Shown piece after piece: positions 1 through 64,000 of a stretch of 64,000 bases of DNA (the first letter of the stretch is position 1; each line of letters starts with the position of its first letter). The stretch comes from Paenirhodobacter populi. Lineage in GTDB: Bacteria > Pseudomonadota > Alphaproteobacteria > Rhodobacterales > Rhodobacteraceae. The notes beneath the pieces were generated by a model. That model searched no databases and was not told where the DNA came from. It saw only the letters and a list, made by a program, of their open reading frames with translations. A program made the position numbers and the translations under genes. The stretch spans positions 1-64,000 of the forward strand of contig NZ_SAUZ01000008.1 of NCBI RefSeq assembly GCF_004022215.1. The letters run 5' to 3'.

Positions 1-98
<98 letters not shown>

Positions 99-2528
99 TC
101 AGAACGGCACGTCGCCCGCCTGATCGGCGGCTTGCAGGAATCCCGCCTTCACCCGTTTCGACCCGGCCTTGTCGAATTCCACGACCATCGTATCGCCCTC
201 GGCATCGATGATCTCGCCATAGCCATATTTGACATTGAACACCCGGTCGCCGATCCCGAAGGGCATCGCCTCAAGATCGATGGTGACGACCTTCCGATGC
301 GCGGCGGGCGGGGCATGGCTGCTGCGCGCCGCCTGCATCCGCTTCCACCCCGGCGAATTGTAGACATCCGCATGGGCCGCGCGCTCGTCCACGCCGCCAT
401 ATCCCGAATGGCCCGCGAACGCCGCCCCAGCGGCCGACGCGCCGCCGCCATACAACCCCGGCGCCGTCAGCACATCGACATCCGCCGCGGGCAGTTCATC
501 GATGAAGCGCGAGGGCATCTGCGACTGCCATTGCCCATAGACCCGCCGGTTCCCGGCGAAGGAGATGGTGCACAGAACCTCGGCCCGGGTGATCCCCACA
601 TAGGCCAGCCGCCGCTCCTCCTCCAACGCCTTCAGCCCCCCTTCGTCCAGCGCGCGCTGGCTCGGGAACAGCCCGTCCTCCCACCCCGGCAGGAAGACGG
701 CGGGGAATTCCAGCCCCTTCGCCCCATGCAGCGTCATGATCGAGACCTTGTCCTCCGCCTCGCCGCTGTCATTGTCCATGATCAGCGCGACATGTTCGAG
801 GAAACCCTGCAAATTCTCGAACTGCTCCAGCGCCTTGACCAGTTCCTTGAGGTTTTCCAGCCGCCCCGGCGCCTCGGGCGTCTTGTCCTTGAGCCACATC
901 TCCGTGTAGCCCGATTCTTCAAGGATCGTCTCCGCCAGACGGATGTGGTCGGCGCCGTCCAGCACCGCCGCATGCCAGCGCCCGATCCCCTCGATGAAGG
1001 CCCGAAGCTGCGCCGCCCCCTTGCCCGTCACCGCGCCCTGCTGCAACGCCGCCCGCGCGCCAAGGACCAGCCCCACCCCGGCCTCGCGCGCGACGCGCTG
1101 GATCGTCTGCTGCGCCTTTTCGCCCAGACCGCGCTTCGGCGTGTTCACCACCCGCTCAAAGGCCAGATCGTCGTCCGGGCTGACGGCCAGCCGGAAATAG
1201 GCCATCGCATCGCGGATCTCCAGCCGTTCATAGAACCGCGGTCCGCCGATCACCCGATAGGGCAGCCCGATCGACAGGAAACGATCCTCGAACGCCCGCA
1301 TCTGATGCGAGGCGCGCACCAGAATCGCCTGATCGTTCAGCCGCATCGGCGGCAGGCCATGCGCGCCGTCCCGCAGGGCCTCGATCTCCTCGCCGATCCA
1401 GCGCGCCTCTTCCTCGCCGTCCCAATGGCCGATCAGGCGCACCTTCTGGCCGCCCTTCGCCTCGGTCCAGAGCGTCTTGCCAAGCCGCCCCTGATTGGCC
1501 GAGATCAGCCGCGACGCCGCCGCAAGGATATGTTCGGTCGAGCGGTAATTCTGTTCCAGCCGGACCACTTTCGCGCCCGGAAAATCCTTCTCGAACCGCA
1601 GGATGTTGCCCACCTCGGCGCCACGCCAGCCGTAGATCGACTGATCGTCGTCGCCCACGCAGCAGATGTTGTGATGCCCCTGCGCCAGAAGACGCAGCCA
1701 CAGATATTGTGCGATGTTGGTGTCCTGATACTCGTCCACCAGAATATAGCGGAACCAGCGCTGATACTGCGCCAGCACATCCGGGTGCCGCTGGAAGATC
1801 GTCACCATATGCAGCAGCAGATCGCCGAAATCGACGGCGTTGAGCGTGATCAGCCGATCCTGATAGGCGGCATAAAGCTCCGTTCCGCGATGATTGAAGG
1901 CGCCGGCCTCGCTCGACGGCACCTTTTCCGGCGTCAGCGCGCGGTTCTTCCAGCCGTCGATGATCCCGGCCAGTTGCCGCGCGGGCCAGCGCTTTTCGTC
2001 CATGTTCGCCGCGACGATCAGCTGCTTCATCAGCCGGATCTGGTCATCGGTGTCCAGAATGGTGAAATTCGGCCGCAGGCTGACGGTATGACCGTTCTCG
2101 ACCAGATCATCGGCCCGTCCGCCCACATCGCGGGAAATCAGCTCCGCATGGCGGCGCAGCAGCTTGACGCAGACCGAGTGGAAGGTGCCGAGCCACTGCA
2201 TCCCCTCGATCGCGCCGCCCAGCAGACGGCCCACGCGGTCTTTCATCTCCCGCGCGGCCTTGTTGGTGAAGGTCACGGCAAGGATTTCATTCGGGCGCGC
2301 CCGGCCGGTATGGATCAGATGCGCGATCCGCGCCGTCAGCGCCCGGGTCTTGCCCGTCCCCGCCCCTGCCAGCATCAGCACCGGCCCGTCGAGCGTCTCG
2401 ACCGCCGCGCGCTGCGCCGCGTTCAGCCCGTCCAGATAGGGCGCCACGCCCGGGCGCATGGCAACGGCCGCGCGCTGAGACAGGCTCAGCGCACCTTCAA
2501 ACGGATCGGATTCGTCGAAATCGCTCAT
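99..2528 (-). CDS. pcrA: UvrD/PcrA-type ATP-dependent 3'-5' DNA helicase
   Basis: This is an 809-residue superfamily 1A helicase that would unwind DNA in nucleotide excision and mismatch repair and remove proteins from DNA. Walker A GAGTGKT lies at residues 55-61. The Walker B DEYQDTN and the QSIYGWRGA motif sit around residues 265-305. Motifs V and VI (TLHGAKGLEFP, AYVGITRAE) are near residues 600-655. The C-terminal GDRVFNVKYGYGEI segment is the Tudor-like domain typical of PcrA/UvrD, so the protein is complete. The ATG at 2528 has an upstream AGGATGG. It is not co-transcribed tightly with the upstream metQ gene, which ends 393 bp away across a repeat pair. Whether to call it uvrD or pcrA is a matter of convention. 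Confidence 0.95.
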   Translation of the reverse strand: MSDFDESDPFEGALSLSQRAAVAMRPGVAPYLDGLNAAQRAAVETLDGPVLMLAGAGTGKTRALTARIAHLIHTGRARPNEILAVTFTNKAAREMKDRVGRLLGGAIEGMQWLGTFHSVCVKLLRRHAELISRDVGGRADDLVENGHTVSLRPNFTILDTDDQIRLMKQLIVAANMDEKRWPARQLAGIIDGWKNRALTPEKVPSSEAGAFNHRGTELYAAYQDRLITLNAVDFGDLLLHMVTIFQRHPDVLAQYQRWFRYILVDEYQDTNIAQYLWLRLLAQGHHNICCVGDDDQSIYGWRGAEVGNILRFEKDFPGAKVVRLEQNYRSTEHILAAASRLISANQGRLGKTLWTEAKGGQKVRLIGHWDGEEEARWIGEEIEALRDGAHGLPPMRLNDQAILVRASHQMRAFEDRFLSIGLPYRVIGGPRFYERLEIRDAMAYFRLAVSPDDDLAFERVVNTPKRGLGEKAQQTIQRVAREAGVGLVLGARAALQQGAVTGKGAAQLRAFIEGIGRWHAAVLDGADHIRLAETILEESGYTEMWLKDKTPEAPGRLENLKELVKALEQFENLQGFLEHVALIMDNDSGEAEDKVSIMTLHGAKGLEFPAVFLPGWEDGLFPSQRALDEGGLKALEEERRLAYVGITRAEVLCTISFAGNRRVYGQWQSQMPSRFIDELPAADVDVLTAPGLYGGGASAAGAAFAGHSGYGGVDERAAHADVYNSPGWKRMQAARSSHAPPAAHRKVVTIDLEAMPFGIGDRVFNVKYGYGEIIDAEGDTMVVEFDKAGSKRVKAGFLQAADQAGDVPF

Positions 2529-2714
2529 TACGCCATCCTATCGGCCCCCGCGCCAAAGGCCAAGGCATGTTCCTTCAATGTTCCGATCATAGCGGGTTCA
2601 TGAAAACGGAAGCGTCAAGGCATGCGGTTAGCGAGAAAGGGGCCCTGCCTCCCTCGCCCGTTCCGCATTCGGCGGGACATCCTTCCACTGGAAGGCTGCC
2701 TGATCCGCCTCATT

Positions 2715-2743
2715 CCCCGGGATATTCATGGAAACACGAAAGC
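2715..2743 (-). repeat. Interspersed element copy 1 (degenerate head)
   Basis: The core CCCCGGGATATTCATGG is followed by the tail GAAACACGAAAG. The hairpin head expected to the left is not well preserved. It forms a mirrored pair with copy 2; the arms match over 28 bases with one mismatch. Confidence 0.75.
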
Positions 2744-2791
2744 AGAACCGGGAATTTCATCCGGAGTGGGTCCCCGGCCCCTCCCGAACGG

Positions 2792-2852
2792 GCTTTCGTG
2801 TTTCCATAAATATCCCGGGGGAGCCTCTGAAAGAGGCGGGGGCAGCGCCCCC
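2792..2852 (+). repeat. Interspersed element copy 2
   Basis: The tail CTTTCGTGTTTCC and core ATAAATATCCCGGGGG are followed by two hairpins, GCCTCTGAAAGAGGC and GGGGGCAGCGCCCCC. The hairpins face the 3' end of metQ. It is the mirror partner of copy 1. Confidence 0.85.
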
Positions 2853-2921
2853 AGCTTCCTCACCACATGGAAATGCCGCGCCCGGGGTGCCCGGACGCGG
2901 CCGTATCGGTTTCCGGCGATC

Positions 2922-3695
2922 TCACCAGGAGGTCAGGACCGTGCCGTGATACTTGTCCTCGATGAATTTCTTCACGTCGTCGCTGTGATAGCTGTCCACC
3001 AGCGTCTTCACCCACGGCTGATCCTCATCGCCGTTGCGCACGACGATGACATTCACATAGGGGTTGTCGGCGCTTTCCATGGCGATCGCGTCGGTCTTCG
3101 GGTTCAGGCCCGAGGCGATCGCGTAATTGGTGTTGATCAGCGCCGCGTCCAGATCGGCGAGCGAGCGCGGCAGCTGCGCCGCATCCAGTTCCTGGAACTT
3201 CAGCTTCTTCGGGTTCTCGGTGATGTCGAGGATCGTCGGCTTCAGCCCGGCATCCGGGGAGACCTTGATCTCGCCCAGTTGCTGCAGCACCAGAAGCGCG
3301 CGGCCGCCATTCGTCGGATCGTTCGGGATGCCGACGGTGGCGCCGTCCTTCAGATCGGCCAGCGCCTTGATCTTGTCCGAATAGACGCCCATCGGCGTGG
3401 TGATCGTGGTGCCGACGACCTTCAGGTCAAAGCCGCGGTCCTTCATCTGGTTGTCCAGATAGGGCACGTGCTGGAACGAATTGGCCTGAATGTCGCCATC
3501 CGCCAGCGCCTGGTTCGGCACGACGTAATCCGAGAATTCGACGACCCGGATGTTCAGCCCCTTCGGCGCGGCGACCTTGGCCACCTCTTCCATGATCTCG
3601 GCGTGCTCACCGGGGGAAACGCCGACCTTGATGTCTTCGGCCATCGCGGTCCCGGCGATCAGCGCGAGGACGGAGGCAAGAGTCATACGCAGCAT
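2922..3695 (-). CDS. metQ: MetQ-family methionine ABC transporter substrate-binding protein
   Basis: This 257-residue NLPA/MetQ-family protein would bind D/L-methionine in the periplasm and deliver it to MetI-MetN. The chosen ATG at 3695 is preceded by AAAAGGAGTATTCCC and opens a clear signal peptide (MLRMTLASVLALIAGTAMA, then EDIKVGV). An upstream in-frame extension lacks a good ribosome site. Unlike Escherichia coli MetQ there is no lipobox cysteine, so the mature protein should be soluble. The family ligand-loop residues are in the central PNDPTNGGRAL region. It is the last gene of metN-metI-metQ. Related binding proteins for other ligands exist, but the neighbourhood supports methionine. 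Confidence 0.9.
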   Translation of the reverse strand: MLRMTLASVLALIAGTAMAEDIKVGVSPGEHAEIMEEVAKVAAPKGLNIRVVEFSDYVVPNQALADGDIQANSFQHVPYLDNQMKDRGFDLKVVGTTITTPMGVYSDKIKALADLKDGATVGIPNDPTNGGRALLVLQQLGEIKVSPDAGLKPTILDITENPKKLKFQELDAAQLPRSLADLDAALINTNYAIASGLNPKTDAIAMESADNPYVNVIVVRNGDEDQPWVKTLVDSYHSDDVKKFIEDKYHGTVLTSW

Positions 3696-3732
3696 GGGAA
3701 TACTCCTTTTGCGTTGGGAAATCCGGGGAAAC

Positions 3733-4407
3733 TCAGTGGCCGCGGTTGCGCGGCGCACGTTTGTCGACGCGGGCGGCGATCCATTCGCCGATGGACTGGA
3801 CCACCTGCACCAGAACGACGAGGATGACCACCACGGCCAGCATCACCTCGGGCATGAAGCGCTGATAGCCGTAGCGGATGCCAAGATCGCCCAGCCCCTC
3901 GCCGCCCACGGCGCCGACCATCGCCGAATAGCCGATCAGGCTGACCACGGCGAGCGTCAGGCCAAGGGTGATGCCGGGCAGGGCCTCGGGCACCAGCACC
4001 TTGCGGATGATCTGGAAGGGGGTGGCGCCCATCGCGCGGGCGGCCTCGATCAGCCCGCTTTCGACCTCGCGGATGGCGTTTTCCACCAGCCGCGCGATGA
4101 ACGGGATGGCCGCGATGGTCAGCGGCACGACCGCCGCCGTGGTGCCGATCGAGGTGCCGGCGATCGCGCGGGTGAACGGGATGATCGCCACCACCAGAAT
4201 GATGAACGGCACCGAGCGCGTGGCGTTCACCACCAGCCCCAACACCTTGTTGACCCAGGGCGCGCTCAGCAGCTCGCCCCGCTGCGAGGTCGCCAGGAAC
4301 ACGCCGAGCGGCAGCCCGAACAGCGTGCCCAGCAGCGCCGAGATCGCCACCATGTAAAGCGTCTGCCCGGTCGAGGAGATCAGCAGGTTGATCAGATTAG
4401 CCGACAT
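3733..4407 (-). CDS. metI: MetI methionine ABC transporter permease
   Basis: This 224-residue inner-membrane permease forms the translocation channel of the methionine importer. It has about five hydrophobic helices, and the EAA coupling loop reads EAARAMGATPFQII (near residues 125-138). The length is normal for MetI. Its start overlaps the end of metN by 11 bp (4397-4407), which implies translational coupling. metQ begins 37 bp downstream. Confidence 0.93.
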   Translation of the reverse strand: MSANLINLLISSTGQTLYMVAISALLGTLFGLPLGVFLATSQRGELLSAPWVNKVLGLVVNATRSVPFIILVVAIIPFTRAIAGTSIGTTAAVVPLTIAAIPFIARLVENAIREVESGLIEAARAMGATPFQIIRKVLVPEALPGITLGLTLAVVSLIGYSAMVGAVGGEGLGDLGIRYGYQRFMPEVMLAVVVILVVLVQVVQSIGEWIAARVDKRAPRNRGH

Positions 4408-5449
4408 AGCCCAGAACCTCCGTCGTCAGCCCGTGGCGTTCCAGATAGGTGCGCGCCTCCTCGCCCCGTTCGGCATTGAGCGAGACGATCAGATTGCCGA
4501 AGGGATGCGGTCCCACCTCCTCGATCGCGCCGGCAAGGATGTTGACCGGAATGCCAAGCTGCGAGGTCAGCAGCGATAGCATCGGATCCGTCGCATATTG
4601 CCCGGCGAAGGTGATCCGGATCACCTCCTGCGACGGTACGGGCGGACGCTCCGCCACGATCTTGCCGGCGATGAAGGCGGGCAGCACCAGCCCCGTCACC
4701 CCGGACAGGAAGGAGCGCGTCACCGGGTTCTGCGGATGGGTGAAGATGTCGTAGGTCGCGCCCGCCTCGACGATCCGGCCGCCGTCGATCACCGCCATAT
4801 GGCTGGCGATATCGCGCACCACCGCCATTTCATGGGTGATCAGCAGGATCGTCAGCCCGAGGTCGCGGTTGATTTCCGCCAGCAGCGCCAGCACCGTCTG
4901 CGTGGTTTCCGGATCGAGCGCCGAGGTCGCCTCGTCCGACAGCAGCACCTTGGGACTCGTCGCCAGCGCGCGGGCGATGCCGACGCGCTGCTTCTGCCCG
5001 CCCGAAAGCTCGGCCGGATAGCGGTCGCGCAGCTCCGTCAGCCCGACCCGGTGGATCAGCTCCGCCACCCGAGGCGCGATATCGCGCGCCCCGGCGATTT
5101 CCAGCGGCAGGGCGATGTTTTCATGAACGGTGCGCGAGGACAGCAAGTTGAAATGCTGGAAGATCATGCCGACGTCGCGGCGGATTTCGCGCAGCTCCGC
5201 CCCGCGCGCCGCGCCGACATCGCGCCCGCCGACCAGAACCCGGCCCGAGGTCGGCCGCTCCAGCCCGTTCACCATCCGCAGCAGCGTCGATTTCCCCGCG
5301 CCCGAGCGGCCGATGATTCCCGTCACCGTGCCCGGCGGAACCGAAAGGCTGACATCTTCGAGCGCCATGACCAACCCGCCGTCCTTTTTCGGGAAGGATT
5401 TGCCGATCTTGTCGAAGGTGATCGCGGCGCCGGATGTATCTGCGGTCAT
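4397..5449 (-). CDS. metN: MetN methionine ABC transporter ATPase
   Basis: This 350-residue ATP-binding subunit energises methionine import. The ATG at 5449 has AGAGGC upstream, and translation from it gives the normal family N-terminus. The in-frame extension further upstream is Arg/Pro-rich and unlike the family. Walker A is GRSGAGKS, the signature is LSGGQKQR and Walker B is VLLSDEATSALD. The C-terminal 80 or so residues form the NIL domain, where methionine binds and causes trans-inhibition. It is first in metNIQ. No SAM riboswitch was recognised in the 226 bp upstream. Confidence 0.94.
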   Translation of the reverse strand: MTADTSGAAITFDKIGKSFPKKDGGLVMALEDVSLSVPPGTVTGIIGRSGAGKSTLLRMVNGLERPTSGRVLVGGRDVGAARGAELREIRRDVGMIFQHFNLLSSRTVHENIALPLEIAGARDIAPRVAELIHRVGLTELRDRYPAELSGGQKQRVGIARALATSPKVLLSDEATSALDPETTQTVLALLAEINRDLGLTILLITHEMAVVRDIASHMAVIDGGRIVEAGATYDIFTHPQNPVTRSFLSGVTGLVLPAFIAGKIVAERPPVPSQEVIRITFAGQYATDPMLSLLTSQLGIPVNILAGAIEEVGPHPFGNLIVSLNAERGEEARTYLERHGLTTEVLGYVG

Positions 5450-5675
5450 GGCCGAGCCTCTGGTCTTGGAACGGATATGCCGCCTAGCGCAGATCCGGGC
5501 CGGAACGCAAGGGCTGCGGGCGCTTTGCCCGCGCCGCACGGCGGGCGGTTCATCACGCCCCGGGCGGCGGGCGCGAATGACGATCACCCAAAGGCGCGCG
5601 GAGGGAACGGGCGTTCCGCCAGCGCCGCACGGGCTGGAAAATTTCCTTATTTCATCCGCCCCGCTCCGGCACCGG

Positions 5676-6314
5676 TCATATCTCGGCGCGCGGATGCCGC
5701 AGGAAGGTAAGGTCGCGCAGCACCACCCGGTTCATCGCGGGATAGGGAAAGATCACATCGACCCAGCCGCGTTCCAGCCGGCCTTCGTCCATCCGGGTCA
5801 GCACCAGATCGAAATCCACCACATGGGTGCCGTCGCCGATATCCATCTGCCGCAGCAGTTGTTCGGTATGCCCGCCGTGCATCAGGTTGAGACGGAAATA
5901 GACCGGCATCGGGCGGCGCACCTCGACCCGGGCCGTCACGCGGAACAGATGGTCATGGCGCAGCCCTTCCAGCGCCGCGCCCGGCAGATCGGTGACCAGC
6001 GACAGGAAGGATCCGTCGAAGCCTTCGACCTCCAGCGACAGGCCGCGGAGCGCCGCGCCGAAAGCGCCGCCATTGTCGAGTTGCGCGACGGTGACATGCG
6101 GCCGCGCGCAATCATGGAACAGCGTCACCCCGTCACCGATATCCGTCCGGCCCTCCACCCTGAACGGGGTGGGCGAGGTCACCGGCGTGTCCCATGTTTC
6201 GGGCCGCCAGGCCCAGTCGCAGCCCCAGGGGCGATCCGCCGCATCCGGCGCGATGGGGGCCTCGCGCCGTGGCCCGTGCAGCAGCCGGGCAAGGAAAGAG
6301 CCATCCTTCGCCAT
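5676..6314 (-). CDS. DUF6478-like conserved protein of Rhodobacterales
   Basis: The 212-residue protein has no signal peptide or membrane segment. It begins MAKDGSFLARLLHGPRRE and has a conserved WGCDWAWRPETW segment near residues 30-41. The rest is rich in beta strands (VDFDLVLTRMDEG, WVDVIFPYPAMNRV). I recognise it as the type of conserved hypothetical grouped as DUF6478 in Rhodobacterales, from memory only. The start has GGTGGAGAG immediately upstream. An inverted repeat at 6350-6375 lies just upstream and may be an operator. The function is unknown. The DUF6478 name is less certain than the existence of the gene. Confidence 0.8.
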   Translation of the reverse strand: MAKDGSFLARLLHGPRREAPIAPDAADRPWGCDWAWRPETWDTPVTSPTPFRVEGRTDIGDGVTLFHDCARPHVTVAQLDNGGAFGAALRGLSLEVEGFDGSFLSLVTDLPGAALEGLRHDHLFRVTARVEVRRPMPVYFRLNLMHGGHTEQLLRQMDIGDGTHVVDFDLVLTRMDEGRLERGWVDVIFPYPAMNRVVLRDLTFLRHPRAEI

Positions 6315-6349
6315 CTCTCCACCCCCCGGAGTGTCGCGAATCCGCCGTG

Positions 6350-6375
6350 TGATACAGGATACACTGGATGTATCA
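6350..6375. promoter_or_regulatory. Inverted repeat upstream of the DUF6478 gene, possible operator
   Basis: The arms TGATACA (6350-6356) and TGTATCA (6369-6375) are perfectly complementary and separated by 12 bases. The spacer holds a further GGATACA. The site starts 36 bp upstream of the ATG at 6314. It is AT-richer than its surroundings and could be a repressor site or part of the promoter. Confidence 0.4.
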
Positions 6376-6429
6376 GGTGGTTAAGAGCGTGCCTGAAAAT
6401 CGGCCCGCGTGCGGGTGGCGGGGGCGGCA

Positions 6430-6489
6430 GAGGGCCAGCCCCCTCGCGCATGCGCGCTCACCCCCGGGATATTTTCGGAAAGATGATGG
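6430..6489 (-). repeat. Interspersed element copy 3
   Basis: Two hairpins (GAGGGCCAGCCCCCTC and GCGCATGCGC) are followed by TCACCCCCGGGATATTTTCGG and a tail of the GAAAGATGA class. It is a single copy lying just after the end of the lipoprotein gene that stops at 6514. Confidence 0.85.
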
Positions 6490-6513
6490 GAAAAGCGGGC
6501 TGTCGTGGTGGGG

Positions 6514-7149
6514 TCAGTTCCAGCCGTTCGCGGCGCGGATCGCAGCGATGAAATCTTCCAGCAGGCGGATCTGCGCCGCGTCCGACATCGGCGCGGATTT
6601 CAGCGGCAGCACCGACAGCGCGGTGATCCGCCCGCCCAGATCGACGATGGCGCGCCAGTAGGTCTGGCCGACCGGTGTGCCCTGCGCGCCCGAACGGTCG
6701 CGGATCTTCAGCAGCATGACCGGGCCGGTCTTGCGTACCTGCAATATCTGCACATCCCCGGCCGAGCCCGAGCGCGCCAGCGCCGCCCGTCCGGCGGGCG
6801 AATGGAAGAACCGCTCGAATCCCGGGAAGGTCGTCTCGATCGGGCCGGGGGTGCGCGGTCCGATGGTCGCGCTGAGCACCGCGGGATGGGCGGGGCGCTG
6901 ATCGCCCACCCGGCCCGACAGGGCGGAGCAGTCGCCGAACAGAACGAAGCTGCCGTCGCGTTCGTCGCGCCGCGATCCCGGATCGACGCAGAAGCCGGGC
7001 GGGGCGGCGACCACGTAGCGGCCGCCCAGAACGGTCACGCGGTCCTTGCCCCCTGCCCCCGGCACGGTGCAACCCGCAAGCGCGGCGATCAGGATCAGGA
7101 TGCGCACGGAGCGGCGGCGGAGAAGGGAAAGGGCCGGAATGTTCATCAT
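6514..7149 (-). CDS. Putative outer-membrane lipoprotein of unknown function
   Basis: The product of about 211 residues begins MMNIPALSLLRRRSVRILIL and has a lipobox LAGC, so it should be lipidated after a signal peptide of about 26 residues. The mature part contains FCVDPGSRRDERDGSFVLFGDC and ends in an alpha-helical LLEDFIAAIRAANGWN. I do not recognise a named family. An alternative ATG at 7197 has a better ribosome site (GAAGGGGCAC) but gives an unusually long leader, so the start is open. The gene follows serB by about 90 bp on the same strand. Confidence 0.75.
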   Translation of the reverse strand: MMNIPALSLLRRRSVRILILIAALAGCTVPGAGGKDRVTVLGGRYVVAAPPGFCVDPGSRRDERDGSFVLFGDCSALSGRVGDQRPAHPAVLSATIGPRTPGPIETTFPGFERFFHSPAGRAALARSGSAGDVQILQVRKTGPVMLLKIRDRSGAQGTPVGQTYWRAIVDLGGRITALSVLPLKSAPMSDAAQIRLLEDFIAAIRAANGWN

Positions 7150-7235
7150 CGCACCGGCATAGACAGCCGCGCCCCGCCGGGCAAGACCGCTGTGCATCGT
7201 GCCCCTTCGCGTCGGCGCAACACCGCGTGAGCGGA

Positions 7236-8108
7236 TCAGGCGAAATCCTCCGCCGCATAGCCCTGGATATACAGCAGCGCCGTCAGATCGCCGTGGTTGA
7301 TGCGGATGTCGCATTGCGCCGCGACCGAGGGTTTCGCATGCAGCGCCACCCCCGCCCCGGCAAGCTTGAGCATGCCAAGGTCGTTCGCCCCGTCGCCCAC
7401 CGCCATCACCTGTTCCGGGCGCAGGCCGAGGCGCGCGGAAATCTCGTGGAACGCCTGCACCTTCGCCTCGCGGCCAAGGATCGGGCGGGCGGGAACGCCG
7501 GTCAGGTGGCCGTCCTCGATCAGCAGGGTGTTGGCGCGGTTCTCGTCAAAGCCGAGCGCCTGCGCCACATGGCCGGTGAAGGCGGTGAACCCACCCGAGA
7601 CCAGCGCGCAATAGGCTCCATGCGTCTTCATCGTGCGGATCAGTTCGGCCCCGCCCGGCATGAAGGTGATGCGCTCGTCGATCACCTTGCGGATCACGCC
7701 TTCGGGCAGGCCCTTCAGCAGGCCCACCCGTTCGGTCAGCGCGCCCTCGAAATCCAGCTCGCCGTTCATTGCGCGGGCGGTGATGTCCTTCACCCGCGCG
7801 CCGACGCCCGCCACATCGGCCAGTTCGTCGATGCATTCCTGCTGGATCATCGTGCTGTCCATATCGGCGAGCAGCATCCTCTTGCGCCGGTCCCCGGCGG
7901 GCTGCACGACCAGATCGACGCCCAGCCCCTGCAACCCTTCCCACACGTCCCAGCGGTTCTCCGGGATCGCCGGCACCGGGAATTCCGCCGCGATGCCGGG
8001 GTTCAGCCAGCGGATCTCTCCCCCGCCCCAGGCGTCGCGCAGCGCCTCGGCGGTGGTGGCGTTCAGGACGGGCGATTTCGGATCGGACAGAAGGGTGACG
8101 ATGAACAT
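7236..8108 (-). CDS. serB: Phosphoserine phosphatase SerB
   Basis: This 290-residue HAD-superfamily enzyme catalyses the last step of serine synthesis. The nucleophile motif is DMDST (Asp82, Asp84). The conserved SGGFTAF and GDGANDLGML motifs bind phosphate and magnesium. The N-terminal 75 residues form the regulatory ACT-like domain seen in SerB. The start at 8108 was chosen because MFIVTLLSD matches the family and GGAA lies upstream; the longer frame overlaps the asparaginase gene. The asparaginase stop is 34 bp upstream, which suggests joint transcription. Confidence 0.95.
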   Translation of the reverse strand: MFIVTLLSDPKSPVLNATTAEALRDAWGGGEIRWLNPGIAAEFPVPAIPENRWDVWEGLQGLGVDLVVQPAGDRRKRMLLADMDSTMIQQECIDELADVAGVGARVKDITARAMNGELDFEGALTERVGLLKGLPEGVIRKVIDERITFMPGGAELIRTMKTHGAYCALVSGGFTAFTGHVAQALGFDENRANTLLIEDGHLTGVPARPILGREAKVQAFHEISARLGLRPEQVMAVGDGANDLGMLKLAGAGVALHAKPSVAAQCDIRINHGDLTALLYIQGYAAEDFA

Positions 8109-8142
8109 GGGCTTTTCCGGCTGGTGATTGCGCATTCCCCGG

Positions 8143-9000
8143 TTAGCGCATCCGGGCGGGATCGGCCAGTGCCGTCTCGGACAGTTCAAGCCACAGCCGG
8201 ATCAGCGCCGCCTCGGCGGTGTCGGCCGCTCCGTTTTCGACGCCCGCCCGCCAGAGCGCCGCCCCCGCCGCATAGGCCCCGGGACTGAGGCCGCCGTTTT
8301 CGCAGATGCTGACGGCGCGCAGGCGGCAGCCGCGGGCGACGGCCTCGCGCAGCGCGGTTTCCAGCGCGGGGTCCGAGGGGATCGTTCCCGCGCCAAACAC
8401 CCGCAGCACCGCGCCATCCAGCTCGGCCAGCGCCGCGCGCAGCATCGCCACCGGCAACCCCGGCGAAACGGTCAGGATCGCCAGCCGCAGCCCGGCGAAA
8501 CGCCGCCGCCGCCAGGGGCCGAGCCCGGGCGACAGCGGGATCGCGCGGAAGGCATCGGCCGCATGGCTCTGCGCCTTCACCAGCCCGCCCGCCGGGACCA
8601 GCCGTCCGGCGAAGGCCAGCCACACCCCCGGTCCGGGTTCGGCCGCAAGCGCGAGGTCCAGATTCCCCTCGGCATCGCCGCCCATGCCAAGGGGCTGCAT
8701 CGCCGCCGTCAGCACCACCGGATGCGGCCAGCCAACCAGTGCCTGCGACAGCGCCGCGCCGGTGAAGCTGAGCGTGTCGGTGCCGTGGGTGACGATCACC
8801 GGGCCGTTTTCAGCCTCGATCAGATCCAGCAGGCGGTTCCAGTGACCGTGGTTCAGATCGGCGCTGTCGAGCAGCGGGTCGAAGGCGGTCACCCGCGCCC
8901 GGCCCCGCACCGCCGCCTCGACCACGCCGGGCGCGGGGGCGAGCCCGTTCCCCCCCGGCGCCATGCCGATCGTGCCGCCCGTATGGATCAGAAGTTTCAT
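8143..9000 (-). CDS. Type I/II-family asparaginase
   Basis: This 285-residue cytoplasmic amidohydrolase most likely converts asparagine to aspartate and ammonia. Both catalytic threonine motifs are visible: HTGGTIGM at residues 6-13, with Thr7 as the likely nucleophile, and VTHGTDTL near residue 71. There is no signal peptide. It is shorter than the roughly 330-residue AnsA enzymes because the C-terminal domain is reduced, so substrate preference is uncertain. The ATG at 9000 follows an upstream extension with no family match. It precedes serB. Confidence 0.88.
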   Translation of the reverse strand: MKLLIHTGGTIGMAPGGNGLAPAPGVVEAAVRGRARVTAFDPLLDSADLNHGHWNRLLDLIEAENGPVIVTHGTDTLSFTGAALSQALVGWPHPVVLTAAMQPLGMGGDAEGNLDLALAAEPGPGVWLAFAGRLVPAGGLVKAQSHAADAFRAIPLSPGLGPWRRRRFAGLRLAILTVSPGLPVAMLRAALAELDGAVLRVFGAGTIPSDPALETALREAVARGCRLRAVSICENGGLSPGAYAAGAALWRAGVENGAADTAEAALIRLWLELSETALADPARMR

Positions 9001-9053
9001 GCCCGTCACTCCGCTGTCGGCCCTGTCTAGCCGAGGACGCGGCGCCTGCAAAC

Positions 9054-9824
9054 CTAGAGGTAGCCTTCGGTGCGAAAGCTCAGTTCCCGGTCCTTGCCGA
9101 TCACCAGATGGTCGTGCAGCGTGATGCCCAGCACCTCGCCCGCGCGGCGGATCTGTTCCGTCACCGCGATATCGGCCTGCGACGGCGTCGGATCGCCCGA
9201 GGGATGGTTGTGCACCAGAATCAGCGCCGAGGCATTCAGTTCCAGCGCCCGTTTCGCCACCTCGCGCGGGTAGACCGGCACATGGTCCACCGTGCCCTGC
9301 GCCTGCGCCTCATCCGCGATCAGCACGTTCTTGCGGTCCAGATACAGCACCCGAAACTGTTCCGTTTCCCGATGCGCCATCGCCGTATGGCAATAGTCCA
9401 GCAACGCCGCCCAGGACGACAGCACCGGTCGGTGCATCACCCGCGAACGGGCCAGCCGCTGCGCCGCCGCCTCGATGATCTTCAGCTCCTGCACCACCGC
9501 ATCGCCGACCCCCTCCACCTCGCGCAGGCGGGCGGGCGGCGCGGCCAGAACCCGGCCGAAATCGCCAAAGACATCCAGCAGGCGCCGCGCCAGCGGCTTG
9601 ACATCGATCCGCGGCAGGGCGCGGAACAGCACCAGTTCCAGCAGTTCGTAATCCGGCATCGCCGCCGCTCCGCCGTCAAGAAAGCGCAGCCGCAGCCGCT
9701 TGCGGTGATCGGCGATATAAGAAGGCAGCCGCGCGGCATCCACAAGGACGGGCTCCGCCTCGTCGGGATCACCGAAGAGCGGCAGGGGTGCCTCCGCAAG
9801 GCCGGGGGGAGAGGGACGCTTCAT
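9054..9824 (-). CDS. radC: RadC-family JAB-domain protein
   Basis: The 256-residue protein has an N-terminal helix-hairpin-helix region (ELVLFRALPRIDVKPLARRLL, VEGVGDAVVQELKII). A C-terminal JAB1/MPN-like domain carries the JAMM metal motif HNHPSGDPTPSQAD. RadC proteins are widespread; despite the name a DNA repair role is not established, and a metallo-hydrolase activity is only inferred. The start at 9824 gives the family-like MKRPSPPGLAEAPLPLFGDP. The N-terminal extension upstream was rejected. The asparaginase ATG lies 53 bp downstream. Confidence 0.9.
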   Translation of the reverse strand: MKRPSPPGLAEAPLPLFGDPDEAEPVLVDAARLPSYIADHRKRLRLRFLDGGAAAMPDYELLELVLFRALPRIDVKPLARRLLDVFGDFGRVLAAPPARLREVEGVGDAVVQELKIIEAAAQRLARSRVMHRPVLSSWAALLDYCHTAMAHRETEQFRVLYLDRKNVLIADEAQAQGTVDHVPVYPREVAKRALELNASALILVHNHPSGDPTPSQADIAVTEQIRRAGEVLGITLHDHLVIGKDRELSFRTEGYL

Positions 9825-10162
9825 ATCCGCACGATCCCGCTGCCTGGTGAATATTTCGTTAAAATCGCACCTCGGACGCGGAATCCGCCGCGCGCGCCCG
9901 TCCCTTTCAGCCGCCACGGGCCGCGCCGCCCCTCACTGAAACTTCCCGGTCTATCCCGAAACATTCAGGGGGCAGCCCACAACCACCCCGCGATCCCCTC
10001 CCTTTCATCTTTCCGAAAATATCCCGGGGGTGAGCGCGGCACGCGCGAGGGGGCTGGCCCCCTTTCTCCCTCTCCGGATTTAAACCCCGTTCCGATAAAG
10101 CCGCGAACGGCTTCAGACAGCCTTGAAACGCTCTCTCAAAGCGAGGTCCCCCGCCGCCCGGA
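9825..10162. other. Intergenic region with one repeat copy
   Basis: No gene is seen. The part nearest radC contains an unusually AT-rich patch (ATATTTCGTTAAAAT at about 9851-9865) that may hold the radC promoter on the minus strand. Copy 4 of the interspersed element occupies 10002-10062, downstream of the OmpA-like gene. Confidence 0.5.
10002..10062 (+). repeat. Interspersed element copy 4
   Basis: The tail CCTTTCATCTTTCC and the core GAAAATATCCCGGGGG are followed by the hairpins GCGCGGCACGCGC and GGGGGCTGGCCCCC. The hairpin side faces the 3' end of the OmpA-like gene. Confidence 0.85.
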
Positions 10163-11533
10163 TCAGCGTTCGGTCAGCTTCAGCTCGATCCGGCGGTTGG
10201 CGGCGCGGGCCTCGGGACTGTTGCCTTCGGCCACCGGGCTGAACTCGCCGAATCCAGCCGCCGCCAGCCGGTGCGGCGGAAAGCCGAGCGCCGAGATCAG
10301 ATAGCGCACCACCGACAAGGCCCGCGCCTGACTGAGTTCCCAGTTGTCGCGGAACTGGCCCTGCCCGGACAGCGGGGTGTTGTCGGTGAAGCCGTCGACC
10401 TCCAGCACCCAGTCGATCTCGGGCGGGATTTCGGCGGACAGTTCGCGGAAGGTCTGGGCGACGCGGGCGATCTGGGCGCGGCCTTCCTCCGACAGATCGG
10501 CATTGCCCGGCTGGAACAGCACCTCGGAGGAAAACACGAAGCGGTCGCCCACGACCCGCACGCCCTCGCGGCCCTGCATCAGATCGGACATCCGGCCAAA
10601 GAACTCGGAGCGGTATTTCGCCAGATCCTTGGCCTCTTCCTCCGCCTTGATCCGGGCGGCTTCCTCCAGCGCGGCGCGGCGGCGCTGTTCGGCGGCGACC
10701 TGCGCCAGCGCGGCGTTCAGCTGCGAGCCGAGATTTTCCATCTGCACATCCGCCGCCGCATCCTTCGCCTGCGCGGCGTCGAGGATCCCCTGCAATTCGT
10801 TCAGCTGCGTGCGCAGCGCCGCCACCTGCGCGTTCAGCAGCGTCACCCGTTCCGCATTCCGGTCCGAGGTCTGCCGCTGATCCTGCAACGCCTTTTCCGC
10901 CGTCGCCCGCAGCGCCGCGGCCCTTTCCGCCTCGGTCAGGTTCTCGTTCAGCCGCGACTGAAGCTCCTCCTTCGCCGCATCCGCCGCCGCCAGCAGCGTC
11001 AGCGTCTCCTCGGCCCGGCGGCGCGCATCCTCAAGCTGCAGGGTCATCGCCGCCAGTTCATCGCCCGAGCCCTTCAGCCTGTCGCGCAATTCCTCGATCG
11101 TCGCCTTGTCGAGCCGGATCGCCTCCGCCGTCGCATCGCGGTCCGAGATCAGCGAGGCCACCTGCGCCTCGAACGCGGTGATCCGCTGCCCCGCCGCATC
11201 CAGCGCCGCGTTGCGTTCCGCCACCTGCGAGGACAGCGTGGCGATCAGCGTTTCCTGACTTGCCGCCTGCGCCTTCGCGGCATCGAGCTGCCCGCCCAGC
11301 TCCGTCGTCCGCGCCCGTTCCAGCGCCAGCGACTGCGCCAGCCCCGAAAGCTGCGTGTTCAGATCGGTCAGTTCCTGATCCTTGGAGGAAATCGTGTCGC
11401 GCATCACCGATTGCAGGATCATGAAGATCGACAGCACGAAGATCAGCACCATCAAAAGCGCGCCCATCGCATCGACGAAGCCGGGCCAGACATTGGCCGT
11501 GAACCTCTGGCTGCCGCGGCGCGCGAAGGCCAT
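10163..11533 (-). CDS. MotB/OmpA-type protein with long periplasmic coiled coil
   Basis: This 456-residue protein has one N-terminal membrane helix, WPGFVDAMGALLMVLIF, near residues 16-32. Asp21 sits where MotB carries its proton-binding aspartate. Residues about 50-310 are a long Ala/Glu/Leu-rich coiled coil. An OmpA-like peptidoglycan-binding domain follows (about 330-450; GFTDNTPLSG, LSQARALSVVRYL, ANRRIELKL). With the ExbB/MotA-like gene 3 bp upstream it should form a proton-driven motor anchored to the cell wall. Such pairs are conserved in Rhodobacterales, but their task is not known to me. The coiled coil is far longer than the linker of flagellar MotB. Confidence 0.85.
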   Translation of the reverse strand: MAFARRGSQRFTANVWPGFVDAMGALLMVLIFVLSIFMILQSVMRDTISSKDQELTDLNTQLSGLAQSLALERARTTELGGQLDAAKAQAASQETLIATLSSQVAERNAALDAAGQRITAFEAQVASLISDRDATAEAIRLDKATIEELRDRLKGSGDELAAMTLQLEDARRRAEETLTLLAAADAAKEELQSRLNENLTEAERAAALRATAEKALQDQRQTSDRNAERVTLLNAQVAALRTQLNELQGILDAAQAKDAAADVQMENLGSQLNAALAQVAAEQRRRAALEEAARIKAEEEAKDLAKYRSEFFGRMSDLMQGREGVRVVGDRFVFSSEVLFQPGNADLSEEGRAQIARVAQTFRELSAEIPPEIDWVLEVDGFTDNTPLSGQGQFRDNWELSQARALSVVRYLISALGFPPHRLAAAGFGEFSPVAEGNSPEARAANRRIELKLTER

Positions 11534-11536
11534 GGC

Positions 11537-12721
11537 TCAGCCCTCCTGTCGCGGGGTCAGGATGGCGCGGGCCAGCGCCGCCAGCCCGGTGCGCATCTCG
11601 GCCATGCTTTCCTGCCGCCCGGCGGAGATTTCCTCAAGCAGGCGCGGCAACTGGCTGTCGATCGAGCGCAGGCGCATGCGCACCTCGGCCCCCGCCTCGC
11701 TGTTCGTCGCGGCCTCGGTCCGCTGGCTCAGGCTTTCCAGCGCCTCGATCAGCCGCCCCTGCCCCTGCGCCATCTGCACCAGCGCGGCTGTCTGGCGGGA
11801 CCGGTCCTCCTGTTCCTCGGCCAGTTGATGCGCGAGCCCGGTGAACGCCTCCGCAAGCCGGTCGAGCCGCAGCTCCGTCTGTTCGCGCCCGGTCTCGGAG
11901 CGCACGAACAGCGCCTGCAGATCGTCCATCTGCTCGGCCATCTGGTCGAGCACCTCGGTCATCGCCGAGCTTTCGCCATCGCCCCCCCCGGCAAAGCTGA
12001 GCCGCGAGAACGAGGAAATCCATTCCTCGAGCTCCCGGTAAAATCGGTTCTGCCCGTGGGTGACAAAGAGTTCCAGCAGCCCGACGACCAGCGACCCGGC
12101 CAGACCGATCAGCGACGAGGAAAACGCCGTTCCCATCCCGCCGAGCTGCGTCTCAAGCCCGCTCATCAGGTGCGAAAACACCTCCGCCGCGCTTTCGCCA
12201 TCCTGCGGCGCCAGCGCGCGGATCGTGTCGACGATGCCCGGCACCGTGATCGCAAGGCCGTAGAACGTGCCCAGAAGGCCAAGGAAGATCAACAGGCTGG
12301 TCAGGTAGCGCGTGATGTCGCGCCCCTCGTCCAGCCGGGTGCCCACCGATTCCAGGATCGAGCGCCCGGCCGAGGTGGCGATCGTCCGCCTGCCGCCCCG
12401 CGACCCCAGCAGCGCCGCCAAAGGCGCCAGCAGGATCGGCGCGCGGTATTGCGGTCGGCCCGGCCGGTCGGCGGCAAAATTCTCGATCCAGACGACGGCG
12501 GCGATCAGCTGCGCGACCTGCCAGAAACAGGCCAGCACGCCCAGCAGGAAGACCGCGAAGATCGTGCCGTTCAGCCACGGGTTGATGAAGAAGATCGAGA
12601 AGATCCGCCCATAGGCCAGCACCCCCCCGGCGATCACCAGACCAAGAACGATCAGCATCAGCAGGATCTGACGCACGGGCTGGGAAAAATGCGGTTCCGA
12701 ATGCCGGACCGGCGCGCGCAT
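11537..12721 (-). CDS. ExbB/MotA/TolQ-family proton-channel protein
   Basis: The product of about 394 residues has an N-terminal pair of membrane helices (ILLMLIVLGLVIAGGVLAYG, NGTIFAVFLLGVLACFW). A second pair carries the MotA/TolQ signature (LTSLLIFLGLLGTFYGLAITVPG and SSLIGLAGSLVVGLLELF). A helical C-terminal tail of about 150 residues follows. The start at 12721 is preceded by GAGGCAGTCC; an in-frame ATG at 12733 and a TTG at 12790 are alternatives. It ends 3 bp before the OmpA/MotB-like gene, which supports a stator-like complex. Confidence 0.85.
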   Translation of the reverse strand: MRAPVRHSEPHFSQPVRQILLMLIVLGLVIAGGVLAYGRIFSIFFINPWLNGTIFAVFLLGVLACFWQVAQLIAAVVWIENFAADRPGRPQYRAPILLAPLAALLGSRGGRRTIATSAGRSILESVGTRLDEGRDITRYLTSLLIFLGLLGTFYGLAITVPGIVDTIRALAPQDGESAAEVFSHLMSGLETQLGGMGTAFSSSLIGLAGSLVVGLLELFVTHGQNRFYRELEEWISSFSRLSFAGGGDGESSAMTEVLDQMAEQMDDLQALFVRSETGREQTELRLDRLAEAFTGLAHQLAEEQEDRSRQTAALVQMAQGQGRLIEALESLSQRTEAATNSEAGAEVRMRLRSIDSQLPRLLEEISAGRQESMAEMRTGLAALARAILTPRQEG

Positions 12722-12793
12722 GGACTGCCTCATGAGTTGTGTCGGGCTCGTGACTGGCGCCACGATATGCGGCGACGCAGCGGGTGCCAAGCC

Positions 12794-13327
12794 CTATCGG
12801 CAGAGTTCTTCGACACGCCCCGCAAGGGTTTCCAGCCACGGGTCCGGCAGGCCGTGGCCGCGCAGATGCAGCGCCGTATTCCACAGATAATCCCGGTTCG
12901 GTCCGCGCGATCCGGTGGCCCCGGCGATGATCCGGGCCTGTTCCTCATCCGGCAGCGCGCAATATTGCGGCCCCTCGGGGTCGATCACATAGGTGATCGC
13001 GGCGACCGTCTCGCCATCCTCGCACAGGACGGGCAGACGGCGTTCCAGATAGGCGTTGGTCACCAGTTCGCGCGCGCGCAACTCGCGCAGCACGGGCTCG
13101 GCCTCGTCGTCGTGGACGCGAAAGACCAGCCCCGAACATTCCGCCGCCGGATCGTGATCCAGCGCCAGCACCAGACCGGGCGCCTCGGGCGTGCCGCGAA
13201 AGCAGATCGAGCGCATGCAGAACGACCGCCGCCAGCCCGGAAGCCGGGCACGCCGCGTCTCGGCCGGGGCGAAGCCCGGGTCCCAGATCAGCGATCCGTA
13301 GCCGAATATCCACAGAGGTCGGGTCAT
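12794..13327 (-). CDS. chaC: ChaC-family gamma-glutamylcyclotransferase
   Basis: The 177-residue protein has the substrate-binding FGYGSLIW at residues 6-13 and the family pattern CFRGTPEAPGLVLALD. ChaC enzymes split glutathione into 5-oxoproline and Cys-Gly in the cytosol. The start at 13327 places FGYGSL close to the N-terminus as in other members; another ATG at 13360 is possible. The start lies 65 bp from that of the divergent DUF2125 gene, so the two share a short promoter region. It is followed by the ExbB/OmpA pair on the same strand. Confidence 0.88.
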   Translation of the reverse strand: MTRPLWIFGYGSLIWDPGFAPAETRRARLPGWRRSFCMRSICFRGTPEAPGLVLALDHDPAAECSGLVFRVHDDEAEPVLRELRARELVTNAYLERRLPVLCEDGETVAAITYVIDPEGPQYCALPDEEQARIIAGATGSRGPNRDYLWNTALHLRGHGLPDPWLETLAGRVEELCR

Positions 13328-13391
13328 GGCTCTGGCTCTTGCGATAGGGTCCAGATACATCTTGGCACCGGGTTTGGTAAAGGGGGCCGGG

Positions 13392-14366
13392 ATGAGATTT
13401 GCGGGATGGATTGCGGCGATCGTCGTGCTGGCGCTGGCGGCAAGCTGGTTCGGCGGGCAGGAAATCGCCCGCCGCGCGCAGGCGGCGCTGGCCGAAATGG
13501 CGCAGATGGACCGCGCGCGGGTGGGCTCGGTCAGTGCGGCGGGCTTTCCCCTGCGGGTCGGTGTCGATTTCCGCGATCTGGCGCTGTTCGACGGGCCGCA
13601 GGTCGAAACGCCGCGGCTGGTGGCGACGGCGCCTTTGTGGAATCCGCTCGACTGGTCGGGCGATGTGAGCCTGCCGATGGCGGTGACGCTGAACGGGATG
13701 CGCTTCAACGTGACCGGCACGCAGGCGGGCGGCGGGCTGCGCGCAGGCTATGCGTCGGGCTGGCCGGTGCGCGCCGCGCGGATCGCGATCAGCGATCCCG
13801 CCGCCACCTATGAGGCGGCCGAGATCCCTTCGCTCGCCGCCCGCGACCTGCGCCTTGCCGCCGCGCAGGAAGGCGCCGGCGCCTACCGGATCGACGCGGG
13901 CGTCGATGCCCTGACGCTGCCGCCCGGCCTTGCCGCCAGCCTGACGCCCAACGCGAAATTCTCGGACACGATCGAAACGATCACGGCGCAGGGCCTCGTG
14001 ACCTTCTCCACCCCGTTCACCCTGTCCCCGCAGCCCGCCGCGCCCGAGATCACCGCCTTGACCATCGACACGCTGCGGCTGGTCTGGGACGGGCATGAGA
14101 TCGGCCTGTCGGGCAGCCTGACCGTCGCCCCGGACGGACGGCCCGAAGGCACGCTGAACCTGCGCCTGCACGACTGGGAAGACTGGCTCGAATTCGCGCA
14201 GGGCGCGTTCAACATCGACCGGCGGGCGATGCCGGTGCTGACGATCCTTGGCACCACCCTGTCGCAGGGCACGGGGGACGGATCTATCGTGGCGCCGCTG
14301 AGCTTCCGCAACGGGGAAATGGCGCTTGGCCCGGTGCCGCTTGGCCCCGCGCCGCTGCTGCGCTGA
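13392..14366 (+). CDS. DUF2125 domain-containing protein
   Basis: The 324-residue protein starts with an N-terminal membrane anchor or signal (MRFAGWIAAIVVLALAASW). The periplasmic part is rich in beta strands (GFPLRVGVDFRDLALFDG, LRLVWDGHEIGLSGSLTV), as expected for DUF2125. That family is common in alphaproteobacteria and its function is unknown. The ATG at 13392 has AAGGGGGCCGGG upstream. An earlier in-frame ATG at 13326 overlaps chaC and lacks support. The gene converges with the extensin-like gene, with only 3 bp between the two ends. Confidence 0.82.
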   Translation: MRFAGWIAAIVVLALAASWFGGQEIARRAQAALAEMAQMDRARVGSVSAAGFPLRVGVDFRDLALFDGPQVETPRLVATAPLWNPLDWSGDVSLPMAVTLNGMRFNVTGTQAGGGLRAGYASGWPVRAARIAISDPAATYEAAEIPSLAARDLRLAAAQEGAGAYRIDAGVDALTLPPGLAASLTPNAKFSDTIETITAQGLVTFSTPFTLSPQPAAPEITALTIDTLRLVWDGHEIGLSGSLTVAPDGRPEGTLNLRLHDWEDWLEFAQGAFNIDRRAMPVLTILGTTLSQGTGDGSIVAPLSFRNGEMALGPVPLGPAPLLR

Positions 14367-14369
14367 TCC

Positions 14370-15119
14370 TCAGCGGCAATAGGCGCTGTTGCGGGTCGCG
14401 GTATCCACGTGGATATGGTCGTTGTGATACGGGTCCGATTCCGGCCCGAGCACGGTGCCGAACGGCCCGCAGGCCGCCGCATGGACCCGCTGAAACAGCC
14501 GGTCCTTGTCGCGCCAGTCGGCCTCGACCGTCAGGATTTCGCCGGATTTCAGCCGGATGCCGCGCAGATCGACGGCCCGGCCGCGCCCGTGTTCCGAAAC
14601 CTTGGCGCCGCTTTGGTTGTTGCGCGGACGGCAGGTGTAGGAGCCGGCGATTTCCAGCCGCGCCACCCCGCCGCCGCGATTGCCGACCGCCGGGACGATG
14701 CCGCGATCGACCCATTCCTTCAGCCGCGCCGCCGTGGTGCAATCGACCTGCGCCGGCATCGACAGCGGAATGCCCGAGACCTGCGTGACCTCGACCCCAT
14801 CCGTCAGGCCGCAGCCCTCGACCCGCGAGGTGATCGGCGCGATCCGCTTGCCCGTCAGCCCGGGAACCCCGCACAATTCGCTGGACGCATCCTTCCCCAC
14901 AACCCGGGGCATCACCAGCACGGCCGAGGCGAGGGTGGCGCCCCGCAACGCCTCGGGACGCGGTGCAGGCCGCTGCAATGAACCGTCCGGCGCCGCCGTG
15001 ATCCGTTCCGGCACGGCGGGCCGCGCCATCGGAAGGGGGGAGGTCTCGGGCGCGGCGATGGCGGTTCCCGGCAGGCTCAGGCCCGCCAGCAGCGCCAGAA
15101 TCCGCCCGCCCCGCCGCAT
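14370..15119 (-). CDS. Extensin-like C-terminal domain protein, possible cell-wall peptidase
   Basis: The 249-residue protein has a signal peptide ([22 protein letters not shown]). A Pro-rich stretch leads into an extensin-like_C domain. The motifs SEHGRGRAVDLRG and HNDHIHVD resemble the zinc ligands of LAS-type D,D-peptidases. A periplasmic peptidoglycan role is therefore inferred, not shown. Conserved cysteines (ELCGVPGL, VEGCGLTDG, YTCRPRN, AACGPFG) suggest disulfides. Its ATG overlaps the tyrC stop in a TGATG-like junction, indicating translational coupling. Confidence 0.83.
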   Translation of the reverse strand: MRRGGRILALLAGLSLPGTAIAAPETSPLPMARPAVPERITAAPDGSLQRPAPRPEALRGATLASAVLVMPRVVGKDASSELCGVPGLTGKRIAPITSRVEGCGLTDGVEVTQVSGIPLSMPAQVDCTTAARLKEWVDRGIVPAVGNRGGGVARLEIAGSYTCRPRNNQSGAKVSEHGRGRAVDLRGIRLKSGEILTVEADWRDKDRLFQRVHAAACGPFGTVLGPESDPYHNDHIHVDTATRNSAYCR

Positions 15120-16054
15120 CAGCCCTTGCCCTGCTTTTCGGGCGGCTGCACGGCGCGGCCGAAATCCGGGGCGGCGGTGTCCTGCCCGGCCTCGATGATG
15201 CCGCGGCGGATCGCCCGGGTGCGGGTGAAATAGTCGAACAACTGGTCGCCATCCCCCATGCGGATCGCGCGTTGCAGGATGAACAGCTCCTCGGTGAAGC
15301 GGCCGAGGATGTCGAGCGTCGCTTCCTTGTTGGTCAGGAAGACATCGCGCCACATCGTCGGGTCCGAAGCCGCGATCCGGGTGAAATCGCGAAAGCCCGA
15401 GGCGGAATATTTGATGACTTCCTCATGCGTGACGCGGCGCAGATGGTCCGCGACGCCGACCATCGTATAGGCGATCAGGTGCGGCGTATGCGACACCACC
15501 GCCAGCACGAGGTCATGCCGGTGGGGGTCCATCTCCTCGACATTCGCGCCGAGGGTTTCGAGGAAGCCGCGCAGCCGCGCCAGCGCCGCCGGATCGGTGC
15601 CGTCCAAAGGCGTCAGCAGCCACCAGCGGTTGATGAACAGCGTGGCGAAGCCGGACCGCGGGCCGGAATGCTCCGTCCCCGCCAGCGGGTGGCCCGGGAT
15701 GAAATGCACATGCGCCGGCAGGTGTGGCCCGACCGCCTCGATCACCGCCTGCTTGACCGAGCCGACATCGGTGACCGTCGCCCCCGGCGCCAGATGCGGG
15801 CCGATCTCGGCCGCGATGTCGCCCATCGCGCCGACCGGCGCGCAGAGGATCACCAGATCCGCGCCCTCCACCGCCCCGGCCGCGCTGTCGAAAACCTTGT
15901 CCACAAGGCCGATGTCCAGCGCCACCTGCCGGGTTTCCGGCAGGACGTCATGGCCGGTGATCTCGCCCGCAAGGCCGTGCTGCCGCATCGCATGGGCGAT
16001 GGACGAGGCGATCAGCCCCAGCCCGATCAGCGCCACGCGGTTGTAGACCGTCAT
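15119..16054 (-). CDS. tyrC: Prephenate/arogenate (cyclohexadienyl) dehydrogenase
   Basis: This 311-residue NAD(P)-dependent enzyme acts in tyrosine synthesis. The dinucleotide-binding motif is [11 protein letters not shown] (residues 9-19). The catalytic-region signatures [13 protein letters not shown] and [11 protein letters not shown] are present. There is no chorismate mutase domain or ACT domain, so it is the monofunctional form. It overlaps hisC by 4 bp (ATGA) upstream and the extensin-like gene downstream. The order hisC-tyrC is typical because HisC-type aminotransferases can also act on aromatic substrates. Confidence 0.93.
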
Positions 16055-17142
16055 TGCCCCCGACCCGCCTTGAACAGCCCGATCAGATGCGCGACGCGCC
16101 GGCAGGCCGGTTCGTCGCCCACGGTGATGCGCAGGCAGTTCGGCAGGCCGTAACCCGCCACGCGCCGCACGATCAGGCCCTCTTTCTTCAGGAAATCGTC
16201 GCAGGCGCTGGCCTCGGCCTCGGACCCGAACCGGGCGAGGATGAAATTCGCCGTGGAGACATCCGAAGGAACGCCCTTTTCCGCCAGCGCATCGGCAAGC
16301 CAGCTCCGCAGCCGGGCATTGTCGGTGCGGCAGCGCGTGACCCAGTCCTGATCGCGCACGGCGGCCTCGGCCGCGTCCTGCTGTGCGGTGGACAGGTTGA
16401 AGGGGCCGCGGATGCGGTTCAGCACGTCGACGATCGCCTTCGGGCCGTAGCCCCAGCCGATCCGCAGCCCGCCAAGCCCGTAGATCTTGGAAAACGTCCG
16501 GGTCATGAACACGTTGGGCAGCCGCGTCGCCAGTTCCGCCCCGCCGTCATACCCCTCGACATATTCCGCATAGGCGCCGTCGATCACCAGCAGCGCCTGT
16601 TTCGGCAGGCCCGCCGCCAGACGTTCCAGCTCGGACAGGCCAATCATCGTGCCCGTCGGGTTGTTCGGATTGGCAAGGAAGACCAGCTTCGTCTTCTTGT
16701 TGCAGGCCTTGAGGATCGCATCGACATCGGTGGTGCGTTCGCGTTCCGGCACCTGCACCGGGGTCGCCCCCGCCGCATGGGTGTAGATGCGATACATCAG
16801 GAAGCCGTGTTCGGTGAAGACCACCTCGTCCTTCGGCCCCGCATAGGCCTGACAGAGGAAATTGATGATCTCGTCCGAGCCGACGCCGCAGATGATGCGG
16901 TCGGGGTCGAGGCCGTGCACCTCGCCGATGGCCTGACGCAGCGCGGCGTGATCGGTCGAGGGATAACGGTGCAGCCTGTGCGCCGCGCGGGTGAAGGCCT
17001 CTTTCGCCTTGTCGGAGGGGCCGAACGGATTTTCGTTCGAGCTGAGCTTGATCGCATCGGTCACCCCCGCCACATGCGACTGGCCGCCTTCGTAAAGCGC
17101 GATTTCCAGAATGCCGGGCTGCGGGCGAATGAAGTCGTTCAT
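16051..17142 (-). CDS. hisC: Histidinol-phosphate aminotransferase
   Basis: This 363-residue fold type I PLP aminotransferase has SNENPFGPS near the N-terminus. The PLP lysine is in [18 protein letters not shown]. It would transaminate imidazole acetol phosphate in histidine synthesis. Its coupling with tyrC suggests it also serves tyrosine or phenylalanine synthesis, as in other alphaproteobacteria. The ATG at 17142 is preceded by GAGGAAACC. The rpsD terminator separates it from the upstream ribosomal gene, so it needs its own promoter between 17143 and 17217. Confidence 0.94.
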
Positions 17143-17217
17143 GACGGTTTCCTCACGATATCGCGCCGGTTCTAGCCAAGCCCCCGCCGCAACGCCAGCA
17201 TCAACTTGTGCGCGAAC

Positions 17218-17246
17218 AAAAAAGGGCCGGGAAATCCCGGCCCTTT
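17218..17246 (-). terminator. Intrinsic terminator of rpsD
   Basis: On the minus strand the hairpin GGGCCGGG-ATTT-CCCGGCCC is followed by six T residues. It begins 23 bp after the rpsD stop codon and before hisC. Confidence 0.93.
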
Positions 17247-17268
17247 CGCAAATCGTGTGATCCGAGGA

Positions 17269-17889
17269 TCAGTTCTTGGCGTAGAATTCGACGACCAGGT
17301 TCGGTTCCATCTGAACCGCGTAGGGGATGTCCGACAGAGCCGGGGTCCGCACGAAGGTCGCGGTCATCTTGTTGTGGTCGACTTCCAGATAGTCCGGCAC
17401 GTCACGTTCGGCGAGCTGCACGGATTCCAGAACGATCGCCAGTTGCTTCGACTTGTCGCGGATGGCGATCACGTCGCCTTCCTTGACGCGGTAGGACGCG
17501 ATGTTGACGCGGCTGCCGTTGACGGTCACGTGGCCGTGGTTGACGAACTGGCGCGCGGCAAAGACGGTCGGCACGAACTTGGCGCGGTAGATGACCGCGT
17601 CCAGACGGCGCTCCAGCAGACCGACGAGGTTTTCGCCGGTGTCGCCCTTCACCCGTTCGGCTTCCGCATAGATGCGGCGGAACTGCTTTTCGGTCAGGTC
17701 GCCGTAGTAGCCCTTGAGCTTCTGCTTCGCGCGCAGCTGCGTGCCGAAGTCCGACAGCTTGTTCTTGCGGCGCTGGCCGTGCTGACCCGGGCCGTAGTCA
17801 CGCTTGTTCAGCGGCGACTTGGCGCGGCCCCAGATGTTTTCGCCCATGCGGCGATCGATTTTGTACTTGGCAGACGTGCGTTTGGTCAC
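17269..17889 (-). CDS. rpsD: 30S ribosomal protein S4
   Basis: The 206-residue primary 16S-rRNA-binding protein has the S4 domain ([30 protein letters not shown]) in its second half. The start is a GTG at 17889 ([13 protein letters not shown]), chosen because AAGGAGATC precedes it and the family N-terminus begins there. A clear promoter lies about 175-200 bp upstream, so the mRNA leader is long. S4 is an autoregulatory protein in other bacteria, which makes the leader of interest. Confidence 0.97.
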
Positions 17890-18061
17890 GGCTGATCTCC
17901 TTCGTTGCGCGGCAGGTGCCGCTGTTGTTCGGGCAAAAGCCCGGCGAAGGGCGTTGTCCTCTCCCCCACCCGGCAAGGCCGGGCTGCGGGCGACAGGGTT
18001 CCCCTTGCGGGGTCCACCAACACCAATATCCCCCGCGATCTCTCGATCCGGGAATGGCGGG

Positions 18062-18089
18062 CTTATACAGGGTGCGGGGCCGGTGTCAA
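18062..18089 (-). promoter_or_regulatory. Sigma-70-type promoter for rpsD
   Basis: Reading the minus strand, TTGACA (18089-18084) and TATAAG (18067-18062) are separated by 16 bp. The -35 box begins 3 bp after the guaD stop codon. This is the best consensus promoter in the window. Confidence 0.8.
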
Positions 18090-18091
18090 CA

Positions 18092-19429
18092 TCATGCAGC
18101 GTCCCGGTCGTGGACGCATTCGCCCGCCACCCAGGTCGCCCGCACCGCCCGGTCGTCGCCCAGGGTCATCAGGGTGAAAAGCTGTTCCTCAAGGCTCGTG
18201 CAATACTCCGAACGGAACGCCATGAAGGGCGTGGCCTTCGGATCGATCACCACCAGATCGGCCTCGTAGCCCGGCGCCACCTTGCCCAGCCGGTCGTCCA
18301 GATACAGCGCCTCGGCCCCGCCGAGCGTCGCCAGCCAGAACGCCCGCACCGCGTCCAGCCGCCCGCCCGACAGCGCCACGACCTTGTAGGCCTCGTTCAG
18401 CGACTGCAACTGGCTCAGCGAGGTTCCGCCCCCCACATCGGTCCCCAGCCCCACGCGCACCGGCCGCGCCGGATCCGTCGCCGCATCGAGCCGGAACAGC
18501 CCCGAGCCGAGGAACAGGTTCGATGTCGGACAAAAGGCCAGCGCCGCCCCCCGCGCGTGGCAGGTGCAGAAATCCCCCTCATGCATGTGGATCGCATGGC
18601 CGAAGACGGAACGCGGCCCGACGAGCCCGGCGTGATCGTAGACGTCCAGATAGCTCTGCCGTTCGGGGAACAGCTCCCGCACCCACTCGATCTCGCCCTT
18701 GTTCTCGCACAGATGGGTCTGCAGATAGACCCCCGGATGGTCACGCAGCAGCGCCCCGGCGGCATCGAGCTGCGCCTCGGTCGAGGTGGGGGCGAAGCGT
18801 GGCGTCACGCAGTAAAGCTGCCGCCCCTGTCCGTGCCAGCGCGCGATCAGCGCGGCGCTTTCGTCATAGCCCCGCTGCGCGGTGTCCAGCAGCGGCGCGG
18901 GCGCGTTCCGGTCCATCAGCACCTTGCCCGCGATCATCCGCGTGTTCAGCCGCGCCGATTCCGCAAAGAACGCCTCGACCGATTGCGGATGCACCGTGCA
19001 ATAGACCACCGCCGTCGTCGTCCCGGCGCGCAGCAGCTCGCGCAGGAAGACCTTGGCGACGCGGTCGGCATGGGCGCGGTCGGCGAACTGCTGCTCGGTC
19101 ACGAAGGTATAGGTGTTCAGCCATTCCAGAAGCTGTTCCCCATAGGCGCCGATCATCTGGATCTGCGGGTAATGCACATGGGTGTCGATGAAACCCGGCA
19201 TGATCAGATGGTCGGGATAATGGACCGGCGTCACGCCCGCGGGCAGCAGGGGGGCCGTCGTCTCCCACGGGCCGGTGGCGGTGATATGGCCGTCCGCGAT
19301 GATGACCAGCCCGTCCGGGTGATGCGTCAGGCATTCCGCCGAAGGATGCAGGAACGGATTGCCCCGCAGCGAGACGATCTGCCCGCGCAGCGCCTTGACG
19401 GGGGCCTTGACGGAAGAGGAAACGGACAT
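18092..19429 (-). CDS. guaD: Guanine deaminase
   Basis: This 445-residue amidohydrolase converts guanine to xanthine in purine salvage. Zinc-ligand motifs are [18 protein letters not shown] and [11 protein letters not shown]. The length and motifs match GuaD rather than other TIM-barrel deaminases. The ATG at 19429 has a strong GGAGGTTTGCC, so the in-frame upstream extension was discarded. It ends directly at the rpsD promoter. Confidence 0.93.
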
Positions 19430-19513
19430 GGCAAACCTCCGGTCAGGGCGCGCGACGCGCCCGGTCGCCTCAGGTTTCACGACCTGATCCCGCGCCGCAA
19501 GCCCTTTCCGCTG

Positions 19514-19831
19514 TCAGCATTTCAGCTCGAACCGCGCCTCCCCGGTGTCGCCGGGCAGTGAGGGCGACCGCGCCAGCCCCCGCAGCGGGCCAAGCACCCG
19601 GCAACCCGTCGCCCGCTCCGCCGCCACGACCATCAGCGCCGGCACCGGATCGCGCTGGCGCGGGGTCAGATAGCCCAGACGCACCACCTCGGCCATGTCT
19701 TCCTTGTGGAACACGACAAAGCGATAGCCGTCGAGCGTGACCTCATGCCGCTCCGCGCCAAAGAACTGCGGCGCGGGCGAGGCGCCGCATCCCGCCAGCA
19801 ATACCCCCCAGACCAGACCAATCCCCCGCAT
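19514..19831 (-). CDS. Small putative lipoprotein
   Basis: The 105-residue product begins MRGIGLVWGVLLAGCGASPAP, a short lipoprotein signal with lipobox LAGC. The mature part contains RHEVTLDGYRFVVFHKEDMAEVVRLG. No named family is recognised. The open frame, signal and codon pattern support a real gene. guaD begins 84 bp downstream on the same strand. Confidence 0.68.
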   Translation of the reverse strand: MRGIGLVWGVLLAGCGASPAPQFFGAERHEVTLDGYRFVVFHKEDMAEVVRLGYLTPRQRDPVPALMVVAAERATGCRVLGPLRGLARSPSLPGDTGEARFELKC

Positions 19832-19949
19832 CCCGCCTCCATCGTCCGGAGGCAGTCTCGCGCGGAGTGGTTAAGAGTGTGTTTACAGATCCGGGATGGC
19901 CTTCCGGCCCCGGATTTCCACGGGAATGCGTTTCCGCGCAAAGGAAAAA

Positions 19950-20008
19950 GGGGGCGCTGCCCCCGCCCGTTCCGGGCTCCCCCGGGATATTTATGGAAAA
20001 ACGACAGC
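19950..20008 (-). repeat. Interspersed element copy 5
   Basis: The hairpins GGGGGCGCTGCCCCC and GCCCGTTCCGGGC are followed by CCCCCGGGATATTTATGG and a tail of the GAAAAACGACAG class. It is paired with copy 6, but the two tails are of different classes. Confidence 0.83.
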
Positions 20009-20063
20009 AGAAACGCCGCCGCGTCTTGAAGCACACTTCAGGACCACCAGAGCGGACCTAATT

Positions 20064-20131
20064 CCTTTCATCTTTCCTTAAATATCCCGGGGGTGAATTT
20101 GCGCGTCAGCGCAAAGAGGGGGCTGGCCCCC
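20064..20131 (+). repeat. Interspersed element copy 6
   Basis: The tail CCTTTCATCTTTCC, core TTAAATATCCCGGGGG and TGAA are followed by the hairpins TTTGCGCGTCAGCGCAAA and GGGGGCTGGCCCCC. The head faces the small gene that ends at 20252. Confidence 0.88.
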
Positions 20132-20251
20132 TTGCGCCCTCTCCGCACGGGATCGCGGTTCCGGTTTCGCAACAGGCCCGAAGTTCCCCGCCGAATACGG
20201 GGCAGCGGTCCCCCCGGCACCGAAGCGCATCCGCCGTGGATCAACGACGGA

Positions 20252-20572
20252 TCACCAGAAGAAGGGCGCCCGCGCCGGACCCATCCGGCTCAGCCGCGTC
20301 AGGTTGCCCGCCGTGTGACGGCCGATCTGCGTCATTCCCGCGCGCAGCACCTGATCGGGGGCCGCGCCCTTCATCGCCGCATGGGTCGAGGCCTGCATCG
20401 CCTCGATCACGGCTTCGGCCTTTTCGATCACCATCCGGGTCATCTCGGACGGCGGGGTGGCCCAGAGACCCGCCATGCCGGCCAGGCGCATCGCCACGAC
20501 GGCCTGAGCCTCCATCCCGATCCTCGTCGCCTGAAACGTCAGCATCATCGGCGCGAAGGGATCGAAGAACAT
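20252..20572 (-). CDS. Small conserved helical protein, function unknown
   Basis: The 106-residue product begins MFFDPFAPMMLTFQATRIGM and is mostly amphipathic helix with many Met and Ala residues (GMEAQAVVAMRLAGMAGLW, MVIEKAEAVIEAMQAST). It has some phasin-like character, but this is only a resemblance. I recall similar small proteins in Rhodobacterales, some misnamed antifreeze proteins. The start at 20572 has CAGGT upstream. It is divergent from the Kdo transferase gene. Confidence 0.6.
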   Translation of the reverse strand: MFFDPFAPMMLTFQATRIGMEAQAVVAMRLAGMAGLWATPPSEMTRMVIEKAEAVIEAMQASTHAAMKGAAPDQVLRAGMTQIGRHTAGNLTRLSRMGPARAPFFW

Positions 20573-20730
20573 GGCATACCTGCTGAAAACCAAGGGCCAT
20601 ATCGGCCGCACGGCCCCTTATGACGCCTTTGCTGCGCCGCGGAAAGAGCCACCTTGCCTCGCATCCCGGCCTTGCATCCCCCGCAAGGCACGGGTTTGAT
20701 GGCCTGCCGATCCCCTGCCCCGGACATGCC

Positions 20731-21966
20731 GTGCCGCTTTATCGTCTTCTTGCCGCCCTGATCCTGCCGATCCTGTTCCTGCGCCTCGCCCTGCGGGTGC
20801 TGCGCGGGTCCGAGCCGCGCGCCGCGCTGTGCGAAAGGCTCGGGCAGGTCCGGGCCGCGCGGGGCGCGATCTGGCTGCATGCGGCCTCGAACGGCGAACT
20901 GGTTTCCGCCCGCCCGCTGATCGAGGCGCTGTTCGACGCCCGCCCCCGGCTGCGGCTGCATATCACCACCAATACCGTGACGGCCCGGGCGTTGGCGCTG
21001 GACTGGGCGGCAGACTGGGGCGCGGGGCGAATGTCCGCCTCGGCCGCGCCACTCGACAGCCGGATCGTGCTGAACCGCTTCCTCGACCGGCTCCGCCCCG
21101 CCGCGCTGCTGAGCGTGGAGAACGAGCTTTGGCCGAACCGTTTCGAGATCTGCCGCACCCGCGGCATCCCGGTGATCGTCGTGGGCGCGCGGATGTCGGC
21201 GCGCTCGGCCCGGCGCTGGCGCAAGGCGGGGATCGGCGCGCGGCTGATGGGGGCCGTCACCGCGCTCTCGGCGCAGGATCCGGCGAGCGAGGCGGCCTTC
21301 CGCGACCTCGGGCTGCCCGCCGACCGGCTGCTGCCGCGGGTCAACCTGAAAACCGCCGTCGCCACGCCCCCCGCCACGGAAACCCTGCCCTGGCCGCGCG
21401 AAAGCACCGTGCTGGCCGCCTCGACCCATGAGGGGGAGGAGGAGATCGTTCTGGATGCCTTCGCGCAGGCCCATGCCGCCGATCCGGCGCTGCACCTGAT
21501 CCTTGCGCCGCGCCATCCCCGCCGCGCGGCCGAGATCGCCCGGATGATCGCCGCCCGCGACCTGCCCTTCGCCACCCGATCGAGGGGCGAACCGCCGCTG
21601 GCGCCGGTGCTGCTGGCCGATACGATGGGCGAGATGGCGAACTGGTATGCCGCCGCGGGGATCTGCTTCGTCGGCGGATCGCTGGTGCCGAAGGGCGGGC
21701 ACACACCCTTTGAGCCCGCCGCCCATGGCTGCGCCATCCTGCACGGCCCTTCGATCGACAATCACCGCGCGGCATTCGAGGCGCTGGATACCGCAGGCGG
21801 CGCGATCCGGGTGACGGATGCCGAAACGCTCTCCGGGGGATTCGCGCTTCCTGCCGCGGAACAGGCGCGGATCGCCGCCGCAGCCGCCCGCGTGACCGCC
21901 GAAATGGCGGCCGGAAGCGGAAACCAGGCCCTCGCCCGCCTAATCCTTGATCGCTTGACTGCCTAG
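20731..21966 (+). CDS. waaA: 3-deoxy-D-manno-octulosonic acid (Kdo) transferase
   Basis: This GT30-family glycosyltransferase of about 411 residues adds Kdo to lipid A precursors at the inner membrane. Signs are an N-terminal hydrophobic helix (LYRLLAALILPILFLRLAL), WLHAASNGELVSARPL with the catalytic glutamate, and GGSLVPKGGHTPFEPA. The GTG at 20731 is preferred because it gives the usual start just before the membrane helix. An ATG at 20620 would add 37 residues with no family match, and neither has a strong ribosome site. The gene lies divergent to the small protein gene at 20252. Confidence 0.88.
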   Translation: MPLYRLLAALILPILFLRLALRVLRGSEPRAALCERLGQVRAARGAIWLHAASNGELVSARPLIEALFDARPRLRLHITTNTVTARALALDWAADWGAGRMSASAAPLDSRIVLNRFLDRLRPAALLSVENELWPNRFEICRTRGIPVIVVGARMSARSARRWRKAGIGARLMGAVTALSAQDPASEAAFRDLGLPADRLLPRVNLKTAVATPPATETLPWPRESTVLAASTHEGEEEIVLDAFAQAHAADPALHLILAPRHPRRAAEIARMIAARDLPFATRSRGEPPLAPVLLADTMGEMANWYAAAGICFVGGSLVPKGGHTPFEPAAHGCAILHGPSIDNHRAAFEALDTAGGAIRVTDAETLSGGFALPAAEQARIAAAAARVTAEMAAGSGNQALARLILDRLTA

Positions 21967-22086
21967 TCAATAAAAAATGCCTGTTTGGCGCACATTTGCC
22001 GGTTAATTCGGCGACAGATCATGGAAATCCCCTCGACCACGCCCTAGCTTGACCCCAACAACACGATCCGAAGCGATCCCGATCCG

Positions 22087-22548
22087 ATGCAGGCGAGGCC
22101 CATGAAATTCGAAAGGAAACTCGAGCTCCTCCGCGATTCCCGCGGGGTCGAGCCCATCCAGTTCGCGGCGCTGTGTCTGCGCCGCAAGGCCGGCCGCAAC
22201 GAGGTGCTGATGATCACCTCGCGCGATACCGGCCGCTGGATCCTGCCGAAGGGCTGGCGGATGGACGATCGCTCCGAGGGGGAAACCGCGCTGACCGAGG
22301 CGTGGGAGGAAGCCGGCGTGATCGGCAAGGTGGCGGGCCCGCCGATCGGCAGCTACGCCTCGCAGAAGATGCTGCTGGAAAACCAGCCGATGCCCTGCCG
22401 GGTCGAGGTGCATCCGATCCATGTCGACAAGCTCGCCGCGCGCTACCCCGAAAAGGGCCAGCGGCGGCGCAAGTGGATTTCCGCGAAGAAGGCGGCGAAG
22501 CTGGTCTCGGAACCCGAGCTGGCCGATATCCTGCGCGGCCTGCGCTGA
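22087..22548 (+). CDS. NUDIX hydrolase
   Basis: The 153-residue protein has the NUDIX box in GWRMDDRSEGETALTEAWEE, followed by AGV. The box has the spacing of diphosphoinositol-polyphosphate-type enzymes, and the usual Arg is replaced by Thr (TEAWEEAGV). The core PIQFAALCLRRKAGRNEVLMI fits the fold. The substrate is unknown. An ATG at 22102 with GGCGAGGCCC upstream is an equally good start. It stands between the Kdo transferase and DUF1178 genes. Confidence 0.85.
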   Translation: MQARPMKFERKLELLRDSRGVEPIQFAALCLRRKAGRNEVLMITSRDTGRWILPKGWRMDDRSEGETALTEAWEEAGVIGKVAGPPIGSYASQKMLLENQPMPCRVEVHPIHVDKLAARYPEKGQRRRKWISAKKAAKLVSEPELADILRGLR

Positions 22549-22636
22549 GCCCGGACGGGCCTTGCATTCGCCTGCCGAACGCATATCTGTTCGGGAACCG
22601 GCAGGCCCGGTTTCCTCAACCCGCGCAGACAGATCC

Positions 22637-23038
22637 ATGATCCGTTACGACCTCAGATGCGACAAGGACCACCGCTTCGACGGCTGGTTCGCCTCCGCCG
22701 AAGCCTTCGACACGTCGAAAGCCGCGGGGATGGTCGCCTGCACGGTCTGCGGATCGACCCATGTGGAAAAGATGCTGATGGCCCCCGCCCTGCGCGCGGA
22801 ACGGCCGCTGGCCCCGACCGCGCGGGAAGAGGCGCTGGCCGCGCTGCGCCGCGCGGTCGAGGAGAATTCCGATTACGTCGGCATGAACTTCGCCGCCGAG
22901 GCGCGCGCGATCCATGACGGCGACGCCCCCGAGCGCGCCATCTGGGGCGAGGCCCGCCCCGACGAGGCCCGCGCCCTGATCGAGGACGGCATCCCCGTCG
23001 CCCCCCTGCCCTTCACCGGCCCGCGCAAGGTCAACTGA
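22637..23038 (+). CDS. DUF1178 family protein
   Basis: The 133-residue protein begins MIRYDLRCDKDHRFDGWFAS and has a CTVCGS half of a zinc-ribbon-like motif, both hallmarks of DUF1178. Its C-terminus reads PFTGPRKVN. The family is widespread in proteobacteria and its function is unknown. There is no clear ribosome site, but the start matches the family. lysC follows in 88 bp on the same strand. Confidence 0.88.
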   Translation: MIRYDLRCDKDHRFDGWFASAEAFDTSKAAGMVACTVCGSTHVEKMLMAPALRAERPLAPTAREEALAALRRAVEENSDYVGMNFAAEARAIHDGDAPERAIWGEARPDEARALIEDGIPVAPLPFTGPRKVN

Positions 23039-23126
23039 CTCATCCTATTGCACCCGCGCGTCGGTTCCGTTAGCAGGGGCGCGATTGTCCGGGCAGAGGG
23101 TCCGGCGGTGTCCTTGGGGGAGTATG

Positions 23127-24389
23127 ATGCCGCTTCTCGTGATGAAATTCGGCGGCACCTCGGTGGCGGATCTCGACCGTATCGCGAATGCGGCGGCCAA
23201 GGTCCAGCGGGAGGTCGAGCGCGGTTACAATGTCATCGTCATCGTCTCGGCCATGTCCGGCAGGACCAACGAGCTGGTCGGCTGGGTGGAAAAGACCTCG
23301 AGCTTCTACGACGCGCGCGAATATGACGCCGTCGTCGCCAGCGGCGAGAATGTCACCGCCGGGCTGATGGCGCTGCGGTTGCAGGAAATGGGCATCCCCG
23401 CGCGCAGCTGGCAGGGCTGGCAGGTGCCGATCAACACCACCTCGCAGCATGGCTCGGCGCGGTTCGTGGACATCCCCCGCACCAATATCGACCAGAAATT
23501 CGACGAGGGCATGAAGGTCGCCGTGGTCGCGGGCTTTCAGGGCCTGTCGGCCGAGGGGCGGATCACCACGCTCGGCCGCGGCGGATCGGACACCACCGCC
23601 GTCGCCTTCGCCGCCGCCTTCGACGCGGAACGCTGCGACATCTACACCGATGTCGACGGCGTCTACACCACCGATCCGCGCGTTTCCAACAAGGCGCGCA
23701 AGCTCGATCGGATCGCGTTCGAGGAAATGCTCGAACTCGCCTCGCTCGGGGCGAAGGTGCTGCAGACCCGTTCGGTCGAACTGGCGATGCGCTACAACGT
23801 GCGCCTGCGGGTGCTGTCCTCCTTCGAGGAAACCGACGAGAATTCTGGAACCCTTGTCTGCGCCGAGGAAGAAATCATGGAATCGAAAGCCGTCTCCGGT
23901 ATCGCCTTCTCCCGCGAAGAGGCGAAGATCACGCTGTTCACCATCGAGGACCGACCGGGCGTCGCCTCGGCGATCTTCGGGCCGCTGGCCGAGGCCGGCG
24001 TGAACGTCGACATGATCGTGCAGAACATCTCGGAAAAGGACTATGACGAGCATCATTCCGGCGCCGTCACCGACATGACCTTTTCCTGCCCGATCAATCA
24101 GGTCGCCCGCGCGACCAAGGCGCTCGAAGACGCCAAGACCGAAGGCAAGATCAAATACGACGAACTGATCATCGACACGGATGTGGCGAAAGTCTCTGTC
24201 GTCGGCATCGGCATGCGCTCGCACGCCGGGGTCGCGGCGAAGATGTTCGACGCGCTCGCGGCGGAAGGCATCAACATAAAGGTCATCACCACGTCCGAGA
24301 TCAAGATTTCGGTGTTGATCGACAGGAAATATATGGAACTGGCGGTGCAGGCGCTCCATGATGCCTTCGGACTGGAGAATGCGGCCTGA
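23127..24389 (+). CDS. lysC: Aspartate kinase
   Basis: This 420-residue enzyme phosphorylates aspartate at the entry to the lysine, methionine and threonine pathway. The kinase domain shows KFGGTSVAD (residues 7-15), the SGRTNELVG segment and the GRGGSDTTAVAFAAA motif. Two ACT domains occupy roughly residues 265-410 and normally mediate feedback inhibition. The start is ATG 23127, with 23124 equally possible; GGGGGAG lies just upstream. The pair lysC-ptsP is conserved in alphaproteobacteria. Confidence 0.96.
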   Translation: MPLLVMKFGGTSVADLDRIANAAAKVQREVERGYNVIVIVSAMSGRTNELVGWVEKTSSFYDAREYDAVVASGENVTAGLMALRLQEMGIPARSWQGWQVPINTTSQHGSARFVDIPRTNIDQKFDEGMKVAVVAGFQGLSAEGRITTLGRGGSDTTAVAFAAAFDAERCDIYTDVDGVYTTDPRVSNKARKLDRIAFEEMLELASLGAKVLQTRSVELAMRYNVRLRVLSSFEETDENSGTLVCAEEEIMESKAVSGIAFSREEAKITLFTIEDRPGVASAIFGPLAEAGVNVDMIVQNISEKDYDEHHSGAVTDMTFSCPINQVARATKALEDAKTEGKIKYDELIIDTDVAKVSVVGIGMRSHAGVAAKMFDALAAEGINIKVITTSEIKISVLIDRKYMELAVQALHDAFGLENAA

Positions 24390-24439
24390 GTTGATTGCCC
24401 AGGCCCTTGGACGCACGGTAACGGGGGCGCGGAACGGAA

Positions 24440-26677
24440 ATGCCAGATCGCAGCAAGGGCGATAGCCGCACGCTGCTGCGCCGCCTGCGGGATACGCTGG
24501 CGGTGCCCGGGGGCGGTCAGCTCCGCCTGGACCGGATCACCAGCCTGATCGCCGATTCGATGGGAACGGAGGTCTGCTCGATCTATCTGTTCCGCGATCC
24601 CGAAACGCTTGAACTTTGTGCGACCGAGGGGCTGAACCCCGCCTCGGTCCATCACACCCGGATGCGCCTTGGCGAGGGGCTCGTCGGCCGCGTCGCGCGC
24701 ACGGGTGTTCCGATCAACACGGGCGATGCCCCCTCTGCGCCGGGATTCCGCTACATGCCCGAGACCGGCGAAGAGATCTATTCAAGCTTCCTTGGCGTGC
24801 CGATCCAGCGCGTGGGCGAAAAGCTCGGCGTGCTGGTGGTGCAGTCGAAACAGGCGCGCCAGTTCCTTGAGGATGAGGTCTACGGGCTAGAAGTCGTGGC
24901 GATGGTGCTGGCCGAGATGACCGAGCTGGGCGCCTTCAGCGCCGATCACGGCATCGGCGCCACGCATCGTTTCCCGGTTCTGTTCCGCGGCGCCACCGGG
25001 CAGGAGGGCGCGGCCGAGGGGCGGGTCTGGCTGCACGAACCGCGCGTCGTCGTCACCAATCCCGTCGGCGACGACCCCGAGGTGGAACGCCAGCGGTTGC
25101 AGGAGGCGATCGACGCGCTGCGCGCCCAGATCGACGGGATGCTGGAAAACGCCACCGGCATGGACAAGGAACAGCGGCAGGTCCTTGAGGCCTACAAGAT
25201 GCTGGCCCGGTCGCGCGGCTGGATGGCGCGCATGGTCGAGGATATCGGCGCCGGCCTTTCGGCCGAGGCGGCGGTGGAAAAGGAACAGTCGATGGCGCGG
25301 GCTCGGCTGGAACAGTCGCCCGACCCCTATATGCGCGAGCGGCTGAACGACCTTGCCGACATCTCCAACCGGCTGTTGCGGCTGCTGACCGGACAGGGGC
25401 AGGACACCGGCGCGGCGCTGCCGGAAAACCCGGTGCTGGTCGCGCGCAACATCGGCCCGGCGGAGCTGCTCGACTACGGGCGCAAGCTGAAGGGCGTGGT
25501 GCTGGAGGAAGGTTCCGTCGGATCCCACGCCGCGATCGTCGCCCGCGCGCTGGCCATTCCGCTGGTCATCCATGCCGAACGCATCACGACCGAGGCGCTG
25601 AACGGCGACACGATCCTTGTGGACGGCGATCAGGGCATCGTCCACCTGCGCCCCGAGGACAGCATCGTCGCCGCCTTCCGCGACAAGATCGCCATGGCGA
25701 ACGAGGCGCAGAAACGCTACGCCGACCTGCGCGATCTACCGGCCGAGGACCGATCGGGCCAGGTGGTGTCGCTGATGATGAACGCCGGGCTGATGGCGGA
25801 TCTGCCGTCGCTCAACGGGTCCGGGGCGGATGGCGTCGGGCTGTTCCGCACCGAATTGCAGTTCCTCACCCGCTCGCGCGTGCCGCGCCGGGGGGAACTC
25901 GCGGCGCTCTACAAGCGGGTCATGGATGCGGCGGGCGACAAGAGGGTGCAGTTCCGCACGCTCGACATCGGTTCGGACAAGGTGCTGCCCTACATGAAAC
26001 CGCAGGACGAGCCCAATCCCGCGATGGGATGGCGCGCGATCCGCGTGGGGCTGGACAAGCCCGGCGTGCTGCGGATGCAGCTTCAGGCGCTGCTGCGCGC
26101 GGCCGGCGGGCGGCCCCTGTCGGTGATGTTCCCCTTCGTCGCCACGCCCGACGAATTCCACGCCGCGCGCAACGCGCTCCTGCATGAACGCGACCGCGAG
26201 GCCGCGCTTGGCCGCATCGTGCCCGAGGATCTGCGCATCGGCGCGATGCTGGAAACGCCTTCGCTCGCCTTCGCGCAGGACAGCTTCTATGCCGCCTGCG
26301 ACTTCATCTCGATCGGCGGCAACGACCTCAAGCAGTTCTTCTTCGCCGCGGACCGGGAAAACGAACGGGTGCGGCGGCGCTACGACACGCTCGACAACGC
26401 CTTCCTGACCTTCATCGAGCGGATCATCGTGCGCTGCCAGCACAGCGACACCACGCTCAGCTTCTGCGGCGAGGATGCCGGCCGCCCGATCGAGGCGCTG
26501 ACCTTCGCCGCGCTCGGCATCCGCAACCTGTCGATGCGGCCGGCCTCGATCGGGCCGGTGAAACATCTGATCCGCCGCGCCGATCTGGTGGAACTGCGGC
26601 AGGTGATCCAGCGCGCCCGCAACACCGGCGCGCAGAACCTGCGCCCCGCGGTGACGGAATATCTGGCGAGCCTGTGA
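24440..26677 (+). CDS. ptsP: PtsP, enzyme I of the nitrogen PTS with GAF domain
   Basis: This 745-residue phosphoenolpyruvate-protein phosphotransferase starts the PTS-Ntr phosphorelay that controls nitrogen, carbon and potassium functions. Residues about 20-165 are a GAF domain, which in relatives senses glutamine. The phospho-histidine is His363 in VGSHAAIVARAL. The PEP-binding TIM barrel spans about 430-730 (LFRTELQFL, SIGGNDLKQFFFAADREN, SFCGEDAGRP). It starts 50 bp after lysC and is probably co-transcribed with it. Its downstream side carries a repeat pair and converges on mntP. Confidence 0.95.
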   Translation: MPDRSKGDSRTLLRRLRDTLAVPGGGQLRLDRITSLIADSMGTEVCSIYLFRDPETLELCATEGLNPASVHHTRMRLGEGLVGRVARTGVPINTGDAPSAPGFRYMPETGEEIYSSFLGVPIQRVGEKLGVLVVQSKQARQFLEDEVYGLEVVAMVLAEMTELGAFSADHGIGATHRFPVLFRGATGQEGAAEGRVWLHEPRVVVTNPVGDDPEVERQRLQEAIDALRAQIDGMLENATGMDKEQRQVLEAYKMLARSRGWMARMVEDIGAGLSAEAAVEKEQSMARARLEQSPDPYMRERLNDLADISNRLLRLLTGQGQDTGAALPENPVLVARNIGPAELLDYGRKLKGVVLEEGSVGSHAAIVARALAIPLVIHAERITTEALNGDTILVDGDQGIVHLRPEDSIVAAFRDKIAMANEAQKRYADLRDLPAEDRSGQVVSLMMNAGLMADLPSLNGSGADGVGLFRTELQFLTRSRVPRRGELAALYKRVMDAAGDKRVQFRTLDIGSDKVLPYMKPQDEPNPAMGWRAIRVGLDKPGVLRMQLQALLRAAGGRPLSVMFPFVATPDEFHAARNALLHERDREAALGRIVPEDLRIGAMLETPSLAFAQDSFYAACDFISIGGNDLKQFFFAADRENERVRRRYDTLDNAFLTFIERIIVRCQHSDTTLSFCGEDAGRPIEALTFAALGIRNLSMRPASIGPVKHLIRRADLVELRQVIQRARNTGAQNLRPAVTEYLASL

Positions 26678-26732
26678 CCGGAAAAATTCTCGCGCCCGAC
26701 CGTCAAGGTCGCGCGGTCCGGCAAGGGGCGGA

Positions 26733-26779
26733 GCGGGGCGCTGCCCCGCACCCCGGGATATTTATGGAAGAATGAAGGG
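26733..26779 (-). repeat. Interspersed element copy 7 (single-hairpin form)
   Basis: The hairpin GCGGGGCGCTGCCCCGC is followed by ACCCCGGGATATTTATGG and the tail GAAGAATGAAGGG. The head faces the 3' end of ptsP. The arm matches copy 8 over about 28 bases. Confidence 0.88.
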
Positions 26780-26849
26780 GAGACAGTCCCCGCGCGCAGG
26801 TTGCACCTGCACGCCAAGAGTGGTCCACGACCACCGAAGCGCTCTTTCG

Positions 26850-26914
26850 CCCTTCATTCTTCCATAAATATCCCGGGGGTGAATTGGCCGCAGGCCAAGA
26901 GGGGGCGGCCCCCC
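26850..26914 (+). repeat. Interspersed element copy 8
   Basis: The tail CCCTTCATTCTTCC, core ATAAATATCCCGGGGG and TGAA are followed by the hairpins TTGGCCGCAGGCCAA and GGGGGCGGCCCCCC. The head faces the 3' end of mntP. It is the mirror partner of copy 7. Confidence 0.88.
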
Positions 26915-26928
26915 CTGCGACAGTCCCG

Positions 26929-27489
26929 TCAGGCCGCCGTCAGATGTTCGAACAGGATCGTCGCGCCAAGGCCGATCAGCGCGACGCCGCCGATCACCTC
27001 GATCACCTTGCCGAAACGGTGGCCGAGGAAGCGCCCCGTCATCATGCCCATCGAACTCATCGTCATCGTCGCGACGCCGATCGCGGCGGCGATGACAAAG
27101 ATGTTCACGTCCAGAAAGGCCAGCGACACCCCCACCGCCATCGCGTCGATCGAGGTGCCGATCGCCGTGGCGATCAGCCGCCAGGGCGAGGCGGGCGGCG
27201 CGACCTCGCCCCTCTGGCGTCGCAGCGCCTGCGTCATCATGTGCAGCCCGACGCCGCCCAGCAGGGCGAAGGCGATCCAGTGATCGACCGCCTCGACATA
27301 GCGGCTGGCGGCGACCCCCAGAACCCAGCCGATCAGCGGCGTGATCGCCTCGATCGTGCCGAAGACCATGCCTGTGCGCAGCGCTGTCGCCATGTCAGGA
27401 CGGTGCATCGTCGCACCCCGGCCAAGCGCCGCGATGAAGGCGTCGATCGACATGGATACGGCAAGAACGCCGATGGTGACCGGAGACAT
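26929..27489 (-). CDS. mntP: MntP-type manganese efflux pump
   Basis: This 186-residue inner-membrane protein has six predicted helices in two repeats ([39 protein letters not shown]). The SIDAF and SIDAMAVG motifs carry the conserved acidic metal sites of MntP, which exports Mn2+. The start at 27489 follows the family N-terminus; the longer in-frame region upstream is a leader, not protein. That leader of about 170 bp is GC-rich and contains GGAACC-N10-GGTTCC, so RNA-level control is possible but unproven. Confidence 0.92.
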
Positions 27490-27719
27490 GGCAGCATCCC
27501 ATGGGCTGAACCGGCGGAAAGGAACCCCGCCCGCAAGGTTCCGGCGCCACGGTCCCGCACAACCCGCCGGCCGGATGCCCACACCCGTCCGACAGCGGTC
27601 ATGACGCGCCGACAGGGGCTTCCTAGGGGAGCGGCATTTTTCCGTCAAGCCACGTAGCCGGGGCTAATTTATCGTGATTTGCCGCGATGTTAGACCATTC
27701 GGACGAGAATGGGGAGCCG

Positions 27720-28478
27720 TCAACGCCGGGTCATGCGGGCGACCAGTTCCTCGCGCAGCAGGCCTTCGTCCTCGCGGCTGTCGACGGCCAGCCGCTTCAG
27801 CCCGAAATGCACATGGGCCACTTCCTGATAATAGCTGGTGAAGGCGTAATTCACCGCGGCCCCCGCCACCGCGCCCAGAACCGGCGCCGTCTGCGCGGCG
27901 AGCTTCTGCCCCAGCACCGCCGCCAGCTTCGGCGCCACCTTGGCGACCAGCCGGTTCAGCCCCTGCCCCGTCACCGTCATTTTCGCGGCGAAGAAGCCCA
28001 TGTCGGTGCCATCGTCCTTTTCCAGCGGGCCGGCCGAGGCGAAGACCCGCAGGCATTCGATCCGCACCTCCTCGGAATCGGGATCGAAACCGTGTTCCGC
28101 CGCGATCCCCTGAATCGCGCGCAGGAGCATCGTCACGGTGAAGGGCAGTTCCGCCGCCGATCCGGCAAGCCCGCCGAAACCGCCCGCAGCCCCCATCGCC
28201 GTGGTCAGCGCCCGGTTCACCCAGTCGGGCCGGTCCCCCACCACATGACGCGACCGCGAGGCCGCGCCGAGCGCCGTCGTCAGCGCCCGTTCCGTGGCGC
28301 CTTCCAGACCCGAGCGCACCGGCGCGGGCAGCCTGTTGAGCAATGTCTCGGCCGAACCTCCAACGAAGCCCAGCACCTGCATCACCGGCCCCGCCGCGCC
28401 GCGGTAGCGTTTCGCCAGAGCGTCGAGTTCGGTGACGATGCGGGGATCGGTCACGGGCAGAAGAATTTCTTGCGGCAT
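27720..28478 (-). CDS. EcsC family protein
   Basis: The 252-residue protein has a hydrophobic, Gly/Ala-rich centre (GAAGGFGGLAGSAAELPFTVTMLLRAIQGIAAEHGF) and the segment TDMGFFAAKM. These match the EcsC family, a membrane-associated group of unknown molecular function first named from a Bacillus ABC exporter operon. The ATG at 28478 has CGGAGG upstream. The gene lies 74 bp downstream of the acetyltransferase gene on the same strand. Confidence 0.85.
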   Translation of the reverse strand: MPQEILLPVTDPRIVTELDALAKRYRGAAGPVMQVLGFVGGSAETLLNRLPAPVRSGLEGATERALTTALGAASRSRHVVGDRPDWVNRALTTAMGAAGGFGGLAGSAAELPFTVTMLLRAIQGIAAEHGFDPDSEEVRIECLRVFASAGPLEKDDGTDMGFFAAKMTVTGQGLNRLVAKVAPKLAAVLGQKLAAQTAPVLGAVAGAAVNYAFTSYYQEVAHVHFGLKRLAVDSREDEGLLREELVARMTRR

Positions 28479-28552
28479 CAAAAACCTCCGTTTCCCCGAA
28501 TATGGGGCAGGCGGGCGGCTTCGCCAATGCTCAGGCGGATTTCTGCGCCTCG

Positions 28553-29104
28553 TCAGAGGGGATTTCCGGCGGGCGGCGTCTTTTCCGGCACGGCCTTTTC
28601 GACCGGGCCGCGCACGCCCTCCCATGCGCCCGGCACGAGTTCCAACGCCAGCACCCGGTCCGGGTTCGTCGGCGGCGGCATGATCACGCCGTCGATCTTC
28701 CAGAAGCCGAAGCGGCGGTAATAGGGATAGTCGCCGACCAGCAGCACCCGTTCCCAGCCCAGACGCCGCGCCTCGGCCAGACTTTCGAGCATCAGAAGGC
28801 CGCCAAGCCCCTCCCCCTGCCGGGTCGGGTGGACCGCGACGGGGCCAAGCAGCAGCACCCGCCGCCCGCCGACCCGCACCGGCCAGTAGCGGATCACCGC
28901 CGCCAGAACGCCATCCTCGCGCAGGGTCAGGCACAGGGGATGGATCTTGTCCACCCCGTCGCGCAGCCGGTAGGAGGACAAAGCCGTCCGCCCCGGTGCG
29001 AAACACAGGTCATACAGCGCCTCGACTTCCCACCAGTCGGCCTCGGTCTCTTCCTCAAGCTGATACATGCGGACCCCAAACGCGCTGCCGAATCCCTCGC
29101 GCAT
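28553..29104 (-). CDS. GNAT-family N-acetyltransferase
   Basis: The 183-residue protein has the acetyl-CoA binding motif VAVHPTRQGEGLGGLLMLESL and GWERVLLVGDYPYYRRFGFWK, the pattern of YhbS-like acetyltransferases. The substrate is unknown. Starts at 29104 and 29068 (MYQLEEE) are both plausible; a GTG at 29116 is less likely. It is divergent from the flavin reductase gene with about 47 bp between starts. Confidence 0.85.
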   Translation of the reverse strand: MREGFGSAFGVRMYQLEEETEADWWEVEALYDLCFAPGRTALSSYRLRDGVDKIHPLCLTLREDGVLAAVIRYWPVRVGGRRVLLLGPVAVHPTRQGEGLGGLLMLESLAEARRLGWERVLLVGDYPYYRRFGFWKIDGVIMPPPTNPDRVLALELVPGAWEGVRGPVEKAVPEKTPPAGNPL

Positions 29105-29151
29105 CGCGCCTAACACGCGTAAATGTCGGGTGCAATTCAGGGGAGCCGGAG

Positions 29152-29745
29152 ATGTTCTACAAACCCGCCGAGGGGCATGGCCTGCCGCACAATCCGTTCA
29201 ACGCCATCGCGGCGCCGCGGCCGATCGGCTGGATCTCGACGCGGGGGACGATGGGCGACAACCTCGCCCCCTATTCCTTCTTCAACGCCGTGGCCTACGT
29301 GCCGCCGCAGGTGATGTTCGCCTCGACCGCCGCGAAACCCGACCGTGGCGACACCAAGGACAGCGTGGCGCAGATCCGCGAAACCGGCGTCTTCTGCGTC
29401 AACATGGTGTCGCTGGCGCTGCTCGACCAGATGAACCAGAGCTCCGCCCCCTTCCCGGCGGGGGAGGATGAATTCCTGCGCGCCGGCATCGCCAAGGCCG
29501 AATGCGAGACGATCGACTGTCCCCGCGTGGCGGAGGCGACGGCATCGCTCGAATGCCGGGTGACGCGGATCGAGACGCTTCTGGGGAAGTCGAATTTTCT
29601 GGTTCTGGGCGAGGTCACCGGCGTCCATATCCGCCCCGATTGCCTGCGCGACGGCCGTTATCTGCCGCCTGACCGGATGGTGCGGCTTGGCTACAAGGAT
29701 TACGCCGTGGTGCGTGACACGTTCGAACTCGACCGTCCGGGCTGA
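29152..29745 (+). CDS. Flavin reductase-like FMN-binding protein
   Basis: This 197-residue protein of the flavin reductase-like family has the FMN-binding pattern NPFNAIAAPRPIGWISTRG and APYSFFNAVAYVPPQVMF. Members reduce or bind FMN in the cytosol, sometimes as partners of two-component monooxygenases; no such partner lies nearby. The ATG at 29152 has CCGGAG directly upstream. It ends before repeat copy 9 and the mtnP gene. Confidence 0.88.
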   Translation: MFYKPAEGHGLPHNPFNAIAAPRPIGWISTRGTMGDNLAPYSFFNAVAYVPPQVMFASTAAKPDRGDTKDSVAQIRETGVFCVNMVSLALLDQMNQSSAPFPAGEDEFLRAGIAKAECETIDCPRVAEATASLECRVTRIETLLGKSNFLVLGEVTGVHIRPDCLRDGRYLPPDRMVRLGYKDYAVVRDTFELDRPG

Positions 29746-29759
29746 TGTCCCGGTCCGGA

Positions 29760-29807
29760 GCGGGGCGCCGCCCCGCACCCCGGGATATTTATGGAAGAAT
29801 GAAGGGC
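29760..29807 (-). repeat. Interspersed element copy 9 (single-hairpin form)
   Basis: The hairpin GCGGGGCGCCGCCCCGC is followed by ACCCCGGGATATTTATGG and the tail GAAGAATGAAGGG. It is a single copy 15 bp after the flavin reductase stop, with its head toward that gene. Confidence 0.88.
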
Positions 29808-29873
29808 AGCGATCCGGCCTTTCCTCTGCCGCGGCAAGTGCCTAATCTCGCCCTGCACGGAACGGAGATGGCG

Positions 29874-30740
29874 ATGGACAGGATGATCGGCGTGATCGGC
29901 GGCTCGGGCCTTTACGAGATCGCCGGGCTCGAGGATCCGCGCTGGCAGCGGGTGGAGACGCCTTTCGGGCCGCCTTCGGACGAGATCCTGACCGGGCGGC
30001 TTGAGGGCGTGGAAATGGCCTTTCTGCCGCGCCATGGTCGGGGGCATGTGCATACGCCGACCTCCGTCCCCTATCGCGCCAACATCTTTGCGCTGAGGGC
30101 GCTCGGCGTCACCGATGTCGTCGCCGTCTCGGCGGTCGGATCGCTGAAGGAAGCCTATGCGCCGGGCGATTTCCTGATCGTCGATCAGTTCATCGACCGC
30201 ACCTTCGCCCGCGAGAAGAGCTTCTTCGGCGCCGGGTTGGTCGGCCATGTGCCCTTCGCCCATCCGGTCTGCCCGGAGCTGTCCGCCCTTTGCGCGGGGG
30301 CGGCGATGCTGGGCGGCGCCCGGATCCACCACGGCGGCACCTATGTCGCGATGGAGGGGCCGCAATTCTCCACCCTCGCCGAAAGCCGCCTGTATCGCAG
30401 CTGGGACGCCGATGTGATCGGCATGACCGCGATGCCGGAGGCGAAGCTCGCACGCGAGGCGGAGCTTTGCTACGCCTGCGTCGCGATGATCACCGATTAC
30501 GACTGCTGGCACCCGGATCACGATGCCGTGCATGTGGCGCAGGTCATGGCGACGGCGCAGGCGAATGCCGGGCGCGCCCGGGCGCTGATCGCCGCCCTGC
30601 CGGGGCTGATCGCCGCGGAGGCCAAAGGCTGCGCCTGCGGCCGCGCGCTCGACGGGGCGATCATGACCGCCCCCTCCCGCCGCGATCCCGGGATGGTCGC
30701 GCGCCTGTCCCCCATCCTCGGCCGCGTGCTGAAGGGCTGA
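29874..30740 (+). CDS. mtnP: S-methyl-5'-thioadenosine phosphorylase
   Basis: This 288-residue purine nucleoside phosphorylase-family enzyme splits methylthioadenosine to adenine and methylthioribose-1-phosphate. Signs are IGVIGGSGLYEI near the N-terminus, the phosphate-binding PRHGRGH, and GGTYVAMEGPQFST with IGMTAMPEAKLARE. The start is ATG 29874 with CGGAG upstream; 29868 and 29883 are alternatives. apt follows 3 bp later, so the adenine released is salvaged by the next gene product. Confidence 0.93.
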   Translation: MDRMIGVIGGSGLYEIAGLEDPRWQRVETPFGPPSDEILTGRLEGVEMAFLPRHGRGHVHTPTSVPYRANIFALRALGVTDVVAVSAVGSLKEAYAPGDFLIVDQFIDRTFAREKSFFGAGLVGHVPFAHPVCPELSALCAGAAMLGGARIHHGGTYVAMEGPQFSTLAESRLYRSWDADVIGMTAMPEAKLAREAELCYACVAMITDYDCWHPDHDAVHVAQVMATAQANAGRARALIAALPGLIAAEAKGCACGRALDGAIMTAPSRRDPGMVARLSPILGRVLKG

Positions 30741-30743
30741 GCC

Positions 30744-31274
30744 ATGAAGACCGTCAGGGACTACATCCGCACCATCCCCGATTTCCCGCATGAGGGAATC
30801 CTGTTTCGCGACGTGACCACGCTTTTCGCCGATGCGCATGGCTTCCGCCTCGCGATCGACGGGATGCTCCGCCCCTGGCGGGACGTGCCGATCGACAAGG
30901 TCGTCGGGCTGGAGGCGCGCGGCTTCATCCTCGGCGGCGCCATCGCGCATGAGCTGTCCACGGGCTTCGTCCCGGTCCGCAAGCAGGGCAAGCTGCCCGG
31001 CCCGAGGCTGTCACAAAGCTACCATCTGGAATATGGCGAAGCGGTGATGGAGATCCACCAAGACGCCATCCGCCCCGGCGAGCGTATCCTGATCGTCGAC
31101 GACCTGCTTGCGACGGGCGGCACCTGCCATGCGGGGGTGCAGCTTGTGCAACGCCTTGGCGGGCAGATCGCCGGCTGTTCCTTCATCATCGACCTGCCCG
31201 ACCTTGGCGGTCACCGGCTGCTGGACTCGCTCGGGCTTCAGGTCTCGGTGCTCTGTTCCTTCGATGGCGGCTGA
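30744..31274 (+). CDS. apt: Adenine phosphoribosyltransferase
   Basis: The 176-residue enzyme converts adenine and PRPP to AMP. The PRPP-binding motif is [13 protein letters not shown]. The N-terminal [22 protein letters not shown] is typical for Apt. It forms a two-gene purine-salvage unit with mtnP. Its last 37 bp overlap the end of the convergent FAD oxidase gene. Confidence 0.96.
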
Positions 31275-32659
31275 CGCAGCACGGCGCCGGGGTTCATGAT
31301 CCCGCGCGGGTCGAGCGCCGCCTTCACCGCCCGCATCATCCGCAGTTTCGCCGGATCGGCATAGCGTTCCAGATCCTCGACCTTGTAGCGGCCGATCCCG
31401 TGTTCGGCGGACATGGATCCGTTGAACCCCGCGACCACCAGATCATGCACCGCATGTTTCACCGGATCCGGGTCGTAATCCGCGCGCGCCCGCCCGGCCG
31501 CCGGAAAGACGTTGTAGTGCAGGTTGCCGTCGCCCACATGGCCAAAGCAGTTGATCCGGTAATCGCCCATCCCCGCCAGCATCGCATCGGCCTCGACGAT
31601 GAAGCGCGGCAGATCGGCGACCGGCACTGAAATGTCATGGCTGCAGATCGCGCCGATCCGCCGATTCGCCACCGGCAGGTTTTCCCGCAGCTCCCACATC
31701 TGCTGCGCCTGCGCGCCGGATTGCGCGATGACGGCATCGAGGATCAGATCCTCCGCCGCCTCGTAAAGCCCGGCGAAGGCCTCATCGACATCCATCCCCT
31801 CGGGCAGGCCCAGTTCGACCAGAACCATCCACGGCGGGTCCTCGGCAAAGGGATAGTGCAGGTCCATCCCCACCTCGCGCTGGAACATCAGCCCCTGACG
31901 GGAGATCAGCTCGAAGGCGGAAACGCAGCCCGCGAAACGGTGCTGCGCGATGCCCAGCAGCGCCACCGCCGCCTGCGGCGAAGGCAGCGCGAACATCGCC
32001 AGCCCCTCGACGGCGGGCGGCTCGAACAGCCGCAGGGCCGCCGCGGTGATCACGCCAAGCGTCCCCTCGGAGCCGATCAGCAGGTCGCGCAGATCATAGC
32101 CGGTGTTGTCCTTCCTGAGCCGCGTCAGCCCGTTCCAGATGGTGCCGTCGGGCAGCACCGCCTCGATCCCCAGACACAGGGCCCGCGCGTTGCCGTAGCG
32201 GATCACGTTCACCCCGCCCGCATTGGTCGCAAGACAGCCGCCGATCTGCGCCGTCCCCTGCGAGCCGAGCGTCAGGGGAAACCGCCGCCCGACCGTCTCC
32301 GCCGCCCGGTGCACCGCCTCCAGCGTCGCGCCCGCCTCGATCATCAGGCTCTGGCTGTCCACCGCGCGCACCGCATCCATCCGTTCGAGCGACAGCAGCA
32401 CGCAACCCGCGCCGTCGCCCTTCACCTGCCCGCCGACAAGCCCGGTGCCGCCGCCATAGGGGATCACCCCAACCCCGGCCGCATCCGCCGCCCGCAGGAT
32501 CCGCGCCACCTCGACGGTCGATCGCGGCTTCAGCACCGCCGCCGCCTGCCCGGGCCAGCGCCCGCGCGGCTCTTCCAGATAGCGCGGCTCGGGCGCGACA
32601 ACCTCCACCCCCGCGTCCCGCAGCCCGGCCAGAAATGCCTCATCCATCCCCGCGCGCAT
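31238..32659 (-). CDS. FAD-linked oxidase, GlcD/D-lactate dehydrogenase type
   Basis: This 473-residue VAO-family flavoprotein has the FAD PP-loop [15 protein letters not shown] and [12 protein letters not shown]. The C-terminal cap ends [16 protein letters not shown] and [13 protein letters not shown], which hold metal or substrate ligands. It should oxidise a D-2-hydroxy acid (glycolate, D-lactate or D-2-hydroxyglutarate); the exact substrate cannot be told. The start at 32659 is preferred because GGGGGAAAAG precedes it. An ATG at 32671, next to repeat copy 10, and one at 32647 are alternatives. It is downstream of the rimJ-like gene. Confidence 0.88.
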
Positions 32660-32671
32660 CTTTTCCCCCAT

Positions 32672-32733
32672 CGTGTTTCCATAAATATCCCGGGGGTGAA
32701 TTTGCGCGTCAGCGCAAAGAGGGGGCTGCCCCC
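32672..32733 (+). repeat. Interspersed element copy 10
   Basis: The tail CGTGTTTCC, core ATAAATATCCCGGGGG and TGAA are followed by the hairpins TTTGCGCGTCAGCGCAAA and GGGGGCTGCCCCC. It fills the whole gap between two minus-strand genes. The last base of the head is in the rimJ-like stop codon, and its tail end abuts the ATG at 32671. Confidence 0.88.
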
Positions 32734-33320
32734 TACCCCGCGTCCGTCCGCCCCCGGCGATCCGCCCTCAGATTGGAGTAAAGCACATGATTGCGCCAGC
32801 GCCCGTTGATCTGCAGATAGGCCTGCGCCACGCCTTCGTATTTGAAGCCGCATTTCTCCAGCGCCCCGCGCGAGGCGACGTTCTCAGGCAGGCAGGCCGC
32901 CTCGATCCGGCTCAGGTCCAGAAGGTGGAAGGCGTAATGCACCACGCCCTCGATCGCCTCGCGCATGTAGCCCTGCCGGGCATAGCGCGCGCCGATCCAG
33001 TAGCCCAGAGTTCCCGCCTGCGCCGGTCCCCGCCGGATATTGTCCAGCGTGATCGCCCCCAGCACCCGGCCATCCTCGCGCCGGACCATGAAGAACGGCA
33101 CCGCCGTCCCCGAGATTTCCGCCCGGGTGGCCCAGTAGACGCGGTTGGTGAAGGACTTCTTCGTCAGATGGTCCGAGGACCATGCCGGCTCCCACGGCGT
33201 CAGGAATTCCCGGCTTTCGGCGCGCAGGAGCGCCCAGTCCCGGAAATCCCCATGCGTCGGCAGCCGCAGCGTCATCCGCTCGGTTTCGACATGCGGCTTC
33301 CGTCTGCGGCCGAGCAGCAT
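32733..33320 (-). CDS. RimJ-like GNAT N-acetyltransferase
   Basis: The 195-residue protein has the RimJ/RimL pattern TERMTLRLPTHGDFRDWALLR and LGYWIGARYARQGYMREAIEGVV. ENVASRGALEKCGFKYEG is also present. Relatives acetylate the N-terminus of ribosomal protein S5 or other substrates. It overlaps the M16 peptidase end by one base, so translation is probably coupled. The thrC-M16-rimJ order is familiar in Rhodobacteraceae. Confidence 0.88.
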   Translation of the reverse strand: MLLGRRRKPHVETERMTLRLPTHGDFRDWALLRAESREFLTPWEPAWSSDHLTKKSFTNRVYWATRAEISGTAVPFFMVRREDGRVLGAITLDNIRRGPAQAGTLGYWIGARYARQGYMREAIEGVVHYAFHLLDLSRIEAACLPENVASRGALEKCGFKYEGVAQAYLQINGRWRNHVLYSNLRADRRGRTDAG

Positions 33321-34579
33321 CAGGCGGCAAGCCTCCGCCGCAGCCCCTCCAGACCGGGCGCATCGCCCGCCGGGCCATACAGCGCCAGCGCCGGCCGGTC
33401 CCGCGCGATCATCCGTTCGGCATAGGCGCGCACATCGGCGGTGCTCACCGCGTCGATCATCGCCGATACTTCGTCAAGATCCGGCACCCGGCCCCAGATC
33501 GACAGGTTGCGCGCCAGACGCTCGGCCCGGCTCGACGCGCTTTCAAGCCCCATCAGCATGCCCGCCTTCATCTGCGCGCGGGCGCGGGCCACCTCGGCAT
33601 CCGACATGTCGTCGACCGAACGTTTCAGCTCATCGACCGTCAGCAGGCCAAGCCGCGCCACCTCTTCCTCGGAGGTGCCGGCATAGATGGTGATCATGCC
33701 GGTGTCGTCATAGGCCCCCGCCTGCGCGAAGATCGAATAGCACAGGCCATGTTCCTCGCGGATCTTCTGGAACAGGCGCGAAGACATGCCGCCGCCCATC
33801 GCCGTCGCATAGACCTGCGCGGCGTAAAGATCGTCATCGGTGTAGGACGGCCCCTCGAAGGCCAGCGCGAAATGCACCTGTTCGAGGGTCTTCAGCTCGC
33901 GCCGCTCGCTCCCGGCCCATGTCGCCAGTTGCGGGGCCGGCTGGCGGACAGCGGAGAGCCTGCCAAAGATCTGCTCGGCCTGTCTGACGATGGCGTCGTG
34001 ATCCACCGCCCCCGCCGCGGCCAGGATCATCTGATCCGGCCCGTAATGTTCGCGCACAAATCCCGCCAGATCCTCCCGGCCGAACCGGGCCACCTTCTCC
34101 GCCGGGCCGAGGATCGTGCGCCCGATCGCCTGATCCGGATAGGCCGCCTCCTGCAACCAGTCGAAGATGATGTCGTCGGGCGTGTCCAGCGCCTGCCCGA
34201 TTTCCTGCAAGATCACGTTGCGCTCGACCTCCAGCTCGCGCTGGTCGAAGATCGGGTTCAGCACGATGTCCGACACGACATCAAGCGCCAGCGGCACATC
34301 CCCGCCCAGCACCCGGGCGTAATAGGCCGTCATCTCGCGCGAGGTATAGGCGTTGATGTAGCCGCCCACATCCTCGATCGCCTCGGCGATCTGCAGGGCG
34401 GAGCGGGTGGTCGTGCCCTTGAAGGCCATGTGTTCCAGAAAATGCGCGATGCCGTTCTGTTCGGGCCGTTCGTGCCGCCCGCCCGCCATCACCCAGATCC
34501 CGACCGAGGCCGAGGCAAGCCCCGGCATCGGCTCGGTGATGATCCGAAGCCCGTTCGGCAGCGTCGTGGTGCGGATCAT
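33320..34579 (-). CDS. M16-family zinc metallopeptidase
   Basis: The 419-residue protein has the inverted zinc motif HFLEH (HFLEHMAFKGT, near residues 46-56) with the downstream glutamate region, followed by a second inactive-type domain. It resembles mitochondrial processing peptidase beta and bacterial PqqL-like peptidases. Its bacterial substrate is unknown. It overlaps thrC by 4 bp (ATGA) and the next gene by one base, indicating a coupled operon. Confidence 0.9.
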   Translation of the reverse strand: MIRTTTLPNGLRIITEPMPGLASASVGIWVMAGGRHERPEQNGIAHFLEHMAFKGTTTRSALQIAEAIEDVGGYINAYTSREMTAYYARVLGGDVPLALDVVSDIVLNPIFDQRELEVERNVILQEIGQALDTPDDIIFDWLQEAAYPDQAIGRTILGPAEKVARFGREDLAGFVREHYGPDQMILAAAGAVDHDAIVRQAEQIFGRLSAVRQPAPQLATWAGSERRELKTLEQVHFALAFEGPSYTDDDLYAAQVYATAMGGGMSSRLFQKIREEHGLCYSIFAQAGAYDDTGMITIYAGTSEEEVARLGLLTVDELKRSVDDMSDAEVARARAQMKAGMLMGLESASSRAERLARNLSIWGRVPDLDEVSAMIDAVSTADVRAYAERMIARDRPALALYGPAGDAPGLEGLRRRLAA

Positions 34580-35973
34580 TGGCGGCGCTCCTTGCGGATC
34601 AGGGTTTCCAGCGCGGCAAGGTCGTTCGCCACCCGCGTCACCCGCTCGGGCCTCTCGAACAGATCGGCCATGCGCGGCGGCAGGGCCGGACGGATGCCGG
34701 TGGCCTTTTCGACCGCATCGGGGAATTTCGCCGGATGCGCCGTCGCCAGCGTCACCATGGGCGTCGCCGGATCGCGCGCGATCGCCGCCTGCGCCACACC
34801 CACCGCCACCGCGGTATGCGGGCAGATCAGCTCGCCCGTCGTCTTCAGCGTCTCGCCGATCACCGCAAGCGTGCCCGCCTCGTCCACCGAACCGCTGTCA
34901 TATTGCGCACGCAGATGCGTCATGGCGTTCTCGGAAATCGAAAAGGTGCCGGTGGTCTTCAGCTCGTCCATCAGCGCCGCGATCGCCTTGCCGTCGCGCC
35001 CATAGGCCCAGAACAGCGCGCGCTCGAAGTTCGACGACACCTCGATATCCATCGACGGGCTGATCGAGGGCTTCACCCCCCGCTTGGTATAATCGCCCGC
35101 CTTCATGCAGCGGTCGAGAATGTCGTTCTGGTTCGTCGCGATCACCAGACGCTCCACCGGCAAGCCCATTTCCTTCGCGAGGAACCCGGCGAAGATGTCG
35201 CCGAAATTGCCGGTGGGCACGGTGAAGCTGACCTTGCGGTGCGGCGCGCCAAGCGCCACCGCAGAGGTGAAGTAATACACGATCTGCGCCAGCACCCGGG
35301 CGAAGTTGATCGAGTTCACACCCGCCAGCCCGACCTCGTCGCGGAAGGCGAAGTCGTTGAACATGTCCTTGAGCTTGCCCTGACAATCGTCGAAATCGCC
35401 ATCCATGGCGAGCGCGTGGACATTCGCCTCGACCGGCGTGGTCATCTGGCGGCGCTGCACCTCGCTCACCCTTCCATGCGGGAAGAGGATGAACACATCC
35501 ACGTTGTCGAGCCCGCGGAACGCCTCGATCGCCGCCGAGCCGGTATCGCCCGAGGTGGCGCCGACGATGGTCACCTTGCGGTTCTGCTTCGCCAGTTCGA
35601 TCTGGAACAGCTGCCCGATCACCTGCATGGCGAAATCCTTGAACGCCAGCGTCGGCCCGTGGAACAGTTCCAGCAGGAAATGATTCGGCGCAAGCTGCAC
35701 CAGCGGCGCCCGCGCGACATGGCCGAAGCCCGCATAGGCGCGCGCGATCGCGCCCTTCAGTTCCGCATCGGTGAAGGTCTCGCCGGTGAAGGGCTTCATC
35801 ACCCGGAAGGCGACCTCCTCATAGCTCAGCCCCGCCAGCGCCGCGATCTCGGCCGCCGTGAAGACCGGCACCGTTTCCGGCACATACAACCCACCGTCAC
35901 GGGCGAGCCCCGTCAGCATCGCTTCGCCGAAGCTCAGGACCGGGGCCTGCCCCCGGGTAGAAACATAGCGCAT
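34576..35973 (-). CDS. thrC: Threonine synthase
   Basis: This 465-residue fold type II PLP enzyme converts O-phosphohomoserine to threonine. The PLP lysine is in GPTLAFKDFAMQ, and the phosphate loop is VGATSGDTGSAA. N-terminal MRYVSTRGQAPVLSFGEAML is typical of the long ThrC class. It is first in thrC-M16-rimJ. Upstream lies a repeat pair and cyoE, where related genomes carry cytochrome oxidase genes. Confidence 0.96.
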   Translation of the reverse strand: MRYVSTRGQAPVLSFGEAMLTGLARDGGLYVPETVPVFTAAEIAALAGLSYEEVAFRVMKPFTGETFTDAELKGAIARAYAGFGHVARAPLVQLAPNHFLLELFHGPTLAFKDFAMQVIGQLFQIELAKQNRKVTIVGATSGDTGSAAIEAFRGLDNVDVFILFPHGRVSEVQRRQMTTPVEANVHALAMDGDFDDCQGKLKDMFNDFAFRDEVGLAGVNSINFARVLAQIVYYFTSAVALGAPHRKVSFTVPTGNFGDIFAGFLAKEMGLPVERLVIATNQNDILDRCMKAGDYTKRGVKPSISPSMDIEVSSNFERALFWAYGRDGKAIAALMDELKTTGTFSISENAMTHLRAQYDSGSVDEAGTLAVIGETLKTTGELICPHTAVAVGVAQAAIARDPATPMVTLATAHPAKFPDAVEKATGIRPALPPRMADLFERPERVTRVANDLAALETLIRKERRQ

Positions 35974-36055
35974 CCGTCACCCTTCAGATCTGTCTGAGCC
36001 TGATACGCCAGAAGGACGGGGCTGTCACGCCTGCCGGTGGGGTAAGCGAAGAAAA

Positions 36056-36120
36056 GGGGGCCAGCCCCCTCTTTGCCTAACGGCAAATTCACCCCCGGGA
36101 TATTTGGGGAAAGATGAAAG
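36056..36120 (-). repeat. Interspersed element copy 11
   Basis: The hairpins GGGGGCCAGCCCCC and TTTGCCTAACGGCAAA are followed by TTCACCCCCGGGATATTT, a variant GGGG and the tail GAAAGATGAAAG. It is paired with copy 12, but the tails differ. Confidence 0.86.
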
Positions 36121-36222
36121 GCACAAGTTCCCGAGGCGCGATCCCGGAGGAATGCACGGCGACGGGACATCAGCGCCAATATCGGCGCCCTCCGCGCGCT
36201 CCGTAGGGAGCCGAACCCTGCC

Positions 36223-36266
36223 GTCGGCTTTCCATAAATATCCCGGGGTGCGGGGCAGCGCCCCGC
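36223..36266 (+). repeat. Interspersed element copy 12 (single-hairpin form)
   Basis: The tail GTCGGCTTTCC and core ATAAATATCCCGGGG are followed by the hairpin GCGGGGCAGCGCCCCGC. The head faces the 3' end of cyoE, 27 bp away. Confidence 0.86.
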
Positions 36267-36293
36267 TCCGCCCCCGGCCAAGCCGCGCGCCGC

Positions 36294-37223
36294 TCAGAAA
36301 CCGAGCGCGAGAAGCCCCCGCTCCGCAAGGAGCGCGGCGAAATGCAGGAAGAGATAGAGCAGCGAGAACCAGAAGAACTTCCGTTCCGCGCCGTAGCCGT
36401 CCGCCTGCGCCGTTTCCTCGCTGCGGCGCATCAGCCGCCAGGCGCCGAGGATGAACAGCGCGTTCAGCACGATCGCGGTCACCAGATAGACCGGCCCGCC
36501 GATCGGCGTGAAGCCAAGCCCCACCGCAACCGGCGCCAGCGCCAGCGCATAGCCGAAGATATGCCGCCGCGTCGCCTTGCGGCCATGCGTCACCGTCAGC
36601 ATCGGCACCCCGGCGCGGGAATAGTCATCCTTCATGAACAGCGCGAGCGACCAGAAATGCGGCGGCGTCCACAGGAAGATCAGCAGGAACATGGCGATCG
36701 ATTCGACGCTGACGCCCCCCGTCGCGCAGGCCCAGCCGATCATCGGCGGAAAGGCCCCCGCCGCCCCGCCGATCACGATGTTCTGCGGCGTGCGGCGTTT
36801 CAGCCAGATGGTGTAGACCGCCACGTAGAAGAAGATGGTGAAGGCAAGGAACAGCCCCGCGAACAGATTGGCCGTCAGCGTCAGCATCACCACCGACAGC
36901 ACCGACAGCAGCAACCCGAAGCCGAGCGCGTCGCCCTCGGTCACCCGGCCCATCGGGATCGGGCGGGTGGCGGTGCGGCGCATCACCTTGTCGATATCGG
37001 CGTCATACCACATGTTCAGCGCGCCCGAGGCCCCGCCGCCTAGTGCGATGAAGAAGATCGAGGCCAGCGCGGTCAGCGGATGCATCTCTCCCGGCGCGAC
37101 GACAAGGCCGACGAGCGCGGTGAACACCACAAGCGACATCACGCGGGGCTTGAGCAGGGCGAAGAAATCGCCCACCCGCGCTTCCCCCTGGCTGTCCCGC
37201 TGGGTCAAGGAAATGTCGCTCAT
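36294..37223 (-). CDS. cyoE: Heme O synthase (protoheme IX farnesyltransferase)
   Basis: This 309-residue UbiA-family membrane enzyme farnesylates heme B to heme O for heme-copper oxidases. The first aspartate-rich motif is NMWYDADIDKVMRRTATRPIP and about eight helices follow; LLIFLWTPPHFWSLAL holds another family signature. The ATG at 37223 has CCGAGGTCTGCAG upstream; the longer open frame has no similarity. It is flanked by divergent tldD and by thrC, without the coxB, ctaG and coxC genes that normally surround ctaB/cyoE here. Confidence 0.94.
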   Translation of the reverse strand: MSDISLTQRDSQGEARVGDFFALLKPRVMSLVVFTALVGLVVAPGEMHPLTALASIFFIALGGGASGALNMWYDADIDKVMRRTATRPIPMGRVTEGDALGFGLLLSVLSVVMLTLTANLFAGLFLAFTIFFYVAVYTIWLKRRTPQNIVIGGAAGAFPPMIGWACATGGVSVESIAMFLLIFLWTPPHFWSLALFMKDDYSRAGVPMLTVTHGRKATRRHIFGYALALAPVAVGLGFTPIGGPVYLVTAIVLNALFILGAWRLMRRSEETAQADGYGAERKFFWFSLLYLFLHFAALLAERGLLALGF

Positions 37224-37546
37224 CTGCAGACCTCGGCTTGGCTCGCACTCTTTCATCCCGGGAGGCCGGCTGCGGGATCCCCCGCCTGTCCAGCCCGGCG
37301 GCGCGGGCGCCCCTTCGGACCCCGGCATTTCGCCCTGCTTACCCGCGAAAGGCGCGATCGTCCAGCCAAGCTTGCCCTTTCCGTCGCGGATGCGCACCGG
37401 CTCGTGCGCGGCGGCGCGCGCGAAAGACACACGGCACCGCTTTCATTCCCCGATCGGACATATATGTAGGGGAAAGACACACGCCCGCAAGGGCCGACAC
37501 CGCCCGCCACGCCACCCCCGATCTGCGAGCGAGCAAGGAGAAGCCG
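37224..37546. promoter_or_regulatory. Divergent promoter region of cyoE and tldD
   Basis: The region holds no gene. A perfect 10-bp palindrome ACATATATGT (37458-37467), next to the palindrome CCGATCGG, is the only AT-rich feature and could supply -10 sequences or a regulator site for either gene. Copies of the interspersed element are absent. No coxB remnant was recognised. Confidence 0.45.
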
Positions 37547-38968
37547 ATGAACGACGACCGTTTCGCGCCCTTTGAAACCCTGATCGACGAAGCCGCCGCG
37601 CTCGCCACCCTGCGCGATGCCACGCAAGGCGCCGAGGATGGCGAACTGTTCCTCGAACGGCGCCGGTCGGAATCGCTCGTCTTCGACGACGGGCGGGTGC
37701 GGAACGCCTCCTATGACGCTTCCGAGGGGTTCGGGCTGCGCGCGGTGAAGGGCGAGGTCGCGGGCTACGCCCATTCGACCGAGATTTCCGAGGCCGCGCT
37801 GAAACGCGCCGCCGAAACCGCCCGCCTTGCCGTGGGGGACGGCGGCGGCACGATGGCGTCCCCGCCCGCGGGCACCAACCAGCGCCTCTATACCGATGCC
37901 GATCCGATGGCCGATGCCGGTTTCGGCGCCAAGATCGACATTCTGGGCGAGATCGACGCCTATACCCGCGCGCTCGACCCCCGTGTGGTGCAGGTCTCCG
38001 CCTCGATGGCGGCGTCCCTGCAGGAGGTCACGATCCTGCGCCCCGAGGGCGGGCTCGTCACCGACATCCGCCCGATGGCGCGGCTGAACATCTCGGTCAT
38101 CGTCGAGGACAGGGGCCGGCGCGAATCGGGCGGCCACGGCGGCGGCGGGCGGTTCGGCCTGTCGGGACTGATCGATCCCCATCACTGGCAGCCCGTCGCG
38201 CGCGAGGCCCTGCGCATCGCACTGGTCAACCTCGACGCCGAGCCGGCGCCCGCGGGGCAGTTCGACGTGGTGCTCGGCCCCGGCTGGCCGGGGGTGCTGC
38301 TGCATGAGGCAGTGGGCCACGGGCTCGAAGGCGATTTCAACCGCAAGAAAACCTCGGCCTTTGCCGGGCTGATGGGGCAACAGGTGGCGGCGAAGGGGGT
38401 GACGGTGCTCGACGACGGCACCATCCCCGACCGGCGCGGCTCGATCACCGTCGACGACGAGGGCACACCCTCGGGCAAGAACGTGCTGATCGAGGACGGG
38501 ATCCTCGTCGGCTACATGCAGGACCGGCAGAACGCCCGCCTGATGGGCGTGACGCCCACCGGCAACGGCCGGCGCGAAAGCTATGCCCATGCGCCGATGC
38601 CGCGGATGACCAACACCTACATGCTCGGCGGCAGCGCGGATCCAAAGGCGATCCTCGCGGATCTCAAGGACGGGATCTATGCGGTGGGCTTCGGCGGCGG
38701 TCAGGTGGACATCACCAACGGCAAGTTCGTCTTCAACTGCACCGAGGCTTACCGCGTGAAGAACGGCGTGGTCGGCGCGCCGGTGAAAGGCGCCACGCTG
38801 ATCGGCGACGGGCCGACGGCGATGCGCCAGATCCGGGCGATCGGCAACGATCTGGCGCTGGACCCCGGCATCGGCAACTGCGGCAAGGCCGGGCAATGGG
38901 TGCCGGTCGGCGTCGGCATGCCGACGCTGATGATCGGCGGGCTGACGGTCGGCGGCTCGGCGACCTGA
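37547..38968 (+). CDS. tldD: Metalloprotease TldD
   Basis: This 473-residue U62-family peptidase subunit works with TldE/PmbA in processing modified peptides and in CcdA antitoxin turnover. The zinc motif HEAVGHGLEGDF is near residue 255. VGFGGGQVDITNGKFVFNCTEAY is conserved in the C-terminal half. The start has CAAGGAGAAGCC upstream. No pmbA gene is in the window. It lies divergent from cyoE. Confidence 0.95.
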   Translation: MNDDRFAPFETLIDEAAALATLRDATQGAEDGELFLERRRSESLVFDDGRVRNASYDASEGFGLRAVKGEVAGYAHSTEISEAALKRAAETARLAVGDGGGTMASPPAGTNQRLYTDADPMADAGFGAKIDILGEIDAYTRALDPRVVQVSASMAASLQEVTILRPEGGLVTDIRPMARLNISVIVEDRGRRESGGHGGGGRFGLSGLIDPHHWQPVAREALRIALVNLDAEPAPAGQFDVVLGPGWPGVLLHEAVGHGLEGDFNRKKTSAFAGLMGQQVAAKGVTVLDDGTIPDRRGSITVDDEGTPSGKNVLIEDGILVGYMQDRQNARLMGVTPTGNGRRESYAHAPMPRMTNTYMLGGSADPKAILADLKDGIYAVGFGGGQVDITNGKFVFNCTEAYRVKNGVVGAPVKGATLIGDGPTAMRQIRAIGNDLALDPGIGNCGKAGQWVPVGVGMPTLMIGGLTVGGSAT

Positions 38969-39460
38969 GTCCGTCCGCCCCCTGACGGCCGGGCGGCCCG
39001 CAGAACGCCCGGCGCCCCGCCCGGCCCTCATGGCTGGCCCGTACTTGCGGCGACGCTTTCCACCGGCAGCCTCGCCCTGCCGACATCATGACCCTGAAAA
39101 GGGCTCCCCGACAGGATCACCGCCAAAGCCAGACGAAACCCATCGCGACCCAGCCTGAAAACCGCATGTTGGCGACCGTTTTCGCTCGGCCTCCCCGTTT
39201 CCGGCCCCAAGCGACGGCTCTCCCGCGATCCGTCAGCAGCCCGTTCAAATCGCCGTCCCTGCCCCCGCCTTCTCCCTTTCGTGTTTCCATAAATATCCCG
39301 GGGGTGAATTTGCGCGCATGCGCAAAGAGGGGGCTGGCCCCCTGCCCCCCATCCGCGCGCGCCACGACGGGAATCGCGAAACCCATCCCCGGATCAGCGC
39401 CCAACGATCCCCCCAACGATCCCCCTTGACCGCCCGCCCGTCCCGCGCGACCTTCGCGCG
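38969..39460. other. 492-bp intergenic region with one repeat copy
   Basis: No gene is recognised. The first 300 bp has no clear feature apart from GC-rich inverted stretches just after tldD (38990-39030). Copy 13 of the interspersed element occupies 39275-39342. The remaining 118 bp before the permease gene presumably holds its promoter, but no consensus boxes are visible. Confidence 0.5.
39275..39342 (+). repeat. Interspersed element copy 13
   Basis: The tail CCCTTTCGTGTTTCC, core ATAAATATCCCGGGGG and TGAA are followed by the hairpins TTTGCGCGCATGCGCAAA and GGGGGCTGGCCCCC. It is a single copy with its tail toward tldD and its head toward the ABC permease gene. Confidence 0.88.
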
Positions 39461-40405
39461 ATGGCCCGTTACCTGCTGACCCGATCGCTCATGCTGTGTC
39501 TCAGCCTTCTGGCTGCGAGCCTTGTCGTCTTTCTGGCGATCGAGGTGGTGCCGGGCGATCCGGCCAGCTACATGCTCGGCATGAACGCCGCGCCGGATAC
39601 GGTGGCGGCGCTGCGCGACCAGCTTGGCCTCGATGAGCCGCTGGCATGGCGCTATCTGCATTGGGTCTTCGGCATGATGCGCGGCGATTTCGGGGTGAGC
39701 TATACCTACAAGGTGCCGGTCGCCGGGCTGATCGCCGACCGTCTGGCGCTGTCGCTGCCGCTTGCGGGGCTGGCGCTGGCGCTGTCGGCCGCGCTGGCGC
39801 TGCCGCTCGGGCTGATCGCGGCGGCGCGGCGGGGCAAGGCCGCGGATGCGGCGGTCATGGGCGTCGCGCAGATCGGCATCGCGCTGCCGAATTTCTGGTT
39901 CGCCATGCTGCTCGTGCTGCTCTTCGCGCTGCGCTGGCAGATGCTGCCGGCGGGCGGCTTTCCGGGCTGGTCCGATCCCGTCGCGGCGCTGCGGTCGCTG
40001 ATCCTGCCCGCGGTGGCGCTGGCCTTGCCGCAGGCGGCGATCCTCGCCCGCGTGCTGCGCTCGGCGCTGATCGAGACGATGGATCAGGACTATATCCGCA
40101 CTGCCCGCGCCAAGGGGCTCAGCCGCAGTCAGGCGCTGACCCGCCATGCGCTCAGGAACGCGCTGATCCCGGTGCTGACCATCCTCGGCATGCAATGCGC
40201 CTTCCTCATCGCCGGAGCGATTATCATCGAGAACGTGTTCTACCTGCCCGGCCTCGGCCGGCTGATCTTTCAGGCGATCACGCAGCGCGACCTGATCGTC
40301 GTCGAATCGGGCGTCATGCTGCTGGTCGTGACGGTGATCCTCGTCAGCTTCGTGACCGACCTCGCCTATGCGCTGGTCGATCCCCGGCTGCGGAGGCGGG
40401 GATGA
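39461..40405 (+). CDS. Peptide/nickel-type ABC transporter permease (DppB-like)
   Basis: This 314-residue inner-membrane permease has the N-terminal LTRSLMLCLSLLAASLVVFL helix and the typical FGVSYTYKVPVAGLI region. The EAA-like loop is DYIRTARAKGLSRSQALTRH. It belongs to the DppB/OppB group that imports oligopeptides or related compounds. It overlaps the next permease by 4 bp (ATGA). No substrate-binding protein gene is adjacent. Confidence 0.92.
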   Translation: MARYLLTRSLMLCLSLLAASLVVFLAIEVVPGDPASYMLGMNAAPDTVAALRDQLGLDEPLAWRYLHWVFGMMRGDFGVSYTYKVPVAGLIADRLALSLPLAGLALALSAALALPLGLIAAARRGKAADAAVMGVAQIGIALPNFWFAMLLVLLFALRWQMLPAGGFPGWSDPVAALRSLILPAVALALPQAAILARVLRSALIETMDQDYIRTARAKGLSRSQALTRHALRNALIPVLTILGMQCAFLIAGAIIIENVFYLPGLGRLIFQAITQRDLIVVESGVMLLVVTVILVSFVTDLAYALVDPRLRRRG

Positions 40406-41217
40406 GGCCCACCCTCCTCCCCGGCTTGATCCTGACGGCGGTGGCGCTTGGCGCGGCGCTTCTGTCCTTCGTCTGGACACCATGGGATCCGGGCGCGCTG
40501 GCGGTGACGCAAAAGCTGCAGCCGCCCTCGGCGGCGCATTGGTTCGGCACCGATCATCTGGGCCGCGATATCCTGTCGATGCTGATGACGGGGGCGCGGA
40601 CCTCGCTATCAGTCGCGCTGGTCGCGGTGGGGATCGGCGCCGGGATCGGGGTGCCGCTCGGCCTTGCGGCGGCGGCGCGGCGCGGCGGCGTGGTGGATGG
40701 GGTGATCGCGCGGCTCAACGACCTGATCTTCGCTTTCCCGGCGCTGGTGACGGCGATCCTGTTCACCGCGAGCCTCGGCCCCTCGGCGATGAATGCCGTG
40801 CTGGCGATCGGGATCTTCAACATCCCGGTCTTTGCGCGGGTCGCGCGGGCCGGGGCGCTCAGCCTCTGGACGCTCGACTACATCCGCGCCGCGCGGGTGG
40901 CGGGCAAGGGGGCGACGCGCATCTCGGCCGAACATGTGCTGCCCAATATCGCCAGCCTGCTGATCGTGCAGGCGACGATCCAGTTTTCGCTCGGCATCCT
41001 CGCCGAGGCGGGGCTGAGCTATGTCGGCCTCGGCGCGCAGCCGCCGACGCCCAGCTGGGGCCGGATGCTGGCCGATGCGCAGACCTTCGTCACCCTCGCG
41101 CCGCATGTCGCGCTGTTTCCGGGCTTTGCCATCGTGCTGACGGTGCTGGGGCTGAACCTGCTGGGCGACGGGCTGCGCGATGCGCTCGACCCCCGGCTCA
41201 AGGGGCGGCTCGCATGA
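40402..41217 (+). CDS. Peptide/nickel-type ABC transporter permease (DppC-like)
   Basis: This 271-residue permease has the DppC signature HWFGTDHLGRDILSMLMTGART. Its coupling loop is DYIRAARVAGKGATRISAEH, and the C-terminal end is LLGDGLRDALDPRLKGR. It pairs with the DppB-like protein to form the membrane channel. Both ends are ATGA overlaps, so the three transporter genes are translationally coupled. Confidence 0.93.
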   Translation: MRPTLLPGLILTAVALGAALLSFVWTPWDPGALAVTQKLQPPSAAHWFGTDHLGRDILSMLMTGARTSLSVALVAVGIGAGIGVPLGLAAAARRGGVVDGVIARLNDLIFAFPALVTAILFTASLGPSAMNAVLAIGIFNIPVFARVARAGALSLWTLDYIRAARVAGKGATRISAEHVLPNIASLLIVQATIQFSLGILAEAGLSYVGLGAQPPTPSWGRMLADAQTFVTLAPHVALFPGFAIVLTVLGLNLLGDGLRDALDPRLKGRLA

Positions 41218-42860
41218 ACCTGCTGACCGTCGAGGCGCTGAAGGTCACGATCGGATCGCAGCCGGTGGTGGAAAACGTCTCGTTCTCCCTCGCCCCGGGC
41301 GAGATCCTCGGCATCGTCGGCGAATCCGGCTCGGGCAAGTCGATGACCGCGCTGGCCATCATCGGCCTGCTGCCCGAGGGCGCGTGCGCCGAAGGCGCCA
41401 TCGAATTCGACGGCCGACAGATCCTGTCGATGGAGGAATCCGACCTGTGCGACCTGCGCGGCGACGGGATCGGGATGATCTTTCAGGAACCGATGACCGC
41501 GCTGAACCCGCTGATGACCATCGGCGATCAGGTGGCGGAAACGCTGATGGTCCACCGCAGGATGCGCCGGGGCGAGGCGCTGCGGATCGCGCGCGACCGG
41601 CTCGACCGGGTCGGGCTGACGGGGGATCGGTTTCCGCTGACCCTTTACCCCCACGAACTGTCGGGCGGGCAACGCCAGCGGGTCGCCATCGCCATGGCCA
41701 TCGCCCTGCGCCCCCGCCTGCTGATCGCGGACGAACCGACGACGGCGCTGGACGTGACCACGCAGGCCGGGGTGCTTGCGCTGCTGCGCGATCTGGCCCG
41801 CAGCGAGGACATGGCCCTGATCCTCATCACCCACGACCTCGCCGTCACGGCGGCCATGGCCGACCGCGTCGCGGTGATGAAGGACGGCATCGTGGTCGAG
41901 GACCGCCCGACCGAGGCGCTGTTCCGCGCCCCCGCCGAAGGCTATACCCGCGCGCTGCTGCACGCCTCGCTGCCGCGCGCGCCTTCGGCTTTCCCGAAAT
42001 ATCCCCCGGGAGTCGCCGCAGGCGACGGGGGCAGCGCCCCCGCGACGGATGCCGCCGGCGCGCTCCTGCGGGTCGAGCACGCCTGCCGCAGCTACCGCCT
42101 GCCGCGCCCCCGCCCCTTCGCCCCCCGGCCGCTGCGCGCCGCGGTGGACGATGTGTCGTTCCGGCTCGAAGCGGGGGAATCGCTCGGCCTCGTCGGACCT
42201 TCAGGCTGCGGCAAATCCACGCTCGCGCGGGCGATCGTCGGGCTCGACCGGCTGGACAGCGGCGGCATCACGCTTGCCGGCACGGCGGTGGGGCCGGACA
42301 TGCCCGCCCCGGCCCGCGCCGCGATGCAGATCGTATTTCAGGATCCCTACGGCTCCTTCGACCCGCGCCAGCGGGTGGATACGCTGATCGCCGAACCCTT
42401 CCACCTGACCGGCCGCCCCGCCGGCTGGCGCGACCGGGTGGGCGAGGCGCTCACCGATGTCGGTCTTTCCCCCGGCGACGGGCGGCGCTTCATCCACGAA
42501 TTCTCCGGCGGGCAGCGCCAGCGCATCGCCATCGCCCGCGCGCTGATCACCCGGCCAAGGCTGATCGTGCTAGACGAGGCGGTCTCGGCGCTCGACGTGC
42601 GGGTGCGGGCGCAGGTGCTCGACCTCCTCGAACGGTTGCAGGAGCGGCACGGGCTTGCCTATCTGTTCATCTCGCATGATCTTTCGGTGGTGGGGGCGCT
42701 GACCTCGCGCTGTCTGGTGATGGATGCGGGCCGCATCGTCGAGGACGGCCCGACTGCCCGGATCCTGACCGCGCCCCGCCACCCCGCGACGCAAAGGCTG
42801 GTCGCCGCCACGCCGAAGATCCCGCCCGGCTGGCTGACACCCGAGGAGAACCGCCGATGA
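41214..42860 (+). CDS. Fused double ATPase of peptide ABC transporter (DppD-DppF type)
   Basis: The 548-residue protein carries two complete ABC modules. Module 1 (about residues 1-250) has Walker A GESGSGKS, signature LSGGQRQR and Walker [13 protein letters not shown]. Module 2 (about 290-540) has [16 protein letters not shown] and [12 protein letters not shown]. They power the importer formed by the two upstream permeases. The linker at residues 259-278 is encoded by element copy 14, so an interspersed repeat forms part of the protein. Both ends are ATGA overlaps with neighbours. A fused pair is common in this family; the repeat-derived linker is not. Confidence 0.93.
41986..42041 (+). repeat. 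Interspersed element copy 14, inside a coding sequence
   Basis: GGCTTTCCCGAAATATCCCC matches the tail and core of other copies. It is followed by the hairpins GTCGCCGCAGGCGAC and GGGGGCAGCGCCCCC; the second is identical to that of copy 2. It is read in frame as [20 protein letters not shown], residues 259-278, between the two ATPase modules. Confidence 0.8.
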
Positions 42861-43846
42861 AACCCGGACCGCGCAACCTGATCACCGATGTCGCGGGGCT
42901 GCTGGTCGGCAATGCGCAGGATGGGCGGCTCCTGTCGGGCGTGACGGTGCTGACGGCGGACCATCCCTTCACCGCGGCGGTGCATGTGATGGGCGGCGCG
43001 CCCGGCACGCGCGAAACCGACCTGCTCGCCCCCGACAAGCTGGTCGAAAAGGTGGATGCGCTGGTGCTGTCGGGCGGCTCGGCCTTCGGGCTCGACGCGG
43101 CCTCGGGCGTGTCCGACGGATTGCGCGCAATGGGGCGCGGCTTCAAGGTGGGGGGCATGCGGGTGCCGATCGTGCCCTCAGCGATCGTCTTCGACCTGCT
43201 GAACGGCGGGGCGAAGGACTGGACCGACAACCCCTATCGCGCGCTCGGCCGGGCGGCGCTGGACGCCGCCGGGGCGGATTTCGTCCTCGGATCGGCGGGG
43301 GCCGGTCTGGGCGCGATGACGGGCACGTGGAAGGGCGGGCTCGGCTCCGCCTCGGCGGTGCTGCAAAACGGCCTCACCGTCGGCGCGCTGGTGGTGGTCA
43401 ATGCGCTCGGCTCCGCCACGGTCGGCGATGGCCCGGAGTTCTGGGCGGCGCCGTGGGAGCTGGACTCCGAATTCGGCGGGCACGGCGCGGCGCGCGACTA
43501 TCCCGCCGCCGCCGAGCCCCCGCCCGCGAAACGTCTGGGCGAGGCCACGACCATCGCCATCGTCGCGACCGACGCCGCCCTGACCAAGGCGCAGGCGCAG
43601 CGGATGGCAACGGCGGCGCATGACGGCATGGCGCGCGCGCTGGTGCCGTCGCATACGCCGCTCGACGGAGATCTGGTCTTTGCCGCCGCGACGGGGCTGC
43701 GCCCGCTCGCGGATCCCGTGGGCGACGGCTTCGCGCTGTGCCACGCGGCCTCGGTCTGCCTTGCCCGCGCCATCGCCCGCGGCGTCCATGCCGCGCGCCC
43801 GCAACCGGGCGACCGCCAGCCCTGCTGGTTCACCCGCTTCGGCTGA
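42857..43846 (+). CDS. P1 (S58/DmpA)-family peptidase
   Basis: The 329-residue Ntn-type hydrolase is related to beta-peptidyl aminopeptidases and the nylon oligomer hydrolase NylC. Conserved segments are NLITDVAGLLVGN, LSGGSAFGLDAASGV and TTIAIVATDAALTKAQAQRM. In NylC, self-cleavage occurs before the first Thr of NTT; here the preceding Asn is Ala (ATT), so processing may be altered. It overlaps the transporter ATPase by 4 bp (ATGA), which suggests that imported peptides or amides are its substrates. Confidence 0.87.
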   Translation: MKPGPRNLITDVAGLLVGNAQDGRLLSGVTVLTADHPFTAAVHVMGGAPGTRETDLLAPDKLVEKVDALVLSGGSAFGLDAASGVSDGLRAMGRGFKVGGMRVPIVPSAIVFDLLNGGAKDWTDNPYRALGRAALDAAGADFVLGSAGAGLGAMTGTWKGGLGSASAVLQNGLTVGALVVVNALGSATVGDGPEFWAAPWELDSEFGGHGAARDYPAAAEPPPAKRLGEATTIAIVATDAALTKAQAQRMATAAHDGMARALVPSHTPLDGDLVFAAATGLRPLADPVGDGFALCHAASVCLARAIARGVHAARPQPGDRQPCWFTRFG

Positions 43847-43859
43847 TCCCGGCGTTGCG

Positions 43860-43905
43860 GCGGGGCGCCGCCCCGCACCCCGGGATATTTATGGAAAAAC
43901 GACGG
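43860..43905 (-). repeat. Interspersed element copy 15 (single-hairpin form)
   Basis: The hairpin GCGGGGCGCCGCCCCGC, core ACCCCGGGATATTTATGG and tail GAAAAACGACGG lie 13 bp after the peptidase stop. The arm matches copy 16 over about 27 bases. Confidence 0.88.
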
Positions 43906-43921
43906 CAAACCCGCTTTCAGC

Positions 43922-43987
43922 CCGTCGTTTTTCCATAAATATCCCGGGGGTGAATTGCCCGGCACGGGCAAGAGGGGGCTGGCCCCC
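43922..43987 (+). repeat. Interspersed element copy 16
   Basis: The tail CCGTCGTTTTTCC, core ATAAATATCCCGGGGG and TGAA are followed by the hairpins TTGCCCGGCACGGGCAA and GGGGGCTGGCCCCC. It is the mirror partner of copy 15, with its head toward trcR. Confidence 0.88.
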
Positions 43988-44010
43988 TGCCTCCCTCGCC
44001 AATGGAAACT

Positions 44011-44048
44011 CCGGAAAACCAAAGGGCCGCCCCTTCGGACGGCCCTTG
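44011..44048 (-). terminator. Probable intrinsic terminator of trcR
   Basis: On the minus strand AAGGGCCG-(TCCGAAGGGG)-CGGCCCTT forms a stem followed by TGGTTTTCC. It begins 24 bp after the trcR stop and lies just before element copy 16. Confidence 0.75.
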
Positions 44049-44071
44049 CAGCGCTGCCCGTCAGGCAGGCA

Positions 44072-44833
44072 TCAGCGGCGGTGATCTTCTTCTTCCTCGT
44101 CGTCGTCATCGGCATGCGGCAGGTTGAAGAAGCTGTCCGCATCCGAGAAATCCTTCGGCGAAGCGGCTTCTTCTTTGCCCGCGCCGAGGGTGAAGCCCTC
44201 GAGCCCGGCGATCGAAGACGGCAGGCGCGGCTCGGTCGGCATGCCGAGCGACTGTTCCGTCGACACCAGCTTGCGCCGCTCGTCGTCCGACATCACATCG
44301 GTCGCATGCTTCTTGGCGGCTTTCTGCACCTCGGCATCCAGCTCCGACTGCCGGCACAGGCCGAGCGCCACGGGATCCACCGCCGTCATGTTCTGGATGT
44401 TCCAGTGCGTCTTGTCGCGGATCGAGGCGATCGTCGGCTTCGTCGTGCCGATCAGCCGGGCGATCTGCGCATCGGCAAGCTCGGGGTGGAACTTCACCAG
44501 CCACAGGATCGAATTCGGCCGGTCCTGCCGCTTCGACAGCGGCGTGTAGCGCGGGCCGCGGCGCTTGTCCTCGCCCACGGCGGCGGCGTTGAACTTGAGC
44601 TTCAGCCGGTAGAGCGGGTCCTTCTCGCCCTTGTCGATTTCCTTCTGGTCGAGCTGGTTGTGCACGATCGGATCGAAGCCCTTCACGCCGACGGCCACAT
44701 CGCCATCCGCGATCCCCTGGACTTCCAGCTCGTGCATCCCGCAAAATTCGGCAATCTGCTTGAAGGTAAGGGTCGTATTGTCCACGAGCCACACGGCGGT
44801 GGCCTTGGCCATCAGGGGCTTGTTCGTCGTCAT
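44072..44833 (-). CDS. trcR: DUF1013 protein, TrcR-type cell cycle transcriptional regulator
   Basis: The 253-residue protein begins MTTNKPLMAKATAVWLVDNT and matches DUF1013 throughout. Two helix-turn-helix-like segments are LTFKQIAEFCGMHELEVQ and LADAQIARLIGTTKPTIASI. The C-terminus is acidic and disordered (ADDDDEEEEDHRR). In Caulobacter the homologue is TrcR, an activator of transcription linked to ctrA; that role is inferred here. AAAGGATCGC precedes the ATG. It is divergent from the RNase T2 gene. Confidence 0.9.
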   Translation of the reverse strand: MTTNKPLMAKATAVWLVDNTTLTFKQIAEFCGMHELEVQGIADGDVAVGVKGFDPIVHNQLDQKEIDKGEKDPLYRLKLKFNAAAVGEDKRRGPRYTPLSKRQDRPNSILWLVKFHPELADAQIARLIGTTKPTIASIRDKTHWNIQNMTAVDPVALGLCRQSELDAEVQKAAKKHATDVMSDDERRKLVSTEQSLGMPTEPRLPSSIAGLEGFTLGAGKEEAASPKDFSDADSFFNLPHADDDDEEEEDHRR

Positions 44834-44967
44834 AGCGCGATCCTTTTGCACAAATCTCTCCCGGGCCGAGAAACCGGCTGCGGCGCGGTTCCCCCCGTGC
44901 CGCGGTCCATTTCTGGTGGGGAATTGCCCAGCTATATAGGGCCGAAAGCGCAAAAGGGGAAGCAAAA

Positions 44968-45621
44968 ATGCGATTCGCGTCACTCACAGCCTTGTTGACG
45001 GGCGCGGCCCTGCTGGCCGGCGCCCTGTCTGCGAAAGCGGAAGGAGAGCGGGCCGGACAATTCGATTATTACGTGATGGCGCTGTCGTGGTCGCCCGGCT
45101 GGTGTGCGACGGACGGCAGGGGCCGCGATGCCGCGCAATGCGCGCGGGGCTCGGGCGCGTCCTTCGTGCTGCACGGGCTCTGGCCGCAGAACGAGCTGGG
45201 CTATCCGAGCGATTGCCGCACGCCGCAGCGCGACCCGACGCGCGCGCAATCGGCGGCGATGGATGATATCATGGGCTCCTCCGGCGCCGCCTGGTATCAG
45301 TGGAAGAAGCATGGCCGCTGCGCCGGGCTTTCCGCCGCGGATTACTACGCCACGGCGCGGCGCGCCTATGCCGGCACCCGCATCCCCGAGGTGTTCCGCA
45401 ATCTGGACCGGGACGTGAAGCTGCCGGCCTCGGTGGTCGAAGAGGCGTTCATCGAGGCGAACCCCGGCCTGATGCGCGACATGGTGACGATCACCTGCGA
45501 TCAAGGCCGGATCGACGAGGTGCGGATCTGCCTGACCAAGGACCTTGCCCCGCGCCGCTGCGGCGCCGACGTGATCCGCGACTGCCGGAGACAGGATGCG
45601 CTGATGGAGAGGGTGCGGTAG
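44968..45621 (+). CDS. Secreted ribonuclease T2
   Basis: This 217-residue enzyme has a signal peptide (MRFASLTALLTGAALLAGALSAKA). Both catalytic motifs are present, CAS-1 VLHGLWPQ and CAS-2 QWKKHGRC with their histidines. Paired cysteines fit periplasmic disulfides. T2 RNases cut single-stranded RNA through 2',3'-cyclic intermediates and would serve scavenging in the periplasm. The start has AAAGGGGAAGC upstream, and TATATA at 44932-44937 is a likely -10 box. Confidence 0.93.
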   Translation: MRFASLTALLTGAALLAGALSAKAEGERAGQFDYYVMALSWSPGWCATDGRGRDAAQCARGSGASFVLHGLWPQNELGYPSDCRTPQRDPTRAQSAAMDDIMGSSGAAWYQWKKHGRCAGLSAADYYATARRAYAGTRIPEVFRNLDRDVKLPASVVEEAFIEANPGLMRDMVTITCDQGRIDEVRICLTKDLAPRRCGADVIRDCRRQDALMERVR

Positions 45622-45653
45622 GACGAGAAACCGATGCTTTCCGTGGGAACGCC

Positions 45654-45700
45654 GCGGGGCGCTGCCCTGCACCCCGGGATATTTATGGAAGAATGAAGGC
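45654..45700 (-). repeat. Interspersed element copy 17 (single-hairpin form)
   Basis: The hairpin GCGGGGCGCTGCCCTGC with one mismatch is followed by ACCCCGGGATATTTATGG and GAAGAATGAAGG. The arm matches copy 18 over about 27 bases. Confidence 0.87.
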
Positions 45701-45714
45701 AAACTCCCATTCAG

Positions 45715-45780
45715 CCCTTCATTCTTCCATAAATATCCCGGGGGTGAATTTGCCGTCAGGCAAAGAGGGGGCTGGCCCCC
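45715..45780 (+). repeat. Interspersed element copy 18
   Basis: The tail CCCTTCATTCTTCC, core ATAAATATCCCGGGGG and TGAA are followed by the hairpins TTTGCCGTCAGGCAAA and GGGGGCTGGCCCCC. The pair 17/18 has only 14 bp between its arms, giving a near-perfect long palindrome. Confidence 0.88.
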
Positions 45781-45822
45781 TTCTTGCCTCGCCACCGGCA
45801 CGGACGGAAGGCGGTTTCCGCC

Positions 45823-46011
45823 TCAGTCGTCTTCCAGCTTGTCGGGCAGGCCCTTGAGCGGCGTGGCGGCGAAATCTTCGAGTTCCGCCTCGGTCATGCT
45901 GTCGAACATCTCGCGCGCGGCACCCCACAAGGCGTCGGGAGAGGTCTCGCCGCGTTTGGCCGACAGGGCGGCGCCGGCCGCCCTTTGCTGTGCTTTCGAT
46001 TTCGCGGGCAT
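45823..46011 (-). CDS. DUF3008 family small protein
   Basis: The 62-residue protein begins MPAKSKAQQRAAGAALSAKR, the recognisable DUF3008 start, and ends in an acidic helix (GLPDKLEDD). A strong AAGGAGGATGCG fixes the start at 46011. The basic N-terminus and short length suggest a nucleic-acid or protein-binding role, but none is known. It lies 52 bp downstream of the quinone oxidoreductase gene on the same strand. Confidence 0.85.
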   Translation of the reverse strand: MPAKSKAQQRAAGAALSAKRGETSPDALWGAAREMFDSMTEAELEDFAATPLKGLPDKLEDD

Positions 46012-46063
46012 CGCATCCTCCTTGCGTCTTTCCGGGATCGGCCCGGATCGTTCCGTCCCCGGT

Positions 46064-47062
46064 TCACCCCACCCGCAAAACGATCTTGCCGATATGGGCC
46101 GAGCTTTCCATCCGCGCATGCGCCCGGGCCGCCTCGGTCAGGGGGAATTCGCTGTCATGGATCACCCGCAGCCTGCCCGATTCCAGCATCGGCCAGACAT
46201 GATCGCGCAATTGCCGCGCGATCGCGGCCTTCGCCGCATCCGACTGCGGCCGCAGGGTCGAGCCGGTGACCGTCAGCCGCCGCATCATCACCTGGGCAAA
46301 GTTGATCTCGGCCTTCGCGCCTTCCAGAAAGGCGATGAAGACCAGCCGTCCGTCATCGGCCAGCGCCTTGATGTTGCGCGCGACATAGCTGCCGCCCACC
46401 ATGTCGAGGATCAGGTCCGCCCCGCCCTCGGCCTGCAGGACCTTGACGAAATCGCCGAGGCGGTAGTTGATCGCGGTAGCGCCGAGCGCCTCGATCGCCG
46501 CGCATTTCTCGGCGCTGCCGGCGGTGGCGAAGACCCGCGCGCCAAGCGCCCGGGCGATCTGGATCGCCGTCGTGCCGATGCCCGAGGAGCCGCCGTGGAC
46601 AAGGAACCTTTCCCCCGCCTTCAGCCCGCCGCGCATCACCACGTTCGACCAGACGGTGAAGCAGGTTTCCGGCAGGCAGCCTGCCGTCTTGAGATCCAGC
46701 CATTTCGGCACGCGGATCACATGCGCCGCCGGACAGACCGCATATTCGGCATAGCCGCCGCCGGGCAGCAGCGCGCAGACCGGATCCCCCACGGCCCATT
46801 CGCTGACCCCGGGGCCAAGCGCCGCGATATAGCCCGAACATTCCAGCCCCGGCAGGTCCGACGCCCCGGCGGGCGGATTGTAGGACCCCGCCCGTTGCAG
46901 CGCGTCGGGACGGTTGACCCCGGCATAGACGACGCGGATCAGCACCTCGCCCTGCGTGGGCAGGGGCACGGCGCGCGTCACGGGGCGCAGCACCTCGGGC
47001 GCGCCGGGGGCAGAAATCTCCATCGCCGTCATCTGGACCGGCACAGGCATCCTGATCGCCAT
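46064..47062 (-). CDS. NAD(P)H-quinone oxidoreductase, zeta-crystallin/PIG3 type
   Basis: The 332-residue MDR-superfamily protein lacks catalytic zinc ligands. It shows YAGVNRPDALQRAGSYNPP and the NADPH-binding LVHGGSSGIGTTAIQIARALG. Such enzymes reduce quinones with NADPH. Ribosome-site strength favours 47062 (GACAGGA), although 47050 and 47032 are in-frame ATGs. The gene starts 5 bp after coq9 ends, suggesting a functional or regulatory link with ubiquinone metabolism. Confidence 0.9.
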   Translation of the reverse strand: MAIRMPVPVQMTAMEISAPGAPEVLRPVTRAVPLPTQGEVLIRVVYAGVNRPDALQRAGSYNPPAGASDLPGLECSGYIAALGPGVSEWAVGDPVCALLPGGGYAEYAVCPAAHVIRVPKWLDLKTAGCLPETCFTVWSNVVMRGGLKAGERFLVHGGSSGIGTTAIQIARALGARVFATAGSAEKCAAIEALGATAINYRLGDFVKVLQAEGGADLILDMVGGSYVARNIKALADDGRLVFIAFLEGAKAEINFAQVMMRRLTVTGSTLRPQSDAAKAAIARQLRDHVWPMLESGRLRVIHDSEFPLTEAARAHARMESSAHIGKIVLRVG

Positions 47063-47067
47063 TCCTG

Positions 47068-47751
47068 TCAGAGCCCCTCGGCCGAACGTGTGGTCTTGCC
47101 GGGCATCGGGCGGTCACCCGGCGCGCGGATCGCGCCTAGAAGGCCTTTGATCCCCGGCAGGCCGGTGATCCGGCCCTTGATGTTTTCCAACCGCGTCACC
47201 TCATCGATGCGGTTCTCGATGAAGGCGCGGGTGTCGGCCTTGCCCTCGCTTTCATCGCCCAGCCAGTATAGCACGGAGCCTGAAATCACCCCCGACAGCG
47301 TCAGCCGCTTGGTATACCAGCCGAAGTCCTGCGCGGTGTCTCCAAGGGCGCGCCAGATCACATCCGCCGTTTCCCAGACGAGCTTCGCCCCCGTCGCCGT
47401 GTTCTGCGGCAGCGCGAAGACCGAGGCCGCCCGCCGCACCAGTTCGGGGTCCACCAGATCGAGCCGCATCGCCACCGCCGCCGCCACCTTGTCGCGGAAC
47501 CGCATCCCCTCGGGCCAGACGGTCGTGGTCAGCGCCCGCGCCAGCGCGCGATCCGCCGCCCGGTGATACTCGACCGCCAAGTCGATCGCGCCGCGCGGGC
47601 AGACGATCCGCGCCAGCCCCGGATCGACCCCCAGATCCGCCACCGCCTGCCGGAACGCAGGCTCCGACCAGCCGTCGAAAGGCACATGCGGGCTGATCGC
47701 CTCCAGCAGTTCCTCCCGCATCCGATCCACATCCAGATGGTCGTTCTTCAT
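47068..47751 (-). CDS. coq9: COQ9 family ubiquinone biosynthesis protein
   Basis: The 227-residue protein begins MKNDHLDVDRMREELLEAIS and contains PRGAIDLAVEYHRAADRAL and TADVIWRALGDTAQDFGWYT, the core COQ9 signatures. The family has a TetR-like fold that binds lipid and presents quinone intermediates to the COQ7 hydroxylase. It is divergent from rpsU and heads coq9-qor-DUF3008. This gene order is known in alphaproteobacteria. Confidence 0.92.
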   Translation of the reverse strand: MKNDHLDVDRMREELLEAISPHVPFDGWSEPAFRQAVADLGVDPGLARIVCPRGAIDLAVEYHRAADRALARALTTTVWPEGMRFRDKVAAAVAMRLDLVDPELVRRAASVFALPQNTATGAKLVWETADVIWRALGDTAQDFGWYTKRLTLSGVISGSVLYWLGDESEGKADTRAFIENRIDEVTRLENIKGRITGLPGIKGLLGAIRAPGDRPMPGKTTRSAEGL

Positions 47752-47787
47752 CGCGTTTCCTTGGTTTCGGGCCTCGGTTGGCAGGAG

Positions 47788-47816
47788 TGGACAAAAGTCC
47801 GCGTCCCTGCTATATG
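47788..47816 (+). promoter_or_regulatory. Sigma-70-type promoter for rpsU
   Basis: TGGACA (47788-47793) and TATATG (47811-47816) are separated by exactly 17 bp. The -10 ends 52 bp before the rpsU ATG. Confidence 0.75.
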
Positions 47817-47868
47817 GCCGCTTCCTGCAATCTGATGCAACTCTAACTTAGGAAGGTGGTGACACCAC

Positions 47869-48075
47869 ATGCAGGTCAGCGTTCGCGACAACAACGTCGA
47901 ACAGGCGCTTCGTGCTCTGAAGAAAAAACTTCAGCGCGAGGGGGTTTTCCGTGAAATGAAGCTCAAGCAGCATTTCGAAAAGCCTTCGGTCAAGAAAGCG
48001 CGCGAGAAAGCTGAAGCCGTTCGCCGTGCCCGTAAACTGGCACGGAAGAAGCTCCAGCGTGAAGGCGCTCTCTAA
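47869..48075 (+). CDS. rpsU: 30S ribosomal protein S21
   Basis: The 68-residue, very basic protein begins [20 protein letters not shown] and is full length for alphaproteobacterial S21. It helps the 30S subunit engage mRNA. TAGGAAGGTGGTGA lies upstream of the ATG. A terminator follows immediately, so it is monocistronic. Confidence 0.97.
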
Positions 48076-48113
48076 GCACCTGGAATCGCTGGCGAGGTCA
48101 CCCTCGCGCCGAT

Positions 48114-48142
48114 GACCCCCGTGGCTTGCCTCGGGGGTTTTT
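48114..48142 (+). terminator. Intrinsic terminator of rpsU
   Basis: ACCCCCG-TGGCTTGCCT-CGGGGGT is followed by TTTTGG, a classic hairpin and T tract. A weaker hairpin, GGCGAGGTCACCCTCGC, lies just before it. Confidence 0.92.
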
Positions 48143-48196
48143 GGTTCCCTCCCTCCCCCGCGGCGCCCAGCCATCAGCGCCTCCTCCGAGAACCCG

Positions 48197-49645
48197 ATGC
48201 CCGACTTCGGCCCCGTCTTTCACCTGCTTGGCGTGATCCTGCTGTTTCTGGGGATCACGATGATCGGGCCGGTCGCGCTGGATTTCTACGATGGCTCGCC
48301 CAATGCGGCGAATTTCGCGCAGGTGATGCTGGAAACCATGCTGTTCGGCGGGCTTCTGGCGCTGGCCGGGCGCTCCGGCGGACCGCGCGCCCTGACACTG
48401 CGGCAGGCCTATGTGCTGACCGTCTCGATCTGGATCTGCATCCCGGCCTTCGGCGCGCTGCCCTTCATGCAGGGTGCGCCGCATGCGCGCTTCACCGACG
48501 CCTATTTCGAGGCCGTGTCGGGCATCACCGGCACCGGCTTTTCGGTGTTCGCCAAGGTCGAATCGCTGCCCCGTTCGGTGGTGCTGTGGCGCTCGATGCT
48601 GAACTGGATCGGCGGGCTGGGCATCGCCTTCGTCGCCATGGTGTTCCTGCCGGTGATGCGCATCGGGGGCATGCGCTATTTCCAGATCGAGGGGTTCGAC
48701 ACCTTCGGCAAGATCATGCCCCGCGCGAAAGACATCGCCCGGTCGCTGCTGGAGGTCTATTCGATCCTGTCGCTGGCCTGCATGATGGCCTATCTGCTGT
48801 GCGGCCTGTCCTTCTACGATGCCGTCGTCCATGCGATGTCGACGATCTCGATGGGCGGCTTCGCCTCGCATGATGCGAGCTTCGCGGTCTTCCCGCCCGC
48901 CGCGCAATATGCGGGGACGGTGTTCATGCTGCTGTCAGCGATGCCCTTCGTGCGGTTCATCCAGCTTGCGCGCGGACAGGGCAAGGCGCTGTGGTTCGAC
49001 GTGCAGGTCCGCGCCATGCTGCGCTGGTATGCCTGCGCGGTGGTTCTGGTCATCATCTACCGGCTTTGGCGCGACACCGGGTCGAGCGAGCAGATCATCC
49101 GCGAAACCGCGTTCAACATCGCCTCGATGATGACGGGGACGGGGCTGGCCGTCGCCCCGATCGAGCCCTGGGGCAGCTTCGTCATGGTCGTCGCCTTCAT
49201 CGTCGGCATGATCGGCGGCTGCACGGGATCCACCTCGGCGGCGCTGTCGGTGTTCCGGGTGCAGGTGGTCCTGTCGGTGATGAAATCGGCGATCCAGCAG
49301 ATGTATGCGCCACACCGGGTGGTGCAGCCGCGCTACGGCGGCAAGCCGCTGGACGAGAACACCATCGGATCGCTGATGCAATATGTCACCGCCTATATCA
49401 TGACACTGGGCATCTGCGCGGTGCTGATCTCGCTCGACGGGGCGGACATGACCTCAGCGCTGTTCGCGGCCTGGGGGGCGCTTGGCAATATCGGCTATGC
49501 GATCGGCCCGATCGGCGGGCCGACCGGCACGATGGTGGGCTTCGGCACCAGCGCCACATGGATCATGACGGCGGCGATGCTGCTGGGCCGGCTTGGGCTG
49601 ATGGCGTTCTTCGTGCTGTTCCTGCCGCGGTTCTGGCGGGATTGA
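48197..49645 (+). CDS. trkH: TrkH-family potassium uptake channel
   Basis: The 482-residue membrane protein has the repeated selectivity-filter motifs of Trk/Ktr channels (SGITGTGFSVFAK, ISMGGFASHDASF, MMTGTGLAV and LGNIGYAIGP). It forms the potassium pore and needs a TrkA-type NAD-binding partner, which is not in this window. The start at 48197 follows the rpsU terminator by about 55 bp. Confidence 0.92.
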   Translation: MPDFGPVFHLLGVILLFLGITMIGPVALDFYDGSPNAANFAQVMLETMLFGGLLALAGRSGGPRALTLRQAYVLTVSIWICIPAFGALPFMQGAPHARFTDAYFEAVSGITGTGFSVFAKVESLPRSVVLWRSMLNWIGGLGIAFVAMVFLPVMRIGGMRYFQIEGFDTFGKIMPRAKDIARSLLEVYSILSLACMMAYLLCGLSFYDAVVHAMSTISMGGFASHDASFAVFPPAAQYAGTVFMLLSAMPFVRFIQLARGQGKALWFDVQVRAMLRWYACAVVLVIIYRLWRDTGSSEQIIRETAFNIASMMTGTGLAVAPIEPWGSFVMVVAFIVGMIGGCTGSTSAALSVFRVQVVLSVMKSAIQQMYAPHRVVQPRYGGKPLDENTIGSLMQYVTAYIMTLGICAVLISLDGADMTSALFAAWGALGNIGYAIGPIGGPTGTMVGFGTSATWIMTAAMLLGRLGLMAFFVLFLPRFWRD

Positions 49646-49671
49646 GGGCAGCTCCCGGCCCCGGCGGCGCA

Positions 49672-49739
49672 GGGGGCCAGCCCCCTCTTTGCGCTAAAGC
49701 GCAAATTCACCCCCGGGATATTTACGGAAACACGAAGGC
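49672..49739 (-). repeat. Interspersed element copy 19
   Basis: The hairpins GGGGGCCAGCCCCC and TTTGCGCTAAAGCGCAAA are followed by TTCACCCCCGGGATATTTACGG and the tail GAAACACGAAGG. It is a single copy between the convergent trkH and lrp genes, with its head toward trkH. Confidence 0.88.
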
Positions 49740-49759
49740 AGGAAGAGGGGCGCGGCGCC

Positions 49760-50218
49760 CTAGACGGGCAGCGCCGTGGTCTTGAACACGGTGCGCAGGG
49801 CGAAGGAGCTTTGCATCCCCTGCACGCCCGGCAAGCGGGCGAGCTTGGCGCGGTGGATGCGGGCGAAATCCTCGGTATCCTCGGCCACGACCTTCAGCAG
49901 GTAATCCGCGGACCCCGCCATCAGATGACATTCCAGCACGTCGGGGATCTTCTTCACCTCGCGCTCGAAGGCCTCGAGCACCTCATCCGCCTGACCCGAC
50001 AGGGTGATCTCCACGAAAACCGTGGTCGGGCGGCCCAGTTTGCGGGAATCGAGCAGCGCGACGTAATCGCGGATGTAGCCGTCCTCTTCCAGCCGCTGCA
50101 CGCGCCGGTGGCAGGCCGATGCCGACAGGTTCACCCGTTCCGACAATTCCGCGTTCGATATGCGCCCCTGATTTTGCAACACGGTCAGGATACGGCGGTC
50201 GGTGGGATCCAGGGACAT
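49760..50218 (-). CDS. Lrp/AsnC-family transcriptional regulator
   Basis: The 152-residue protein has an N-terminal winged HTH (DRRILTVLQNQGRISNAELSERVNLSASACHRRVQRLEE) and a C-terminal RAM/AsnC ligand domain (LECHLMAGSADYLLKVVAED). The close similarity of SASACHRRVQRLEEDGYI to Lrp points to an amino-acid-responsive regulator. Its target is unknown. The ATG at 50218 is the family start; the longer frame crosses the tRNA gene and is not credible. Confidence 0.93.
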   Translation of the reverse strand: MSLDPTDRRILTVLQNQGRISNAELSERVNLSASACHRRVQRLEEDGYIRDYVALLDSRKLGRPTTVFVEITLSGQADEVLEAFEREVKKIPDVLECHLMAGSADYLLKVVAEDTEDFARIHRAKLARLPGVQGMQSSFALRTVFKTTALPV

Positions 50219-50433
50219 TGTCTGCAACGTTTCTCGCACTCGGGGCAACAGTGTCGAAGATATGAGCGCGCGGGCCGCGAAAGGCAAACATTTTTCGACG
50301 TTTTCGCCGGATCGGCCGTTGTCGCCCAGTAACACGGCGGCCCCGCCCGCCAGAGATGCGGGAGCCCATCGGAACAGGCCTCGAAAACGGTTGCGTTCCC
50401 CCGCGAAATGGGCGATAGCAATCGCGCTGATGC

Positions 50434-50510
50434 GGTCCCATAGCTCAGCTGGATAGAGCGCTACCCTCCGAAGGTAGAGGCCACACGTTCGAATCGTGTT
50501 GGGACCGCCA
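50434..50510 (+). tRNA. tRNA-Arg (anticodon CCG)
   Basis: The acceptor stem GGTCCCA (50434-50440) pairs with TGGGACC (50500-50506). The D-arm contains AGCTCAGCTGGATAGAGC. The anticodon stem-loop CTACC-CTCCGAA-GGTAG gives anticodon CCG, and the T-arm contains GTTCGAATC. The encoded discriminator G and CCA end complete 77 nt. Confidence 0.96.
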
Positions 50511-50530
50511 GCCATTTCCCCCTTAGACAT

Positions 50531-50563
50531 GAAAATGCCGCTTCCGGGCGGAAGCGGCGCATT
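50531..50563 (-). terminator. Intrinsic terminator after ispG
   Basis: On the minus strand GCCGCTTCC-GCCC-GGAAGCGGC is followed by ATTTTCATG. It starts 18 bp past the ispG stop and may also end read-through from the tRNA on the other strand. Confidence 0.82.
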
Positions 50564-50580
50564 CGCATGAAGGACGGCGG

Positions 50581-51702
50581 TTATTCCGCCGCCTTGCTTG
50601 CCGCCTCGATCCGTTCGGCACGTTCCTCGACCAGACGGACGATTTCATCGACCATCTGGTCATTGGTCATCTTGTGGCTCTGCTTGCCCGCCATGTAGAC
50701 CATGCCCGACCCCGCGCCGCCGCCGGTGAAGCCGATATCGGTCATCAGCGCCTCGCCCGGGCCGTTCACGACGCAGCCGATGATGCTCAGGCTCATCGGG
50801 GTCTTGATGTGTTCCAGCCGCTTTTCCAGAATCTCGACCGTCTTGATGACGTTGAAGCCCTGCCGCGCGCAGGAGGGACAGGAGATGATCTGCACCCCGC
50901 GCGTCCGCAGGCCGAGGGATTTCAGGATCTCGAAGCCGACCTTCACCTCTTCCACCGGATCGGCCGAGAGGCTGACGCGGATCGTGTCGCCGATTCCCAT
51001 CCACAACAGATTGCCCAGCCCGATCGCCGATTTCACCGTGCCGGACATCATCCCGCCCGCCTCGGTGATGCCGAGGTGGATGGGGGCATCCGTCGCCTCG
51101 GCCAGTGCCTGATAGGCGGCGGCTGCAAGGAACACATCCGACGCCTTCACCGAGATCTTGAATTCGTGGAAATCGTTGTCCTCGAGGATGCGGATATGGT
51201 CGAGACCGGATTCCACCATCGCCTCGGGGCAGGGTTCACCGTATTTCTCCAGCAGGTGCTTTTCCAGCGACCCGGCGTTGACGCCGATGCGGATGGAACA
51301 GCCGTGGTCCCTTGCCGCGCGGATCACTTCCTTCACCCGTTTCTCGTCACCGATATTGCCCGGGTTGATCCGCAGGCAGGCGGCGCCGGCCTCGGCCGCC
51401 TCGATCGCGCGTTTGTAGTGGAAATGGATGTCGGCGACGATCGGTACAGGGCTTTCGCGCACGATTTCCTTCAGCGCGCGGGTCGATTCCTGATCCGGCG
51501 TGGAAACGCGCACGATATCGGCCCCCACATCGGCGGCGCGGATCACCTGATCCAGCGTCGCCCGGATGTCGGTGGTCAGCGTGTTGGTCATCGTCTGCAC
51601 CGAGATCGGCGCATCCCCGCCCACGGGCACGTTCCCCACCATGATCTGACGCGACTTGCGGCGTTCGATGGTGCGCCACGGGCGAACGGAATTGAGCGAC
51701 AT
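50581..51702 (-). CDS. ispG: 4-hydroxy-3-methylbut-2-enyl diphosphate synthase
   Basis: This 373-residue iron-sulfur enzyme of the MEP isoprenoid pathway has the cluster cysteines in [10 protein letters not shown] and [11 protein letters not shown]. The N-terminal [25 protein letters not shown] is typical. It supplies isoprenoids for quinones and, in phototrophs, carotenoids. The RodZ-like gene lies 79 bp upstream on the same strand. Confidence 0.96.
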
Positions 51703-51781
51703 GTCAGTCCTCCGGTTTCACCGCCAGACATAGGACAGCCGCCGCCCAAGGGCAACGGCTGGCGCGAATATCAGCGATGCG

Positions 51782-53041
51782 TCATTCGCCGAGCGACTGC
51801 GCCGGAACGACGGCCCCGGCATCGGCGACGGCCACCATCTTCGCCAGATCGCCATCCGAAGACAGATCGGCGACGGAGAATTTCTCATCCAGCGATTCGG
51901 GGGTCAGCACGACATTCTTCGTCACCACGCCACGCCGGCCGGCCGGGCCGTGGGCGACGCCGTTGACCGCGAAATAGATCGCGCCCGATTCCCCGATCCG
52001 CATGACCGGCGGTTGTTCGAGCTTCGGCACCGCGAAACGTTCGCCCGCATCCATGATCTTTTCCAGAAGGACGCTGCCGTCGGCGGCCTTGATCCGGACC
52101 CAGGCGGGGCGCACGGCCAGCACCTCGACCTCGGGCGCATCCTCGCCCATGGTCCGCACGATGCCTTCGCCCGGGGCGGGCGCGGCCGCGGCAAGCTGTT
52201 CCCCCGCGGGCATCGGCCCCTGCATCAGCGCGTTCTGCACCACCAGATGCTGGTCCGCCGAACCGCTCCGCGCCAGCAGCCCGGTCTGGTTCGGATCGAT
52301 CGAGGCGATCGGCCCGTCCCGCGCGATCAGCACCGGCGTATCCAGCGCCTGCGGACGGTAAAGACGATCCAGCGCCTCGGTCGCCGGGGCGTCGGGCAGC
52401 GTGTCGTTGTCCGCCATCTGCATCCGCGCCGCCGCCGCGTCGATCGGGTCGATCTCCGCCACCACGCCGGGCGCCTGATCGACGGGGGCAAGCTGCACGC
52501 GCTGCACCTCTTTCAGCACGGTCCAGCCGCCATATCCGATCCCGCCGGCCAGAACCGCCAGAACCACCAACGAGCCGACCGCGCGCAGATCGATCCGCGA
52601 CCAGAAGGGTTCCTGTTTGGGGATGAAGGTGGCGTTGGGATTGGCCAGCGCCTCGGCCAGATCGGGGGAATGCCGGGCGGTCTTGACGCCCGACATCGTC
52701 TTCACCCCCGAAGCCGCGGGCGCCATGCCATGCACCGGCTGAAAGCCCGTCTCCTCGCAGAAGCGTTCAAAGGCCCAATCCGGGTCCAGCCCCAGATAAC
52801 GGGCATAGGACCGCACATAGCCCGCCACGAAGGAGGGCGTGTCGAAGGTCGACAGATCCGCGCTTTCGATCGCGGCGATATAGGACGCCTTGATGCGCAA
52901 TTCGCGCTGAACATCCAGCAGCGACTTGGCAAGCGTCGCCCGCTCGCCGCGCATGATGTCGCCAAGCTTCAGCTCAAAGTCGTCGAAGCCTTTCGGCCTC
53001 TCCGCTTCCTGCGTCGAAGGAACGCTCCTCCGCCCGATCAT
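51782..53041 (-). CDS. RodZ-like helix-turn-helix protein with DUF4115
   Basis: The 419-residue protein has a cytoplasmic HTH domain (residues about 20-90, LGDIMRGERATLAKSLLDVQ and LDPDWAFERFCEETGF). One membrane helix follows (LRAVGSLVVLAVLAGGIGYG, near 155). The periplasmic C-terminal DUF4115 segment contains PAWVRIKAADGSVLLEKIMDAGERF. This layout is that of RodZ, which links MreB to cell-wall synthesis. Location before ispG is usual for rodZ homologues. Confidence 0.87.
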   Translation of the reverse strand: MIGRRSVPSTQEAERPKGFDDFELKLGDIMRGERATLAKSLLDVQRELRIKASYIAAIESADLSTFDTPSFVAGYVRSYARYLGLDPDWAFERFCEETGFQPVHGMAPAASGVKTMSGVKTARHSPDLAEALANPNATFIPKQEPFWSRIDLRAVGSLVVLAVLAGGIGYGGWTVLKEVQRVQLAPVDQAPGVVAEIDPIDAAAARMQMADNDTLPDAPATEALDRLYRPQALDTPVLIARDGPIASIDPNQTGLLARSGSADQHLVVQNALMQGPMPAGEQLAAAAPAPGEGIVRTMGEDAPEVEVLAVRPAWVRIKAADGSVLLEKIMDAGERFAVPKLEQPPVMRIGESGAIYFAVNGVAHGPAGRRGVVTKNVVLTPESLDEKFSVADLSSDGDLAKMVAVADAGAVVPAQSLGE

Positions 53042-53152
53042 ATGCCTGCCCTGCCTTCACGTATCAGAGGTTCACGAATCGGAAGGTTATTCCCGAAACC
53101 GTTGACAATTTCCTATCACAACCCGTTGAGCCGCGCATCCGGAGAACGTGAC

Positions 53153-54382
53153 TCAGGCGCTGGCTTCGGCGCGATTTAGCGCGCAGCGCGACCACAATGC
53201 ATCAAGGGCCCGCACGAGATGGTCGATCTCCCGCGCGTCATGCACCGGCGAAGGGGTGAAGCGCAGCCGTTCCGTCCCGCGCGGCACGGTCGGGAAGTTG
53301 ATCGGCTGCACGTAAATGCCGAATTCGTCCAGCAGCATGTCGGACAGCATCTTGGTGTGCACGGGGTCGCCGATGATGACCGGGACGATATGGCTGCCGT
53401 GGTCGATGAAGGGCATGCCCAGCCCCCGCAGCCGCATCTTCAGGATGCGCGCATGAAGCTGTTGCGCGTCGCGCAGCTTCTGCCCCTCGGCGGTCTTGAG
53501 AAAGGCGATCGAGGCCGCCGCCCCCGCCGCCACGGCGGGCGGCAGCGAGGTGGTGAAGATGAACCCCGGCGCATAGGACCGCAGCGCGTCGATCATCCGG
53601 GCCGAGGCCGCGATATAGCCCCCATAAACCCCGAAGGCCTTGCCGAGCGTGCCGTTGAACAGGTCGATCCGCGCCGTCTCGCCGATCTGTTCGGCATAGC
53701 CGCCGCCGCGCGGGCCATACATGCCGACGGCATGGACCTCGTCCAGATAGGTCAGCGCGTTGAATTCCGCCGCGAGATCGCAGATCTCGGTCACCTTGCC
53801 GAAATCGCCGTCCATCGAATAGACGGACTCGAAGGCGATCAGCTTCGGCGCCGCCGGATCGTCGGCCGCCAGCAGCGCGCGCAGATGGGCGGTGTCGTTG
53901 TGGCGGAAGATCCGCTTTTCGCCCACGCCGCGCCGGATCCCCTCGATCATCGAGGCGTGGTTGAGTTCGTCCGAATAGATGATCAGCCCCGGGAACAGCC
54001 GCCGCAAGGTGCTGAGCGTGGTGTCATTCGCCACATAGGCGGAGCCGAAGACCAGCGCCGCCTCTTTGTGGTGCAGGTCGGCCAGTTCGGCCTCGAGCGC
54101 CTTGTGATAGCCCGTCGTGCCGGAAATGTTGCGCGTCCCGCCCGACCCGGCGCCGACAGCGTCCATCGCCGCATGCATCGCCGCCAGAACTTGGGGGTTC
54201 TGTCCCATGCCCAGATAGTCGTTGCCGCACCAGACGGTGATATCCTTCCGCGACCCGTCGGGCCGGGTCCAGACCGCCCTCGGGAAGGCGCCCTTCTCGC
54301 GCGTGATGTCGATGAAGGTCCGATACCGGCCCTCGTCATGCAACTGTGCCAGCGCGTGATCGAGTGCGTTATCGTAGTTCAT
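53153..54382 (-). CDS. hemA: 5-aminolevulinate synthase
   Basis: This 409-residue PLP enzyme condenses glycine and succinyl-CoA in the Shemin pathway of heme and bacteriochlorophyll synthesis. The PLP lysine is Lys248 in [25 protein letters not shown] (51-61) and [12 protein letters not shown] are family signatures. An FNR-type box lies 70 bp upstream. In Rhodobacter species hemA is known to be FnrL-regulated, which fits. Confidence 0.97.
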
Positions 54383-54451
54383 TTCCCATGTCCCTTGCCA
54401 ATAGCGGGGTGCGCCAACGGATCTTCCCTATAGATCGGTCGCGCGGGGGCC

Positions 54452-54465
54452 TTGATAAAGGTCAA
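54452..54465. promoter_or_regulatory. FnrL/FNR-type binding site upstream of hemA
   Basis: TTGATAAAGGTCAA matches the FNR consensus TTGAT-N4-ATCAA in nine of ten positions. It is 70 bp upstream of the hemA ATG and 133 bp from the divergent dipeptidase gene. Confidence 0.7.
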
Positions 54466-54597
54466 TTCCACAGGATGGGAGAGAAAAATCGACGCAGGAT
54501 GGCGCATTTCGGGATATCCGCCCTGTTCACTGTGCAATCCGGACGTCTGGACAGCGCCGCCCCGGGTGGTAGGGTCTGCCGGAAACAGGAGGCATCC

Positions 54598-55974
54598 ATG
54601 ACCCTTGACGCCATTCTCACCCGCATCGACGACGGCCTGCCGCAGGCGATCGACCGCCTGATGGAGCTGTTGCGCATCCAGTCGGTCTCGACCGATCCGG
54701 CCTACAAGGCGCATTGCGACGAAGCCGCCGACTGGCTGGTGGCGGAACTGAACACGCTCGGCTTCAAGGCCGAAAAGCGGCCCGCGCCCGGCCACCCGTT
54801 CGTCGTCGCCCGGCACGAAGGCCCCGGCCCGCATCTGCTGTTCTACGGACATTATGACGTGCAGCCGGTCGATCCGCTGAACCTGTGGACCCGCGCGCCT
54901 TTCGACCCGGCCATCGAGGAGACCGCGAACGGCCCGGTGATCCGCGGCCGCGGTTCATCGGACGACAAGGGCCAGCTGATGACCTTCATCGAGGCCTGCC
55001 GCGCCTACAAGGAGGTCAACGGCACCCTGCCCGGCAATCTGACGATCTTCTTCGAGGGCGAGGAGGAATCGGGCTCGCCCTCGCTGATCCCGTTCATGAA
55101 GGCGCACAAGGACGAGCTGAGCTGCGACCTCGCGCTGATCTGCGACACGTCGATGGTGTCGCCGGGCGTGCCCTCGATCGCCGGGCAGTTGCGCGGCATG
55201 CTGAAAGAGGAATTCACCCTGCACGGGCCGCGCATCGACCTGCATTCCGGCCATTACGGCGGCCCGGCGCTGAACCCGCTGCGCGAACTTTCGAAAATCA
55301 TCGCCTCGTTCCATGACGAAACCGGCCGCGTCGCGGTCGAGGGGTTCTATGAAGGCGTGCATGAGGTGCCCGAGGATCTGAAGCGGCAGTGGGAAAACTG
55401 CGGTTTCGACGAAAAGGCCTATCTGGAACATGCCGGCATGACCATCGCCCATGGCGAAAAGGGCTATTCGGCGCTGGAACAGCAATGGGCGCGGCCGACG
55501 CTGGAGATCAACGGGCTCTGGGGCGGCTATCAGGGCGCGGGGTCGAAGACCGTCATCCCGGCGGATGCGCATGTGAAGATCACCTGCCGTCTGGTCGGCG
55601 ACATGGATCCGGCCGCCGTGCGCCGCAAGCTGCGCGCCCATGTCGAGGCGCGCCTGCCCGTCGATGCGACCGTCACCTGGGACAGCGACCTCGACGGCGC
55701 GCCGGCGGCGGTGATGAACACCTCGCGCCCGGAATTCGAGCAGGCGCGGCAGGCGCTGTCCGACGAATGGAACCGCGAGGCGGTGATCGTCGGCATGGGC
55801 GGCTCGATCCCGATCGCCTATTACTTCAAGTCGATCCTCGGCATGGATGCGATGCTGATCGGCTATGCCAACGACGACGACGCAATCCATTCGCCGAACG
55901 AGAAATATGACGTGAAGAGCTTCCACAAGGGGATCCGGAGCTGGGCGCGGATCCTCGACCGTATCGCGAAGTGA
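54598..55974 (+). CDS. M20-family dipeptidase
   Basis: This 458-residue zinc peptidase shows the first metal site FYGHYDVQPVDP. The catalytic and metal-ligand region is FFEGEEESGSPSL, and RGSSDDKGQL carries another ligand. It is of the ArgE/DapE/CPG2 dipeptidase group and would hydrolyse dipeptides in the cytosol. The ATG at 54598 has an excellent AACAGGAGG. It is divergent from hemA. Confidence 0.92.
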   Translation: MTLDAILTRIDDGLPQAIDRLMELLRIQSVSTDPAYKAHCDEAADWLVAELNTLGFKAEKRPAPGHPFVVARHEGPGPHLLFYGHYDVQPVDPLNLWTRAPFDPAIEETANGPVIRGRGSSDDKGQLMTFIEACRAYKEVNGTLPGNLTIFFEGEEESGSPSLIPFMKAHKDELSCDLALICDTSMVSPGVPSIAGQLRGMLKEEFTLHGPRIDLHSGHYGGPALNPLRELSKIIASFHDETGRVAVEGFYEGVHEVPEDLKRQWENCGFDEKAYLEHAGMTIAHGEKGYSALEQQWARPTLEINGLWGGYQGAGSKTVIPADAHVKITCRLVGDMDPAAVRRKLRAHVEARLPVDATVTWDSDLDGAPAAVMNTSRPEFEQARQALSDEWNREAVIVGMGGSIPIAYYFKSILGMDAMLIGYANDDDAIHSPNEKYDVKSFHKGIRSWARILDRIAK

Positions 55975-56030
55975 TGGTGTGGCCGGCCGGGGGGGCGCAC
56001 CCCCGGCCGGGCGCATGATGGCGGCGGAGA

Positions 56031-56092
56031 GGGGGGCGCTGCCCCCCGAGCGCAGGCGCTCTCCCCCCGGGATATTTATGGAAGAATGAAGG
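56031..56092 (-). repeat. Interspersed element copy 20
   Basis: The hairpins GGGGGGCGCTGCCCCCC and GAGCGCAGGCGCTC are followed by CCCCCCGGGATATTTATGG and the tail GAAGAATGAAGG. It is a single copy 56 bp after the dipeptidase stop, with its head toward it. Confidence 0.87.
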
Positions 56093-56200
56093 AAGGGGCG
56101 CGGCTCGTTTCGGTGAATGGGGCGGCGCGATCGGCGGGCGGGTTGGAATTGGCCGCCGGGCTCCTAGATTGAGGGCAGATATCAGACGGAAAGGCAATCC

Positions 56201-56392
56201 ATGCGTCTTCTTCTTGCCATATTCCTGCCCTGGCTGCAGTTCTTCACCATCGGGCGGCCGATCGCGGGGATCATCTGCCTGATCCTGCAGATCACCCTGA
56301 TCGGCTGGATCCCCGCCGCGATCTGGTCGGTCTATGCCCTGAGCCAATACAAGACCGACAAGAAGATCGAGCGGGCGCTCACCGGGCGCTGA
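56201..56392 (+). CDS. YqaE/Pmp3-family membrane protein
   Basis: The 63-residue protein is two hydrophobic helices (LLLAIFLPWLQFFTIGRPIA, CLILQITLIGWIPAAIWSVY) and a basic tail (YKTDKKIERAL). It matches the Pmp3/YqaE family, small proteins linked to membrane potential and stress. GGAAAGGCAATCC precedes the ATG. Its stop directly abuts the convergent acetyltransferase gene. Confidence 0.88.
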   Translation: MRLLLAIFLPWLQFFTIGRPIAGIICLILQITLIGWIPAAIWSVYALSQYKTDKKIERALTGR

Positions 56393-56851
56393 TCACAGCC
56401 GGATGGTCAGGTAGACGCTGTTGGGATCGAGGCTGTAGCCCTCGAACGGCGGGCATTCCTCGAACCCCGCATTCAGGTAGAGCGCGCGGGCCGGGCCGAA
56501 GGACGCCTGCGTGCCGGTTTCGAGGCTGAGCCGGTGGTAGCCGTGTTCGCGCGCCTCGGTCACCAGATGGCCGAGCAGCATCCGCGCCAGACCCCTGCCC
56601 CGCATTTCCACCAGCACATGCATCGACTTGATTTCCGCATGGATCGCGTCGATGCGCTTCAGCGCGCCCATGCCGACCGGGGCCCGATCCTCGCGCATCA
56701 CATAGAACAGGATGCCGGGCGCGGCGAGTGCATCCACCGGCAGCATGTGGATCGATTCGGGCGGGGTATCCGCATGCATCGCCGCCGTATGGCGTTCATG
56801 CAGCAGAGCCAGATCTTCCTGCACCGGATGTTCAAGCGTGATCGTGATCAT
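56393..56851 (-). CDS. GNAT-family N-acetyltransferase
   Basis: The 152-residue protein has the acetyl-CoA motif VLVEMRGRGLARMLLGHLV and the C-terminal LYLNAGFEECPPFEGY, typical of small GNAT enzymes such as YsnE/PhnO-like types. The substrate is unknown. The ATG at 56851 has GAGGGAAGATGC upstream and lies 11 bp after the uvrB stop, indicating co-translation with uvrB. Confidence 0.88.
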   Translation of the reverse strand: MITITLEHPVQEDLALLHERHTAAMHADTPPESIHMLPVDALAAPGILFYVMREDRAPVGMGALKRIDAIHAEIKSMHVLVEMRGRGLARMLLGHLVTEAREHGYHRLSLETGTQASFGPARALYLNAGFEECPPFEGYSLDPNSVYLTIRL

Positions 56852-56862
56852 CGCATCTTCCC

Positions 56863-59043
<2,181 letters not shown>

Positions 59044-59125
59044 GGGGGCCTCCGGGGGTTGCCCCAGATTTGATCCCTTTTTGTCCCCTTTCAAGGGGCA
59101 GATCTTCCGTCGCCGCGACCGTGAC

Positions 59126-59161
59126 AGAAAGAAAAGGCCGGAACGCCTGAGCGTTCCGGCC
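59126..59161 (-). terminator. Intrinsic terminator of the 61-residue gene
   Basis: On the minus strand the perfect 11-bp stem GGCCGGAACGC-TCAG-GCGTTCCGGCC is followed by TTTTCTTTC. It lies 25 bp beyond the stop of the small gene and before uvrB. Confidence 0.92.
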
Positions 59162-59185
59162 GTGCGACCCCAAAGGGGCGCGAAA

Positions 59186-59371
59186 TCAGTTCGACGCAGC
59201 GATCGCGACGCCGACCAGCAGCAGCGCCGGGATCAGGATGCCCGGGTTCGACGACGACGATTCCTTCACCACAACCGGTTCAGCTTCGACGACCGGGGCG
59301 GTGTAGCCACCAGCGAAAGCGGTCGAAGCCGACAGACCAGCGGCCAGCGTAACGATAGCGAGTTTTTTCAT
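59186..59371 (-). CDS. Small secreted or membrane-anchored protein, unknown
   Basis: The 61-residue product has a signal peptide ([20 protein letters not shown]), a [20 protein letters not shown] spacer and a C-terminal hydrophobic helix ([16 protein letters not shown]). GCGGAGATTATC precedes the ATG, and a strong terminator follows, so it is a separate well-expressed unit. I recall similar proteins in Rhodobacterales, sometimes wrongly labelled ferrochelatase. The function is unknown. Confidence 0.85.
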
Positions 59372-59538
59372 GATAATCTCCGCATTTCTTTTGACAGCCC
59401 CCCTAACGGCGGCATCGACGGGAGACTCGCACAGTGCCATGCAAATGCAAAGAGTGAATCGGAGAGGCTCCCCGCGCCTTCCTGCCAACTGTTGCAGTTT
59501 AGCACAGGTGCGTGCCGCGGCGCTTTTTCCGCCCCGGC

Positions 59539-60324
59539 TCAAGCCCTTGCCCGAAGAAGGCAAGACAGCGCGAACAGCCCGGCGGAGGCCGCGACGATGG
59601 ACGGCCCGCCCGGCGTGTCCCATGTCAGCGACGCCCAGAGGCCCAGCAGGACCGAAAGGCTGCCCATCACCACCGCCCACAGCGCCATCCCCTCGGGCGA
59701 GTGCGCCAGCCGCCGCGCCGCCGCGGCGGGCACGATCAGCAAAGCGGCGATCAGCAGCGCCCCCACGATCTTGATGGCCACGGCCACGGTCAACGCTAGG
59801 GCCAGCGTCAGGACCAGCCGTTCCCGCTCCGGCTCGATGCCCGAGGCCTGCGCCAGTTCCTCGTTCACCGTGGCGGTCAGCAGCCTCTGCCAGCGCCACA
59901 GGAGGAGGCCAAGCACCAGCGCCGAGCCGCCCCAGATCACCGCCACATCGCCGCGCCCGACGGCAAGGATATCGCCGAACAGGAAGGTCGACAGATCCAC
60001 CCGCAGCCCCGGAATGAACGAAGCCGCGACCAGCCCGAAGGCCAGCGCGGAATGGGCGATCACCCCCAGCACCGTGTCCATCGACTGTCCCCGGTTCGAC
60101 AGCCGCGTCACCGCGACCGCCATCGTCAGCGCCACCAGCAGCGTCCCGGCATAAAGCGGCATGCCCAACCCGAAGCTGAGCGCCACGCCCAGAATCGCCG
60201 CATGCGCCGTCGCATCGCCGAAATAGGCCATCCGCCGCCAGACGACGAAAGAGCCAAGCGGCCCCGTCGCCAGCGTCAGGCCGACACCCGCGAGCCCCGC
60301 GCGGATCAGGAAATCATCAAGCAT
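59539..60324 (-). CDS. znuB: Zinc ABC transporter permease ZnuB
   Basis: The 261-residue inner-membrane permease of the ABC-3 family has FGDATAHAAILGVALSFGLG and IKIVGALLIAALLIVPAAAARRL as signatures and about seven to eight helices. It imports zinc from ZnuA with ZnuC energy. The start overlaps the end of znuC by 8 bp. It is the last gene of zur-znuC-znuB. Confidence 0.94.
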   Translation of the reverse strand: MLDDFLIRAGLAGVGLTLATGPLGSFVVWRRMAYFGDATAHAAILGVALSFGLGMPLYAGTLLVALTMAVAVTRLSNRGQSMDTVLGVIAHSALAFGLVAASFIPGLRVDLSTFLFGDILAVGRGDVAVIWGGSALVLGLLLWRWQRLLTATVNEELAQASGIEPERERLVLTLALALTVAVAIKIVGALLIAALLIVPAAAARRLAHSPEGMALWAVVMGSLSVLLGLWASLTWDTPGGPSIVAASAGLFALSCLLRARA

Positions 60325-61105
60325 CGGTCCCTGCGCAGGAATGGGGGTGGGCCGCATGGGGATGGTCCGGATCGTGGCCATGCCCCGCGTCATGTTCGTG
60401 GTCGTGGTCGTGCATGTGCCGGTAGAGCGCAAAGGCCCCGCCGGTCCCCAGCCCGAACAGCGCCCGATATTCCGGCGCCGCCGAGACGACGCGCGGCGTG
60501 CCCGCGCAGCAGATGTGACCGTTCAGGCAGATCACCCGGTCCGAGGCCGCCATCACCACATGCAGATCGTGGCTGACCATCAGCACCGCGGCGCCGGTTT
60601 CCTGCCGGACCTGCTCGATCAGCCGGTAGAAGGCGGCGGTGCCGGGCTGGTCCAGCCCCTGCGTCGGCTCGTCGAGGATCAGGATCTGCGGCTTCACCAG
60701 CAGCGCACGCGCCAGCAGGACGCGCTGGAACTGCCCCCCTGACAGGCCGGTGATCGGCCGTGGCCCGACGCCGGGAACGCCGGTGCGGATCAGCGCGGCC
60801 TCGGCCTCGGTATCCGAGACCCGATGCGGCAGCGACAGGAACCGGCGCACCGTCAGCGGCAGGCTCGCATCGATGAACAGCCGTTGTGGTACGTAGCCGA
60901 TCACCAGCCCCGGCGCGCGGCTCACCCGGCCGGTCGCCGCCCGTTCGAGCCCGATCAGCGCCCGGATCAGCGTCGTCTTGCCCGAGCCATTCGGCCCGAT
61001 GACGGTGACGATTTCGCCGGGCGATATGTCGAAATCGACGCCGGACAGCACCGCCGCCTCGCCGTGACGCACGCTCAGATCGCGCGCCGAGATCAGGGAT
61101 GTCAT
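60317..61105 (-). CDS. znuC: Zinc ABC transporter ATPase ZnuC
   Basis: The 262-residue ATPase has Walker A GPNGSGKT, signature LSGGQFQR and Walker B ILILDEPTQGLD. The C-terminal tail is His/Asp-rich (HMHDHDHEHDAGHGHDPDH), a likely zinc-binding extension common to ZnuC of this group. It overlaps zur by 4 bp (ATGA) and znuB by 8 bp, so the three are coupled. Confidence 0.95.
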   Translation of the reverse strand: MTSLISARDLSVRHGEAAVLSGVDFDISPGEIVTVIGPNGSGKTTLIRALIGLERAATGRVSRAPGLVIGYVPQRLFIDASLPLTVRRFLSLPHRVSDTEAEAALIRTGVPGVGPRPITGLSGGQFQRVLLARALLVKPQILILDEPTQGLDQPGTAAFYRLIEQVRQETGAAVLMVSHDLHVVMAASDRVICLNGHICCAGTPRVVSAAPEYRALFGLGTGGAFALYRHMHDHDHEHDAGHGHDPDHPHAAHPHSCAGTDA

Positions 61106-61593
61106 GCCGCCTCGCCCCTCGCGCAGACGGGACAGAGGCCGACCGCCTCGATATTCACCCGCTCGACGGCAAAACCCAGATCCGCCGCCGCGTGGTCCAG
61201 CGCGGCGCGCACCGGCGCGCCGGGTGCCTCGGCCACCGCATCGCAGACGCGGCAGATCAGGAAGACGGGCGCGTGATCCTCGCCCGGGTGCATGCAGGCG
61301 GCAAAGGCGTTCAGCCGCCGCAGCCGGTGCGCAAGGCCGTTTTCCACCAGAAATTCCAGCGCCCGATAGGCGACCGGCGGCTGATTGCCGAAGCCTTCGG
61401 CGGCCAACCGGTCGAGCACCTCATAGGCGCCCATCGCGCGATGCGCTTCCAGCAGGATTTCCAGCACCCGCCGCCGCACCGGGGTCAGCCGCAGGCCAAG
61501 GCGCGCCGCCTCGGCCTCGGCGCGGGCGAGCGTATCTGCCGCGCAATGGCTGTGATCGTGCCGGGCAAAGGCCAGGGGTGCCTCATCGGACAT
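61102..61593 (-). CDS. zur: Fur-family zinc uptake regulator Zur
   Basis: The 163-residue repressor has a winged HTH (LTPVRRRVLEILLEAHRAMGAYEVLDRL, YRALEFLVENGLAHRL). Metal-site cysteines are in ICRVCDAV and CPVCARG. With zinc it would block znuA and its own operon. Two GTTAnnnTATAAC boxes lie immediately upstream. The ATG at 61593 has AAGGT; the extension above it reads through those boxes. Confidence 0.93.
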   Translation of the reverse strand: MSDEAPLAFARHDHSHCAADTLARAEAEAARLGLRLTPVRRRVLEILLEAHRAMGAYEVLDRLAAEGFGNQPPVAYRALEFLVENGLAHRLRRLNAFAACMHPGEDHAPVFLICRVCDAVAEAPGAPVRAALDHAAADLGFAVERVNIEAVGLCPVCARGEAA

Positions 61594-61597
61594 GGGC

Positions 61598-61610
61598 GTT
61601 ACCTTATAAC
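61598..61610. promoter_or_regulatory. Zur box 1
   Basis: GTTACCTTATAAC is an imperfect palindrome fitting GTTAnnnTATAAC. It is 5 bp from the zur ATG, so it overlaps the zur ribosome site. It is of the type bound by Zur in proteobacteria. Confidence 0.75.
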
Positions 61611-61624
61611 AATTCGCTTGACGT

Positions 61625-61637
61625 GTTAGGGTATAAC
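61625..61637. promoter_or_regulatory. Zur box 2
   Basis: GTTAGGGTATAAC has the same GTTAnnnTATAAC pattern as box 1, in the same orientation, with 27 bp between starts. It is centred between zur and znuA and can control both. Confidence 0.75.
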
Positions 61638-61680
61638 GTAGATAACCGCGCATCTTTCCACAAGTCCCATGAGGTCATTC

Positions 61681-62634
61681 ATGCGCGATACCGTCCTGTT
61701 GTCGCTGGCACTCTCCGCCCTGCCCGCCCTTGCCATGGCAGAGGTGCCGAAGGTCGTCACCGACATGCCGGTGGTGCAGTCGTTGACGGCGCAGGTGATG
61801 GGCGATCTGGGCACGCCCGTGGTGCTGCTGGAACAGGGCGCCAATCCGCACAGCTACCAGATGAAGCCCTCGCAGGCGCGGGCCTTGCAGGAGGCCGGGC
61901 TGCTGTTCTGGGTCGGGCCGGAAATGACCCCGTGGCTGTCGCGCGCGATCGATGCGGCGGGCGGCAAGGTGCCGCAGATCGCGCTGTTGCACAGCGACGG
62001 CACGCACCTACAGAGCTATGTCGATGATGATGACGACGATCACGACGATGATGATGACCACGACCACGATCACGGCCATGACGACCACGCCGATGCGGAC
62101 GGCCACAGCCACGAAGGGCTCGACCCCCATGCATGGCTCGACCCGCACAACGCCGGAAACTGGGTCTCGGTGATTGCCGCCGCGCTGGCCAAGGCCGATC
62201 CCGAAAACGCCGCCACCTACGAGGCCAACGCCAAAGCCGCACAGGAACGGATCGACACGCTCGACAAGGATCTGCGCGCCGAACTGACCCCGGTGAAGGA
62301 CCGCCCCTTCGTCGTCTATCACGCCGCCTATGGCTATTTCGCCGCGCATTACGATTTGCAGGACGAGGGTTCCGTCGCCTTCGGCGATGCGACCGATCCG
62401 GGTGCCGCGCATCTCTCCGCCCTGCGGGCCGATCTGAAGGCCAAGGGCGTCGTCTGCGCCTTCCCCGAGGCCTCGCACGACCCGCGCCCCATGCAGCGCC
62501 TGATCGAAGGGACGGAGGTACGCCTCGGCCAGCCGCTCGATCCCGAGGGCACGCAGATCACCCCCGGCCCGGATCTCTATGACACGCTGATGCGCACGAT
62601 CGGCGGCAACCTGTCCGGTTGCCTCGGCCAGTAA
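61681..62634 (+). CDS. znuA: Periplasmic zinc-binding protein ZnuA
   Basis: The 317-residue binding protein has a signal peptide (MRDTVLLSLALSALPALAMA). Zinc ligands include the histidine in GANPHSYQMKP and the segment DPHAWLDPHNAGNW. A flexible loop at about residues 114-143 is almost entirely Asp and His, as in ZnuA proteins. GAGGTCATTC precedes the ATG at 61681; an ATG at 61669 is less likely. It is divergent from zur. Confidence 0.95.
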   Translation: MRDTVLLSLALSALPALAMAEVPKVVTDMPVVQSLTAQVMGDLGTPVVLLEQGANPHSYQMKPSQARALQEAGLLFWVGPEMTPWLSRAIDAAGGKVPQIALLHSDGTHLQSYVDDDDDDHDDDDDHDHDHGHDDHADADGHSHEGLDPHAWLDPHNAGNWVSVIAAALAKADPENAATYEANAKAAQERIDTLDKDLRAELTPVKDRPFVVYHAAYGYFAAHYDLQDEGSVAFGDATDPGAAHLSALRADLKAKGVVCAFPEASHDPRPMQRLIEGTEVRLGQPLDPEGTQITPGPDLYDTLMRTIGGNLSGCLGQ

Positions 62635-62640
62635 ACGAAA

Positions 62641-62664
62641 TTTCCGGCCGCGCGCGCGGCCGGA
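62641..62664. terminator. Hairpin between convergent znuA and trpB
   Basis: CCGGCCGCG-CG-CGCGGCCGG is a perfect palindrome 9 bp after znuA and 7 bp from the trpB stop. On the minus strand it is followed by AAATTTCG, so it probably ends trpB transcription and perhaps znuA too. Confidence 0.65.
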
Positions 62665-62670
62665 GCCCCC

Positions 62671-63903
<1,233 letters not shown>

Positions 63904-63934
63904 GTCTCACCTCGCGCAGATCATCACCAGCGGC

Positions 63935-64000
63935 TTAACGCGAATGCCGCAGCGGGTAAAGCGCCGCCTGCGCTTCCCCGGCGTCCCATGGGTGCCCCCG
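63935..64000 (-). CDS. Possible C-terminal end of an upstream gene, truncated
   Basis: On the minus strand a frame open to the window edge ends GHPWDAGEAQAALYPLRHSR then TAA. The residue composition looks coding. It would be the 3' end of the gene before trpB (trpF in many relatives), but the 20 residues are too few to identify it. Confidence 0.3.
   Translation of the reverse strand, partial: RGHPWDAGEAQAALYPLRHSR

What the first reader, a model, noticed from the sequence alone, without database searches (positions are those of the whole stretch)
41986..42041. Interspersed element read in frame as the linker of a fused ABC ATPase
The DNA encoding residues 259-278 of the double ATPase follows the order tail-core-hairpin-hairpin of the intergenic repeat. 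It ends with the same GGGGGCAGCGCCCCC as copy 2 and carries an intact GTCGCC/GGCGAC stem. It falls exactly between the two ATPase modules. This resembles Rickettsia palindromic elements that insert in frame in genes. It may also have served as the junction when dppD and dppF fused, for example if the repeat originally lay at the dppD 3' end. Inference from sequence similarity.
Basis: partly seen in the sequence, partly recalled or inferred. Interest (0 to 1): 0.82.

Follow-up and report, generated by a model that had tools for sequence, protein, structure and literature searches.

The report
Genome repeat reused as protein linker
A short hairpin-forming DNA repeat that normally sits between genes has ended up in frame inside an already fused transport ATPase, where it adds about 16 to 20 amino acids to the flexible joint between the two halves; related bacteria carry other versions of the repeat in the same joint and in the joint of a second enzyme.

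Summary
Window 41982-42041 is a diverged, in-frame copy of an abundant two-hairpin repeat (277 copies in 2.45 Mb of this genome, 0 in the reversed-sequence control). It encodes residues ~257-276 of an intact 548-aa double ATPase. It is not the fusion junction: all 82 distinct linkers read come from fused proteins and 73 show no element (Walker A spacing 275-277 in 52 of 73, 292 here). So the insert postdates the fusion. Eight other orthologues carry a different version in the same linker, seven doublet-type, one only a left arm; in the six of those genomes searched, its head is a dispersed repeat. Of 277 copies, 2 lie inside called genes; the other is also in an interdomain linker, in xanthine dehydrogenase XdhA, where 13 of 17 relatives keep full, short or eroded versions, one of them matching PDB 2w3r. 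Best reading: a repeat associated with gene 3' ends lands in frame and survives only in flexible linkers. In-frame palindromic repeats are known (Rickettsia RPEs, intragenic REPs); this is a new family and context. What moves it is unknown.

The parts
41214..42860 (+). fused double ATPase of an ABC transporter (peptide/nickel importer superfamily, YejF/GsiA-like architecture), 548 aa
   Evidence: ORF and codon score; two ABC_tran stretches; best NCBIfam E-values to the fused YejF and GsiA models, both below their cut-offs
41982..42041 (+). in-frame copy of the two-hairpin repeat, residues about 257-276 ([21 protein letters not shown])
   Evidence: profile hit, 20.7 bits, with this copy left out of the profile
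41997..42014 (+). repeat core AAATATCCCCCGGGAGTC
   Evidence: 260 of 277 own-genome copies have a readable AAATA[TC]..CC core
42012..42026 (+). hairpin 1 GTCGCC-GCA-GGCGAC
   Evidence: read from the sequence; GCA loops and varying paired stems in intergenic copies
42027..42041 (+). hairpin 2 GGGGGCAGCGCCCCC
   Evidence: read from the sequence; same 15-mer in L001-L010
43849..43964 (.). example of the element's usual place: head-to-head doublet between convergent genes (arms 43878-43905 and 43922-43949)
   Evidence: inverted repeat I6, 28 nt, 100% complementary; genes 42857-43846 (+) and 44072-44833 (-)

Best explanation
The segment is an insertion of an abundant Rhodobacter-group palindromic repeat (head plus two hairpins, about 60 nt) into the flexible linker of an ATPase that was already fused. 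The repeat's usual place is the 3' end of genes, probably as a transcript-end or terminator-type hairpin. Here it reads through in an open frame and acts as a plain, probably disordered spacer of about 16 net residues between the two nucleotide-binding domains. Shown: it is a repeat copy, in frame, an insertion relative to most orthologues, later than the fusion; copies inside genes are very rare and both found in this genome sit in interdomain linkers. Inferred: it arrived by insertion or by conversion from another copy, and it survives because linkers tolerate extra residues while insertions elsewhere in genes are lost. Not known: what moves the element.
For: Independent profile hit, control 0. 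Walker A-to-Walker A distance 275-277 in 52 of 73 element-free orthologues (range 263-285) and 292 in the window protein. Orthology: a permease gene of the window's operon lies next to the gene in 37 of 37 loci examined, the S58 peptidase within the fetched flank in 15 of 37. 277 copies in 2.45 Mb (51% of the genome, 86% of it coding by my gene caller): 259 intergenic, 16 partial overlaps, 2 inside genes. The second, in XdhA, lies between Fer2_2 (to residue 146) and FAD_binding_5 (from 187). 110 of 172 convergent gaps hold a copy, against 15 of 291 divergent and 100 of 714 tandem gaps (Fisher p 3e-44 convergent against divergent). Hairpin 1: perfect stem of at least 4 bp in 189 of 195 copies with a recognised hairpin 2 (39.7 on average after shuffling), in 64 stem/loop combinations. 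In a model of mean pLDDT 87 the only stretch below 50 is 258-280.
Against: No copy of the gene from a very close strain was at hand, so the exact empty site is not shown; the nearest orthologues are 72-73% identical. No mobilising enzyme: Y1 transposase (PF01797) has no match in the genome. Low pLDDT over the insert is partly expected because no other row of the alignment carries this peptide. Gene calls come from a simple codon-usage caller of my own; half of the genome was not examined. Selection on the linker peptide, translation and function were not tested.
Confidence: 0.85

Rival explanations
1. History A: one old insertion of the element in this linker before the near clade split, followed by repeated partial or full loss and by overwriting with other copies (gene conversion), so that the window copy descends from the doublet seen in relatives. 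(A and B are two histories of the best explanation, not alternatives to it.)
For: Same linker and same reading frame (AAA TAY = K-Y) in the carriers that keep the core; S-K-x-D after the right arm in L027, L107, L111 and L028; a left-arm-only remnant in L029 suggests decay by loss of one arm.
Against: Presence needs at least 4 changes on the tree and the carriers as one clade are rejected (AU p 0.0003; group named from the trait), so several losses are needed; the window copy has the tail hairpins that the doublets lack, and lacks the left arm.
Confidence: 0.42
2. History B: several independent insertions into a permissive linker, each from the local pool of copies.
For: In G011 both coding arms match that genome's dispersed head TTCTTGGCAAAAATACTC 18 of 18; that head has no match with up to 2 mismatches in the window's genome, whose coding copy is of the AAATATCCC..GAGTC two-hairpin type common there. 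Carriers are interleaved with non-carriers on the tree and L036 lies outside the main carrier clade.
Against: The window's core type is not private to it: AAATAYYCCNGGG occurs in all 18 genomes of the genus (19 to 343 matches). The shared frame would need coincidence or selection for the polar frame. Conversion explains the same data.
Confidence: 0.42
3. The repeat lay at the end of a separate dppD gene and became the junction when dppD and dppF fused.
For: Copies do sit at gene 3' ends.
Against: Fused orthologues without any element in Paracoccus, Brevundimonas, Caulobacter, Pelagibacterium and others.
Confidence: 0.02
4. Chance similarity of a GC-rich linker to the repeat.
For: The linker is GC-rich and the copy is diverged (20.7 bits against 40-67 for most window copies).
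Against: E 7e-4 over 2.45 Mb with zero control hits; core, hairpin 1 and hairpin 2 follow in the right order and the 15-mer is exact.
Confidence: 0.02

Closest known systems
Rickettsia palindromic elements (RPE; Ogata et al. 2000 and 2002, known to me here from passages of PMC10969869, and PMC3733652)
   Same: Palindromic repeat read in frame inside genes of an alphaproteobacterium.
   Different: RPEs are described there as about 150 bp with nearly half inserted in ORFs; here about 60 nt, two hairpins, 2 of 277 copies inside genes. No RPE sequence was compared.
REP elements, GTAG- and CGTC-tagged (PMC3733652: passages, and section 15)
   Same: Short palindromes mostly between convergent or tandem genes, dimers, a few inside ORFs; different REPs at about the same site in recB of two Xanthomonas species.
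   Different: GTAG in 0 and CGTC in 47 of 260 heads (17 nt before the core; the other end was not counted); no Y1 (RAYT-type) transposase gene in the genome; two successive hairpins after an A+T-rich core.
Intrinsic terminators
   Same: G+C-rich hairpins near gene 3' ends, strong bias to convergent gaps.
   Different: Termination was not tested; the coding copy has no T run after its hairpins.
Fused double ABC ATPases: YejF and GsiA (NCBIfam), PDB 8j5q (Rv1281c), 8wd9
   Same: Two nucleotide-binding domains in one chain.
   Different: In the three alignments printed, the solved proteins have other linkers.

Membership tests
Rickettsia palindromic element | in-frame insertion in an ORF, absent from homologues | tested here: met
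Rickettsia palindromic element | palindrome of about 150 bp | tested here: not met
   about 60 nt, two successive hairpins; size of RPEs from PMC10969869
Rickettsia palindromic element | large share of copies inside genes | tested here: not met
   2 of 277 copies
Rickettsia palindromic element | sequence relationship to RPE families | not tested
   no RPE sequence was fetched
REP / RAYT | GTAG or CGTC tag at one end | tested here: inconclusive
   head end only: GTAG 0 of 260, CGTC 47 of 260; tail end not counted
REP / RAYT | Y1 (RAYT-type) transposase gene in the genome | tested here: not met
   PF01797: 0 matches in the own genome; 5 of 14 control genomes positive
REP / RAYT | location at gene 3' ends, dimers | tested here: met
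   neighbours within 250 nt: head-to-head 26, tail-to-tail 7, direct 0
MITE | terminal inverted repeats and target-site duplication | tested here: inconclusive
   single copies are asymmetric, head plus tail; doublets have inverted arms; duplications not tested
Fused YejF/GsiA-type ABC ATPase | two ABC domains in one chain, best match to fused families | tested here: met
Fused YejF/GsiA-type ABC ATPase | score above the YejF or GsiA model cut-off | tested here: not met
   483.9 against 834 and 455.5 against 1077 bits; single-domain models (NikD, NikE, a dipeptide subfamily) do pass, with two domains added up, so no substrate is assigned

The most novel reading that the evidence does not exclude
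In the Rhodobacter group one palindromic repeat repeatedly supplies or rewrites interdomain linkers of multi-domain proteins: the linker keeps its place while its sequence is renewed from the genome's current repeat pool, so that linker length and sequence follow a non-coding repeat. The linker of the crystallised xanthine dehydrogenase (PDB 2w3r/1jro) would be an eroded product of this.
Probability: 0.3. Interest if true: 0.7.

Novelty: new variant of a known kind. Interest (0 to 1): 0.5.

Why it matters
It shows a short non-coding repeat becoming protein sequence, apparently only at places where insertion is tolerated, with several stages (absent, doublet, single arm, full element, eroded) preserved in living relatives and one eroded product in a protein of known structure. 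That makes the origin of interdomain linkers from repeats directly testable outside Rickettsia and REP-rich genomes.

Tried and rejected
Fusion-junction idea: contradicted by fused, element-free orthologues. Mobilisation by a Y1 (RAYT or IS200-type) transposase: no PF01797 match in the genome. A described RNA family: the Rfam gathering search of the window found only a tRNA. My first gene caller called antisense frames and was discarded; it was retrained on the operon's genes. XdhA linkers were read for 10 of 18 genomes by regular expression, for 2 in a changed version, and for 18 of 18 by alignment. The XdhA AlphaFold model is poor (mean pLDDT 60, linker and much else below 50) and is not used. 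RNA folding of linkers: carriers fold more stably per base in general, but there was no shuffle control and an element-free one (L112, -0.466) is as stable, so nothing rests on it. L028, L032 and L029 did not score in the profile search of linkers (E<=1); they are assigned by comparison with arms in loci of relatives (best 0 to 3 mismatches over 23 nt; 0 hits for 200 shuffles of the L029 query). Of the short XdhA forms L229 scored E 0.44 and the rest did not score at E<=10; they are assigned by eye on the alignment. L093 and L100 had no readable pair of Walker A motifs and were dropped. The tree used 41 proteins, a choice of mine from the 88. The search for related loci kept the best 80 of 398 relatives. 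8 of the 18 genus genomes (G001-G004, G010, G014, G016, G017) have no orthologue, only matches of about 50-53% identity or less. Literature on this repeat: searches naming Rhodobacter, Rhodobacteraceae or Rhodobacterales listed 7, 2, 0 and 12 papers, none about it by title or abstract start (10 of the 12 shown); most subscription journals are not held. Searches on RPEs and REPs in genes.

Full report
What is there. The window's gene 41214-42860 (+) encodes a 548-residue protein with two ABC ATPase domains. It follows two permease genes (39461-40405, 40402-41217) and precedes a family S58 peptidase gene (42857-43846), with ATGA overlaps at its start and stop. By E-value NCBIfam puts it nearest to the fused YejF and GsiA ATPases, far below their cut-offs; single-domain NikD, NikE and dipeptide models pass theirs with two domains added up, so no substrate is assigned.

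The repeat. The window holds 19 matches to TTCCATAAATATCCCGGGG with up to 3 mismatches against 0.01 expected; the genome has 324 exact AAATATCCCNNGGG, backward control 0. A profile from the 19 copies finds 277 at E<=0.1 in 2.45 Mb (window plus fetched stretches, 51% of 4.78 Mb) and 0 in the reversed sequence. Each copy has a T-rich head, a core AAATATCCC and usually two hairpins. Of 260 copies with a readable core, 228 match the second, G/C hairpin motif (6 after shuffling) and 257 have some perfect stem of 5 bp or more in the tail (137 after shuffling). Of 195 copies with a strictly recognised hairpin 2, 189 have a first hairpin of 4 bp or more (39.7 on average after shuffling) and 152 one of 5 bp or more (8.0), in 64 stem/loop combinations, often with GAA, GCA or GTCA loops. 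Neighbours within 250 nt are head-to-head 26 times, tail-to-tail 7, direct 0. Copies lie in 110 of 172 convergent gaps, 100 of 714 tandem gaps and 15 of 291 divergent gaps (p 3e-44 convergent against divergent, 5e-38 convergent against tandem). This is the pattern of an element at gene 3' ends; a terminator role is inference.

The coding copy. With this copy left out of the profile, 41982-42041 scores 20.7 bits, lower than any other window copy (32-67) but significant. It has the core with two substitutions, hairpin 1 GTCGCC-GCA-GGCGAC and hairpin 2 GGGGGCAGCGCCCCC, the latter shared with all ten exact GGGAGTC-type copies of the genome. In the predicted structure (mean pLDDT 87, pTM 0.80) residues 258-280 are the only stretch of three or more below 50; no other row of the alignment has this peptide, so this supports disorder without proving it.

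Insertion, not junction. I read the linker of 88 loci; six are the same contigs fetched twice, leaving 82 distinct. All are fused, as the search demanded. Nine carry an element: the window, seven with doublet-type sequence (L023, L027, L028, L032, L036, L107, L111), one with a left arm only (L029). In the other 73 neither profile scored (E<=1) and I see none. Walker A distance is 283-309 in carriers; in the 73 it is 275-277 in 52 and 263-285 overall. A permease gene of the operon is next to the gene in 37 of 37 loci examined, the S58 peptidase in the fetched flank of 15. So fusion came first.

Another form in relatives. In seven relatives the linker encodes EYLNQEE...SSWQKYS-like peptides, at the DNA level two arms like GAGTATTTGnnCCAAGAAGAAAC ... 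GTTTCTTCTTGGCAAAAATACTC. The head profile finds five of them (L023, L027, L036, L107, L111), not L028, L032 or L029, whose arms match loci of relatives with 0-3 mismatches over 23 nt. With up to 2 mismatches, TTCTTGGCAAAAATACTC has matches in 14 of 18 genomes of the genus, among them all six carrier genomes searched (G006, G009, G011, G012, G013, G015; 12 to 93 copies), and none in the window's genome. Of 42 head hits in 166 fetched loci, 34 are not inside called genes. In G011 both coding arms match 18 of 18 and stand 35 nt apart, the register of several other pairs there. Loci L159 and L171 join this head to the tail CGGGGGTGAGGGCCGCAGGCCCGAGGGGGCAGCGCCCCC (L171 with one base fewer), so the head types belong to one family. 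The window's core type is not private to it: AAATAYYCCNGGG occurs in all 18 genomes (19 to 343 matches).

History. On a tree of the ATPase domains without the linker (41 rows) presence needs at least 4 changes, and the carriers as one clade are rejected (AU p 0.0003; the group was named from the trait, so the p is indicative). One old insertion with losses and overwriting, or several insertions, both remain. The shared frame favours the first (or selection for a polar frame); the different make-up of the window copy and the exact match of the G011 arms to that genome's head favour the second, or conversion.

A second case. Of the 277 copies 2 are inside called genes, 16 overlap a gene edge and 259 are intergenic. 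Of the 9 partial ones inspected all touch a gene's 3' end and one also a 5' end. The second inside copy is in xdhA (L186:18067-18123), codons 162-181, between the iron-sulphur and FAD domains, in another reading frame (E-I-S-S-G-G). All 18 genomes have this gene. By the alignment, full two-hairpin forms stand in four (G000, G005, G010, G013; profile E 2e-6 to 0.02), short forms with core and second hairpin in four (G002, G004, G011, G017), degenerate ones in six (G001, G003, G006, G009, G014, G016), and I see none in four (G007, G008, G012, G015); short and degenerate forms are assigned by eye. In the full forms the first stem differs yet pairs: GCGGC/GCCGC, GCCGGC/GCCGGC, CGGGCC/GGCCCG, TGGGCC/GGCCCA, each around GCA. 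G003's XdhA aligns with PDB 2w3r over 460 residues with one difference that I see; that this entry is from Rhodobacter capsulatus is recalled. Its linker AQLSSGVRGQTAP would then be an eroded repeat product in a crystallised protein; whether it is ordered was not tested.

Other coding copies. In 166 loci of relatives (907 kb, with duplicates) the two profiles hit inside called genes 10 times: eight hits in the ABC linker (five hits in four genes without the duplicates), one in xdhA of G005, and one at the C-terminus of the ABC gene of G005 (L112). This sample is not random: it was drawn around the ABC gene, XdhA and repeat hits.

Mechanism and limits. What moves the element is unknown; no Y1 transposase was found. 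Insertion into most genes should break them; the two copies found inside genes are in frame and in linkers, which fits loss of the rest. Two cases are too few for a test of enrichment. Peptide-level selection, translation and function were not tested.

Known background. RPEs and intragenic REPs are in print (PMC10969869: passages; PMC3733652: passages and section 15). The 2013 survey reports REPs inside ORFs and different REPs at about the same site in recB of two Xanthomonas species, so recurrence at one site has a precedent. Its main text does not contain a word beginning with Rhodobacter. The searches made (listings only) showed no paper on this repeat.

Noticed in passing
L186:17207-18610 (own genome C12, about 97207-98610): Second in-frame copy, in the interdomain linker of XdhA (xanthine dehydrogenase small subunit), present in full, short or eroded form in most genomes of the genus.
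   Followed up: yes
window 43849-43964 and 45645-45782: Head-to-head doublets (28-nt perfect inverted arms, 16 nt apart) between convergent genes or behind a gene, such as GGAAAAACGACGG..CCGTCGTTTTTCC, that look like two-way terminators.
   Followed up: partly
L112:1414-3069 (G005): The ABC orthologue of G005 appears to end within a repeat copy (hit 1426-1457, opposite strand), which would supply its last residues.
   Followed up: no
linkers of L023, L027, L028, L032, L036, L107, L111 and L029: Doublet-type repeat heads read in frame as EYLxQEE...SSWQKYS in the same linker of relatives; L029 keeps only the left arm.
   Followed up: yes
genus-wide (G000-G017): Repeat heads differ between genomes (TTTCCATAAATATCCC; TTCTTGGCAAAAATACTC..TACGC..TACCT), as if partly homogenised within genomes, though AAATAYYCCNGGG occurs in all 18.
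   Followed up: partly
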